Shown piece after piece: positions 1 through 46,638 of a stretch of 46,638 nucleotides of DNA. The stretch is from an uncultured Bacillota bacterium. GTDB lineage: Bacteria; Bacillota_I; Bacilli_A; RF39; UBA660. The stretch covers positions 1 to 46,638 of the forward strand of contig CANSAJ010000007.1 in the NCBI GenBank assembly GCA_947644695.1, given 5' to 3'. Position 1 is the stretch's first letter. Every line of letters starts with the position of its first letter. Below the pieces are notes generated by a model, which was not told where the DNA came from, did not search any database, and saw only the letters and a program-made list of their open reading frames with translations. The position numbers and the translations under genes were made by a program.

Positions 1-594
<594 letters not shown>

Positions 595-660
595 AAAATC
601 TATTTGATTTTTGGAATTGATTAGTTAAATCCTAACTATAAAACTCATTTAATTTTACTT

Positions 661-675
661 AGTTTTCAAAGATCA
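661..675 (-). promoter_or_regulatory. boxA-like antitermination element in rRNA leader
   Basis: On the minus strand the leader reads TGATCTTTGAAAACT, close to the boxA of bacterial rRNA operons (TGCTCTTTGAAAACT type). It lies between the proximal promoter and the 16S gene, where boxA is expected to load Nus factors. Assigned by motif and position only. Confidence 0.6.
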
Positions 676-710
676 TTTCTACATCTTGCTTTTCCCTCAG
701 TTGCTTCTTT

Positions 711-739
711 AATATATCAAACTCAGTTTCTATTGTCAA
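711..739 (-). promoter_or_regulatory. rRNA promoter P2
   Basis: Minus-strand TTGACA (734-739) and TATATT (711-716) are separated by exactly 17 bases, a near-consensus sigma-A promoter pointing into the 16S gene. It lies inside a 65-codon open frame (659-856), which argues that the frame is not a gene. Confidence 0.8.
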
Positions 740-843
740 CAACTTTTTTAAAATATTTTTTATTTTTTTACATTGTTCGACATTTTTAATTTTTTGCTTT
801 AAATACTGAGCTTGTGTCAGCCTTTCTTCAACTGACGAGCTAT

Positions 844-872
844 ATATTACCACCAAAGTATGAATGATGCAA
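844..872 (-). promoter_or_regulatory. rRNA promoter P1
   Basis: Minus-strand TTGCAT (867-872) and TAATAT (844-849) are 17 bases apart, about 133 bases upstream of P2. Tandem promoters are usual for rRNA operons. Between the two is a short inverted repeat (GTCAG...CTGAC, around 819-839). The rest of 595-1000 holds no gene I can support. Confidence 0.7.
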
Positions 873-983
873 TACCTTTTTTGAATTTTTTTTAAATTTT
901 TTATTTTTGGTGGTTAAAAAGTTAATTTTTATCTTTTTTATAGGACTTTTTATTAACTTTTCTAATTTAATATATGCTTATTT

Positions 984-1040
984 ATAAAAAAAGATTACTA
1001 TTATTTATTTATCTTTTGATAAATTTTAAAATAGTAATCT
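984..1040 (-). terminator. Rho-independent terminator after the DUF402 gene
   Basis: Arms 992-1001 and 1031-1040 (AGATTACTAT / ATAGTAATCT) are fully complementary, with an inner stem (1008-1013 / 1018-1023) and a T-run on the minus strand at 984-991. The stop codon of the gene lies at the edge of the stem, so the terminator overlaps the coding end. Confidence 0.85.
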
Positions 1041-1528
1041 ATTACAGAAGTATCAAATGGATTTATATTTTTTCTTTTCATATCTATTAAAGATGTTAAT
1101 TCATATTTAATTATCTCATTTATTTCATAAGGATATTTCATTAATCTTCTATGATAATTATATTCATTTCTATCTAATACTCTAAAAGCTCCATCTGGAA
1201 ATACTCTTAAATCTAAATCGTAATCAATATATTTTATGACACCATTATCTATAACATATGGACTAGCAATATTGCAATAATAGAACAATCCATTCTTTTT
1301 TAATTGAGCGATTATATTAAACCACCTATTTCTATAAAAAAACATTATTGCAGGTTCTTTTGTGTGCCAACTTCTACCGTCTTTTTTTGTTACTAATACA
1401 TTATTATTACCTAAAACTATATAATCCTTTTTTATATCTAACACAATGGCTTTATCCCAAGTTTTGTAAATCATGCCGTTATGTTTGTAACAGTGTATCT
1501 TGATTACGTCTCCTATATTTATTTTCAT
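1001..1528 (-). CDS. DUF402 (UPF0374/YgaC-type) nucleoside tri-/diphosphatase
   Basis: A 175-residue protein, the usual length of the Firmicutes UPF0374 family (about 176), whose characterised members hydrolyse nucleoside tri- and diphosphates with a divalent metal. The family signature is visible: the WHTKEPAIMFFYRN segment (about 54-67), then YIDYDLDLRVFPDG (about 100-113) and a C-terminal RNEYNYHRRLMKYP helix (about 120-133). The acidic residues in YDLDLRV are the likely metal ligands by family analogy. A GAGG ribosome site precedes the ATG. It is transcribed alone towards the rRNA promoters and ends in its own terminator. Family assignment is firm; the substrate is inferred. Confidence 0.85.
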   Translation of the reverse strand: MKINIGDVIKIHCYKHNGMIYKTWDKAIVLDIKKDYIVLGNNNVLVTKKDGRSWHTKEPAIMFFYRNRWFNIIAQLKKNGLFYYCNIASPYVIDNGVIKYIDYDLDLRVFPDGAFRVLDRNEYNYHRRLMKYPYEINEIIKYELTSLIDMKRKNINPFDTSVIDYYFKIYQKINK

Positions 1529-1598
1529 AGTCTACGCCTCTTCCACTGATATTATTATAGCATAACTTTAACTCTAATCATAGAAAAAATTAATATAA

Positions 1599-1625
1599 GA
1601 AAAAACACAGTTATCTAACTGCGTT
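1599..1625 (-). terminator. Rho-independent terminator overlapping the ctpA stop
   Basis: AACGCAGTT-AGAT-AACTGTGTT on the minus strand forms a nine-pair stem with one G-T pair, followed by a run of T. The stop codon at 1611-1613 sits inside the hairpin. Confidence 0.85.
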
Positions 1626-2819
1626 CACTGCTTCTTGTAATTGAATATCATTTTCTATAGTCATTCCTTCGGTGTAAGAACCATTTATTTCTATATCAGG
1701 ATTTAGACCAATGCCATTTATTTTATTTCCATTTGGTGTTAACCAATAAGCAGTAGTATATTTTACCATGCCTCCAGTTGTTAATTCAGAAGTCTCTTGT
1801 ACAGTTCCTTTTCCGTAACTTTTTGTGCCTATTAAAATTGCTCCATAACTTTCTTTTAATGCTGAAGCTAGGATTTCTGAAGCTGAGGCACTACCACTAT
1901 TCATTATTATAGCAACTTTATAATTTCTAGATGTTTTTGTTGTATCTTCATAAAATACTGTTTCATTTTTACTTTCTAAACCATAAATATTTTTACCTTT
2001 TTCTATAAATAATTCTGCAATCTCTACAGCTGAATTTAAGTAGCCACCACCATTATTTCTTACATCTATAATTAAACTGTTAATTCCTTCGTTTTCTAAT
2101 TCTTCTAAAGCTTGTTTGAATTGTTCATGAGTTTTATTTGAGAAAGAACTTATATTGATATATCCTACGCCCTCAAAATTTTCTTTTTCTATTGTAGGTA
2201 CATTTACTTTTTTTACGTTTATTTCTAAAGTTTTTGTTACTCCGCCTCTTAAAACACTTACTTCTATTTTATCTTTTGTTGAGTTCTTTATCATACTTTG
2301 TGCTTCTGCAGCAGATGAGTTTGTTACATCTTTGCCATTTATTTTTACAATTATATCTCCAGCTTCTAATCCAGCTAGGTTTGCTGGACCATCTTTGAAT
2401 ACTGTTGCTACTAGAATTCCACCATCTACTTTAGTAATTTCTACTCCAATACCTTTGTAACCATTTAGTCTATCTGTTAAATCATCTGAAGTAATTTCAT
2501 CTAAATAACTAGTATAAGGATCTCCTAAAAAGTTGTACATACCTTCTATAGCTGCATTTACTAAATCTTTTTCATCTACTTCTTCTACATAACTATTTAA
2601 GATATTACTATAAACATTTTCCAGCTCTGATAAGTAATCTCCATTGTTTATATTTGTTCTGTTAGATTTATTATAATTTTTATATACTATAATTCCAGTA
2701 GATACTCCTGCGATTAAAGCTGTCATTAATATTATTATTATTACTTCTACTAAATTAAAAGAAGCTATTTTTTCATTAGTTATTTCTTTTGTATCATTTT
2801 CATCTATTTTTTTATCCAT
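1611..2819 (-). CDS. ctpA: Carboxy-terminal processing protease (S41 family, CtpA/CtpB-like)
   Basis: A 402-residue membrane-anchored serine protease. Order: short cytoplasmic tail, one transmembrane helix (about 24-46), a helical linker, a PDZ domain (about 105-195, with YKGIGVEI and the GLEAGDIIVKINGKDV core), then the S41 catalytic domain. The nucleophile is in the SASASE motif (310-315; S312 is spaced 25 residues from the general base K337 in YGKGTVQE, as in characterised Ctp enzymes). Such proteases cut C-terminal segments of secreted or membrane substrates outside the cell; in Bacillus, CtpB acts in sporulation signalling. There is no C-terminal peptidoglycan-binding domain as in some family members. 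An AGGTGTG ribosome site precedes the ATG. It is monocistronic with its own terminator. Confidence 0.9.
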   Translation of the reverse strand: MDKKIDENDTKEITNEKIASFNLVEVIIIILMTALIAGVSTGIIVYKNYNKSNRTNINNGDYLSELENVYSNILNSYVEEVDEKDLVNAAIEGMYNFLGDPYTSYLDEITSDDLTDRLNGYKGIGVEITKVDGGILVATVFKDGPANLAGLEAGDIIVKINGKDVTNSSAAEAQSMIKNSTKDKIEVSVLRGGVTKTLEINVKKVNVPTIEKENFEGVGYINISSFSNKTHEQFKQALEELENEGINSLIIDVRNNGGGYLNSAVEIAELFIEKGKNIYGLESKNETVFYEDTTKTSRNYKVAIIMNSGSASASEILASALKESYGAILIGTKSYGKGTVQETSELTTGGMVKYTTAYWLTPNGNKINGIGLNPDIEINGSYTEGMTIENDIQLQEAVNAVR

Positions 2820-2912
2820 CGTATCACACCTATTCTATATATAATATATCATAATATATTTTTTTATTAAAGTAATATTACTTTATTTTCACATAAATTT
2901 TACTATTAGTAT

Positions 2913-3602
2913 TTACCTTTTTACAAATATTAAAACTAAAGACATTATAATTAGTAATATTAAAAGCAAAAAACTTATTTTGCTTACGGAGAGCTTTTTT
3001 AAATCGTTTCTTTCAACGTTTTCGGCATGACCTATATATTTTAGTCCATAAGGTTTATTTTGACTTATATTATCGCTTGTGTATAATGCAAAAGATATTG
3101 GATCATCCAATTCAGTGTATTCGAAGTTTCTAAGCTTTATAAAGTATATAAACATTATTATATCTCCTGAGCATCCAGATATATTTAATATTGAAAGTAT
3201 TATTAATAATGGACTACTAATTATTAATCCTATAACGTATGTAATTAGTCCTAAATAAAATAATGGAAATAGTAAAGAATTTAATATATTCTTTTTTGTT
3301 ATATTTTGTTTACACAAACAGCATAAAATTCCTTTTTCTAAGTGTGCACCATAGGTGATGTTTTTAAATTTCGCTCCATGTAATATATATGATAAACTAT
3401 GAAGTAATTCATGAAATATTATATATATTATATATGTTATGCAGACTATTCCTATATTAATATTACTTATTTCTATTGTAATACTTATATTAAATAATCT
3501 TACTATAATAAATGTTAATAACATCATAATTATTAACAATATTATAGATATAAAGTTTAAGGAGCTCAGTTTTAATTTATATAGATAATATTCTTTTTTC
3601 AT
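2913..3602 (-). CDS. DUF3267-type membrane zincin (putative metalloprotease)
   Basis: A 229-residue integral membrane protein with hydrophobic segments at about 14-37, 46-64, 105-127, 129-150 and 208-226. The motif HELLH at 64-68, at the end of a membrane helix, is the zinc-binding HEXXH signature; the later GCSGDI segment (about 143-148) could give the third ligand, as in the DUF3267 family. These proteins resemble site-2-type proteases or M50-like chaperone proteases, but no substrate is known for this group. It has a strong AGGAG site. It lies between the rplQ terminator and ctpA, so its expression is probably independent. The protease role is inferred from the motif. Confidence 0.7.
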   Translation of the reverse strand: MKKEYYLYKLKLSSLNFISIILLIIMMLLTFIIVRLFNISITIEISNINIGIVCITYIIYIIFHELLHSLSYILHGAKFKNITYGAHLEKGILCCLCKQNITKKNILNSLLFPLFYLGLITYVIGLIISSPLLIILSILNISGCSGDIIMFIYFIKLRNFEYTELDDPISFALYTSDNISQNKPYGLKYIGHAENVERNDLKKLSVSKISFLLLILLIIMSLVLIFVKR

Positions 3603-3632
3603 ATGATTCTCCTATAATGACTTTAACATAGA

Positions 3633-3662
3633 AAGAAAAAAAACTCCAGAAGTTCTGAAGTT
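3633..3662 (-). terminator. Terminator of the S10-spc-alpha ribosomal operon
   Basis: On the minus strand AACTTCAGA-ACT-TCTGGAGTT forms a nine-pair stem (one G-T pair) with a run of eight T just after it and eight bases after the rplQ stop. It marks the end of the 29-gene operon. Confidence 0.9.
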
Positions 3663-3669
3663 AATTTTA

Positions 3670-4014
3670 TTAAACTAGTTCTAGACTTACTATTAAAGCG
3701 TCGTCTCCAATTCTTTCTTTAAGTTTTATTATTCTAGTATATCCACCATTTCTATCAGCATATTTAGGTGCTAATACATCAAATAATTTCTTTACTGCTT
3801 CAGTGTCATTTTCAAGGAAAGCTAATGCTTTTCTTCTTGAAGTTAAGTCACCTTTTTTAGCATAAGTAATCATTTTATCAACAAATTTTCTTACTTCTTT
3901 GGCTCTTTCATCTGTTGTTTCAACACGTTCATTCATAATTACTGTTTTAGTTAATCCAGATAGGATACTTCTTCTTTTTTTAGTATCTCTGTTTATTTTT
4001 CTATATAATGCCAT
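3670..4014 (-). CDS. rplQ: 50S ribosomal protein L17
   Basis: 114 residues, normal for bacterial L17. The N-terminal MALYRKINRDTKKRRSILSGL is replaced here for the usual MGYRKLGR start, but the family core RVETTDERAKEVRKFVDKMITYAKKG (split over about 31-56) and the C-terminal TRIIKLKERIGDDA motif are clear. L17 binds domain III of 23S rRNA near the exit-tunnel opening. It is the last gene of the operon, nine bases after rpoA, and is followed directly by a strong terminator, with no ecf transporter or truA genes as found after rplQ in Bacillus. Confidence 0.96.
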   Translation of the reverse strand: MALYRKINRDTKKRRSILSGLTKTVIMNERVETTDERAKEVRKFVDKMITYAKKGDLTSRRKALAFLENDTEAVKKLFDVLAPKYADRNGGYTRIIKLKERIGDDALIVSLELV

Positions 4015-4023
4015 AAGTACCTC

Positions 4024-4974
4024 CTATTCTTCATCACGGAACTTAAGTCCCATTTCTTTAATTTTATCTATTACTTCTTTTAATGATTTTTTACCTAAGT
4101 TTCTTATTTTCATCATTTCTGCTTCGCTTAGTGATGTTAAATCTTGTAGTGTATGATGACCAGCTCTTTTTAGGCAGTTATAAGCTCTTACAGATAGATC
4201 TAATTCTTCAATAGGTGTTTCTAGTGTTTTTTGAATTGGGTCTTCTTCTTTATCAGCAAGTAATCCAGTCATATCTGCGATTTTATTTAGTTTTGTAACT
4301 ACATCAAAATGTTCTATTAAGATTCTACTAGCTAGTGCGATTGCTTCTTGTGGAGTCATTGATCCATTTGTCCATACTTCTAAAACTAATTTGTCATAGT
4401 TTTCGCTTTGTCCTACACGAGCAGGTTCTACTTCATAGCTTATTCTTTCTATAGGACTGTATAATGAATCGATAGGAATTACACCAACTTCTATATTTTT
4501 CATTTCTTTTCTATTTTCTTTTGCATCTACATATCCACGTCCGTTAGAAACTGTTATTTCCATATCTAAACTTCCACCCTTAGAAAGTGTGGCAATTACT
4601 AAATCTGGGTTAACTATTTCAACATCTGAATCAGGTGTTATATCTCCAGCAGTTACAACTCCCTCTTTATTAGCTTTTAGATAAAGCTTTTTATCTTCTT
4701 CTACATAGTTTTTAACAACTAATTTTTTCATGTTTAAAACTATTTCTGTTACATCTTCTACTATTCCATCTATTTTTTGAAATTCGTGTAATACTCCTTC
4801 AATTTTGATGCTTTTTACTGCACTTCCTGGAAGGTTAGATAACATTACTCTTCTTAAAGCATTTCCTATAGTTGTTCCAAAACCTCTTTCTAATGGTTCT
4901 AGTACAAATTTTCCAAAAAAGTTGCTTTCTTGGTATTCTACAACTTTATATTCTGGTTTTTCAAATCTTAACAT
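4024..4974 (-). CDS. rpoA: DNA-directed RNA polymerase subunit alpha
   Basis: 316 residues, full length. The N-terminal domain (about 1-228) carries the dimerisation motif FGTTIGNALRRVML and contacts beta and beta-prime; an acidic linker (about 229-250) joins it to the C-terminal domain (about 250-312), with LDLSVRAYNCLKRA and IRNLGKKSLKEV, which binds UP elements and activators. It scaffolds RNA polymerase assembly. It is placed directly between rpsK and rplQ; the rpsD gene that often separates rpsK and rpoA in Clostridia is absent, as in Bacilli. Confidence 0.98.
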   Translation of the reverse strand: MLRFEKPEYKVVEYQESNFFGKFVLEPLERGFGTTIGNALRRVMLSNLPGSAVKSIKIEGVLHEFQKIDGIVEDVTEIVLNMKKLVVKNYVEEDKKLYLKANKEGVVTAGDITPDSDVEIVNPDLVIATLSKGGSLDMEITVSNGRGYVDAKENRKEMKNIEVGVIPIDSLYSPIERISYEVEPARVGQSENYDKLVLEVWTNGSMTPQEAIALASRILIEHFDVVTKLNKIADMTGLLADKEEDPIQKTLETPIEELDLSVRAYNCLKRAGHHTLQDLTSLSEAEMMKIRNLGKKSLKEVIDKIKEMGLKFRDEE

Positions 4975-4989
4975 AATATTACCCCTTTC

Positions 4990-5373
4990 CTAAACACGTC
5001 TTCTCTTAGGTGGTCTACATCCATTATGTGGTACTGGTGTAACATCGCTTATTGATGTTACTTCTAATCCTGCAGTTGCTAATGAACGGATTGCTGTTTC
5101 ACGACCTCCGCCTATTCCTTTTACGAATACTGATACTTTTCTAAGTCCCATATCGTATGCAGCTTTTCCTGCAGTTTCTGCTGATTGTCCGGCAGCGAAT
5201 GGAGTTTTCTTTTTTGAGCCTTTGTATCCAATAGATCCACTTGAAGCCCAACTAATTACTCCACCATTTTCGTCTGTAATTGTTACAATAGTGTTATTAT
5301 AGCTTAAATGTATATGTGCTTGTCCTACTGTGACATCTTTCTTGACTTTTCTTTTTCTTCTATTATATGCCAT
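4990..5373 (-). CDS. rpsK: 30S ribosomal protein S11
   Basis: 127 residues. Visible signatures are the NNTIVTITD strand (about 27-35), [14 protein letters not shown] (about 51-64) and the conserved C-terminus [15 protein letters not shown], whose basic tail binds 16S rRNA on the platform near the E site. Full length, with no insertion. It lies 12 bases downstream of rpsM, with a GGAGGT ribosome site, in normal alpha-operon order. Confidence 0.97.
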
Positions 5374-5385
5374 TACATTAACCTC

Positions 5386-5751
5386 CTATTTTTTCTTATT
5401 AGCTATTGTTTTAGCTTTACCTTTACGAGTCCTTGCATTTCTACTTGTTCTTTGTCCTCTTACTGGTAGTCCTTTTTTATGTCTAGTTCCTTGATAAGAG
5501 TTTATTTCCATTTTAGTTTTGATGTTCATTTCAACTTCACGTTTTAAATCTCCAACTAATACAAAGTTGTCACATTCTTTTCTAAGTTTGTTAATGTCAT
5601 CAATACTAAGATCTTTTACTCTTATGTCTTCACTTACTCCAGCAGCTGCACAAATTTTCTTTGCACGGCTTGGCCCAATTCCATAGATGTAAGTTAATCC
5701 GATTACTATTCTTTTATCTTTTGGTAAATCAATATTTTTAATACGTGCCAT
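5386..5751 (-). CDS. rpsM: 30S ribosomal protein S13
   Basis: 121 residues beginning [19 protein letters not shown], with the helix-two-turn-helix [14 protein letters not shown] and the basic C-terminal tail [16 protein letters not shown] that reaches towards P-site tRNA. S13 sits in the head of the small subunit and forms bridges to the large subunit. It follows rpmJ with a short gap and a good ribosome site. Confidence 0.97.
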
Positions 5752-5764
5752 AATTACCTCCTAT

Positions 5765-5878
5765 TTAACCTTGTCTTTGTTTGTGTTTTGGATTTTCACA
5801 AATTACCATAACTTTTCCTTTTCTTTTAATTATTTTGCATTTATCGCATATTGGTTTTACTGATGGTCTTACTTTCAT
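5765..5878 (-). CDS. rpmJ: 50S ribosomal protein L36, zinc-binding form
   Basis: A 37-residue protein: it begins [20 protein letters not shown] and ends NPKHKQRQG. It has the four zinc ligands of the C+ form (C11, C14, C27, H32). The ATG at 5876-5878 follows a GGAGG site, and TAA at 5765-5767 ends it. It lies between infA and rpsM, the normal place in Firmicutes. Keeping the zinc form, together with zinc-form S14, suggests no zinc-sparing replacement in this locus. Confidence 0.96.
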
Positions 5879-5891
5879 TTCAATACCTCCA

Positions 5892-6107
5892 TTATTTTCT
5901 ATATATTATACGCCCACGTCTTAAATCACAAGTGGGAATCTCTAGTAATACTGTATCACCTGGAAAGATACGAATTAGGTTTTGACGCATTTTTCCAGAA
6001 ACGCGAGCTTCTACAATATGACCGTTTTCGAGTTTCACTTTAAAGTCTCCTCCTGGGATTACTTCTAGTACTTTTCCTTCAGCTTCTATATAACCTTCTT
6101 TAGCCAT
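5892..6107 (-). CDS. infA: Translation initiation factor IF-1
   Basis: 71 residues, a single OB-fold: [20 protein letters not shown], the [20 protein letters not shown] core and [12 protein letters not shown] are all typical. IF-1 binds the A site of the 30S subunit during initiation. It follows map by only four bases and precedes rpmJ, so it is co-expressed with the operon. Confidence 0.97.
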
Positions 6108-6111
6108 TTAT

Positions 6112-6858
6112 TCACTCTCCTGTAAGTATTTTGTAGCCGTCTTTTGTTACAGCTATTGTGTGTTCATAATGAGCTGCTGGACTTCCATCTTGTGTCACTA
6201 TTGTCCAATCGTCTTCTAATATCCACACTTTTCTTCCTTTTAAACTAAACATTGGTTCTATAGCAAGTGTCATGCCTTCTTTTAGTATTAATTCTGATTC
6301 ATTATTACTATAGTTTGGTATGTATGGATCTTCGTGAACAACAGTACCAATTCCGTGTCCTGTTAGTTCTCTTATTACTCCATAACCATGTTCTAGTGCA
6401 ACACTTTCTATAGATTTACATATCTCATTTAGTTTTATCCCTTCTTTTATTACACTTAATCCTTTATATAGTGCTTCTTCTGTATATTTCATTAAATTGC
6501 TTATTTCTTCACTAACTTTTCCAACTTTGTATGTTCTTGCAGTGTCTGCATGATAACCTTTATAACATGCACCTACATCAATTTTGATTATATCACCATT
6601 TTGTAGTTTTCTATCTTTTGGAATCCCGTGTACTACTTCATCATTAATTGATGTACATATACTTGCAGGGTATCCTTCATAATTTAGAAATGATGGAATA
6701 CAATCTCTGTCTCTTATAAATTTTTCTGCTATTTCATTAAGCTCTTTTGTAGTTACGCCAGCTTTTACTTCTGTTTCCATTAAATTTAGTAAATCATAAC
6801 ATACTTTACCAGCGTAACTCATTAAGCTTATTTCGTTTTCTGTTTTTTCATTAATCAT
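6112..6858 (-). CDS. map: Methionine aminopeptidase, type I
   Basis: 248 residues, the length of the short bacterial type Ia enzyme, which removes the initiator methionine from new proteins at the ribosome exit. The dinuclear-metal ligands are D94 and D105 (IDVGACYKGYHADTAR), H168 (TGHGIGTVVHE), E201 (EPMF) and E232 (EHTIAVT); the substrate-side histidine H77 (VVHGIP) is present. Its start overlaps the end of adk by eight bases, so the two are probably translationally coupled. The secY-adk-map-infA order is typical of Bacilli. Confidence 0.97.
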   Translation of the reverse strand: MINEKTENEISLMSYAGKVCYDLLNLMETEVKAGVTTKELNEIAEKFIRDRDCIPSFLNYEGYPASICTSINDEVVHGIPKDRKLQNGDIIKIDVGACYKGYHADTARTYKVGKVSEEISNLMKYTEEALYKGLSVIKEGIKLNEICKSIESVALEHGYGVIRELTGHGIGTVVHEDPYIPNYSNNESELILKEGMTLAIEPMFSLKGRKVWILEDDWTIVTQDGSPAAHYEHTIAVTKDGYKILTGE

Positions 6859-7510
6859 TTAAAACTCCTAGAATACTTTCTATAACTTTTATTATATCAT
6901 CAGGATTTTTTGAACCGTCTATTTCTATAAGTTTTCCTTTATTTCTAAAGTACTCGATTACTTTTTTAGTTTCAGTCATATAAGTATTATATCTTTTTTC
7001 GTAAGATTCTTTTGTATCATCTTTTCTAGATATTAATTCAACTTTACAATCATCACATAGATTTTCTTCTTGTGGTATTGCATATCCAGTTAGTTTGTTA
7101 TAGTTTTTTTTGCATACTGGACAAGTAAGTCTTCCTAATATTCTTTTTAATCCTGTTTCTTTATCAATGTTAATAAATAGTACTTTATCAACTTCTAAGC
7201 CTAAATTTGAAAGTATTTCTTCATAGTCTTCTGCTTGATTAAGTTTTCTAGGATATCCATCTAACATGAAAGGAATATTTAAGTCTATAGTATTTAATTT
7301 AGATTTGATTAGTTCTTTCATTAAATTATCATCTATCATTAAACCATTATTTACTATTTCAGTTATTTTTTTTCCTATTTCGGTGTTAGAATTCATTTCG
7401 CTTCTTAATAATTCTCCTGCACTTATATGGGTAAATCCATATTTTTCTTTTAATAAAGTACTGTATGTACCTTTACCTGCTGCTGGAGGAGCGATAAATA
7501 TAATATTCAC
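6851..7510 (-). CDS. adk: Adenylate kinase, zinc-lid type with altered P-loop
   Basis: 219 residues. The enzyme converts ATP + AMP to two ADP in the cytoplasm. AMP-site motif DGYPR (84-88) and the LID domain with four cysteines (C130, C133, C152, C155) identify the Gram-positive long form with a structural zinc. The P-loop reads APPAAGKGT (7-15): the first glycine of the usual GPPGAGKGT is alanine and the fourth position is also alanine, while G12, K13, G14 and T15 are kept. The SAGELLR and GRLTCP segments are normal. It starts three bases after secY and overlaps map. Probably active, given the otherwise conserved site. Confidence 0.95.
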   Translation of the reverse strand: MNIIFIAPPAAGKGTYSTLLKEKYGFTHISAGELLRSEMNSNTEIGKKITEIVNNGLMIDDNLMKELIKSKLNTIDLNIPFMLDGYPRKLNQAEDYEEILSNLGLEVDKVLFINIDKETGLKRILGRLTCPVCKKNYNKLTGYAIPQEENLCDDCKVELISRKDDTKESYEKRYNTYMTETKKVIEYFRNKGKLIEIDGSKNPDDIIKVIESILGVLND

Positions 7511-7513
7511 TAG

Positions 7514-8770
7514 TTACCTCCTATAAGCACGACTTGCTACTGAAGATTCTAGTTGTTTATAAGTTTCTAATAATACTCCTACTACAATTAATATACTTGT
7601 TCCACCTAATGTTACAATACTTGGCATATCTGATACCCAACTAAATATAATTGGAATTGCTGCGATTGCGGCGATGAATATTGCTCCCATAAATGTTATT
7701 CTAGATAGAACTTTTGATACATATTTTGTTGTTTCTGTTCCTGGTCTTACTCCTGGTATGTATCCGTTTTGTTTATTTAGATTTTTAGATATATCTTCTG
7801 GATTTACTGCTGCTACAAAAGTATAACCATAAGTAAATGCTATTATTAATATGATATATACTGCAAATCCTATAGGTGTTGTTGTTGTTAAGTATTTTTT
7901 TATGAATACATTAAATGCTTCATTTTTTATGAAATAAGTTAATGTTGTTGGGATTGCTAGTACTGCTGATGCAAATATTACTGGCATTACGCCTGCACTG
8001 TTTATTCGTAATGGTAAGAAAGATCCGTTTCCTTTATAAGCTCCATTGCTTCTGTTTGAATATTGTATAGGAATTCTTCTTTCTGCATCAGTTACATAAA
8101 TTACTCCAACTATTATTCCTACATATAGTAAAATAAATATTACAAATGATACTATTCCTAAGAATGTATTAGAACCACTTAATACCAAGTTTTTAAATGC
8201 TTCTACAAACATTCCTGGTACTGTATTTATGATACCTGCCATTATTATTAAGCTTATACCATTTCCTAAACCTTTATTAGTTATTTGGTCTCCTAACCAA
8301 AGTAAGAATGCTGTTCCTGCTGTTAATATTACACTTATTTCTACATATTCAAGTGCACTTCCTGATTTTCCCATAAACATTAATGAGTAAATATAACCTT
8401 CAAATAGTGCAAAGATTATTCCTAGGTATCTATTTATTTTATTTATTTTTCTTCTTCCTTCTTCTCCCATTTGTTTTAGATCTTGGAAGTAAGTGATACC
8501 CATTAAATCCATTTGTAGTACTTGTAATACAATGGAAGCTGTTATGTATGGCATTACTCCTAGTGCGAAGATACTAAATTGTTTTAGTCCTCCTCCACTC
8601 ATAGCATTTAATAATTCTAGAAATCCCAAATCATTTGTTATTGCTTTCATACCTGGCACAGTTATTGCATTTCCAAGAGAGAAAATTAATAATGCACCTA
8701 GTGTGAAAAGAATTCTACTTTTAAGGTCTTTATTAGTTTTCTTAAATATTTGCTTGAATGTTGCAAACAT
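7514..8770 (-). CDS. secY: Protein translocase subunit SecY
   Basis: 418 residues with ten predicted membrane helices, the first at about 19-38. The channel pore of the Sec translocon. Family signatures: the plug region around GLKQFSIFALGVMPYI (about 61-76), DQITNKGLGNGIS (about 160-172), YVTDAERRIPIQYS (about 224-237), and the RPGTETTKYV loop (about 340-349) that contacts the ribosome and SecA. It starts directly after the rplO stop, as usual in spc operons. Confidence 0.97.
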   Translation of the reverse strand: MFATFKQIFKKTNKDLKSRILFTLGALLIFSLGNAITVPGMKAITNDLGFLELLNAMSGGGLKQFSIFALGVMPYITASIVLQVLQMDLMGITYFQDLKQMGEEGRRKINKINRYLGIIFALFEGYIYSLMFMGKSGSALEYVEISVILTAGTAFLLWLGDQITNKGLGNGISLIIMAGIINTVPGMFVEAFKNLVLSGSNTFLGIVSFVIFILLYVGIIVGVIYVTDAERRIPIQYSNRSNGAYKGNGSFLPLRINSAGVMPVIFASAVLAIPTTLTYFIKNEAFNVFIKKYLTTTTPIGFAVYIILIIAFTYGYTFVAAVNPEDISKNLNKQNGYIPGVRPGTETTKYVSKVLSRITFMGAIFIAAIAAIPIIFSWVSDMPSIVTLGGTSILIVVGVLLETYKQLESSVASRAYRR

Positions 8771-9214
8771 CTAAATCACCTCAACTTTTCCACCGATACT
8801 TTCTATTTTATTTATTGCTGAATTTGTGAATACGTTTGCTTTTACAGTTAGCTTCTTCTCAAGTGTACCGTTACCTAATATTTTGATTCCACTTAATTCT
8901 TTTTTCACAAGTCCAGTACTCTTTAGTAGTTCTGGTGTTACAGTTGTGTTTTCGTCAAATCTATTTAAGTCGCTAACATTTACTACAGCATATCTTCTAG
9001 TAAATCTAGCATTGTTGAATCCACGTCTTGAAATTCTTTTGTATAATGGATTTTGTCCACCTTCAAACCAAGGTTTGATACTTGCTCCAGAACGAGATTT
9101 TTGTCCATTTTCACCACGAGTACTTGTTTTACCCATTCCGCTTCCTGGGCCTCTACCTACTATTTTTTTTCTGTGAGTAGATCCAGGATGGTTTTTTAAT
9201 TCATTTAATTTCAT
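8771..9214 (-). CDS. rplO: 50S ribosomal protein L15
   Basis: 147 residues starting [20 protein letters not shown], with the glycine-rich RGPGSGMGKTSTRGENGQ extension that threads into 23S rRNA and the C-terminal KIESIGGKVEVI. The start codon overlaps the rpsE stop (TAATG), leaving no room for rpmD (L30), which lies between rpsE and rplO in most Firmicutes. Confidence 0.97.
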   Translation of the reverse strand: MKLNELKNHPGSTHRKKIVGRGPGSGMGKTSTRGENGQKSRSGASIKPWFEGGQNPLYKRISRRGFNNARFTRRYAVVNVSDLNRFDENTTVTPELLKSTGLVKKELSGIKILGNGTLEKKLTVKANVFTNSAINKIESIGGKVEVI

Positions 9215-9762
9215 TATCCTATAATCTCCTCTACTGTTTTTCCACGTAATGCTGCAATATGTTCAGCGCTTCTTTGTTTCTTTAGTGCATCCATAGCAGC
9301 TTTAGCTGTATTTATTTGTGTATTGCTTCCAAGTGATTTTGATACTATATCTTTAACACCAGCAAGCTCTAATACGTTACGAACTGGTCCACCAGCGATT
9401 ATTCCGCTTCCGGCTTTAGCTGGTTTTATTAATACTTTTGCAGCTCCGCATATTCCAGTAACTTCATGACTTAAAGTTCTATCTTCTACTAAATTAACTT
9501 TAATTACATTTTTTTCTGCTGCTTTAATAGCTTTTGAAATTGCTTCTGGTACTTCATTTGCTTTTCCAGTTCCTAGTCCTACTCTACCTTTTCTGTCACC
9601 TACTGCAACAGTAGCAGTAAATCTCATTGAACGTCCGCCTTTAGTTGTTTTAGATACACGCCCGATAGAGATAACTTTTTCTTCATAAGGACTTTTTTTA
9701 ACGAATTCTCTTTTGTTATTTCTTTCTCTATTATTTCTTTCTTTTCCGTTATTATCTTTCAT
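9214..9762 (-). CDS. rpsE: 30S ribosomal protein S5
   Basis: 182 residues, a little longer than typical (about 166) because of a hydrophilic N-terminal tail rich in N, R, E and K (1-22). The double-stranded-RNA-binding-like domain ([31 protein letters not shown]) and the C-terminal domain ([16 protein letters not shown]) are complete. S5 works in decoding fidelity and mRNA unwinding at the entry channel. It is translationally coupled to rplO. Confidence 0.97.
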
Positions 9763-9774
9763 AATATCCTCCCT

Positions 9775-10128
9775 TTAGAATTTAAGTCCAGCCTCGCGTG
9801 CTGCGTCTGCTAGGGCTTTTACTCTTCCGTGATATTTGTATCCACCACGGTCGAATACTACTTCAGTGATACCTGCGGCTAATGCTTTTTTAGCAACTTC
9901 TGTTCCTACTTTTGTTGCGGCGTCCATATCACATTTTTTTATTTTCATATCTAATGAAGAGGCACTTACTAATGTTACACCATTTACATCATCTATAAGT
10001 TGTGCATAGATGTTTGTATTACTTCTAAATACGTTTAATCTTGGTGTGTTTGAGTCTCCAGAGACATTTTTTCTAATGCGTGCACGTCTTTTCATACGAC
10101 TCACATTTTTTGATTCTTTTTTTATCAT
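9775..10128 (-). CDS. rplR: 50S ribosomal protein L18
   Basis: 117 residues with the basic N-terminal arm ([14 protein letters not shown]), the [18 protein letters not shown] core and the C-terminal [20 protein letters not shown] motif. L18 binds 5S rRNA in the central protuberance. It lies 12 bases before rpsE in normal spc order, with a GGAGG-type site. Confidence 0.97.
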
Positions 10129-10142
10129 ATTTTATACCTCCC

Positions 10143-10679
10143 TTAAGCAGCTTTCTTTCCTTCCTTACGTCTTATAAATTCATCTTTATATTTAATTCCT
10201 TTTCCTTTATAAGGTTCAGGTTCTCTTACACTACGAATTTTAGCTGCAAATTCTCCAACAACTTGTTTATCAAATCCACTTATTGTTAATTCGTTTTGAC
10301 TTGGAGCTTCCATTTTTATTCCTGTTGGAGCTTCCATTTTAACTGGATGTGAATACCCAGCACTTATGGTTAATGTGTTCCCGGCAACAGCAAATTTGTA
10401 ACCAACACCATTTATTTCTAATTCTTTTTTAAAACCTTCGCTTACTCCAATTAACATATTATTTATGTTTGCATTTGTAGTTCCGTGAAGTTGTTTTAAT
10501 GTTTTAGAATCGTTGTCTCTTGTTACTAAAACTTTACCATCTTCTATTTTTACATTGATTCCTGGTTTAGTATCTAGAGTCATATTTCCTAATTTTCCTG
10601 ATACACTTACATTATTTTCGTTAACATTAACTGTTACACCTTCAGGTATAACTAATTCTCTATTACCTATTCTACTCAT
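10143..10679 (-). CDS. rplF: 50S ribosomal protein L6
   Basis: 178 residues, two related L6 domains (about 1-80 and 81-170). The start MSRIGNRELVIPEGVTV and the C-terminal signature EPEPYKGKGIKY with the basic tail RRKEGKKAA are normal. L6 sits near the sarcin-ricin loop and the factor-binding site. Downstream of rpsH by nine bases. Confidence 0.97.
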   Translation of the reverse strand: MSRIGNRELVIPEGVTVNVNENNVSVSGKLGNMTLDTKPGINVKIEDGKVLVTRDNDSKTLKQLHGTTNANINNMLIGVSEGFKKELEINGVGYKFAVAGNTLTISAGYSHPVKMEAPTGIKMEAPSQNELTISGFDKQVVGEFAAKIRSVREPEPYKGKGIKYKDEFIRRKEGKKAA

Positions 10680-10688
10680 ATTAACTCC

Positions 10689-11084
10689 TTACCAAATATA
10701 TGCAAGAACTTCTCCACCTAAGTTTTCTTTTCTTGCTTCCCTATCTGTCATTATTCCTTTAGAAGTTGATACTATAGCTATTCCTAGACCATTTAATACT
10801 CTTGGAACTTCAGTAGCGTTTACGTATACTCTAAGTCCAGGTTTACTGATTCTTTTTAGACCAGTTATTACCCTTTCTTTTTTCTCTCCATATTTTAATT
10901 TTAATGTTAACATTTTTTTAGATCCGTCAGTTATTTCTTCAAAACCATTAATGTATCCTTCACTCTCTAAAATTCTAGCAATTTCTTTAGTCATTTTTGA
11001 ACTAAGTACGTCAACTGTTTTATATTTCATTGCACTTGCATTACGAATTCTTGTAAGCATATCGGCAATTATATCATTTACCAT
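10689..11084 (-). CDS. rpsH: 30S ribosomal protein S8
   Basis: 131 residues: [16 protein letters not shown], the central [20 protein letters not shown] stretch, and the C-terminal [18 protein letters not shown] and [10 protein letters not shown]8 binds the central domain of 16S rRNA (helix 21) and in enteric bacteria represses the spc operon; no copy of that target was assessed here. Confidence 0.97.
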
Positions 11085-11102
11085 TACTATAGTCCTCCCT
11101 TC

Positions 11103-11288
11103 TTACCAACTAGACTTTTTAACGCCTGGTATTTGTCCTTTATAAGCTAGTTCTCTAAAGCATATACGGCATAGTCCGAATTTTCTTAATACTCCGTGAG
11201 GTCTACCGCATCTTTCGCATCTTGTATAATTTCTTACTTTAAATTTTGAGCCTCTTTTTTGACTTACTTTTTTACTTGTTTTTGCCAT
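11103..11288 (-). CDS. rpsN: 30S ribosomal protein S14, zinc form (type Z)
   Basis: 61 residues from the ATG at 11286-11288 ([16 protein letters not shown]), the family length; a longer in-frame version begins 12 codons earlier but lacks the good TAAGGAGG site that precedes this ATG. Two CxxC pairs ([11 protein letters not shown] and LCRICF) form the zinc knuckle, and the end [11 protein letters not shown] is conserved. Needed for assembly of the 30S head. It lies between rplE and rpsH, as in Bacillus. Confidence 0.97.
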
Positions 11289-11301
11289 TCGTGTGACCTC
11301 C

Positions 11302-11841
11302 TTATTTCTTGAAAGGTAAACCAAAACTACTTAATAGTTCTAGAGCTTCTTCATTTGTTTTAGCAGTTGTTACTATAACTATGTCTAATCCTCTAGTTTT
11401 TATTACTGTATCGTAGTCTACTTCAGGGAATATTAATTGTTCTTTTATTCCTAAAGTATAGTTTCCTCTTCCATCAAAACTCATGCGTGAAATTCCTCTA
11501 AAGTCACGTACACGTGGTAATGCTATTTTCACTAATTTTTCTAAGAATGTATACATTCTTTCACCACGTAAAGTTACTTTGCAACCGATTTTATTTCCTT
11601 CTCTAAGTTTGAAGCCTGCGATTGATTTTTTTGCTTTTGTAATTACGGGCTTTTGACCAGCAATACATTCTAATTCTTTTACTGCAGCTTCTAAGTATTT
11701 TGAATCTGTTATAGCATCTCCTACACCCATGTTAAGTACTATTTTTTCTAGTTTTGGTACTTGCATAATAGATGTGTATCCAAATTTTTCTTTTAGAGCA
11801 GGCACGATTTCTTTATCATAAACTTCTTTTAATGTTTCCAT
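11302..11841 (-). CDS. rplE: 50S ribosomal protein L5
   Basis: 179 residues with the start [20 protein letters not shown], the NMGVGDA motif, the [17 protein letters not shown]-site loop and the C-terminal [15 protein letters not shown] segment. L5 binds 5S rRNA and contacts P-site tRNA and S13. It follows rplX by 14 bases. Confidence 0.97.
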
Positions 11842-11855
11842 TATTTGCCTCCTAT

Positions 11856-12134
11856 TTATTTACTTTCCTTTTTAGTTTCTTTCTTTGAGTCTTTTTTAGT
11901 TTCTTTTTTTTCACTATTTGATATAACTTTTACATTTGATATATGAATAGGAGCTTCTGTTTCAAGGATTCCTCCAGTTTCGTTTGTTCTACCAGGTTTA
12001 ATATGTTTTTTTACGATATTTACGCCTTCAACAATAACTCTGTTTTCATCTCTTAAAACTTTTGATACTTTGCCTTCTTTTCCTTTATTGCTTCCAGTAA
12101 TTACTTTTACTTTATCTCCGATTTTAATTCTCAT
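11856..12134 (-). CDS. rplX: 50S ribosomal protein L24 with shortened, lysine-rich C-terminus
   Basis: 92 residues (usual 100-105). The KOW domain is complete ([21 protein letters not shown]) and so is the [14 protein letters not shown] segment. The usual C-terminal part of the family, with the CPKCGKPTRVG-like element, is missing; instead the protein ends in about 20 residues of K, E, S and T only (from NSEKKE on). L24 initiates large-subunit assembly. The altered end may be lineage-specific. Start and ribosome site are clear. Confidence 0.95.
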
Positions 12135-12146
12135 ACTCGTATCCTC

Positions 12147-12515
12147 CTATAATACTTCTGGTGCTAGTGAAACTATCTTCATAAATTCTTTATCACGAAG
12201 TTCACGAGCAACTGGTCCTAGAACACGTGTTCCAACTGGACTCTTATCATCTTTAATTAGAACACAAGCATTGTCATCAAATTTAATGTGTGATCCATCA
12301 GGTCTTTTAACACCTTGAACTGTTCTAACTATTACAGCTTTTACGACTTTTCCTTTTTTAACGTTTGAGTTAGGTATAGCTTTTTTTACAGTACCTACTA
12401 CTACGTCTCCAATATTTCCGCTTCTTACAAAGCTTCCGCCAAGTACTCTAATTACTAATATTTCACGAGCACCTGAGTTGTCAGCTACTTTTAAACGGCT
12501 TTCTGGTTGTACCAT
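12147..12515 (-). CDS. rplN: 50S ribosomal protein L14
   Basis: 122 residues when begun at the ATG giving [18 protein letters not shown], the exact family length. A GTG three codons earlier exists but is only two bases from the GGAGG site, too close to be used. [17 protein letters not shown] and the final [17 protein letters not shown] part are normal. L14 forms a bridge to 16S helix 14 and binds the RsfS silencing factor. Confidence 0.96.
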
Positions 12516-12532
12516 AATACTCACGTCCTCCT

Positions 12533-12790
12533 TTATAGTATGATAGCTTCTTCTACTATGCTATCTAGTACAAATCTTTTAGTTTTACTTAGTGGACGAC
12601 ATGCTACTATTTTTACTATGTCGCCTACTTTAGCTTTATTTTCTTCATCATGTGCTTTATATTTTTTTGAATATTTAACTCTTTTTTTGTAAATTGGGTG
12701 TTTTTTGTATGTTTCAGTTTCTACTACAATAGTTTTATCCATGCTTGCACTTACAACTTTACCCACTACTGTTTCTTTAAGTTTTTCCAT
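12533..12790 (-). CDS. rpsQ: 30S ribosomal protein S17
   Basis: 85 residues, OB-fold: [40 protein letters not shown] and [17 protein letters not shown] are all typical. A primary 16S rRNA binder at the base of the body. Eight bases after rpmC. Confidence 0.97.
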
Positions 12791-12798
12791 ATTTCCTC

Positions 12799-12993
12799 CT
12801 ACTTCTCGTCCTTACGTTCGTTAAGTACGGTTTTCATTCTAGCGACATCATGTCTTAATTCTTTTATTCTATGTGGTTTTTCAAGTCCACTTGTAGCTCC
12901 ACTAAAACGTAGGTTCCATAATTCTTTTTTTACTTCTGTAATTTTTGTGTTTATTTCTTCAGTGGTCATTTTTCTTATTTCATTAGTTTTCAT
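12799..12993 (-). CDS. rpmC: 50S ribosomal protein L29
   Basis: 64 residues, two helices: [18 protein letters not shown], then [20 protein letters not shown] and [17 protein letters not shown]29 lies beside L23 at the exit tunnel where nascent-chain factors bind. Its start overlaps the end of rplP by 11 bases, so translation is probably coupled. Confidence 0.97.
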
Positions 12994-13417
12994 TTACTTC
13001 ACCACTTTCTTTCATTATGAATTTTGTTTTAATTGGTAATTTATGGCTAGCTAAACGAAAGGCTTCTCTTGCAGTTTCTTCAGTAACATCATCCATCTCA
13101 AACATGATTTTACCTTCTTTAACTACTGCTACCCATTCTTCAACAGCACCTTTTCCGCTTCCCATACGAACTTCTAATGGTTTTTTTGTTCTTGCTAAAT
13201 GAGGGAATATGTTAATCCAAATTTTACCTCTTTTAGACTTTTTCATTTCTCTTGTCATTGCTACACGAGCTGCTTCAATTTGTCTTGCAGTTATGTAAGA
13301 ACCTTCTTTAGCAACTAGTCCGTAAGTTCCAAAAGATAACTTATTTTTACCTTTACTTTTACCTTCATAGCTTAGACGATGAGGTTTTCTGTATTTAGTT
13401 CTCTTTGGTAGTAACAT
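12983..13417 (-). CDS. rplP: 50S ribosomal protein L16
   Basis: 144 residues beginning with the canonical [14 protein letters not shown]. The [20 protein letters not shown] stretch and [13 protein letters not shown] are present. L16 helps position A-site tRNA. The first 23 bases overlap the rpsC tail; this long overlap results from an extended S3 C-terminus rather than an altered L16. Confidence 0.97.
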
Positions 13418-14072
13418 CTTTTTTACCTCCCTTATTTCCTTTAGCAGGAAGGATCTCTCCTTTGTATATCCAAACTTTTACACCGATTTTTCCGTAGATT
13501 GTATCAGCTTCTTTATGAGCATAGTCTATATCAGCTCTTAATGTATGTAAAGGTACTGTTCCTTCTGTGTATCCTTCACTTCTTGCTATTTCAGCACCGT
13601 TTAAACGTCCAGATACTTGAGTTTTGATACCTTTTGCTCCTGCTTTCATTGTGTTTCTTATTGCTCTTTTTTGGGCAACTCTGAATGAAGCACGATTTTC
13701 AATTTGTGTTGCGATGTTTTCTGCAACTAATGCTGCATTCAAATCTGGTTGTTTGATTTCTACTATTGAAATGTAGATTTCCTCTCCAGTTAGTTTTGAT
13801 AACTCTTTTTTATGTTTTTCTATTTCTTCTCCACCACGACCTATTACGATTCCAGGTTTAGAAGTATTAATTATTACATTTGTTCTCTTTTTATTTCTTT
13901 CTATAACAATATTAGCGACTGAGCTTCCTTTTAATTTCTTTTCTAAGTATTCACGAATTTTAATATCTGTATTTAAAAGCTTTGAAAAGTCCTTACTAGG
14001 TGCATACCATTTACTTTCCCAGTCTTTATTAATTCCTATTCTTAGTCCGACTGGACTTACTTTTTGCCCCAT
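13395..14072 (-). CDS. rpsC: 30S ribosomal protein S3
   Basis: 225 residues: start [22 protein letters not shown] domain with [16 protein letters not shown] (about 77-92) and the C-terminal domain with [20 protein letters not shown] and [14 protein letters not shown]3 lines the mRNA entry channel. The basic C-terminal tail ([15 protein letters not shown]) runs 23 bases into rplP. Confidence 0.97.
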
Positions 14073-14075
14073 TCT

Positions 14076-14426
14076 CTAGTCCTCCTTTATTGTCTCTCCG
14101 TCACTTACGCACACGTATATGTGACTAGTTCTTTTATCTCTTCTATCAACAGAACCACGAGAAGCTATTTTACTTCTTTTTAATGTTGTTCCTTCATTGA
14201 TATATGTTTCTTTTATATATAGTTTATTTTCATCTAAATTTAAGTTGTTAACTGCATTTGCTACAGCGCTATTTAATACTTTACTTATTAAACGACTTCC
14301 TTTTGTATTAGTGTTCATAAGTATAGCTCTAGCTTCTGCTACTTTTTTTCCTCTTATAAGGTCAAGGGTCATTCTTGCTTTTCTAGGTGCAATCATGGCA
14401 CCTTTATGTATTGCATAAGTTTCCAT
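14076..14426 (-). CDS. rplV: 50S ribosomal protein L22
   Basis: 116 residues with APRKARMTLDLIRGK, LISKVLNSAVANAVNN and the tunnel-lining beta-hairpin (about 80-100, RSKIASRGSVDRRDKRTSHI). L22 shapes the exit-tunnel constriction. It sits three bases before rpsC and is normal for the family apart from a slightly extended acidic end. Confidence 0.97.
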   Translation of the reverse strand: METYAIHKGAMIAPRKARMTLDLIRGKKVAEARAILMNTNTKGSRLISKVLNSAVANAVNNLNLDENKLYIKETYINEGTTLKRSKIASRGSVDRRDKRTSHIYVCVSDGETIKED

Positions 14427-14438
14427 ATTTCCACCTTC

Positions 14439-14711
14439 CTATTTGTTTTCGCCAGCGTGTCCACCAAACTTACGAGTTTGTGCAAACTCTCCAAGCTTGT
14501 GACCTACCATGTCTTCTGTTATGTACACAGGAATAAACTCTTTTCCATTATGTACTGCTATTGTATGCCCAACAAAATCAGGATAAATTGTTGAACGACG
14601 TGACCAAGTTTTAATTACTTCTTTTTTACCACTTTCGTTTAATGCTTTTACTTTTTTTAGTAATCTATCAAACACATATGGTCCTTTTTTTAAACTTCTT
14701 GACATACTCAC
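14439..14711 (-). CDS. rpsS: 30S ribosomal protein S19
   Basis: 90 residues: [20 protein letters not shown], then [20 protein letters not shown] and the C-terminal [16 protein letters not shown]. Located in the 30S head next to S13. A start two codons later (MSRSLKKG) is equally possible. Spacing of 11 bases after rplB. Confidence 0.97.
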
Positions 14712-14722
14712 AAATCCTTTCT

Positions 14723-15556
14723 CTATTTTTTCTTTCTACGTGATACTATTAATTTCTCACTAGCTTTTTTTGTTTTACGTGTCTTAAGTCCTAACGCTGG
14801 TTTACCCCATGGAGTCATAGGTCCTTTGCGTCCGATTGGAGCTCTACCTTCACCACCACCATGTGGATGGTCGTTAGGGTTCATGACAGATCCACGTACT
14901 GTAGGACGCCATCCCATATGTCTTTTACGTCCAGCTTTTCCTAAATGTACTAGTTCATAATCAAGATTACCAACTGTACCTATAGTAGCACGACATACGC
15001 CTTGGATCTTTCTTGTTTCTCCAGATTTTAATCTGATTAGGACATATTTTCCTTCTCTTCCTAGGATTTGTGCACTTGAACCCGCGCTTCTTGCAAGTTG
15101 TGCTCCTTTTCCAGGATTTAATTCTATATTATGAATTACAGTTCCAACTGGAATATTCATAAGTGGTAGTGCATTACCTATTTTAATATCAACATTTTCT
15201 CCACTTTCGATTTTGTCTCCAACTTTTAAATTAAGTGGTGCGATGATATACCTTTTTTCTCCATCTGCATAATTGATTAATGCAATGTTTGCACTTCTGT
15301 TTGGATCGTATTCGATCGAGCTAACAGTTCCTATTATTCCGTCTTTATTTCTTTTGAAATCTATTACACGGTATTTTCTTTTAACTCCTCCTCCACGATG
15401 TCTTACAGTGATTCTACCTTGATTATTTCTTCCAGCTTTACTTTTAGTTTTTCTTGTTAAACTTTTTTCAGGAGTACTTTTAGTGATTTCTTCGTTTACT
15501 AGAGTACTCATGTGTCTAGTTCCATTTGTTATTGGTTTATATTTTCTAATTGCCAT
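14723..15556 (-). CDS. rplB: 50S ribosomal protein L2
   Basis: 277 residues, full length. The peptidyl-transferase-supporting segment [18 protein letters not shown] is intact including its conserved histidines, and the basic tail [18 protein letters not shown] is present. One of the most conserved large-subunit proteins, required for subunit association. Eleven bases after rplW. Confidence 0.98.
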
Positions 15557-15567
15557 ATAATCACCTT

Positions 15568-15837
15568 CTAAAACTCTATTGTAGAGCCTTCCTTAAGTTT
15601 TACATAAGCTTTTTTATAAGATGAAGTGTATCCAGTATATTTACCTACTCTTCTCTTTTTGCTTCCTTGATTAACTGTGTTAACGCTTTCTACTTTTACT
15701 CCAAAGTTGCTTTCTATAGCTTGTTTAATTTGAGTTTTATTAGCTTTTTTGTCCACTTTGAATACATATACGTTTTCACTAGCTAAGTTATTTGTCTTTT
15801 CAGTTACTATTGGTGCTTTGATTATTTCAAAATTCAT
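15568..15837 (-). CDS. rplW: 50S ribosomal protein L23
   Basis: 89 residues (family about 95) with [20 protein letters not shown] and the [17 protein letters not shown] stretch. L23 docks trigger factor and SRP at the tunnel exit. Its start codon overlaps the last base of rplD (stop/start overlap), indicating coupling. Confidence 0.96.
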
Positions 15838-16460
15838 TATTTAAGCACCTCCTCTATTTTTGTTACACTAGCTTCGTCTATTAATAAATTATCAGCACTC
15901 ACTAAGTCTAAAACGTTTACTCCTGTTGGTTCTACTACAAATAAGTTACTAACATTTCTTGCTGCAAGAGCAACATTTCCATTTTCTCCATCAGTTACGA
16001 TTAATGTTTTACCTGTTAGTTTTAAATTATTTAGTGTAGATAGGAATTCTTTAGTTTTAGGTGTTTCTAATTCTAAATTTTCAACTACGCATAGTTTTTT
16101 ATCTTTGAATTTTTCAGAAAGAGCACTTTTTAATGCTAATCTTCTTTCTTTTCTGTTCATTTTAAAGCTGTAGTCTCTTGGAGTAGGTCCGAATACTATT
16201 CCTCCACCTACCCAGTGAGGAGCTCTAGTTGAACCTTGACGAGCACGTCCTGTTCCTTTTTGTCTCCATGGTTTTCTTCCACCACCACTAACTTCGCTTC
16301 TGTCTTTAGTTTTATGTGTTCCTTGTCTTAGTGAAGCAAGTCCTAGTCTGATGGCATCGCTCATAACAACTTCGTTTATTTCTATGTTCCATATTTCATC
16401 ATTAAGTGTTATATCTTTTACTTCAGATCCGCTTAGTGATAATACTTTTGTTTTTGCCAT
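15837..16460 (-). CDS. rplD: 50S ribosomal protein L4
   Basis: 207 residues. The tunnel loop KTKDRSEVSGGGRKPWRQKG and TGRARQGSTRAPHWVGGGIV are canonical. L4 in many bacteria represses this operon by binding its leader; a structured leader is present before rpsJ here, but it does not obviously copy the E. coli L4 target. One-base overlaps link it to rplC and rplW. Confidence 0.97.
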   Translation of the reverse strand: MAKTKVLSLSGSEVKDITLNDEIWNIEINEVVMSDAIRLGLASLRQGTHKTKDRSEVSGGGRKPWRQKGTGRARQGSTRAPHWVGGGIVFGPTPRDYSFKMNRKERRLALKSALSEKFKDKKLCVVENLELETPKTKEFLSTLNNLKLTGKTLIVTDGENGNVALAARNVSNLFVVEPTGVNVLDLVSADNLLIDEASVTKIEEVLK

Positions 16461-17296
16461 TATTCTTCACCTTCCTTTTGTGAAGTTTCTTCTTCTGTAT
16501 TAGATTCTGTATCAGTTTCTGCCATCTCTTCAGTTTCTGTTACAGTTTCTTCTGTTTCTACTGGAGTTTCTTCTACTACTTCTGTTACTTCTTCTGTAAC
16601 AGCTTCATTAGTTTCTTCTATAACTTCTTCAACTACATAAGATACTAATTCTCTAGCTTCTTTGCTACCTCCATTTTTAATTGCTGTTTTTACTAGAACA
16701 TAACCTTTTTTTGGTCCTGGGATGTTTCCACTTATAAGTAAGCAACTGTTTTCTACATCTACTGCGATAATTTCAAGATTTTGAATAGTTACTTGTTCAT
16801 TACCCATATGTCCTGGTAATTTTTTTCCTTTTAAGACTCTCATTGGTCTCATTGGTCCACGAGAACCAACAGCTCTGTGATAATGTGAACCATGTGACAT
16901 AGGTCCTCTACTGAAGTTATGTCTCTTAATTGTTCCTTGGAAGCCTTTACCTTTTGATGTACCTGTTACATCAACTATTTCTCCAGCTTCAAAAGTTTCT
17001 ACACCGATTATTTGTCCAACCTCGTAGTTAGTTACATCTAATCCTTTTATTTCTTTTAAGAAGCGCTTAGGTGTAGTATTAGCTTTTTTAACGTGTCCCA
17101 TTTCTGGTTTATTAGATACTTTTTCTCTTTTAGTAAAAGCACCTAATTGAATGCTGTTATACCCATCTTTTTCAACTGTTTTGATTTGAGTAACAACGTT
17201 AGCTTCAACTTCTACTACAGTTACTGGTATAAGTTTTCCGTCAGTTGTGAATACTTCTGTCATTCCAACTTTACGGCCTAAGATTCCTTTAGTCAT
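16460..17296 (-). CDS. rplC: 50S ribosomal protein L3 with long acidic C-terminal tail
   Basis: 278 residues, whereas bacterial L3 is about 205-215. Residues 1-207 are a complete L3: [36 protein letters not shown] (about 113-132) with the glutamine that PrmB methylates in other bacteria, and the [13 protein letters not shown] loop that reaches the peptidyl-transferase centre. Residues about 216-278 form a tail almost entirely of E, T and V (plus S, P, D) with one lysine. The tail is in frame and ends in TAA one base into rplD, so it is not a frameshift. Function of the tail is unknown. Confidence 0.96.
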
Positions 17297-17321
17297 AATT
17301 ATCCTCCCTATAAATTTTTAA

Positions 17322-17630
17322 TTATAATTTAATTTCGATATCTACCCCACTAGGTAAGTCTAAGTGTGTTAGAGCTTCTACAGTTTCTTTACTTGGACTA
17401 TCAATATCAATTAATCTTTTGTGTGTACGCATCTCGAATTGTTCACGAGAATCTTTATATTTGTGAACAGCTCTTAATACAGTAAATTTTTCAATATCAG
17501 TTGGTAGTGGAACTGGTCCTGATACTATACCACCTGTTCTTTTTACTGTATCAACGATTTTGCTTGCGGCTCCATCTAATATTCTGTGGTCGTAAGCTTT
17601 AAGTCTGATACGAACTTTTTCCTTTGCCAT
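17322..17630 (-). CDS. rpsJ: 30S ribosomal protein S10
   Basis: 102 residues: [40 protein letters not shown] and the C-terminal [17 protein letters not shown]10 lies in the 30S head and, with NusB, binds boxA RNA in rRNA antitermination. It is the first gene of the operon; the ATG follows a GGAGGG site and a structured leader. Confidence 0.98.
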
Positions 17631-17650
17631 TTTTGTTTACCCTCCTTCGC

Positions 17651-17739
17651 CTATTTTTCAAATAGACTCGCTCGGCATAAATTACCTGATACTAAATTAA
17701 ATATTTACAACTTAACCGGGTGTATCAGCAACCTTATGC
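17651..17739 (-). promoter_or_regulatory. Structured 5' leader of the S10 operon
   Basis: On the transcript, GCATAA (17739-17734) pairs with TTATGC (17680-17675) and CTGATAC (17728-17722) pairs with GTATCAG (17692-17686), separated by a symmetric five-base internal loop; the apical part holds ACCCGG. A second hairpin, CTATTT-GAA-AAATAG (17651-17665), lies just before the ribosome site. Such leaders before rpsJ commonly mediate autogenous control by a ribosomal protein. Pairings are seen directly; function is inferred. Confidence 0.6.
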
Positions 17740-17762
17740 TTCTTTGCGGTCATTCGTAGTTA

Positions 17763-17791
17763 ATTATATGATAATTATGGGCAAAAATCAA
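17763..17791 (-). promoter_or_regulatory. Promoter of the S10-spc-alpha operon
   Basis: Minus-strand TTGATT (17786-17791) and TATAAT (17763-17768) with a 17-base spacer; start of transcription near 17756, giving a leader of about 125 bases before rpsJ. From 17792 to 17971 I see only AT-rich sequence. Confidence 0.85.
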
Positions 17792-17971
17792 CCTTTTTTT
17801 TGCAAATTTTTCGTAAAGTTTTCGTAAAATAAAATTTATATTTTTTAGCATAAATTCAGGAAATTTTATTTTTAGTTTTTCTTATTTTATTTCTAGAAGA
17901 ATGTCTATTAAAAATAAAGTTGATTTTTTTGAAAAAATAGCTATATATAATATAGAAAGAGAAAAAAGTTT

Positions 17972-18127
17972 TTATTTTATTTTTGTTTTTTTGTTTACAT
18001 TTAGTAATTTTATTTGAAATGTGTTATCTTTATTTTCAATAATTAAGATCTCTTTTTCATTAGTTGAAGAAATTATTTTAATTATTTCATTTTCTTTTAT
18101 TGATATAGTTTTTATATTTTTTGGCAT
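17972..18127 (-). CDS. Small hypothetical protein, 51 residues
   Basis: An open frame starting MPKNIKTISIKENEIIKIIS and ending in KKTKIK, preceded by an AAGGATTG ribosome-site-like sequence. It alternates hydrophobic I/L runs with N, E and K, like a small beta-rich protein. No family recognised. It is divergent from the small ribbon-helix-helix gene and lies between that gene and the S10 promoter. The strong AT bias makes chance open frames of this size possible, so confidence is low. Confidence 0.4.
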   Translation of the reverse strand: MPKNIKTISIKENEIIKIISSTNEKEILIIENKDNTFQIKLLNVNKKTKIK

Positions 18128-18155
18128 TTTTTTACAATCCTTTTTTTAAAGTTTT

Positions 18156-18183
18156 TTGTTATTATCAGTAATTATTATATAAT
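18156..18183 (+). promoter_or_regulatory. Putative promoter for the small RHH gene
   Basis: TTGTTA (18156-18161), 16 bases, TATAAT (18178-18183). A small inverted repeat TGGC-TTAT-GCCA (18191-18202) follows in the leader. Position fits the downstream gene. Confidence 0.45.
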
Positions 18184-18262
18184 ATATTTATGGCTTATGC
18201 CAGATTTTTCTAATATATTATATATTTTTTGAATATCTTAAAATTATTGTAGGTGGTATGTT

Positions 18263-18433
18263 ATGAAATTTGAAATAAAGAAGACTAAAGAAAAAGAACC
18301 TGCTACATATAAATCTATTTATATAAAGGAGAGTCTTGCCCAAGAAGTAGAATTAATAGCTAAAGAAAATAATACTTCTTTTAATAACGTAGTTATCAGT
18401 ATGATTGAAGCTTGTTTATATTCAGATAAATAG
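18263..18433 (+). CDS. Small ribbon-helix-helix (Arc/CopG-like) protein
   Basis: 56 residues, start MKFEIKKTKEKEPATYKSIY. The pattern beta-strand (YKSIYIKESL, 16-25), helix (AQEVELIAKENN), turn (TSFNNV) and second helix (VISMIEACLY) is that of a minimal ribbon-helix-helix DNA-binding domain; the strand residues that would read DNA are K17, I19 and I21. AGGTGG precedes the ATG and a strong hairpin terminator follows. A toxin partner is not visible nearby. Probably a small transcription regulator; target unknown. Confidence 0.65.
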   Translation: MKFEIKKTKEKEPATYKSIYIKESLAQEVELIAKENNTSFNNVVISMIEACLYSDK

Positions 18434-18450
18434 CCTTGTTTGTATTAATG

Positions 18451-18480
18451 AAAAATATAGGAAATAACTCCTATATTTTT
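18451..18480 (+). terminator. Terminator after the small RHH gene
   Basis: AAAAATATAGGA (18451-18462) pairs perfectly with TCCTATATTTTT (18469-18480) over a six-base loop, ending in a T-run. The A-run on the other side would also allow leftward termination. Confidence 0.85.
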
Positions 18481-18510
18481 TAGTTGAATTGATTTTAATT
18501 GAGGTAGTAA

Positions 18511-18539
18511 TTGCTTTTATATACATTTTATGATATGAT
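18511..18539 (+). promoter_or_regulatory. Promoter of the lipoprotein gene
   Basis: TTGCTT (18511-18516), 17 bases, TATGAT (18534-18539), about 29 bases before the lipoprotein start. Its position shows that an upstream in-frame start at 18511 cannot be used. Confidence 0.65.
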
Positions 18540-18567
18540 TTCATTTAGTTTTGAGGGGGATATTTTT

Positions 18568-19026
18568 ATGGAAAATAGAAATTTTATAATTAATAAAAAA
18601 GATATATCAAAAATAGTATCTTATATATTAGCTGGTTCCATCGCTGCTTCAACATTGACTGGATGCGAATCTAAAAGAGATCCTATTTTAAAGGGTACAA
18701 TTTTAGAAGCAACTAGTGTCGTTACTTTTGAAGACGGAACAAAGGATATTGTCTTAGTAGATTGTTATTGTACTTATGATGTTTATAATCATTATTATAG
18801 TGTAATATCAGGAGAATACTTTTGTAGTAATAAGTGTGAAACTCCAGAGCTTTCAGGATCAACACATCAATATGAAATTATTAATGAAGAAGATATTGTT
18901 TGTTATTTAACAGCTCTGGATGTTACAAAAGCAATGCGAGGCGAATTAAGCGAGGATGATATAGTTGATATCGTCAATAGAGTTTTAGATTCAACCGAGG
19001 ATATAACTAATAATAAAACAAGATAA
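18568..19026 (+). CDS. Putative lipoprotein of unknown function
   Basis: 152 residues from the ATG at 18568, which follows a strong GAGGGGG site. N-terminal region: basic start (MENRNFIINKKDISK), hydrophobic stretch (about 16-29) and lipobox LTGC with C33 as lipidation site, so export and anchoring at the outer face of the membrane are expected. The mature part carries an FEDGTKDIVLVD strand pair and four cysteines in the centre (within about 66-90), then an acidic C-terminal helix. No catalytic motif or family recognised. It is an isolated plus-strand gene with its own promoter and terminator. Confidence 0.75.
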   Translation: MENRNFIINKKDISKIVSYILAGSIAASTLTGCESKRDPILKGTILEATSVVTFEDGTKDIVLVDCYCTYDVYNHYYSVISGEYFCSNKCETPELSGSTHQYEIINEEDIVCYLTALDVTKAMRGELSEDDIVDIVNRVLDSTEDITNNKTR

Positions 19027-19033
19027 TTATTTT

Positions 19034-19071
19034 AAGCAGAAATTAAAAGAGTTCATAAGTTTCTGCTTTTT
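19034..19071. terminator. Shared bidirectional terminator
   Basis: AAGCAGAAA (19034-19042) pairs with TTTCTGCTT (19060-19068), with T-runs outside in both directions. It ends the plus-strand lipoprotein gene and overlaps the stop codon of the converging minus-strand gene at 19043. Confidence 0.8.
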
Positions 19072-20635
19072 GTTTGTTCACTAAGTCTTGACTTAAATGA
19101 TATTGTTTAGATATACCTTTACCTGTATTTGGTACTTGGCTTGTATAAATGAAATCTGATATAAACACTGTTAATAATATAATACATATAGCTGTTTTTA
19201 TTTTTGAATTTATTTTCTTGTATATATTATCTAAAATTGGCGCTAGGAAGTAAGTAAAAGCACATCCGCCTAATCCGAAAAGCAAAAGTCCTTCAAGACA
19301 TATTCTACCATCTATATTTAGAAAATATCCTGTATAGTCCCAATATTTTAAATGTTTAAAAGTTTCTAAATACCATGCTGTTGTGTATTCTACTATTCCA
19401 CATAGAATAAAAGAAGATAGAAATAATTGGAAAGGTTTTTCTCTAAATCTTTTTAGGAAAAACAATATCATTATTCCTCCAAAACCATATATAGGTAACC
19501 AAGGTCCATGCATAGTTCCTCTGTTTACAAAAACTCCGTGATTTACTAAGTGATAAAATACTTCCCATATCCAGCCAATCATAGCGAATGTAAAAAATAA
19601 TAATATATAAGTTTTTAAATCATATGATTTATTATAATCAATTTTTAACCATTTCTTTGTTTTATCAGGTTTTATATTATATTTCTCATCTGGATAAGAA
19701 CCATCAACTTCTTTTTCTATTTCTAAGAGTGTATCATTTAAAAGTTTTCCGTTTTCTATGATATCTTTTTTCTTATTTCTTAATTCCATATATATTTCTG
19801 AATATAATGTTTCTTTATATATATTAGAGTAAAAAATACCACTTAGATTTAAAGTTATTACATTTAATAGACTCCATCCTATTAATGAAAGATCTACTTT
19901 AAATAAATTGAATTTTTCATTATTAGTTAGTTCTTTAGATAGTTTGAATGCTTCTTTTTTTGTAATGTTTGGGGTTTCTGCTAGTATGTATGGAATTAAT
20001 TTATATTCATAGTGTTTTATAAATCCACCTATTATTGTTAGAAACCAAAGTATTTCATATAATGTTTTTATAAATAGTATATAAGCTAAATGTAACGTTT
20101 TTTTAATTTTATATGGAAATAAAAGTTTTTCAAGTTTTGTATTTCTATATTTTCTTTGTTCTATAAAAAATCTATTTTTTCCTATTTCAAGAACTCTTAA
20201 AAAAATTGCATTAAATATGAATAGAATTATATTAGATAAAATTATAATTATAGCTATGTCTACTTTTTCTTCAAGTATCAATTTATTAAATCCATTAAGA
20301 AGACCATATATAAAAGAGCCACTTTTAGTTATTTCATTAACAAATGTTGATAAAACTCCATCATAATATTTTTCATTTATTTTGTCTTCTATTTTCTTTT
20401 CTTCTTTAGTTTTTAATAATATTTTATCTATTATTTCTTTTTTTGTTAATTTATTATCGTTTAAAACTTCTTTAATTTCTATGCTATTTGGATCTATTTC
20501 TAGGATACTGTTTCTGCTATTTGAAAAATTTCCTGTAAGTAAAAGAGAGCAAATAAATACTATTATCACATTTCTAAAATAGTGATGTTTTATATTTTGT
20601 TTTGCTTTCTTTTTTAATTCTTTTCTATTAAACAT
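19043..20635 (-). CDS. DUF975-like / CmpB-like fusion membrane protein
   Basis: 530 residues with about ten membrane segments. The first part (about 1-290) begins MFNRKELKKKAKQNIKHHYF and has the layout of the DUF975 integral membrane family (segments at about 21-35, 125-147, 180-202, 243-265). The second part (about 340-505) resembles the CmpB/putative ABC-transporter type IV family: FAMIGWIWEVFYHLVNHGVF, NRGTMHGPWLPIYGFGG and CLEGLLLFGLGG. The CmpB-like half usually stands alone. No ATPase partner is near. Function unknown; transport or envelope maintenance is possible but not shown. Confidence 0.7.
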   Translation of the reverse strand: MFNRKELKKKAKQNIKHHYFRNVIIVFICSLLLTGNFSNSRNSILEIDPNSIEIKEVLNDNKLTKKEIIDKILLKTKEEKKIEDKINEKYYDGVLSTFVNEITKSGSFIYGLLNGFNKLILEEKVDIAIIIILSNIILFIFNAIFLRVLEIGKNRFFIEQRKYRNTKLEKLLFPYKIKKTLHLAYILFIKTLYEILWFLTIIGGFIKHYEYKLIPYILAETPNITKKEAFKLSKELTNNEKFNLFKVDLSLIGWSLLNVITLNLSGIFYSNIYKETLYSEIYMELRNKKKDIIENGKLLNDTLLEIEKEVDGSYPDEKYNIKPDKTKKWLKIDYNKSYDLKTYILLFFTFAMIGWIWEVFYHLVNHGVFVNRGTMHGPWLPIYGFGGIMILFFLKRFREKPFQLFLSSFILCGIVEYTTAWYLETFKHLKYWDYTGYFLNIDGRICLEGLLLFGLGGCAFTYFLAPILDNIYKKINSKIKTAICIILLTVFISDFIYTSQVPNTGKGISKQYHLSQDLVNKQKAETYELF

Positions 20636-20691
20636 ATTACCACTTCATTTATGCTATTTTATCATTATTGTTTTTATTTTACAAATAGCTA

Positions 20692-21378
20692 TTATAGATT
20701 AATAGCTTTTATATCATTAGTTATATCTCCATTACCGTTTACTGGAATAGGTTCTCCTAGATAAGTAGATTTTGGTTTGAAAATGCATTTTATGAAGTCT
20801 TTGTCTCTAGCAAGTATTTCTCTTAATTCTCTATACATTTCTCCACTGTATCTTTTTGGATCTGAGCCAACTCCGTAAGCGTCTAAACCTAAAGATTCAG
20901 CAATATATAGAGCTCGGTGGAGATGATATTTTTGAGTTACAATTATTATTTTTTTTGCACCAAAAATTTCTTTCGCTCTGTAGATACTGTCATAAGTTGA
21001 AAATCCGGCATGATCCATAAATATATCACTAGACGGCACACCATTTTCTATTGCATAGTTTTTCATTACACTTACTTCATTATAGTTAATACTACCATGA
21101 TCTCCACTAACTATAATTTTTGGAGAGATGTTATTTTTGTAAAGATTAATTGCTTCATTTAGTCTAGCTTCTAACATAGGGCTTGGTTTATCTCCCCATA
21201 TTCCAGCACCTAATACTAGGATACAGTCAACGTTTTCTATTTTTATATCTTCAGTATTTTTTATTATGTATTTGTTTGTTGTTTGTTTTATGTAAAAGTT
21301 TATAGATAATAATACTATTAGAATTAATAATATAAATATAGTTAACACTTTAATTAATGATTTAATTTTAGTTTTCAT
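20692..21378 (-). CDS. SanA/YdcF-like DUF218 membrane protein
   Basis: 228 residues: one N-terminal membrane helix (about 10-28), then a DUF218 domain. Family motifs are VDCILVLGAGIWGDKPSPML (about 50-69), IIVSGDHG (about 88-95, usually SGG/SGDHG), STYDSIYRAKEIFG (about 127-140) and IIVTQKYHLHRALYIAESLG (about 144-163). DUF218 proteins are linked to envelope integrity and peptidoglycan precursor metabolism in Gram-negatives (SanA, ElyC), but the reaction is not firmly known. It overlaps the upstream DUF5131 gene by four bases (ATGA), so the two are translated together. Confidence 0.85.
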   Translation of the reverse strand: MKTKIKSLIKVLTIFILLILIVLLSINFYIKQTTNKYIIKNTEDIKIENVDCILVLGAGIWGDKPSPMLEARLNEAINLYKNNISPKIIVSGDHGSINYNEVSVMKNYAIENGVPSSDIFMDHAGFSTYDSIYRAKEIFGAKKIIIVTQKYHLHRALYIAESLGLDAYGVGSDPKRYSGEMYRELREILARDKDFIKCIFKPKSTYLGEPIPVNGNGDITNDIKAINL

Positions 21379-22121
21379 TTTTCACCCCTTTTTATTTTTT
21401 CTAAATATTCCATTCCCTTTTTTGCTTGAGAGTATTCTTTAAAATGATTTATTTTATAAGATTTACCATTTTTTATAAAGTTTGAACCAGTTTGATGAAA
21501 GTCAAAAGACACATTATATTTATCACATGTTTCTTTTATTTTTTTAATCCATTCAAAATCACATGGTCGTGCATTTTCATAAGATTCTCCACTTACAGAT
21601 ACTTCATCTATTTTTCCTGTTGCTAAGTATTTGTTTAAGTCAATATATTCTAGGATTGGTGATACAAATATAAATTTCTTTTTTGCTTTTATGTCAATTA
21701 ATATAGGCAGTCTAACGTCTGCTTTTTCCTGATTTTCAGTTGTAACAGCTATTATTACATTATCGTATCCATCTTTCCAGTCTAGTGGAATGCATTTATT
21801 GAATCTTTCTATTCTTTTTGTACAAATTAGAAAATAAACATCATTTCTTTCTTTGATAATTTTCCATGCATCTTCTCTCCATTCATCTGCTTCTTCTATA
21901 AAGAAATCTGAAGTGAAACAAGTTGCTACTACACTTTTAGGTGGAATTTTAAAATTGCCTTGTCTATCTTTTTTTAGTGGTAAGTTAAAATTTGTTTTTG
22001 ATTTCGTTATAGTATTTGTATCTTTATCTCTTTTAGAATCTAAGTAAAATACAAAGCAGTTTAAACATCCTGGACTACATTTGTGGCAGCCATGCCAAGG
22101 GTTCCAATCTTTTCTAATCAT
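21375..22121 (-). CDS. DUF5131 (phage Gp37/Gp68-like) protein
   Basis: 248 residues from the ATG that follows GGAGG (a start ten codons earlier lacks a site). The N-terminus carries the family signature WNPWHGCHKCSPGCLNC with cysteines C12, C15, C19 and C22, which suggest an iron-sulfur or zinc centre like that of radical-SAM-type proteins. Further on are KSVVATCFTSDFFIEEAD and the internal PILEYIDLNKYL and VSGESYENARPCDFEW segments, also typical (family GGESG motif). The family occurs in phages and chromosomes with no assigned substrate. Its ATGA overlap with the DUF218 gene implies a shared transcript. Confidence 0.8.
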   Translation of the reverse strand: MIRKDWNPWHGCHKCSPGCLNCFVFYLDSKRDKDTNTITKSKTNFNLPLKKDRQGNFKIPPKSVVATCFTSDFFIEEADEWREDAWKIIKERNDVYFLICTKRIERFNKCIPLDWKDGYDNVIIAVTTENQEKADVRLPILIDIKAKKKFIFVSPILEYIDLNKYLATGKIDEVSVSGESYENARPCDFEWIKKIKETCDKYNVSFDFHQTGSNFIKNGKSYKINHFKEYSQAKKGMEYLEKIKRGEK

Positions 22122-22171
22122 AAGAATTCCTCCATATTTGTTTTTAGGCATGTACAGATATTATATCATGC

Positions 22172-22198
22172 AAAAAGCAAATCATCTTGGATTCGCTT
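22172..22198 (-). terminator. Terminator after the GyrI-like gene
   Basis: Minus-strand AAGCGAATC-CAAGAT-GATTTGCTT (nine pairs, one G-T) followed by TTTG; it lies just after the stop at 22207. Confidence 0.75.
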
Positions 22199-22206
22199 AT
22201 TACTTG

Positions 22207-22845
22207 TCATTCAGTTTTACTTTTTATCGGTATTCTCAATACTGTTTTTAGTTTATCAACATTACATCTTCTGGGATCGCTTAAATATATTTCATGGTGA
22301 AATCTTTTATTTGAGATATCTGTTTCATAATTTAAAGATTCTATGTAGTCATGCATTAATTTTAAAGTTTCAGGTTCGTTATCATAAGAACCTATGTGCA
22401 TACATTGTACACATTCACCTTCATCATATTCTAAAAATTCCACTTTGCTATAATCTTTTTGCTTTTTTTTTGTTGAATCTTCTATTGCCCATTGGAAATC
22501 ATTTTTTGTTATAAAATCTGGTAAACGTATTAAAGATATAAAGTTAAAATCCTCTTTTTTAGTATAATCTATACTTTTATTATTTTCTTGCCACCAGAAT
22601 CCTTCTAGTGGTGGAACTACATATTCAAAATATCCTTTTATTTTATATGATGTTTTATAGCTCATTTTCAGAGTAAATGCTATAGTGTATAGAAGTTCAA
22701 TTGATTTTTTGTATTCACCATTTTCGTCATTGGGATTTCCTTTGCCTTTTACTGCTAAATAATTCATTTTTGGGATTGTAATTATACTCGGTTTATTTTT
22801 AGGCATATAAAATTCTTTATATTCTTTTTTGTAATCAAAAGCCAT
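22207..22845 (-). CDS. GyrI-like small-molecule-binding domain protein
   Basis: 212 residues. The start MAFDYKKEYKEFYMPKNKPS, then IITIPKMNYLAVKGKGNPND and KSIELLYTIAFTLKMSYK, followed by EGFWWQ and CVQCMHIGSYDNEPETLKLM, match the stand-alone GyrI-like family related to the effector-binding domain of AraC-type multidrug regulators. There is no DNA-binding domain, so it probably binds or sequesters a small amphipathic compound. The glutamate in the domain centre (E141 region, YDEGECVQ) is the usual ligand contact. Strong GGAGG start; monocistronic with its own terminator. Confidence 0.8.
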   Translation of the reverse strand: MAFDYKKEYKEFYMPKNKPSIITIPKMNYLAVKGKGNPNDENGEYKKSIELLYTIAFTLKMSYKTSYKIKGYFEYVVPPLEGFWWQENNKSIDYTKKEDFNFISLIRLPDFITKNDFQWAIEDSTKKKQKDYSKVEFLEYDEGECVQCMHIGSYDNEPETLKLMHDYIESLNYETDISNKRFHHEIYLSDPRRCNVDKLKTVLRIPIKSKTE

Positions 22846-22871
22846 TAATTTATCCTCCTATAGATATTTTA

Positions 22872-23090
22872 TCATAGAATTTGAGATGAAATAACAATAA
22901 AATTTAGGCTTTCTATTTTTTCTATTATTTCATTTAATAAAGATTCTTCTTGGACTTCTATAGTTATATCTTTGTTTTCTAAAGATATCGTATAGGAATT
23001 TATACCTTTAATATTTTTTAGAGTTTTATCAATTCTTTGAATACATCCTTCACATTTTATTCCTTCTATTTGTAATTTTATTTTTTTCAT
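22872..23090 (-). CDS. CopZ-like heavy-metal-associated (HMA) protein
   Basis: 72 residues, a single ferredoxin-like HMA domain. The metal loop is GIKCEGC (C14 and C17), in place of the usual GMTCxxC. Such proteins carry Cu(I) to P1B-type ATPases in the cytoplasm. It overlaps the end of the Cu-type ATPase gene by four bases (ATGA), with its ribosome site inside that gene, so the two are coupled. Last gene of the metal-efflux operon. Confidence 0.85.
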   Translation of the reverse strand: MKKIKLQIEGIKCEGCIQRIDKTLKNIKGINSYTISLENKDITIEVQEESLLNEIIEKIESLNFIVISSQIL

Positions 23091-25258
23091 TTTATCCTCC
23101 TTAATCGTAGCGAATTAAAAACAACAGTTAGACTACTTATAGTCATCATTATGCTGCCAAGCATAGGTGTCATAATAATATTATATTTTTCAAATAGACC
23201 CATAGCTATAGGAATAATTATTATATTATAGAAGAAGGCACAGAATAAATTTTGTTTTATTATTTTATATGCTGTTTTACTTATATTTATTAAGTCTAAA
23301 ATATTAATAAGATTATTGTTCATTAATATTACATCTGATTGTTGTATAGCAATTCCAGTCCCATCATTTATACTTATTCCTATTGTTGATTTTGATAAGG
23401 CTGGAGCGTCATTTATTCCATCTCCTACCATTATTACTTTATCTCCATTTTTAATTAGTTTATCAATGTAGTTTGCTTTTTCTTTTGGAAGCACGTTAGA
23501 TATAATATTAGTAATTCCTAATTCTTTTCCTACAGATGTTGCTACTTTTTCATTATCACCTGTTAACATTATTGGTTCTATGTTATTTTCTTTTAACTTT
23601 TTTATAGTTTTTTTAACTTCATCTCTTATTATGTCTTTTATACCTACTAAACCTATTATTTTTTTATTTTCTAATATGTAAAAATAAGTGCAGTTACTAT
23701 TTAGTAGATTGTTTAAGTCTTTCTCTTTTGTTTCGTTTATTTTTAAATCGTTTAATATTTTTTTATTTCCTAAATAATAATCATTGTTATTTATCTCAGC
23801 TTGTATTCCTTTTCCATCTATTATTTTAAAGTTATTTACTTCTAATTTTTCTGTAACTTTGAAAGCTGTTTTTATAGGATGAGTTGATTCATTTTCAATA
23901 TTAGATGTTATATTTATTAGTTCTTCATCTTTATATTTAGAATAGTTATATAGTTTATATAGTTTAAGAGTTCCATATGTAAGAGTGCCTGTTTTATCGA
24001 AAACAATTTTATTTATTGTTGGTCCATTTTCAAGAACTTCACTATTTTTTATGAAAAGACCTTTTTTTGCGCATAAGCCATTACTTACTACAACAACAAG
24101 TGGAACTGCAAGTCCTAGGGCACAAGGGCAAGCGACTACTAATACTGTGATAAAATGTAAAAGTGATTTTTGAAAAGATATGCCTATTAAAAGTCCTACT
24201 ATAAATGTCGATATTGCTATTAATATTATTAGAGGCACAAAGTATCCACTTATCTTATCAGTAATTCTTTGAATTTTATTTTTAGTATTAGTGCCTTCTA
24301 CAACCAATTTTACTATTTCGGATATTGTGGTGTCTTTTCCTATTTTTTTTGCTTCATATTCTATTACTCCATCATAATTTATAGAACCCGCGATTACAGA
24401 TGAGCCTTCTTTTTTTAAAGCTGGTTCACTTTCACCAGTTATAAAACTTTCATCTAAATATGATGAACCTTTAATGATTATACCGTCTACTGCTATTTTT
24501 TCTCCAGGACGACATATTAAAATATCATTTGTTTTTATTTCATCTATTGTTACTGTTTTTTCTCCATCTTGTGTTTTTAGGTTTGCATCTTGTGGTGTTA
24601 TTAATGCCAGTGCAGTTATTGCATCTTTAGTTTTATTTTTACTTATATTTTCTATGTATCTGCCTAATTTAATAAAGTATATTATCATGCATGACGATTC
24701 AAAATATAAATTATGAATATTATTTGATGTATTAATTAGAATATTTATTGTTTCGTAAAAACTATAAAAGAAACTTGATATAACACTAAAAGTTACAAGT
24801 GTATCCATGTTTGGCATTCTATGTATTAGATTTTTTATACCATTTTTTAATATATCTTTTCCATAATATAAAAATATAAAAGTTAATAGCAATTCTATTG
24901 TTGAAAGAATTTTTGGATTATCAAATATTATTATAAATGGTATATTTAGCATATGTCCCATTGATAAAAACATTATTATTATAGTTAGTATTCCCATTAA
25001 GATTAATTTTATTTTTTCATGTTTATTTGATTGTACTTTTTCTAATCCTTTAAATTCTCCTAAACTTTCAAATCCAGCATCCGAAACAAATTTTTCTATT
25101 TCTTTAATTTTTAAGTTTTCGTATTCAATTGTTGCTATTGATAGGATAAGATTTACAGATGCATTTTTTATATTTTTTTGTCTGTTTAAGTATTTTTCTA
25201 ATCCGTTGGCACAGGCGCTGCAGGTCATTCCATCAATTTTTAGTATTAGTTTTTTCAT
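23087..25258 (-). CDS. copA: Copper-exporting P1B-type ATPase (CopA)
   Basis: 723 residues. Order: one HMA domain with GMTCSAC (10-16), membrane helices from about 85, actuator TGES (274-277), transport-site CPC (377-379) in membrane helix 6, phosphorylated D421 in DKTGTLTYG, the HP pair of the nucleotide domain (STHPI, about 457) and GDGINDAP. The last helices have FYN and MMTISS, the pattern of Cu(I) pumps. It uses ATP to export Cu(I). It is translated from inside the end of the preceding Zn-type ATPase gene (26-base overlap). Only one HMA domain, compared with two in Bacillus CopA. A copper-sensing CsoR or CueR gene is not next to it. Confidence 0.93.
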   Translation of the reverse strand: MKKLILKIDGMTCSACANGLEKYLNRQKNIKNASVNLILSIATIEYENLKIKEIEKFVSDAGFESLGEFKGLEKVQSNKHEKIKLILMGILTIIIMFLSMGHMLNIPFIIIFDNPKILSTIELLLTFIFLYYGKDILKNGIKNLIHRMPNMDTLVTFSVISSFFYSFYETINILINTSNNIHNLYFESSCMIIYFIKLGRYIENISKNKTKDAITALALITPQDANLKTQDGEKTVTIDEIKTNDILICRPGEKIAVDGIIIKGSSYLDESFITGESEPALKKEGSSVIAGSINYDGVIEYEAKKIGKDTTISEIVKLVVEGTNTKNKIQRITDKISGYFVPLIILIAISTFIVGLLIGISFQKSLLHFITVLVVACPCALGLAVPLVVVVSNGLCAKKGLFIKNSEVLENGPTINKIVFDKTGTLTYGTLKLYKLYNYSKYKDEELINITSNIENESTHPIKTAFKVTEKLEVNNFKIIDGKGIQAEINNNDYYLGNKKILNDLKINETKEKDLNNLLNSNCTYFYILENKKIIGLVGIKDIIRDEVKKTIKKLKENNIEPIMLTGDNEKVATSVGKELGITNIISNVLPKEKANYIDKLIKNGDKVIMVGDGINDAPALSKSTIGISINDGTGIAIQQSDVILMNNNLINILDLINISKTAYKIIKQNLFCAFFYNIIIIPIAMGLFEKYNIIMTPMLGSIMMTISSLTVVFNSLRLRRIK

Positions 25259-27116
25259 TTATTTCTCCATTTTTAATTCTTAATACTCTTAGCGAATTAA
25301 GTATTGAAATTATTGTAACTCCAACGTCTGCGAATACTGCTGCCCACATAGTGGTTAATCCTAATACGCTTAGTATTAATACACTTATTTTTATGATTAT
25401 AGCAAATATTATATTTTCTTTAGCAATTCGTACAGTTTTTTTTGATATTTTTATAGCACTTGCTAAACATGAAGGCATGTCATTCATAATTACTATATCT
25501 GATGCTTCTATTGCAGCATCGCTTCCTATTGCGCCCATTGCTATTCCTATATCTGAAAGTGCTAATACTGGTGCATCATTTATTCCATCTCCTATAAATA
25601 CAAGTTTTCCTTTAGATGATTTTTTAGTAATTAATTGTTCAACTATATTAACTTTATCTATAGGCAAAAGTTCTGCATAATATTCATCTAGATTTAGTTC
25701 ATTAAATACATACTTACTTATGTTATCATGATCACCTGTTAACATAATATTTTTAAGTTTTAAGTTTTTAAATAATTTAATTGCTTTATAAGAATCAGTT
25801 TTTATTTTATCTGAAATTAATATTGTTCCTGCAAATTTATTGTTAATTGCTATATAGATTATTGTGCCAATGTCATTACATTCATTAAATTTAATGTTAT
25901 TTTCTTTCATTAGTTTTTCATTACCTACAAGAACAGTTTTTCCATCTATTTGTGACTTTATACCACATCCAGATATTTCTTTAGTTTTTGTTATTAGTTT
26001 TTCATCTATTTCTTTTCCATAATATTCTTTTAGTGAAATTGCTATTGGATGATTGGAGTAATTTTCTGCATATGTAGCAAATTTTAATAATTCTTTTTCA
26101 CTATATTCAAGTGCATTTATTTTCTGTACAGTGAATACACCTTCTGTTAATGTGCCAGTTTTATCACATACAATAATTTCAGTATTTGAGAGAGCTTCTA
26201 AGTAATTACTTCCCTTTATTAATACGCCTATTTTAGATGAAGCGCCCAAGCCACTAAAGAAAGATAATGGAATAGAAATAACTAATGCACATGGGCATGA
26301 AACTACTAAAAATGATAAAGATTTATATATCCAGTCAGAAAATATTTGATTTTTGAAGATGATAGGTGGTATTAAAGCCAACAATAGAGCAATTAACACA
26401 ACTATAGGCGTATATATTCTTGCAAATTTACTTATGAAGTTTTCTGATTTGGATTTTTTAGTACTAGCATTTTCTACAAGGTTAAGTATTTTACATACAG
26501 TACTTTCTTCAAACTTTTTTGTAACTTTAATTTTTAGTATACTATCTATATTTATGTAACCGCTTAGTACTTCATCATTTACTTTTATTTTTCGTGGAAC
26601 TGATTCACCAGTTATAGCAACTGTATTTAGAAATGATTCACCTTCTATTACAATTCCATCTAATGGTATTTTTTCTCCTGGTTTTACAAGTATAATTTCT
26701 CCTATATTTATTTCTTCTGGGTTTACTTTTTTTGTTTCTTTTAAGGTTAAAAGATTTGCATAATCAGGTTTTATATCCATTAAATTAGAAATAGATTTAC
26801 GAGATTTGTTTACTGCATAGCTTTGAAATAACTCTCCAATTTGATAGAACAGCATTACTGCTACAGCTTCTTCTAATTCGCCAATTAATGATGCTCCTAT
26901 TGTTGCTAAAGACATTAGAAAATTTTCATCAAATATTTTTCCTCGTAATATGTTTCTGAATGCTTTTAGTAATACGTCATATCCCACTATTAAGTAAGCT
27001 AATATAAAAAGAAGTATGTTTATTATTTCATAATTAAATTTAATAATTATAGATATTAGCGTGAATATAAATGATATTATTATTTTTATTATTTGTTTTT
27101 TGTGTTTTTGATTCAC
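25233..27116 (-). CDS. cadA: Zinc/cadmium/lead-type P1B ATPase lacking its own HMA domain
   Basis: 627 residues from a GTG start 6 bases after GAGGAGG. No N-terminal metal-binding domain; it begins straight with membrane helices (about 10-47). The actuator TGES is at 169-172, CPC at 274-276 (SCPCALVISIP), phosphorylated D318 in CDKTGTLTEG, and the last helix has FADVGVTIISILNSLR with the aspartate typical of Zn2+/Cd2+/Pb2+ pumps. The missing HMA domain is encoded by the gene immediately upstream, so the usual protein is split in two. It exports divalent metal with ATP. Regulated by the CadC-like repressor at the head of the operon. Confidence 0.9.
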   Translation of the reverse strand: MNQKHKKQIIKIIISFIFTLISIIIKFNYEIINILLFILAYLIVGYDVLLKAFRNILRGKIFDENFLMSLATIGASLIGELEEAVAVMLFYQIGELFQSYAVNKSRKSISNLMDIKPDYANLLTLKETKKVNPEEINIGEIILVKPGEKIPLDGIVIEGESFLNTVAITGESVPRKIKVNDEVLSGYINIDSILKIKVTKKFEESTVCKILNLVENASTKKSKSENFISKFARIYTPIVVLIALLLALIPPIIFKNQIFSDWIYKSLSFLVVSCPCALVISIPLSFFSGLGASSKIGVLIKGSNYLEALSNTEIIVCDKTGTLTEGVFTVQKINALEYSEKELLKFATYAENYSNHPIAISLKEYYGKEIDEKLITKTKEISGCGIKSQIDGKTVLVGNEKLMKENNIKFNECNDIGTIIYIAINNKFAGTILISDKIKTDSYKAIKLFKNLKLKNIMLTGDHDNISKYVFNELNLDEYYAELLPIDKVNIVEQLITKKSSKGKLVFIGDGINDAPVLALSDIGIAMGAIGSDAAIEASDIVIMNDMPSCLASAIKISKKTVRIAKENIIFAIIIKISVLILSVLGLTTMWAAVFADVGVTIISILNSLRVLRIKNGEINEKTNTKN

Positions 27117-27117
27117 A

Positions 27118-27342
27118 TTAAACCTCCTCGATATTTACATCTGGTTCTTCTTTTTTTATTATTTTTTTTATTTTTTCAAGAGCATCATTTTTATTTTCTT
27201 CTTCACATTCGAAAGTTAATTTTTCAGTCATAAAACTTATACTTGCATTATCTATTAAATCTATTTTATTTAATGCTCTTTCTAGTTCATTAGCACAGTT
27301 AGCGCAGTCTAAATTTTTAATTTTATAATTATATTTTTTCAT
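27118..27342 (-). CDS. Free HMA-domain protein, split N-terminal domain of the Zn/Cd ATPase
   Basis: 74 residues with the metal motif NLDCANC (C13, C16) and an acidic C-terminal tail (KKEEPDVNIEEV). In most CadA proteins this domain is the N-terminus of the ATPase (LDCANCA is the classic CadA/ZntA form); here it is a separate gene whose stop is one base from the GTG of the ATPase gene. It may act as a metal donor or as a separate regulatory domain. Good AAGGAGG site. Confidence 0.85.
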   Translation of the reverse strand: MKKYNYKIKNLDCANCANELERALNKIDLIDNASISFMTEKLTFECEEENKNDALEKIKKIIKKEEPDVNIEEV

Positions 27343-27355
27343 TTTTCCTCCTTAT

Positions 27356-27718
27356 TTATTTTAGATGTTTTATATGTTCAAGACCTATTTCAAATAGTTT
27401 AACTATGTGATCATCATCTAAAGAGTAATAGACTTCTTTTCCTATTTTTTTACATTTTACTATTTTATTTTTTCTTAGAGATGCAAGCTGATGAGATATA
27501 GATGATTTAGTCATATTTAGAACATTTGCTAAATCACAAACGCACATTTCTTTTTGATCTAAAGCAAATAATATTTTACATCTCGTTGTATCTCCAATTA
27601 GCTTATATAAGCTAGCTAAATTTAGTAGTGTATTTTCTTCTGGCATTTTTTTCAATACTTCGTCTACCGATTCTTTGTGAATAATATTACAATCACAGAA
27701 AAATTCATTTCTTGACAT
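27356..27718 (-). CDS. cadC: CadC-type (ArsR family) metal-responsive repressor
   Basis: 120 residues; the ATG at 27716-27718 has GGAGG seven bases upstream, while a start four codons earlier lies inside that site. Winged-helix ArsR fold with the recognition helix at KSSISHQLASLRKN (about 71-84). Metal ligands of the CadC site are present: C8 and C10 at the N-terminus with C59 and C61 in the EMCVCDLA motif. A second set, D102, H104, H115 and H118 at the C-terminal helix, fits the zinc site of that family. It should release DNA on binding Cd, Pb or Zn. Two operators sit at its own promoter. First gene of the operon. Confidence 0.92.
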   Translation of the reverse strand: MSRNEFFCDCNIIHKESVDEVLKKMPEENTLLNLASLYKLIGDTTRCKILFALDQKEMCVCDLANVLNMTKSSISHQLASLRKNKIVKCKKIGKEVYYSLDDDHIVKLFEIGLEHIKHLK

Positions 27719-27744
27719 ATTAACCTCCATTATATTTTATTCAT

Positions 27745-27766
27745 TAGTTGAACGTGTGTTCAACTA
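27745..27766 (-). promoter_or_regulatory. Operator 1 of the metal operon (CadC site)
   Basis: TAGTTGAAC-GTGT-GTTCAACTA is a perfect inverted repeat of nine bases a side and contains TGAA-N6-TTCA, the ArsR/CzrA-type core. It lies at the start point of transcription, where binding would block RNA polymerase. Confidence 0.8.
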
Positions 27767-27770
27767 TTAT

Positions 27771-27800
27771 AGTATAGTTGAATAACCATTCAATTGTCAA
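27771..27800 (-). promoter_or_regulatory. Promoter with operator 2 of the metal operon
   Basis: Minus-strand TTGACA (27795-27800) and TATACT (27771-27776), 18 bases apart. The spacer contains TTGAAT-AACC-ATTCAA (27778-27793), again TGAA-N6-TTCA. Two sites in tandem would let a repressor cover both the spacer and the start. Confidence 0.8.
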
Positions 27801-27827
27801 TAGTAAAAAAAATAGTTTTTACACTAT

Positions 27828-28430
27828 TTAATTTTCTTTTATTTTAAAGTCATATTTATCTGCTCCACATATTGGACATCTGAAATCATCATCAATAGAA
27901 TCACCATAGTAGATATATCCACATATTGTACATATCCATGCTGTTTTTCCATCTTCTGTTTTAACTTTTAAGATTTCGTCTTTATGACTTTGATAGTGAC
28001 TATAACTCATTGGTTCTAAGTCATTAAAAACATCTGCTTCTATTATTTTTCCTATAAATAAAGTATGTGTTTCATTTTCAATCATATCAACTTTTTCACA
28101 TAACATATAACCAATTGATTGTTTTATTATTTTAATTTCATTTATTTCTACTGTTTCAATTTCTTCAAATTTATTTATATCTCTCATAGAATTTAATCCA
28201 AAAGTTTCTATTATTTTACCATCTACTTCTTTATCTAAAACTGATATTGCAAATGTGTCATTTTCTTTTAATAATTCATTAGTAAAATTAGAGTTCATGA
28301 CAGCTACTGCAACTAGGGGATTATCTCCACTGCTTATTTGCGATACGGCATCAACTATACATCCACCATTTTTTGTAGTTAGTGAATAAACACCTTGAGT
28401 TATTTTTCTTGTTATTTTTTTATTTTTCAT
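27828..28430 (-). CDS. Flavin reductase-rubredoxin fusion (high-molecular-weight rubredoxin)
   Basis: 200 residues. The first part (about 1-150) is an FMN-binding split-barrel flavin reductase (TQGVYSLTTKNGG, VAVAVMNSNFTNELLKEN, FAISVLDKEVD, GEIIEA-like strand); the last part (about 163-200) is a rubredoxin with iron ligands C167, C170, C185 and C188 (WICTICGYIY, RCPICGADKYDF). This fusion occurs in anaerobes, where it passes electrons from NAD(P)H to flavodiiron proteins or oxygen-reducing partners, supporting detoxification of O2. No partner flavodiiron gene is adjacent. Next to the DUF362 gene (10 bases). Confidence 0.9.
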   Translation of the reverse strand: MKNKKITRKITQGVYSLTTKNGGCIVDAVSQISSGDNPLVAVAVMNSNFTNELLKENDTFAISVLDKEVDGKIIETFGLNSMRDINKFEEIETVEINEIKIIKQSIGYMLCEKVDMIENETHTLFIGKIIEADVFNDLEPMSYSHYQSHKDEILKVKTEDGKTAWICTICGYIYYGDSIDDDFRCPICGADKYDFKIKEN

Positions 28431-28440
28431 TTTACCTCTT

Positions 28441-29319
28441 CTAATCTATATTTATTAATTCGTATTTTCTATTTCCTATTTTTTGTTTTTCTGCTGCTTC
28501 TAGTATTAACAATCCATGTCTAGATTCTATTCGTTCGATTAGTTTATCTTTTCCTAAATCATTAGAATAATATATTAAATCTATACAGGCTTGATCGAGT
28601 GCTAGTGGATCTAAAGAAGCAAGTAATCCTATGTCATTCATACATGGATCTTCTGCCACTTGGCAACAATCGCAATCTACTGATAAGTTCATTACCATAT
28701 TAATATATAAAATTTTATCTTTATAGTAATCTGTTATTGTTTTTGCTGCGTCTGCCATAGATTTTATAAATAAATCTGGATCAATATTGAACATATCTTC
28801 AAATGATGCATTTTCTTTCCCAGCTGTATGTATGTATCTTTTTCCATTAGATGAAGCTAGGCCGATTGATATATTTTTTAAAGCTCCTCCAAATCCTCCC
28901 ATAGGATGACCTTTAAAATGAGATAGAACTAACATTGAATCGTAGTTTTTCATTTTAGAGCCAATTATATTTTTCTTTATGTAATTTCCTGCTGGATTTT
29001 CTAATATTTCTTCTCCTTCACTATCTAATATATCTACAGTGAAATATTTATTCCATCCATGAGTTTCCATTAGTTTAATATGTTTTTCAGTAGTATCTCT
29101 AGCGCCTTCATAAGCGGTATTGCATTCTACTACTGTTCCATTAACATGCTCGATTATATCTTTTACAAACTCAGGTTTAATATAATTTTGGTTGCCAGAT
29201 TCACCAGAATGCAATTTTACGGCAACTTTTCCATTTAGTTTAACTCCAAGACTTTCATATAATTTTATTAGTTTTTTACTATCAATATTTTTAGTAAAAT
29301 ATACTTTTGATTTTTCCAT
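28441..29319 (-). CDS. DUF362 domain protein
   Basis: 292 residues. The DUF362 signature is clear: VAVKLHSGESGNQNYIKP (about 33-50), VVECNTAYEGARDTT (about 63-77), LVLSHFKGHPMGGFGGALKN (about 130-149) and a cysteine cluster (DCDCCQVAEDPC, about 211-222), often the site of an Fe-S or zinc centre. Family members frequently sit with ferredoxins; the function is unresolved. It precedes the rubredoxin fusion gene by only 10 bases, so a shared redox role is likely but inferred. Confidence 0.8.
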   Translation of the reverse strand: MEKSKVYFTKNIDSKKLIKLYESLGVKLNGKVAVKLHSGESGNQNYIKPEFVKDIIEHVNGTVVECNTAYEGARDTTEKHIKLMETHGWNKYFTVDILDSEGEEILENPAGNYIKKNIIGSKMKNYDSMLVLSHFKGHPMGGFGGALKNISIGLASSNGKRYIHTAGKENASFEDMFNIDPDLFIKSMADAAKTITDYYKDKILYINMVMNLSVDCDCCQVAEDPCMNDIGLLASLDPLALDQACIDLIYYSNDLGKDKLIERIESRHGLLILEAAEKQKIGNRKYELINID

Positions 29320-29372
29320 TTTTATCTTCCCTTCTTATTTAATTTTACATTTTGTTTTTTATAATTCAATAT

Positions 29373-29918
29373 CTATTTATTATTTTCTATAGAAGTTGTC
29401 ACTTTTATTTTAGAATTTTTCTTTAATAAGTAGGGTATTATTGCTTTAAAACTTATAAACTTTAATTTATTAGTCCATATTAATATTTTAAATTCAGTAT
29501 TGTCTTTTAATATTAAGTGTAGGTATTCTTCTGTTTTTACTTTTTTTCTTACATTTTTCAAATATTTTTTTATATAAATTTCTTTTATATTTTTATATTC
29601 TATAGGTGTTACTTTTTTATTGTTTATAACTAAAATATAGTATGTACACAGTGCATAATCTTTCTTATTCCAGAATTCTATATTTCCTATTTTTTCTAAA
29701 AGATTTTGTCGTTTAAGTTGTTTATGTATTAATTTAATTTTTATTATATTTTTAATATTTTCAACAACTAATCCAAGAGGATAAAGTGAAATAATTATAG
29801 TTATAACCCATAATTTAAAATTTTGTTTTAATAGTATAAATGCATTCATTGTAATAAATACTATTAAATATACTATTAAATCTCTTATTAATTTTATTAA
29901 ATATTTATTTAAACTCAT
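29373..29918 (-). CDS. Membrane protein of unknown family
   Basis: 181 residues. Two membrane helices (about 12-30 and 35-52), then a cytoplasmic part very rich in K and I. The pattern YYILVINNKKVTPIEYKNIKEIYI (broken over about 92-116), with an HLILKDNTEFKILI strand later, resembles a small PH-like membrane domain, but I cannot confirm it. AAGGA site before the ATG. Neighbours differ in strand or have no clear link. Confidence 0.5.
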   Translation of the reverse strand: MSLNKYLIKLIRDLIVYLIVFITMNAFILLKQNFKLWVITIIISLYPLGLVVENIKNIIKIKLIHKQLKRQNLLEKIGNIEFWNKKDYALCTYYILVINNKKVTPIEYKNIKEIYIKKYLKNVRKKVKTEEYLHLILKDNTEFKILIWTNKLKFISFKAIIPYLLKKNSKIKVTTSIENNK

Positions 29919-29979
29919 TTTTTATTTTCCTTTTTTCTATTGTATCAAAGATTTAGTAAAAGAAAAATAAATATGTGAA

Positions 29980-30141
29980 TTATTTTTTTAGTTTCTTATA
30001 TTGAGTTAAGTATCCGAAAGTTATAATTAACCATATTATTGAAAGAATTAAATTTAAAGTTTCTTTTGCTATTATAAATGTTATAAAGAAGCAAGCTGAG
30101 GCTAATAAACTTAATATAATGGATTTTTTTATTTTTTTCAT
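29980..30141 (-). CDS. Small two-helix membrane protein
   Basis: 53 residues, start MKKIKKSIILSLLASACFF, with two hydrophobic helices (about 7-25 and 31-45) and a basic end KKLKK. The ATG is preceded by AAAGGAG at good spacing, so translation is plausible. No family recognised; likely a membrane peptide of structural or regulatory kind. Confidence 0.6.
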   Translation of the reverse strand: MKKIKKSIILSLLASACFFITFIIAKETLNLILSIIWLIITFGYLTQYKKLKK

Positions 30142-30210
30142 AGATTTTACTCCTTTGTTTATATCTATTTTTATTATGTGATAAAATTTATTTTTTTACT
30201 AATATTTTTT

Positions 30211-30242
30211 AAAAATGTGAATAACGTAATAGTTATTCACAT
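30211..30242 (-). terminator. Terminator after the pentapeptide-repeat gene
   Basis: ATGTGAATAAC (30215-30225) pairs with GTTATTCACAT (30232-30242), an eleven-pair stem with a six-base loop, followed by a T-run on the minus strand. It lies just after the gene stop at 30248. Confidence 0.85.
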
Positions 30243-30247
30243 ATATT

Positions 30248-30886
30248 TTATTCATCCTTTATTTTTACTCCAAGCATACCTATAAGTGCTTTACATTGGA
30301 ATTCATTTATAATGATTCCTTTTACAGAGTAATTATCAAATATAGTTCCGTAAATATCTGACTCAGAAAAATCTATGTTAATTAATTTCGTTTTTATAAA
30401 TTCAGTGTTATTTAAATCTGTATTTTCTAATTTTATACTTTTTACTTCTGTTTCCATAAAAAATGCATCTGTTAAATCACAATCTTTAAATAATATATTA
30501 TTTATTTTAGCATTAGAAAAATTAGCATATTTTATTATACAATTATCAAATTCTATATCTTTTAATGAAGCATTAATAAAACTAATTCCTGTCATTTTGC
30601 AATTTTTAAATATAATTCTTTTTATTAATTTATTATCAAATATTTTATTAGAAATATCGCAATTTAAGAGCATTGAATCTAAAAATTCTACATTTTCTAA
30701 AGTTATGTTATTAAAATCTATTTTATCAAAAATGCATGAATCTATTGTGATATCATTTATAACTATATTCTCTTTTGAGTTTTCTGTAAATTTGCAATTA
30801 TAAAATTTTTCTTCATTTACAGTGGACATCAAACTATGATTTTCTAAATCTGATATAATTGGTTTTGCTATTTTAAATTCTTTCAT
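30248..30886 (-). CDS. Pentapeptide-repeat protein
   Basis: 212 residues forming a right-handed beta-helix: repeats of the form [A/S/T][N/D]FxN appear from about 28 to 195, such as INDITIDSCIFDKIDFNNIT, MTGISFINASLKD, ILFKDCDLTDAFF and LENTDLNNTEFIKTKLINID. Some members (Qnr, MfpA) mimic DNA and protect gyrase, others are effectors or immunity-like proteins; no such specific feature is seen here. Its start overlaps the stop of the preceding unknown gene by one base, suggesting it belongs to a three-gene unit with 30886-31845. Low AG-richness of its ribosome site supports coupling. Confidence 0.85.
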   Translation of the reverse strand: MKEFKIAKPIISDLENHSLMSTVNEEKFYNCKFTENSKENIVINDITIDSCIFDKIDFNNITLENVEFLDSMLLNCDISNKIFDNKLIKRIIFKNCKMTGISFINASLKDIEFDNCIIKYANFSNAKINNILFKDCDLTDAFFMETEVKSIKLENTDLNNTEFIKTKLINIDFSESDIYGTIFDNYSVKGIIINEFQCKALIGMLGVKIKDE

Positions 30887-31389
30887 TAATTAATATAATC
30901 TCTTTCTATTTTAAATTTTTTATCTTTTTTACTATCCCAAAATTTACATATAAGTGTTACACCATTTTCTTTCATTTTAATTTTAAAGTAGTCATCATTT
31001 TTAAAAAAGTTATTAACTTCATTTATAGCTAATTCTTCATTTATATTTTTATCATTTAATTTTGAGCCAATCCATTTTTCATTTATGTATAAGTTAATTG
31101 TACTAGTTTTATTATTTAATATATCTAAAATAATTGTTTTAGCATTTTCATAATATTCTTCAGATGGATAATAATGGTTATGCCAGTCTCCAAAAAACAC
31201 AGATATTTCATCTTCTAGATCTATATACATATCTGGTCCATTACTCTTGTTTTTTACTTTTATGCTATAATGTCCTGAAGATAACCAGTCATAATCTTTA
31301 TCCTTATTTGTATATATGAATACTTCATAATTACTTAGTATTTTTTTAATATCTTGCAATTTTTCTGATGGAATAATATCATCTTCCAT
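30886..31389 (-). CDS. Unknown 167-residue soluble protein
   Basis: No family recognised. It is acidic and K/N-rich, with a central VFFGDWHNHYYPSEEYYENA stretch (about 64-83) and a hydrophobic strand-helix pattern IILDILNNKTSTINLYIN. The composition and the GDWHNHYYP-like element recall small immunity proteins of contact or polymorphic toxins, but no toxin gene is visible nearby, so that remains a guess. AAGGTGA precedes the ATG; one-base overlap with the pentapeptide gene. Confidence 0.45.
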   Translation of the reverse strand: MEDDIIPSEKLQDIKKILSNYEVFIYTNKDKDYDWLSSGHYSIKVKNKSNGPDMYIDLEDEISVFFGDWHNHYYPSEEYYENAKTIILDILNNKTSTINLYINEKWIGSKLNDKNINEELAINEVNNFFKNDDYFKIKMKENGVTLICKFWDSKKDKKFKIERDYIN

Positions 31390-31404
31390 TTATTCACCTT
31401 CTTT

Positions 31405-31845
31405 TTAACTAAATGTTTTCTTTTTAGTTATCTCTATATTTAAATTTTTAAGTTCTTGATAAACTTTATTCATTTCATTATTTATTTCATCTTTTTCTTT
31501 TTGTGATAAATTTTTAAGTATTTCTTCTAAAGATTTTTTATAATCTCTTTTTGTTTCTTTATTTAGTTTATTCCAATCAATATTTTTAAAATAATTTGAT
31601 ACATTTTTATTTAATGATATTTTATTTTGCAACATAAGAATAGCTAAAATAGGATAGCCTGGATAACCTTGCCAATATGTAGCTGAGTCGTTACTATAAT
31701 ATATGTTACCTTTCCATTTTACTAAATATTCTTTTTCTAAATTACTTGATTTAACTATTGCATAGTCTTCATAAATTATTATTCTGTTATCTTCTACAGC
31801 TGTGTATGCTTCTGAAATCTTTTCTATAGGTGGTAATTTTTGCAT
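31405..31845 (-). CDS. Conserved-looking 146-residue protein of unknown function
   Basis: Starts MQKLPPIEKISEAYTAVEDN. A segment YYSNDSATYWQGYPGYPILA (about 49-68) with a following ILMLQNKI helix looks like a conserved core; the C-terminal half (about 90-140) is a charged helix. I have the impression of a Firmicutes protein family of unknown function but cannot name it. Start has AAAGGAG. Fifteen bases before the next unknown gene, so likely one transcript. Confidence 0.5.
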   Translation of the reverse strand: MQKLPPIEKISEAYTAVEDNRIIIYEDYAIVKSSNLEKEYLVKWKGNIYYSNDSATYWQGYPGYPILAILMLQNKISLNKNVSNYFKNIDWNKLNKETKRDYKKSLEEILKNLSQKEKDEINNEMNKVYQELKNLNIEITKKKTFS

Positions 31846-31941
31846 AATTTCTCCTTTTTATTTGTACTATTTTAACTTTATTAATGTATTTAAATCATAA
31901 CAAACAAATCTTCTATAGTCAATATTTTCGTCTCTTATACA

Positions 31942-31976
31942 AAATAAAAATACAAATCATAATATAATGATTCATA
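31942..31976 (-). terminator. Terminator after the YbjQ-like gene
   Basis: TACAAATCAT (31951-31960) pairs with ATGATTCATA (31967-31976), ten pairs including two G-T on the transcript, with a T-rich tract at 31941-31950. Confidence 0.65.
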
Positions 31977-31988
31977 TTCTTAAGTTTA

Positions 31989-32309
31989 TTATTCTTTTTT
32001 TAGTTTAACTGCAGTTCCATAAGCTATAATTTCAGCTGCTCCATTCATTACTGATGATGAACCATATCTTATATTAATTATTGCATCAGCACCTAAACTA
32101 TTAGCTTCATCTACCATTCTTTTCGTCGCCATGCTCCTTGCAGTTGCAATCATTTCTGTATAACTTGTAATTTCACCACCTACAATTGTTTTCATTCCTG
32201 CCATAAAATCACGTCCAATATTTTTTGATTGAACTATTTGGCCTTTAACTATTCCTAAACATTCTGTAATTTCTTGACCTGGAATGTAATCAATATTTAC
32301 TAGCTTCAT
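31989..32309 (-). CDS. YbjQ / UPF0145 family protein
   Basis: 106 residues. The ATG at 32307-32309 is eight bases after GGAGG; an earlier GTG is inside that site. The GQEITECLGIVKGQIVQSKN start (about 11-30), VGGEITSYTEM and ANSLGADAIINIRYGSSSVM motifs are diagnostic for the pentameric YbjQ family (often called heavy-metal-binding domain). Its actual role is unknown. It overlaps the end of the MerR-type gene by 20 bases, so the two form one unit, and a terminator follows. Confidence 0.88.
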   Translation of the reverse strand: MKLVNIDYIPGQEITECLGIVKGQIVQSKNIGRDFMAGMKTIVGGEITSYTEMIATARSMATKRMVDEANSLGADAIINIRYGSSSVMNGAAEIIAYGTAVKLKKE

Positions 32310-32934
32310 CTTCTTCACCTCCTAAAATTTCTTTAATTCTTACTATAAGATTGTATATTATTCCTAAAAGAGGAATACTTAAAATAAGCATAAGAAATAA
32401 ATATATTATTATTGGTATTGGATTTTTCTCAGCAAATTCAAAATAAGTTATCATTGTTGCTAACATCAGAAAGAAGAAACCAAATATACTGCTAGAAATA
32501 ACCGTGCCTATTATCTTTTTAGTTTTGTTTGTTTTTATTTTTCTCATTGTAAAACCTTCTTTATTAAGTGTATTTATTTCTTCAAAATATTTTGTTATAT
32601 TAATGTCTTGATAAGTATTATTTGATTTTGAAATTTCAATACACATATTTTTTACTTTGTTAAAGTTTTTTTCTTGTTCATTTATTTTATACACTCTGTC
32701 TTGCATGCATTCTTTAAGTGTCATTTTGTTTTCATTTAATAATTTTAAATCTCTAATTGGAACATCTAATTCTCTTAGAAATTTAATTATTTTTAATTTT
32801 TTTATATCTTCTTCAGTGTAAATTCTATAATCATTATTTTTATTTCGTTTCGGTGTTAACAAGCCATTTTCTTCATAATATCTTATACTTTTACTAGATA
32901 ATCCTACGATATGTTTTACCTCATTTATAAACAT
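32290..32934 (-). CDS. MerR-family regulator with membrane C-terminus
   Basis: 214 residues. N-terminal MerR DNA-binding domain (FINEVKHIVGLSSKSIRYYE, about 2-21, with the wing NNDYRIYTEEDIKKL), a helical linker (about 75-120), then two membrane helices (about 142-165 and 174-199). The membrane part is unusual for MerR proteins and suggests it senses a membrane or envelope signal while bound to the bilayer. It reads into the YbjQ gene. The promoter in front has the 19-base spacer typical of MerR-activated promoters, so it probably controls its own operon. Confidence 0.85.
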   Translation of the reverse strand: MFINEVKHIVGLSSKSIRYYEENGLLTPKRNKNNDYRIYTEEDIKKLKIIKFLRELDVPIRDLKLLNENKMTLKECMQDRVYKINEQEKNFNKVKNMCIEISKSNNTYQDINITKYFEEINTLNKEGFTMRKIKTNKTKKIIGTVISSSIFGFFFLMLATMITYFEFAEKNPIPIIIYLFLMLILSIPLLGIIYNLIVRIKEILGGEEDEASKY

Positions 32935-32953
32935 ATTTCCTCCTTCTGCCTTA

Positions 32954-32984
32954 AGAATAAACTATTACCTAAGGTTAATGTCAA
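32954..32984 (-). promoter_or_regulatory. MerR-type promoter with 19-base spacer
   Basis: Minus-strand TTGACA (32979-32984) and TATTCT (32954-32959) are 19 bases apart, longer than the usual 17. The spacer holds ACCTTAGGT, a near-palindrome at its centre. This is the arrangement at which MerR-type activators untwist DNA. It sits just before the MerR gene itself. Confidence 0.75.
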
Positions 32985-32992
32985 GAAATTTT

Positions 32993-34072
32993 TTATTTAA
33001 ATATTTTATTAAATAAGTTTTCTATAAAATTTGTATCATTTATTTTTTTCTCTATATATTTTTTAAAGTTTTCTGTGTTTATTTTCATATCAGTTTTTAT
33101 TTCTTCATAATTAGGATATTTATTTTCAATTTCATCTCTAGTCACTGTATAAGTATAACCACTAAAGTTATAATTTATTGTTTCAATATTATCTATCAAT
33201 AGCATTAAAGAAACTGAATTATATATTATACTTTTTTCTAAATAATTATCCTCTTGTAAATTTTGATAATTTAACGAAACATGATAATTTATAGTTAGAG
33301 AGAGTTCTTCGGAGTTGATTTCAAAATCGTAACCAAATGATGATAATGGTAGCGTGTTTATTAAATTGCCAATGTTACTGTTATCTCCCATGTATTTATC
33401 TTTATATTTTATAATGTTTTCTATTCCACTTTTAAATTTAATATAAGGTGAGTTTTCTATTGTATCAATTGAATATTTTTTATTTTTATCTATAATAATA
33501 TAATCATCATCATTATCACTTATTTTGTATACATTATAGAGTATTGTTTCATATTCTGTTATATTGTCTTTTCTAGTTATTCTATAAGCAAATTTAGGTA
33601 TTTCATCTCTTATGGAAACATTAATATAATCTAGTGTTAGTATTAAAAATATTATAGTAAATAAGAATATTATGCTTATTATTATTTTTGCAATTTTGTT
33701 AATATTATTTATTAAATTATAAAATCCTGTGGTTGCTATTAAAGTTCCAATTAGTATGTAAATGTAAATCCAATTATTTTCTGACTTTGATATTATAAAA
33801 GATATAATTATTAGTATAATTCCAAATATTAACAATGTTAATCCTGGTAAAGCTTTTTTATTATCATATTTATTATTTAATAATTCATTCATGTTAATAT
33901 TTAAAAGCTCAGACAAAGAATTTAATGTAGATGTATCTGGAAAGCTTGTACCTTTTTCCCAGTTTAAAACTGAGCTTTCTGTTACTCCTAGAACATCTGC
34001 CAGGTCTTTTTGTGTCATATTTTTTTCTTTTCTTTTTTCTTCTATTAATCTTCCAATTTGTTTTTTATTCAT
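32993..34072 (-). CDS. XRE-type regulator with membrane helices and DUF4825-like domain
   Basis: 359 residues. Helix-turn-helix of the XRE family at about 4-60 (RLIEEKRKEKNMTQKDLADV, LNWEKGTSFPDTSTL), then three membrane helices (about 76-93, 99-119, 130-148), then an extracytoplasmic part (about 150-359). In that part YKDKYMGDNSNIGNLINTLP (about 225-244) matches the core of DUF4825 proteins. It could link an outer signal to gene control. AAAGGA site; a hairpin lies upstream. No target promoter identified. Confidence 0.75.
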   Translation of the reverse strand: MNKKQIGRLIEEKRKEKNMTQKDLADVLGVTESSVLNWEKGTSFPDTSTLNSLSELLNINMNELLNNKYDNKKALPGLTLLIFGIILIIISFIISKSENNWIYIYILIGTLIATTGFYNLINNINKIAKIIISIIFLFTIIFLILTLDYINVSIRDEIPKFAYRITRKDNITEYETILYNVYKISDNDDDYIIIDKNKKYSIDTIENSPYIKFKSGIENIIKYKDKYMGDNSNIGNLINTLPLSSFGYDFEINSEELSLTINYHVSLNYQNLQEDNYLEKSIIYNSVSLMLLIDNIETINYNFSGYTYTVTRDEIENKYPNYEEIKTDMKINTENFKKYIEKKINDTNFIENLFNKIFK

Positions 34073-34105
34073 AAAATTTTTCCTTTCTTGCAGTTATTAT
34101 ATAAT

Positions 34106-34140
34106 AAATACTCAAGAATAAAAATGTTTCTTGAGTATTT
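34106..34140 (-). terminator. Hairpin terminator after rarA
   Basis: AAATACTCAAGAA (34106-34118) pairs perfectly with TTCTTGAGTATTT (34128-34140). The tail on the minus strand is only moderately T-rich, so some read-through is possible. Confidence 0.65.
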
Positions 34141-34149
34141 AAATTTTAT

Positions 34150-35469
34150 TTATTTGTTTTGATGAGCTTTTTTCCATTTTTTTATTGTTTCTAGTCTATC
34201 TTTAAATTTAGATTCGTTACCTTGAGATGTTGGGGTATAATACACTTTATTTTTTAAAGATGGTGGCATACATTCCATGTTAGTTATTTTTTCTTCTGTA
34301 TCATGAGCATATTGATAACCTTTTCCATAATTTAATTCTTTCATTAATTTTGTTGGTGCATTTCTTATAACTAGTGGTACTGGTTCTGAAAGCATTTTCT
34401 TAGCATCTTTTGAGGCAAGCGTGTAAGCTTTGTAGCACGAGTTTGATTTAGGTGCGATGGACATGTAAATAACAGCTTCAGTTAAATGCACATTACATTC
34501 AGGCATTCCTATAAAATGGCAAGCATGGTATACATTTATTGCTACATTTAATGCATTGGTATCTGCAAGTCCAATATCTTCTGATGCAAATCTTGTTATT
34601 CTTCTAGCTATAAAGATAGGATCTTCTCCTGCTTCTAGCATTCGAGAAAGCCAATATACTGCAGCATCTGGATCGCTATTTCTCATAGATTTATGTAATG
34701 CTGATATTATATTATAGTGTTCTTCTCCATTTTTATCATATAATAATGGTTTCTTAGTTAAACAATCTTCTAATGTATTTTCATTAATATTAATTGTTCC
34801 TGTTTCGTCTAATTCTCCATTAATTATAATCATGTCTAGAGTTGTTAAAGCACTTCTTGCATCTCCGTTAGCAAATTGTGCGATTATATTAAGTGTATCG
34901 TCTGTAATATTAATTATATTTTTTTCAAAGACTTTATTAATTGCACGTTTCAATAATATTTTAATATCTTCATTAGATAATTCTTTTAGAACAAATACTC
35001 TACATCTAGATAGTAAGGCATTGTTTACTTCAAATGAAGGATTTTCTGTAGTTGCTCCTATAAGTACAATTGAACCTTTTTCTACAAATGGCAAGAATGC
35101 ATCTTGTTGTGCTTTATTGAATCTATGAATCTCATCAATGAATACTATTGTTTTAATTCCCAGATTTTTATTGGTATCTGCTTCTTCCATTACTTTTTTT
35201 ATTTCTTTTATTCCTGAAGTCACTGCTGAAAATGTAATAAATTTTGATTTAGTATGGGATGCAATTATTTTAGCTAATGTTGTTTTACCTACTCCAGGAG
35301 GTCCCCAAAATATCATTGATGAAACATTATCACTTTCTATTATTTTTCTTAATATTTTACCTTCACCTAGTAAATGAGTTTGTCCAACAAATTCTTCTAA
35401 TGTTGTTGGGCGCATACGTGCGGCTAAAGGTTCGTTTAAAGAGTTGTTAAAGAGTGATGTTTGTTCCAT
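34150..35469 (-). CDS. rarA: Replication-associated recombination protein RarA (MgsA)
   Basis: 439 residues. AAA+ clamp-loader-like ATPase that acts at stalled replication forks. Walker A GPPGVGKTT (56-64), Walker B with DEIHRFNKAQQDAFL (about 113-127), sensor 1 GATTENPSFEVN and the arginine-finger region SRCRVF, then the tetramerisation domain with AGEDPIFIARRITRFASEDI (about 280-299), HACHFIGMPE and a C-terminal Y-H-rich part. Full length. Strong AAAGGAGG site, monocistronic. Confidence 0.96.
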   Translation of the reverse strand: MEQTSLFNNSLNEPLAARMRPTTLEEFVGQTHLLGEGKILRKIIESDNVSSMIFWGPPGVGKTTLAKIIASHTKSKFITFSAVTSGIKEIKKVMEEADTNKNLGIKTIVFIDEIHRFNKAQQDAFLPFVEKGSIVLIGATTENPSFEVNNALLSRCRVFVLKELSNEDIKILLKRAINKVFEKNIINITDDTLNIIAQFANGDARSALTTLDMIIINGELDETGTININENTLEDCLTKKPLLYDKNGEEHYNIISALHKSMRNSDPDAAVYWLSRMLEAGEDPIFIARRITRFASEDIGLADTNALNVAINVYHACHFIGMPECNVHLTEAVIYMSIAPKSNSCYKAYTLASKDAKKMLSEPVPLVIRNAPTKLMKELNYGKGYQYAHDTEEKITNMECMPPSLKNKVYYTPTSQGNESKFKDRLETIKKWKKAHQNK

Positions 35470-35522
35470 TTATAGATTCCTCCTTTCTTTCTTAGTACTT
35501 AGTCTTATTGTTTATAGTTGTA

Positions 35523-35648
35523 TCAAACTGATTCATTATCTACTATTACTTCAATCGTTTTTTCTTTATTTTGATTTGTAAAAATTAAAAATTCTGCTGT
35601 GGAATTTCTTATTTGTAAAGTCTGCTTTAGTTCATCTCTCGAATATTC
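35523..35648 (-). pseudogene. Remnant of a RhuM-like gene (N-terminal fragment)
   Basis: An open frame of 41 residues without start codon, from an in-frame TAA (35649-35651) to a TGA at 35523-35525. Its sequence contains QIRNSTAEFLIFTNQNKEKT followed by IEVIVDNESV, which matches the conserved N-terminus of RhuM-family proteins (typical NSTAEFLIFT...IEV...DE pattern). The usual downstream WLTQK part is missing and the start is lost. The rest of 35652-35789 shows no gene. Decay product of a mobile-element-type gene, by pattern recognition only. Confidence 0.55.
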
Positions 35649-35789
35649 TTAATGGCAAAACTTCTATTTAAATTATAACTTAAATTATGTATAATAACCA
35701 TAATTTCATAAAAAAGTTGAAATGTTTATAATCCCAGGATATGAGAATGAACCACGAAACATAAAGACTTTTTAAAATATTTTTAAAAT

Positions 35790-35815
35790 AAAAAGTACTT
35801 CTTATGAGAAATACT
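35790..35815 (-). terminator. Terminator overlapping the gpmI stop
   Basis: AGTATTTCT-CATA-AGAAGTACT on the minus strand (nine pairs with one G-T), followed by TTTTTATTTT. The hairpin begins inside the stop codon at 35814. Confidence 0.8.
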
Positions 35816-37325
35816 AATTAATTTGATCTTTTATTATTAAACTTTCTCCTGTCATTTTGTCAGGTTTTTTTATTTCATAAATATCTATTATTGTAGGTAC
35901 TATATCTTTTAGTGAACCTTCACTTTTTAATCTATAGTCAGTATTACAAATAATAAATGGTACTTTACTAGTAGTGTGACTTGTTATTGGCTCGCCTTCT
36001 TTATTAAGCATTTTTTCAGCATTACCATGGTCTGCGGTGATGATTAATTCATAAAAGTGTTCTTTTGCTTTTTCAAATATTTTACCTAGACAAAAGTCAC
36101 ATATTTCAATTGCATCAACTGTAGCTTGAAAATTTCCTGTATGTCCTACCATGTCTGGATTAGCAAAATTGATTAATATAAAATCATAATCATTTTCTAA
36201 TGAATGCAGGACTGTTTCAGTTACTTCACCTACACTCATTTCAGGTTTAGAATCATATGTTGGTACTCCAGGGCTAGGTATTAATATTTTTTCTATTTTT
36301 TTACTATTTAATTCTTTCATTCCATCAAAGAAATAAGTTACATGAGCATATTTTTCAGTTTCTGCAATTCTTGCTTGTGTAAAATCTAATCCATCTATAT
36401 ATTCTCCAAATGTTTGTGTTGGTCTTTCTATATCAAAAGCATATTCTACATCTTCATGAATATTAAATAGTGAATATAGTTTTAAACCTTTAAATTCTTT
36501 TGTCTCAAACATTTTAAATGTTTTATTTGTGAAAGTTTCAATTAATTCTTTCATTCTTTCTGATCTAAAGTTTATAAATAAGATTGCATCATTATCACTT
36601 ATAAGATTACCTTTAGTTATTATACTTGGATTTATAAATTCATCTGTTATTCCTCTTTTATAATGTTCATTAAAACAAACTTCATATCTTGGAAATTCAT
36701 TTCCTTTTCCATACACCATTGCATCGTATGTTTTTTTTATTCTTTCCCAGCGATTATCTCTATCCATTGCATAGTATCTTCCACTTAGTGTAACTAATTC
36801 TCCTAGTTTTAGTTTTTTAGCTCTTTCCATAAAATCATTTATAAATGTTGCTCCACTTGTTGGGCTAGTGTCTCTTCCATCTGTGATAAAATGAAAGCAA
36901 ACTTTTTTTACTTTTTTTAGTTTTGCCATTGCAAGGGCAGCATAAAAATGATTTGCGCTTGAATGAACTCCTCCATTTGATAATAAACCTACTAAATGCA
37001 AAGTACTGTCTTTTTCTTTTACATAGTTAATCATATTATCTAATACTTCGTTTTCAAAGAATTCTTTCGTTTTTATTTTTTCATTAATATATGTAAGAGG
37101 CTGAGGATTTATCCTTCCACTTCCTATTGTCATATGTCCAACTTCACTATTTCCGACTTGACCTTTTGGTAGGCCTACTTCTGTACCACTTGCTTCTAAT
37201 TCTGTATTTGGAAATACAGTCATTAATTTATCTAATACAGGTGTATGAGCTGTTTTTACGGCATTACCGTATTCGTTATTATTTATTCCAAAACCGTCCA
37301 AAATGAGTAATATTACTTTTTTCAT
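35814..37325 (-). CDS. gpmI: Phosphoglycerate mutase, cofactor-independent
   Basis: 503 residues from the ATG after AGGTGA; a GTG four codons earlier lies in that site. Interconverts 3- and 2-phosphoglycerate using two manganese ions. Metal and catalytic residues visible: D10 and S60 (GNSEVGHMTIGSGR), DGRDTSPTSG (about 148-157), GRYYAMDRDNRWER (about 186-199), and the later HTGN and DHGNAEKM. Complete; the alkaline-phosphatase-like and phosphotransferase domains are both there. Downstream of spo0A on the same strand, closing the glycolytic block. Confidence 0.97.
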   Translation of the reverse strand: MKKVILLILDGFGINNNEYGNAVKTAHTPVLDKLMTVFPNTELEASGTEVGLPKGQVGNSEVGHMTIGSGRINPQPLTYINEKIKTKEFFENEVLDNMINYVKEKDSTLHLVGLLSNGGVHSSANHFYAALAMAKLKKVKKVCFHFITDGRDTSPTSGATFINDFMERAKKLKLGELVTLSGRYYAMDRDNRWERIKKTYDAMVYGKGNEFPRYEVCFNEHYKRGITDEFINPSIITKGNLISDNDAILFINFRSERMKELIETFTNKTFKMFETKEFKGLKLYSLFNIHEDVEYAFDIERPTQTFGEYIDGLDFTQARIAETEKYAHVTYFFDGMKELNSKKIEKILIPSPGVPTYDSKPEMSVGEVTETVLHSLENDYDFILINFANPDMVGHTGNFQATVDAIEICDFCLGKIFEKAKEHFYELIITADHGNAEKMLNKEGEPITSHTTSKVPFIICNTDYRLKSEGSLKDIVPTIIDIYEIKKPDKMTGESLIIKDQIN

Positions 37326-37377
37326 TTTCCGTTTCACCTAGATATATTCTAGCATATTATTTTTTTATTTTAAAGTA

Positions 37378-38142
37378 TTAGTGTACTTTAAGCATTTCCA
37401 TCCTTAATTTATCTGCTATAGTTACAATAAATTCTGAGTTAGTAGGTTTAGCTTTATCTATATCTACAGAGTGACCAAAGATTTCTTCCATCAAGTCCCA
37501 ATCTCCTCGATTCCAACTTACTTCAATAGCATGACGTATAGCACGTTCTACTCTTGTGACACTTGTATCATACCTTATGCCTATTTCTGGATATAACTCT
37601 TTAGTGATTCCTCCAATTAAAGATGGATTATCATATACTAAATTAATAGCATCTCTTATATATTGATATCCTTTAATGTGTGAAGGTATTCCTAATTCAT
37701 GAAGTATTTTTGTTATAGATATTTGAATGTTATTTTCATGTAAGTTAAGTATTCTATTTTCTTTGTTTTTATTGCTTGTGACATCTAATACTCTTTTTTC
37801 TAATTCTTTTAAATCAAATGGCTTTAATACAAAATATTTTACACCATACTCGCTTATATTTCTTATTGTTTCTTGTTCATTATAACTTGTTACTACTATA
37901 ATATTTATAGGAAGTTTATTTTCTTTTATTTTTTCTAAAACATATAATCCATCTTTTCTTGGCATTATTAGATCTAGTAATACAGCATCTATGTCTTTAT
38001 AATTTTGCTCTATCTTTTCCCAAGCTTCTTCTCCATCATAAGCAGTATCTGTTACTTCTATTTGCTTGTTATCGCTAAAATATTCTTTTAGCATATCTAC
38101 CATAGCCTTATTATCGTCTACTAACATTATTCTCTTTTTCAT
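37378..38142 (-). CDS. spo0A: Sporulation master regulator Spo0A
   Basis: 254 residues. Receiver domain (about 1-120) with the acidic pocket D9, D10, phosphoacceptor D57 (VLLDLIMP) and K107 (LKPFD). DNA-binding domain (about 140-250) with ITKILHELGIPSHIKGYQYI, NPSLIGGITKELYP and the recognition helix SVTRVERAIRHAIE (194-207), followed by NRGDWDLMEEIFG. All typical of genuine Spo0A. It binds TGTCGAA (0A boxes); an array of such boxes is about 80-110 bases upstream. It lies between tpiA and gpmI, an unusual place (normally next to spoIVB). AAGGAGA site. Confidence 0.97.
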   Translation of the reverse strand: MKKRIMLVDDNKAMVDMLKEYFSDNKQIEVTDTAYDGEEAWEKIEQNYKDIDAVLLDLIMPRKDGLYVLEKIKENKLPINIIVVTSYNEQETIRNISEYGVKYFVLKPFDLKELEKRVLDVTSNKNKENRILNLHENNIQISITKILHELGIPSHIKGYQYIRDAINLVYDNPSLIGGITKELYPEIGIRYDTSVTRVERAIRHAIEVSWNRGDWDLMEEIFGHSVDIDKAKPTNSEFIVTIADKLRMEMLKVH

Positions 38143-38221
38143 ATTGTTTTTCTCCTTTATTTTACAAATTAATTATAATATAGACATTATAGAATACTCT
38201 AGAGTTTAAATAATCTAGTTT

Positions 38222-38258
38222 TGTCTATAAATGTCGTTTTTTGTCGTTAAATGTCGAA
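38222..38258. promoter_or_regulatory. Phased tandem array of 0A-box-like repeats
   Basis: On the plus strand TGTC(G/T) begins at 38222, 38232, 38242 and 38252, exactly 10 bases apart; the last is TGTCGAAAG, a full 0A box, two others are TGTCG. Seven-base boxes with three-base gaps are the layout Spo0A dimers bind. The array is in the spo0A upstream region. Confidence 0.65.
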
Positions 38259-38273
38259 AGATTTTTTTTGACA

Positions 38274-38306
38274 GTAAAAAAACAAGAGAATTTTTAAAGT
38301 TTCTCT
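38274..38306 (-). terminator. Possible weak terminator after tpiA
   Basis: AGAGAA (38285-38290) pairs with TTCTCT (38301-38306), with a T-run on the minus strand at 38274-38282. A short, weak stem; partial read-through into spo0A is plausible. Confidence 0.5.
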
Positions 38307-38980
38307 ATTATTTTTTTTATATTTTCTATATCTATACTATATTTTCCTATTAAAACTCCATCTGTAATTTCTAGTACTTCTTTTATGTTATTTATATTTA
38401 TAGAGCCACCATATAAAAATGGTATAGTCTTGTTAAAGTGTTTTTCTATATAATCATTTATTAAAGTTTTGGCGAATAATATTTCTTTTAAGTTTACTAT
38501 TTCTCCCTCAATTTTGCTTGATGGTTCATAAGTTATTAATAAATTTTCTAAAGATTTTTGGTCTAAACCTTTTAAATAATATTTTAATTCTTTTTTCAAT
38601 ATCTTATAATTTTCGTCATGTCCTACGCATAGAATGGTTTTAAATCCTGAATTTAAGCTTCTATATAATTTATCTTTTATTTCTTCATATGTATCTAATT
38701 TTAAGTTTAGTCTTTCTGGATGACCTACAAGTGTATATTTTATATTTAGGCTTTTTAATATTTCTAAGCTTGTTTCTCCAGTATATGCGCCTAAATTATA
38801 GCTATAAAAGTTTTGAGAACCAATTGTTATTTTACTATTTTTAAATAAAGAAAGATAAGCTATGTTGGGCATTAGTATCAGATCAATGTTTTTTATATCT
38901 AGTTTTTCAAGTTCTTCTTTGTAAGTGATAATTTCTTCATATTTAAGATAACTTTTATGGTTAAGTATTATTTTTTTCAC
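38294..38980 (-). CDS. tpiA: Divergent triose-phosphate isomerase
   Basis: 228 residues, about 20 fewer than usual, from a GTG after GGAGG. Interconverts dihydroxyacetone phosphate and glyceraldehyde 3-phosphate. The catalytic residues are present: N7 and K9 (LNHKSY), H87 (VGHPERL, where GHSERR is usual) and E152 (YEPSSKIEGE, where YEPVWAIGTG is usual). The phosphate-gripping loop 6 is therefore altered, and the late GGxxxxxN region is YGGSININN. Start is coupled to the end of pgk. Activity is expected but the substrate loop differs. Confidence 0.88.
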   Translation of the reverse strand: MKKIILNHKSYLKYEEIITYKEELEKLDIKNIDLILMPNIAYLSLFKNSKITIGSQNFYSYNLGAYTGETSLEILKSLNIKYTLVGHPERLNLKLDTYEEIKDKLYRSLNSGFKTILCVGHDENYKILKKELKYYLKGLDQKSLENLLITYEPSSKIEGEIVNLKEILFAKTLINDYIEKHFNKTIPFLYGGSININNIKEVLEITDGVLIGKYSIDIENIKKIIEKL

Positions 38981-40114
38981 TTAATCCTCCATTATTTTAA
39001 GAGGTAGAAGTTCTTTTCCTTCAAGATATTCTAATGTAGCTCCTCCACCTGTGGATAAATAGTATGGATTAAAATTATAATATTTAGATGCACTTCCTGT
39101 GTCTCCACCACAGACTATAACTTTTGCTTTTATGTCAGTTAAATGATTAAATATTTCTTCTGTTCCTTTTGAATATTTTTCCTCTTCCCATAAGCCCATT
39201 GTTCCATTTATTAAAATTAGTTCATCAGTATGAAGTTGACTTTTAAATAAAGAAATAGTTATTGGGCCTATATCTAGAATACTTTCTTCTTTATTTATTT
39301 CTTCGATTTTTTTAATTCCATTTTCTGTAACAACATCTATTGGTAAAATAAATATTCCTGTATTTATTAGCTGTTCTGCTTCTTCAAGTTTTTCTTCTTC
39401 AACGTAAGTTTTTCCAACTTCATATCCTAAACTTTTTAAAAATGTAGCACACATTGCTCCTCCAAGTAATATTTTATCAGTTGTTTTTATTAGGTTTTTA
39501 ATTACGCCTATTTTATCACTTACTTTGGCTCCTCCTAGTATAATAGTTTTATTTTTTTCTTTTATATTATTTAATTCAACTAATTCTTTTTCTATTAAAA
39601 AACCTATTGCATGTGGCAAATATTTAGCTATTCCATAAGTTGATGCATGTGCTCGATGTGCACTTCCGAAAGCATCAAGTATAAATACTTCTCCAAGAGA
39701 AGACCAATATTTAGATAATTCTTCATCACAAGAACTTTCTAATTTGTTTGGATAATCCATGTGTCTTGTATTTTCTAGTAATAATATTTCTCCATCTTTT
39801 AAATTGTTTACTATTTCTTCTAATTTTTTTCCTTTTAAATCTTTAGAAAATTTTATTGGAATATTAAGTAATCTTTCTAATTCTTCTTTAACAGGTATTA
39901 ATGTGTTTTTTTGTATGTCTTCCTCTGATTTAATTTTTCCTAAGTGAGACATTAAAATTATTTTTGAATTTTCTTTTAAACAGTATTTTATTGTTTCTAA
40001 ACTACTTACTATTCTATTGTTGTCTGTTATCATCCCATTTTTTATTGGAACATTAAAATCTACTCTTATTATTACTTTTTTATTTTTTATATTTAAGTCT
40101 GTTAGTTTTTTCAT
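38981..40114 (-). CDS. pgk: Phosphoglycerate kinase
   Basis: 377 residues from the ATG at 40112-40114, which has AAAGGAA upstream and gives the canonical MKKLTDLNIKNKKVIIRVDF. Transfers phosphate from 1,3-bisphosphoglycerate to ADP. Substrate motifs VDFNVPIKNG (about 18-27) and SHLGK; hinge GGAKVSDKIGVI; nucleotide site VCGGDTGSASKY and GGGATLEYLEG. The frame is open for another 54 codons upstream, ending in a TTG, but that part has no ribosome site. Between the zinc-ribbon gene and tpiA. Confidence 0.96.
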   Translation of the reverse strand: MKKLTDLNIKNKKVIIRVDFNVPIKNGMITDNNRIVSSLETIKYCLKENSKIILMSHLGKIKSEEDIQKNTLIPVKEELERLLNIPIKFSKDLKGKKLEEIVNNLKDGEILLLENTRHMDYPNKLESSCDEELSKYWSSLGEVFILDAFGSAHRAHASTYGIAKYLPHAIGFLIEKELVELNNIKEKNKTIILGGAKVSDKIGVIKNLIKTTDKILLGGAMCATFLKSLGYEVGKTYVEEEKLEEAEQLINTGIFILPIDVVTENGIKKIEEINKEESILDIGPITISLFKSQLHTDELILINGTMGLWEEEKYSKGTEEIFNHLTDIKAKVIVCGGDTGSASKYYNFNPYYLSTGGGATLEYLEGKELLPLKIMED

Positions 40115-40314
40115 TTTATTTCCTTTCGATATATATGTTTTTTTATTTGTTTCACAAATTGATTCGGCTTTTGATTTTAATTTACATCCTAAAATAAATA
40201 TTAAAATTATTATTAAATATCCTATATATATCAGCTGATAATTTATCTTTGGATAATGATAATAAGGTTTTTGCAAAAAGATGAAATAAGAAGTAATTTA
40301 ACATTAAAAATATG

Positions 40315-40449
40315 CTAATAATTTTTAATATTAAACTTAATCCAGTATAAATCGGATTTTTCTAGTATATTAGAAAGATTTCTTCCACAATATGGGCAGT
40401 AATGAGGATTATTATTAATGTTATTATAGCAATATTTACACTGATTCAT
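40315..40449 (-). CDS. Small zinc-ribbon protein
   Basis: 44 residues, MNQCKYCYNNINNNPHYCPY, with cysteine pairs CKYC (4-7) and CPYC (18-21), a complete zinc ribbon, followed by a short tail. GAGG precedes the ATG by nine bases. It lies between gap and pgk and may be expressed alone. Zinc ribbons of this size in Firmicutes are often of unknown role. Confidence 0.65.
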   Translation of the reverse strand: MNQCKYCYNNINNNPHYCPYCGRNLSNILEKSDLYWIKFNIKNY

Positions 40450-40495
40450 CTTATCTACCTCGCTATAATTATATCAAAATATATAAGATTTCTTT

Positions 40496-40523
40496 TAAAA
40501 ATAAGAAAGTTTAACACTTTCTT
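40496..40523 (-). terminator. Terminator after gap
   Basis: AAGAAAGT-GTTAA-ACTTTCTT on the minus strand (eight pairs), followed by ATTTTT. It is 20 bases after the gap stop codon. Confidence 0.75.
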
Positions 40524-40543
40524 AACAATTTTAATAAATAATT

Positions 40544-41539
40544 CTATTTCCAACATTCTAACGTTCTAATCATTTGAGCTGTATATCCCCATTCATTGTC
40601 ATACCAAGCGGCTATTTTAATCATTGTTTTTCCATCTACAGTTACTACTTTTGTTAAAAGCGAATCTATTATAGCACCGCTGTCTGTTCCAATTATATCA
40701 CTACTAACTAATGGCACGTTTACGATTTTTAGTGTATCACTTTGATTGTCTTTAAATAGTTTGTTTACTTTTTCATTTGTTGTTTCTTTTTCTACTAACA
40801 CTGTTAGGTCTAATAATGAACCAGCACCAACTGGTACTCTATAGGCTAATCCGTCTAGTTTTCCATCTAATTCTGGTATTACTTTTCCAATTTGCGAAGC
40901 GGCTCCTGTTGAGGTTGGAATAATATTTAATGAAGCAGCTCTTCCACGTCTACTTTCTATACCTTTTTTGTGTGGTATATCTAAGGTTTCTTGGTCATTT
41001 GTTATAGCGTGTACAGTTGTCATAAATCCACTTATTACATTATAATTTTTATTAATTAAGTTTAGTATAGGTGCTAGGCAGTTTGTTGTACATGAAGCAG
41101 CACTTATTATTTTATCTTCATCAGTTAAAATATCCTCATTAACACTATAAACTATTGTTTTGGCATCATCTTTTGCTGGCGCGCTTATGATAACGCGTTT
41201 TGCTCCTGCTTTGATATGAGCTTCACATTTTTCTTTGCTAGTAAATACTCCTGTACATTCTAAAACTACATCAATTTTTAATTCTTCCCATGGTAATTTA
41301 CTAGGATCACTTTCTGATAATATCTTTATATCTTTACCATTAACTTCTATTTTATCATCTTCATATCCTACTTTTTGATTTAAAGTTCTATGAACTGAAT
41401 CATATTTATATAGGTATGCTAAAGTTAACGAATCTGTCAAATCATTTATTGCTACTACTTCTATATCTTTTTTTGCACTTATTTGTCTAAGTGCACATCT
41501 TCCTATTCTTCCAAAACCATTTATTGCTACTCTTATCAT
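40544..41539 (-). CDS. gap: Glyceraldehyde-3-phosphate dehydrogenase
   Basis: 331 residues. Oxidises glyceraldehyde 3-phosphate with NAD+ and phosphate. Rossmann motif INGFGRIGR (7-15), D33 in INDLTD indicating NAD+ preference, catalytic C150 in SAASCTTNCLAP and H177 in TTVHAIT, and the end WYDNEWGYTAQM. All conserved. It follows the uridine kinase-like gene by eight bases and is separated from pgk by a terminator and a small gene. Strong GGAGG site. Confidence 0.98.
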   Translation of the reverse strand: MIRVAINGFGRIGRCALRQISAKKDIEVVAINDLTDSLTLAYLYKYDSVHRTLNQKVGYEDDKIEVNGKDIKILSESDPSKLPWEELKIDVVLECTGVFTSKEKCEAHIKAGAKRVIISAPAKDDAKTIVYSVNEDILTDEDKIISAASCTTNCLAPILNLINKNYNVISGFMTTVHAITNDQETLDIPHKKGIESRRGRAASLNIIPTSTGAASQIGKVIPELDGKLDGLAYRVPVGAGSLLDLTVLVEKETTNEKVNKLFKDNQSDTLKIVNVPLVSSDIIGTDSGAIIDSLLTKVVTVDGKTMIKIAAWYDNEWGYTAQMIRTLECWK

Positions 41540-41547
41540 TTTTCCTC

Positions 41548-43197
41548 CTATTCAAAATATCCATTTCCTACGAATTCTCTTAATAAAGCTGTGTTAGGTA
41601 AAGTATCTACTGGGATGTTAAAGAAATATTTTAAGAAATTTATAATTCTTAGAGATTCTGGATAAAATTCACTTTGTATATTAACTGAATGTAAAATTGG
41701 AATGGCATATGTTTTTAATATTCCTAATTCATAAATTAATGCTGTATTTAATACTTTGTCTGCTTCTTTTTGATATGGGAATATATATTTTTCTTCACTT
41801 ATTCTTACAAGTTGCCAATTTTTTAAAGTTCCTTCTGCATCATATCCTCTTGTTCTATAGTCTCTTACAAGTCTTCTTATCAATCTTAAATCTACAGTAG
41901 ATATATGATTGTGTCTATCTAATCTAAGCGGTGTAAATGGACTTATGTATATTTTATATTTTTGATTTCTATCTATTGATGGTGTTAATTCTTCATTTAA
42001 TGTATGTATTCCTTCAATAATTATTATATCTCTTTCTTCTAAAGATACTTCTTTATTTTTAAATTCTTTCTCTCCAGTTATAAAATTATATGTTGGTAAT
42101 ACAACTTTTTCTCCATTCAATAATTTAGTTAAATGAGCGTTAAATAAATCTATATCTATAGCTTCTAATATATCGTATTCATATTCTCCTTTTTCATTTT
42201 TTGGAGTATCTATTCTATTTTTAAAATAGTCATCTACTGATATTACAAATGGATTAATGCCTTTATTTTTTAAATATAAAGCTAGTTTTTTTGATGTTGT
42301 TGTTTTTCCTGATGATGATGGTCCTGCAATACAAATTAGTTTTATTTTGTCTAATTTATTTTGAATTTCTTCTACTATTTTTTGTAAATCTTCATTTTGT
42401 TTTATTTCGTTTAATTGTATGAATTCTTTTATTTTTCCTTGTATTACTATGTTGTTGACATCTGATACATAGTTAACATTTAATCTATTACTCCAATTAC
42501 CATAACTTTTAAATACATTTAATACATCTTCTAAATGTGTGTATTTTGGTATAGTACCATCAAAAGTAGTTGGATATCTTAACATTATTCCATTATCTTT
42601 AGTAAGTGTTAAATCAAATGAAGATAGTATACCTGTACTGATTGGCATTAAGCTATAGAAATAGTCATAGTAATCATTAAGAGAATATAGTGTTACAACA
42701 TCACTAGTAATTTGTTTATACATTTCTACTTTTTCTGTTTGATTTAAAGTTTCACAATATTTAATAGCTTCTTTTCTACTAGTTGTAACTTTTTCTATTT
42801 TTAAATCTTTATGTACAAGCTCGGTCATCTTTGCTTTTATATCTGTTATTATTTTTTCATTAACGTCTATGTCTACTCTTGTATATATTCCTTTATCTAA
42901 TGAATGTTTTAATTCTACTTTAGTATTAGCACCATATAAGTCTTTAATAGCAGCGATATATAAAAATTTTAATCCACTCCTATATATTTTTGCTCCCATT
43001 CTGTCATTAGTATCAATAAATTTTATTTTTGTGTCTTCTTTTAATACAAAATTTAATTCTACTATTTCATTATTTATAAGTGCGCCTATTATATTTTTTG
43101 GTGCATCAATTTTTTTTATTAATTCTTCTATTGTTCCGCCTTCTTTAAAGATAACTTTATCTTGACCTTCAATGTCTATAATTATATTTTCCTTCAA
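41548..43197 (-). CDS. Uridine kinase-like protein with TGS/ThrRS-like N-terminal half
   Basis: About 549 residues. The first half (about 1-260) resembles the TGS and second additional domain of threonyl-tRNA synthetase (FKEGGTIEELIKKIDAPKNI, KIYRSGLKFLYIAAIKDLYG), the second half is a P-loop kinase with GPSSSGKTT (about 293-301), VDDYF and DRHNHISTVDLRLIRR. This fusion is known in Firmicutes as a nucleoside kinase. Its start is uncertain: TTG at 43195-43197 has GGGTGA at good spacing; a GTG at 43206 is too near the AAAGG. First gene of the glycolytic block. Confidence 0.85.
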   Translation of the reverse strand: MKENIIIDIEGQDKVIFKEGGTIEELIKKIDAPKNIIGALINNEIVELNFVLKEDTKIKFIDTNDRMGAKIYRSGLKFLYIAAIKDLYGANTKVELKHSLDKGIYTRVDIDVNEKIITDIKAKMTELVHKDLKIEKVTTSRKEAIKYCETLNQTEKVEMYKQITSDVVTLYSLNDYYDYFYSLMPISTGILSSFDLTLTKDNGIMLRYPTTFDGTIPKYTHLEDVLNVFKSYGNWSNRLNVNYVSDVNNIVIQGKIKEFIQLNEIKQNEDLQKIVEEIQNKLDKIKLICIAGPSSSGKTTTSKKLALYLKNKGINPFVISVDDYFKNRIDTPKNEKGEYEYDILEAIDIDLFNAHLTKLLNGEKVVLPTYNFITGEKEFKNKEVSLEERDIIIIEGIHTLNEELTPSIDRNQKYKIYISPFTPLRLDRHNHISTVDLRLIRRLVRDYRTRGYDAEGTLKNWQLVRISEEKYIFPYQKEADKVLNTALIYELGILKTYAIPILHSVNIQSEFYPESLRIINFLKYFFNIPVDTLPNTALLREFVGNGYFE

Positions 43198-43288
43198 TTT
43201 TATCACCCTTTATTTTATTATATTTTATCACACTTTTTATGTTTACCCAATAAGAAGTATTTGTTTATATTTTTATTATGTATAATTT

Positions 43289-43317
43289 TTGAGTTTTTTT
43301 TATTTTTTTTGTATAAT
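43289..43317 (+). promoter_or_regulatory. Promoter of clpP
   Basis: TTGAGT (43289-43294) and TATAAT (43312-43317) are 17 bases apart. TATAATTTTTG occurs twice, 31 bases apart (43281 and 43312); only the second has a fitting -35. The leader to the ATG is about 30 bases. Confidence 0.7.
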
Positions 43318-43355
43318 TTTTGTTTTTTTTCGTAAATATAATTATGGGTGAAATT

Positions 43356-43922
43356 ATGATAATACCAACTGTTATTGAAAAAGAAAAAAATGGCGAGAAG
43401 GTTTATGACCTTTATAGTAGGCTTTTAAAAGATAGAATTATATTTTTGTCAGGAGAAATTGATGATGTTTCTGCTAATATTATAGTGGGAGAATTATTAT
43501 TTTTGAATAGTCAAAGTAAAGATGATATTTTTCTTTATATAAATAGTCCTGGAGGAAGTGTTACTGCTGGTATGGCTATTTATGATACTATTAATTTTAT
43601 TGATGCAGATGTTTCGACTATTTGTGTAGGGATGTGCGCTAGTATGGCTGCGTTTCTTTTATCTAGTGGTACTAAGGGAAAAAGAATTTGTTTAAAAAAT
43701 GGAGAGGTTATGATTCATCAGCCTTTAGGTGGTGTTCAGGGACAAGCAACTGAGATTAAAATTGCTGCTGAAAGAATTATAAAATTAAAGAAGAAATTAA
43801 ATAAAATTCTTTCTGATAATACTGGTCAATCAATTAGAAAAATTGAAAATGATACTGAAAGAGATTATTTTATGGATGCAGAAGAAGCTTTAGAATATGG
43901 AATTATAGATAAGATATTATAA
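43356..43922 (+). CDS. clpP: ATP-dependent Clp protease proteolytic subunit
   Basis: 188 residues when begun at 43356 ([20 protein letters not shown]), which fits the ClpP start and has GGGTGA upstream; two upstream in-frame starts are less likely. Serine protease barrel working with ClpX or ClpC. Catalytic triad S96 ([11 protein letters not shown]), H121 (MIHQPLGG) and D170 (DTERDYFM). [18 protein letters not shown] is typical. N-terminal gating residues are present. It is on the plus strand and divergent from the kinase gene. Confidence 0.96.
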
Positions 43923-43948
43923 AAGGATAACGTATTTGTTATCCTTTT
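43921..43948. terminator. Bidirectional terminator between clpP and an unknown gene
   Basis: AAAAGGATAAC (43921-43931) pairs perfectly with GTTATCCTTTT (43938-43948). It ends clpP and also overlaps the stop codon of the converging gene at 43939. Confidence 0.85.
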
Positions 43949-44973
43949 AATGTTACTGTTAAAGTTTTAATGTTGTCTTTTTTGCGTAGACGATAAGCAG
44001 ATGTTACTAACTCTATACTTTTCTTGTATTCTGAATATGGAAATGTTCCGTTTTCATAAGAACTATGGAAATTATCAGTAAGTTCATTTATTAAATCAGT
44101 GGGCAGAACTTTAAAAATTGATCTTAAATATATCTCACTCATCATTGCCTCGACTTGTATTTTAGGATTAGAATAATCATCAGATTTAAGATTTAATAAT
44201 CTTTCTGTTTCATCTTCTGCTACTCCAGCATATAATACTTCTGTATTATGTCTTAATCCTTCTAAATGTGCTTGATTAAAGTGTTGTAATAAGTCTGTCA
44301 TTAGCTCTCTATATAAATATATATCTTTTGGTGCATCCATAGAATAATATGCGGCTACCCTTTCAAATGATGGAAATATGTATGAAAAATTATATTTTGC
44401 TTTTATTAATTCTTGTTTACTACCTATAAAAAATGGAGATTTAATTTTAGCTTGTAACATAGTTAAAAAGAATGTGAACACATCTGTATCAAAAGATTCG
44501 ATTAAGTTTGATACAGTTTTAATATCTCTAATAATTTCCTCTTGAGTTGATTTGAAATATAATTCTAAATCAAATAATGAAGAAAGATTTGGATTATTTT
44601 CAGTATATAAAGATGGTAAAATCATATTAAAATATCTTAATTTAAAAATTAATCTTTTTACAGGATAATTTTCTTTATCGTTTGATATTGCGATTAAAAT
44701 TGGATCAGGCTTAAATTCATTTATTAAACTTATTAAATACTGCATTAATGCATCTATTTTAGTTCCATATTGGATCAAATTAATTAGTTTATCATTTTCT
44801 ATATTTATTAAAGCTTGTAATTTTAAAAATAAATCTTTATATTGTTTGCTGTTTTTTAATCCTTTGATTTCTAAATTTAAAAGTTCTTCATATATGTTAT
44901 GAATAGCTTTACTTATTTCGATAATATATTTTATATCTTTATAATCATCTTTACTTAGCTCAATTTTTTTCAT
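43939..44973 (-). CDS. Unknown 344-residue helical protein
   Basis: Starts MKKIELSKDDYKDIKYIIEI after GGGGG with good spacing. Predicted mostly helical and soluble, with no signal or membrane helix. It contains segments such as FKPDPILIAISNDKENYPVK, IFPSFERVAAYYSMDAPKD and YRELMTDLLQHFNQAHLEGL. No catalytic motif or family recognised. It is not obviously in an operon with a known gene. The length and regular composition suggest a real conserved protein. Confidence 0.6.
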   Translation of the reverse strand: MKKIELSKDDYKDIKYIIEISKAIHNIYEELLNLEIKGLKNSKQYKDLFLKLQALINIENDKLINLIQYGTKIDALMQYLISLINEFKPDPILIAISNDKENYPVKRLIFKLRYFNMILPSLYTENNPNLSSLFDLELYFKSTQEEIIRDIKTVSNLIESFDTDVFTFFLTMLQAKIKSPFFIGSKQELIKAKYNFSYIFPSFERVAAYYSMDAPKDIYLYRELMTDLLQHFNQAHLEGLRHNTEVLYAGVAEDETERLLNLKSDDYSNPKIQVEAMMSEIYLRSIFKVLPTDLINELTDNFHSSYENGTFPYSEYKKSIELVTSAYRLRKKDNIKTLTVTLKG

Positions 44974-45049
44974 TTTAACCCCCAAAAAATATTTGAATTT
45001 TTTGTTTTTATATTATAGTAAATTTGTTATTAAAATACAACTGTTTTTA

Positions 45050-45080
45050 AATAAAAAATTAGCAGAAACCTGCTAATTTT
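45050..45080 (-). terminator. Terminator of the repeat protein gene
   Basis: AAAATTAGCAG (45055-45065) pairs with CTGCTAATTTT (45070-45080); the stop codon at 45073 is inside. A T-rich tail follows on the minus strand. Confidence 0.85.
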
Positions 45081-46638
45081 CTAATTTTTCACATGTACTA
45101 TCTATACTAACTTTATATGGCTTATCTGATGTTCCATCTCCACTTTGCCATTTTACGCAAGATTTTAAGGATAACACTGGGCGAACTGCATACTCTGTTC
45201 CAACATAGTTTAAAGCTATAGTACCATTAGATCCATCTATGAAAAACATACCCGCACCATTAAAAGTATTATAATAATATGGAGACATAGTCCACCAATA
45301 TGGCGTTTTAATAACGCTTGTTCCTGCTGCATTATATACATAATATGCTTTAGCTCTACTAGAATATATAGCACCAGCAAAAGAAAGCTCATCTGCTGTC
45401 ATTAAAGCAGCTGGATTCGATAGTTTTCCATTTCCAGTAGTTGTGCTTGCAGTGAACTTATCAGCTACATCTGCTCCATTTGTTCCACTATACAAATTTC
45501 CATTTGCATCATTTCCACATTTATATGACGGTCTATCAGCTTTATCTACTCTAAGTTGTGATGCGTAATAAAATTGTGCTGTAGTCGAATAATTAACATT
45601 AGCTCGATCATTACAATATATTGCGGTTCTACTTACGTAACTATCATAACCTTGACTTATTGTGTTAATATACCACTGGTCTATTACTCGCTTAGTTGTT
45701 GAATTCGTTGTGTTATTTCTGTTATTCGATACACTTCCTGTACTTCCATACATATACCCTACATGTATTGGATTATCCTTTGCTGTATTATATGCACTTA
45801 TGCCTATATATCCAGCTTCTGTATTCTTATCTGGGCCTACATAAAGCAATCTGACACTTCCATCTTCATTTATTCTAATCACTCGCCAATATATATCTGC
45901 GAAATAAACCCAGTTGTCTAAGGCATTACCTGCAAAATAATATACCGTTTCTCCAACCCCGTCATTATTTAAATCTTCTGTCCATTTTCCACTTTCCGTA
46001 TATATTGTTTTTGTATTTTCTTCTATAAAAGCACTACTAAAATTTGTTCTTGTCAATCTTGTAGTATGATCTGCTAATATTCTGTCTTTTAATAATTTAG
46101 GTAATTCTTTTAATACCACGACACAGGTTCTATTTGAGGTTACATTACTTGTTGTTAATATACTTCCACTTAATGAACATCCAGAACCACTTACTGTTGC
46201 TCCTTCTAATGCGTAACCTTCACTTGGAGTTATTGTAAACGTTCTCGAAGAACCGTGCTCTACTAATGCACTTGTTGGGTTTGAGTTTCCTCCTGTTACA
46301 TTAACTGATACTGTATATGTTGCTTTCTTTAGTGCCACACTACATGTCTGGTTTGATTTAACATTATTTATTGTTAGTGTACTTCCATTTAAAGTGTGAC
46401 TTGCTCCTCCTGTACATGTAATTGTTGGATTATCTAATGTGTAGCTCGTATTGACTGTTATCACAAATTCTTTTGAATCTCCATGGGCTACCATTACATT
46501 ACTTGGCTTAATTGTTCCTCCTGTTATATTCATTGTGAGATTATAATTTATCTTCTCTGTTGTTAAAGTGCATGTTTGATCTCTTACTACTTTATCTATC
46601 TTTATCTTATTTCCTTCTATACTTCCTTCTGCATTCCC
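45073..46638 (-). CDS. C-terminal part of a large repeat-containing surface protein (partial)
   Basis: The frame stays open to the window edge, so the start and export signal are missing; 521 residues are visible. Two full repeats of about 75 residues (46545-46318 and 46317-46096) and a partial one at the edge share the pattern TGG...P..A..HG.S..F.IT....Y.L...T and NV.SN.TC.V.L, resembling InlB/Listeria-type beta repeats; each full repeat has two cysteines. The C-terminal domain begins KDRILADHTT and has IYWRVIRINEDGSVRLLYVG, YWWTMSPYYYN and the final YAVRPVLSLKSCVKW, as in DUF6273-like surface proteins. Probably wall- or surface-attached; target unknown. Confidence 0.8.
   Translation of the reverse strand, partial: GNAEGSIEGNKIKIDKVVRDQTCTLTTEKINYNLTMNITGGTIKPSNVMVAHGDSKEFVITVNTSYTLDNPTITCTGGASHTLNGSTLTINNVKSNQTCSVALKKATYTVSVNVTGGNSNPTSALVEHGSSRTFTITPSEGYALEGATVSGSGCSLSGSILTTSNVTSNRTCVVVLKELPKLLKDRILADHTTRLTRTNFSSAFIEENTKTIYTESGKWTEDLNNDGVGETVYYFAGNALDNWVYFADIYWRVIRINEDGSVRLLYVGPDKNTEAGYIGISAYNTAKDNPIHVGYMYGSTGSVSNNRNNTTNSTTKRVIDQWYINTISQGYDSYVSRTAIYCNDRANVNYSTTAQFYYASQLRVDKADRPSYKCGNDANGNLYSGTNGADVADKFTASTTTGNGKLSNPAALMTADELSFAGAIYSSRAKAYYVYNAAGTSVIKTPYWWTMSPYYYNTFNGAGMFFIDGSNGTIALNYVGTEYAVRPVLSLKSCVKWQSGDGTSDKPYKVSIDSTCEKLEN
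46096..46545 (-). repeat. Two tandem protein repeats of about 75 residues
   Basis: Unit boundaries at 46545-46318 and 46317-46096; a third, cut unit starts at the window edge (46638-46546). They differ enough in DNA to exclude a recent duplication. Amino-acid pattern as described for the gene that carries them. Confidence 0.7.

Follow-up and report, generated by a model that had tools for sequence, protein, structure and literature searches.

Phased Spo0A-type boxes upstream of spo0A, recurring before comK and an orphan kinase gene in an order of uncultured gut Bacilli

The window analysed here, the whole 46,638-nucleotide stretch of contig CANSAJ010000007.1, carries on its minus strand a spo0A gene encoding a protein of 254 aa (37378..38142; TIGR02875, 268.8 bits, above the curated cut-off of 200 bits). 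On the same strand, it is flanked upstream by tpiA (38294..38980; triose-phosphate isomerase models) and downstream by gpmI (35814..37337; TIGR01307, 603 bits). The promoter parts of spo0A, again on the minus strand, comprise a ribosome-binding site AAAGGAG (38152..38158), a -10 hexamer TATAAT (38172..38177) at a distance conserved in the order and, upstream of the latter, a second TATAAT-like hexamer (38186..38191) found in the genus and its near relatives only. A consensus promoter and terminator scan gave nothing over background, and a search for a sigma-H-type spo0A promoter (-35 AGGA, -10 GAAT) retrieved no AGGA-N-GAAT pair, AGGA occurring solely in the ribosome-binding site. The end of tpiA forms a terminator-like hairpin with a U-run (38285..38306, minus strand; -8.2 kcal/mol, z -2.1). 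A preliminary description of this DNA considered the place of spo0A between tpiA and gpmI unusual, and proposed that glycolytic read-through and Spo0A control could be tied together. Yet, among relatives, spo0A has tpiA immediately upstream in 52 of 79 cases and gpmI downstream of it in 31 of 72 cases, so this gene order is normal in the lineage. Since, in addition, the hairpin stands between tpiA and the array of boxes described below, we reject the coupling by read-through as unsupported.

The sequence TGTC is present on the plus strand at 38222, 38232, 38242 and 38252, exactly in the 10-bp steps initially described. On the spo0A (minus) strand, the same repeats read as four GACA boxes (38258-38222), 80-116 bp 5' of the spo0A ATG. 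These are box 1, TTCGACA (38252..38258; TGTCGAA on the plus strand), box 2, AACGACA (38242..38248), box 3, AACGACA (38232..38238), and box 4, ATAGACA (38222..38228), separated by TTT, AAA and TTT, respectively; after a further AAA come CTAGATT, CTCTAG, TATAAT, AAAGGAG and the ATG, in that order. Box 1 is a perfect 7-bp core, confirming the one full 0A box of the preliminary description, while boxes 2 and 3 deviate from TGTCGAA by two mismatches each. The bases that Spo0A reportedly contacts, G2, C4 and G5 of TGTCGAA (PMC3485338), are all present in boxes 1-3, and box 4 has two of the three. When the 151-bp spo0A-tpiA intergenic region was shuffled 20,000 times with dinucleotides preserved, no shuffle contained an equally spaced run of three or more GACA (steps of 8-12 bp allowed). 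A search of the window that tolerated up to three mismatches matched the ladder at this place alone, in three overlapping registers. In the 1.25-Mb genome, GACA-N6-GACA-N6-GACA is found solely at spo0A (twice, overlapping) and upstream of comK, with 0 matches for the reversed control; other GACA pairs in the genome are nearly all intragenic. Overall, the four boxes look like operators rather than chance occurrences.

The conservation of this arrangement was investigated in 82 spo0A upstream regions, from 80 public-genome relatives (61-87% protein identity) and genus members, the genomes used being nearly all metagenome assemblies. GACA motifs were spaced by 10 bp in 39 regions, by 20 bp in 18 and by 30 bp in 13, and any other distance occurred in at most four; these counts, like those that follow, are uncorrected for the tree and overstate the number of events, because upstream regions of related species are non-independent. 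TCGACA was on the coding strand in 75/82 regions and the reverse TGTCGAA in 2/82, and TTCGACA pairs (up to two mismatches) 10 bp apart were present in 45/82, against a shuffle mean of 1.5. Among 48 regions anchored on the last, promoter-proximal box and the TAG after it, that box lies 47-48 nt from TATAAT in 45, though the sequence between varies. Every genus member with an upstream region has three or four exact boxes, so that a loss of the repeats in close relatives, named in the preliminary description as a refutation, was not observed. The columns homologous to boxes 1, 2 and 3 are kept in the genus, where these three upstream boxes are full; in the next-nearest relatives (L042-L050) they have partly decayed. 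Exact-box runs of three or four are confined to the genus, most other relatives having one or two boxes in their spo0A promoters. We thus take the ladder to be real and its full length, judging from these regions, to be a trait of the genus and its near neighbours. Box 4 is the weakest match in the window, yet by position it is homologous to the one good box, TTCGACA, that distant relatives have. That this box, at the fixed promoter distance, is without one contacted base in the genus counts against reading the array as a Spo0A operator. Nevertheless, the four boxes, the 10-base phasing kept in relatives and the rarity of the opposite orientation support the earlier suggestion of a phased Spo0A-type operator longer than the usual pair of boxes.

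The same pattern recurs at two other loci. A search of the genome with TTCGACA-N3-TTCGACA-N3-TTCGACA, allowing up to three mismatches, gave two matches, one before comK and one before the gene of an orphan histidine kinase, and ladders before further genes of this genome were not found. Across the genus, all 16 matches of the degenerate three-box search belong to comK, the orphan kinase or spo0A, while its reversed control yielded 0 in nine genomes. The comK ladder consists of three phased 0A boxes directly before the gene (G000:C5:33335-33361; L122, L233; order-wide L178-L206) and ends 11 nt from an extended -10. The comK homologue itself (PF06338, E 7.5e-37) sits between dnaN and recF, and ComK was found in 184/193 genomes of the order. 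ComEC (PF03772), present in 92/97 genomes of the order, was not found in this genome (94% complete), which may reflect an assembly gap or a real loss. The second ladder (G000:C33:8003-8029; L175, L242; order-wide L243-L271) precedes a KinB-like kinase with HisKA and HATPase domains and no response-regulator neighbour; the gene lies behind a membrane-anchored EIIB-like ORF, and a CotZ-like spore-coat gene is close by. In-phase TTCGACA pairs 10 bp apart (up to two mismatches) are present in 34/35 kinase promoters and, in a set from which four loci were left out, in 22/34 comK promoters (shuffle means 0.6 each), the TTCGACA-N3-TTCGACA pair being nearly universal in the kinase promoters of the order. 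In 32/35 kinase and 22/34 comK promoters, 11 nt separate a box from a -10-like hexamer downstream of it. With promoter positions reckoned from predicted -10 hexamers, the boxes of both promoters cover about -50 to -24 and overlap the -35 region next to the extended -10.

Looser, GACA-only ladder matches were also observed in two genus members. One (L119, G004:C3:58626) falls inside a repeat array made of TTCGGACAC-type short repeats and TCGGCTAC variants; a putative DNA-binding ORF lies nearby, and the array is perhaps a mobile-element end. The other (L118, G003:C3:915) is located between two genes for uncharacterised surface-type proteins.

Between box 4 and the -10 of spo0A lies an inverted repeat, CTAGA-N9-CTCTAG (38199..38218, minus strand; centre at about -43), which is conserved across the order. 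Its CTAGA arm keeps the 10-bp phase of the boxes and may serve as a degenerate fifth half-site; the CTCTAG partner occupies about -39 to -34. Copies of CTAGA...CTCTAG elsewhere in the genus were discounted, as they correspond to coding sequence or terminator stems. Box 4 together with AAACTAG makes up a composite element, the 11-mer GACAAAACTAG (38215..38225, minus strand), which in 1.2 Mb of fetched DNA (loci partly overlapping) is confined to spo0A and sigF promoters. In seven genus members the sigF-operon promoters carry TTCGACAAAACTAG, in the orientation opposite to that of the spo0A element. The operon has the composition STAS-sigF-spoVAC-spoVAD (G000:C34, L282; also L283, L284 and L212-L220). 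The spoIIA/sigF locus is a classical Spo0A target. The shared composite suggests a link between the spo0A element and this target and, given also the 10-bp phase of CTAG(A), that CTAG(A) is part of the putative Spo0A operator. The composite was not seen at spoIIGA, and a GACA pair before that gene (G000 C42:6106) was not counted, being part of a terminator stem. Because the sigF operon has no spoIIAB, and a search of nine genus genomes detected no SpoIIE, sigF must be activated differently than in B. subtilis.

The DNA-binding domain of the encoded Spo0A matches the structures 1lq1 (E 2e-42) and 1fc3, aligned over 113 residues, and its recognition helix, RVERAIRHAIEV, is identical to that of solved Spo0A. 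In 1lq1, a tandem pair of Spo0A domains occupies two boxes spaced by 10 bp. On these grounds, we put forward that the array is an autoregulatory operator of spo0A, with Spo0A as both binder and regulator, at a probability of about 0.82. Spo0A~P would line up head to tail, presumably in a cooperative manner, along one helix face, occupying four half-sites (perhaps five) in 10-bp steps. The ladder spans about -57 to -93 relative to the predicted start of a promoter of the sigma-A type, which has the conserved TATAAT and lacks any sigma-H-like element. Spo0A would also act on the ladders before comK and the orphan KinB-like kinase gene, and on the composite box before the sigF operon. Given that the spacing is kept in relatives and recurs before the kinase gene and comK, the ladder probably marks a small self-reinforcing circuit linking sporulation and DNA uptake. 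In such a circuit the kinase would phosphorylate Spo0A, Spo0A~P would feed back on spo0A itself and on the kinase gene, and the outputs would be comK (competence) and sigF (sporulation).

The upstream position of the boxes suggests activation of spo0A, possibly with repression at high levels, and we lean towards net activation of spo0A. In the opposite scenario Spo0A acts as a repressor, the ladder limiting spo0A transcription, either by negative autoregulation or when Spo0A~P reaches high levels, and the comK and kinase ladders blocking RNA polymerase. Activation is not assured, because modelling in B. subtilis found the Spo0A boxes at spo0A to be mainly repressive (PMC12090719). The repressor scenario also has in its favour that high Spo0A~P represses comK in B. 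subtilis (PMC3297582) and that the comK and kinase boxes lie where sigma would sit; at these two promoters Spo0A could activate or repress. However, no spo0A box reaches downstream of -57, a location typical of activators, and ladders before both kinase and spo0A fit feedback amplification; we consider the repressor scenario the less likely one.

Three other explanations dispense with Spo0A as the binder. Response regulators of the OmpR class have operators built of repeats arranged head to tail, roughly one turn of the helix from each other, and several further response regulators are encoded in this genome; a regulator of that class (WalR, PhoP or similar) could thus occupy the ladder as a direct-repeat site. 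Yet the half-site matches the Spo0A core TTCGACA exactly, contacted bases included, the spacing is 10 rather than 11, and the genes concerned are spo0A, comK, the orphan kinase and sigF, so that we consider such a binder improbable. ComK, whose gene is self-regulating in B. subtilis, might bind the ladder that stands before comK, but ComK is known to bind A/T boxes (AAAAN5TTTT), not CGACA, and ladders were not found before other genes of the genome; we regard this as very improbable. Finally, close relatives have much intergenic sequence in common, and the repeats might reflect shared ancestry without function, or chance in A/T-rich DNA. This is refuted by the shuffle counts and the genome-wide rarity, and the ladder is still present in relatives with 60-70% protein identity, whose DNA around it has diverged, leaving the idea scarcely credible.

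Under the Spo0A reading, we tentatively propose, as a possibility short of an even chance, that the core Spo0A circuit of this genome-reduced order of gut Bacilli is a four-gene unit of spo0A, the orphan kinase, comK and sigF, with helically phased operators and a head-to-tail Spo0A oligomer longer than a dimer. If so, competence and sporulation would be outputs of one switch. We found no literature on phased Spo0A ladders, or on comK or competence control in these uncultured gut Bacilli, in a search mainly of freely accessible papers. A conserved, readable operator would make the Spo0A regulon predictable across hundreds of genomes without cultures, and it predicts a common switch for sporulation and DNA uptake. 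Furthermore, natural arrays in which the same promoter carries between one and four phased boxes offer a ready series for tests of Spo0A oligomerisation on DNA.

Comparison with known systems places the ladder in context. The 1lq1 and 1fc3 structures share the recognition helix, with two molecules on two boxes in the structure as opposed to four or five half-sites here. For the order RF39, to which we assign this lineage on the strength of its gene content and the records of its relatives, retention of spo0A and reduced or absent spoIIAB and spoIIE have been described, with competence not mentioned (PMC10868615), in agreement with our findings on spoIIAB and SpoIIE. In Clostridioides difficile, whose Spo0A has a closely related domain and likewise requires the contacted bases G2, C4 and G5, a consensus 0A box is reported about 75 bp upstream of the spo0A start codon, with high-affinity binding and multiple shifted species at the spo0A/sigH boxes (PMC3485338); that search targeted single perfect boxes, and the relevant passages describe neither a four-box ladder nor a connection to comK. 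In B. subtilis, Spo0A~P autoregulates spo0A directly through several 0A boxes (Pv/Ps, boxes 0A1-0A4), with attraction between occupied boxes (PMC12090719), and several such boxes likewise precede spo0A here. In contrast, the B. subtilis boxes are placed between sigma-A and sigma-H promoters, one of them over the Ps -10, whereas here a single contiguous 10-bp ladder lies upstream of a TATAAT promoter without a sigma-H-like element. Similarly, Spo0A~P binds B. subtilis comK directly (sites A1-A3 and R1-R2), first activating and later repressing it (PMC3297582), and direct Spo0A control of comK is also predicted here; the two promoters differ in that ours has three phased boxes ending 11 nt from the -10, before a comK gene located between dnaN and recF.
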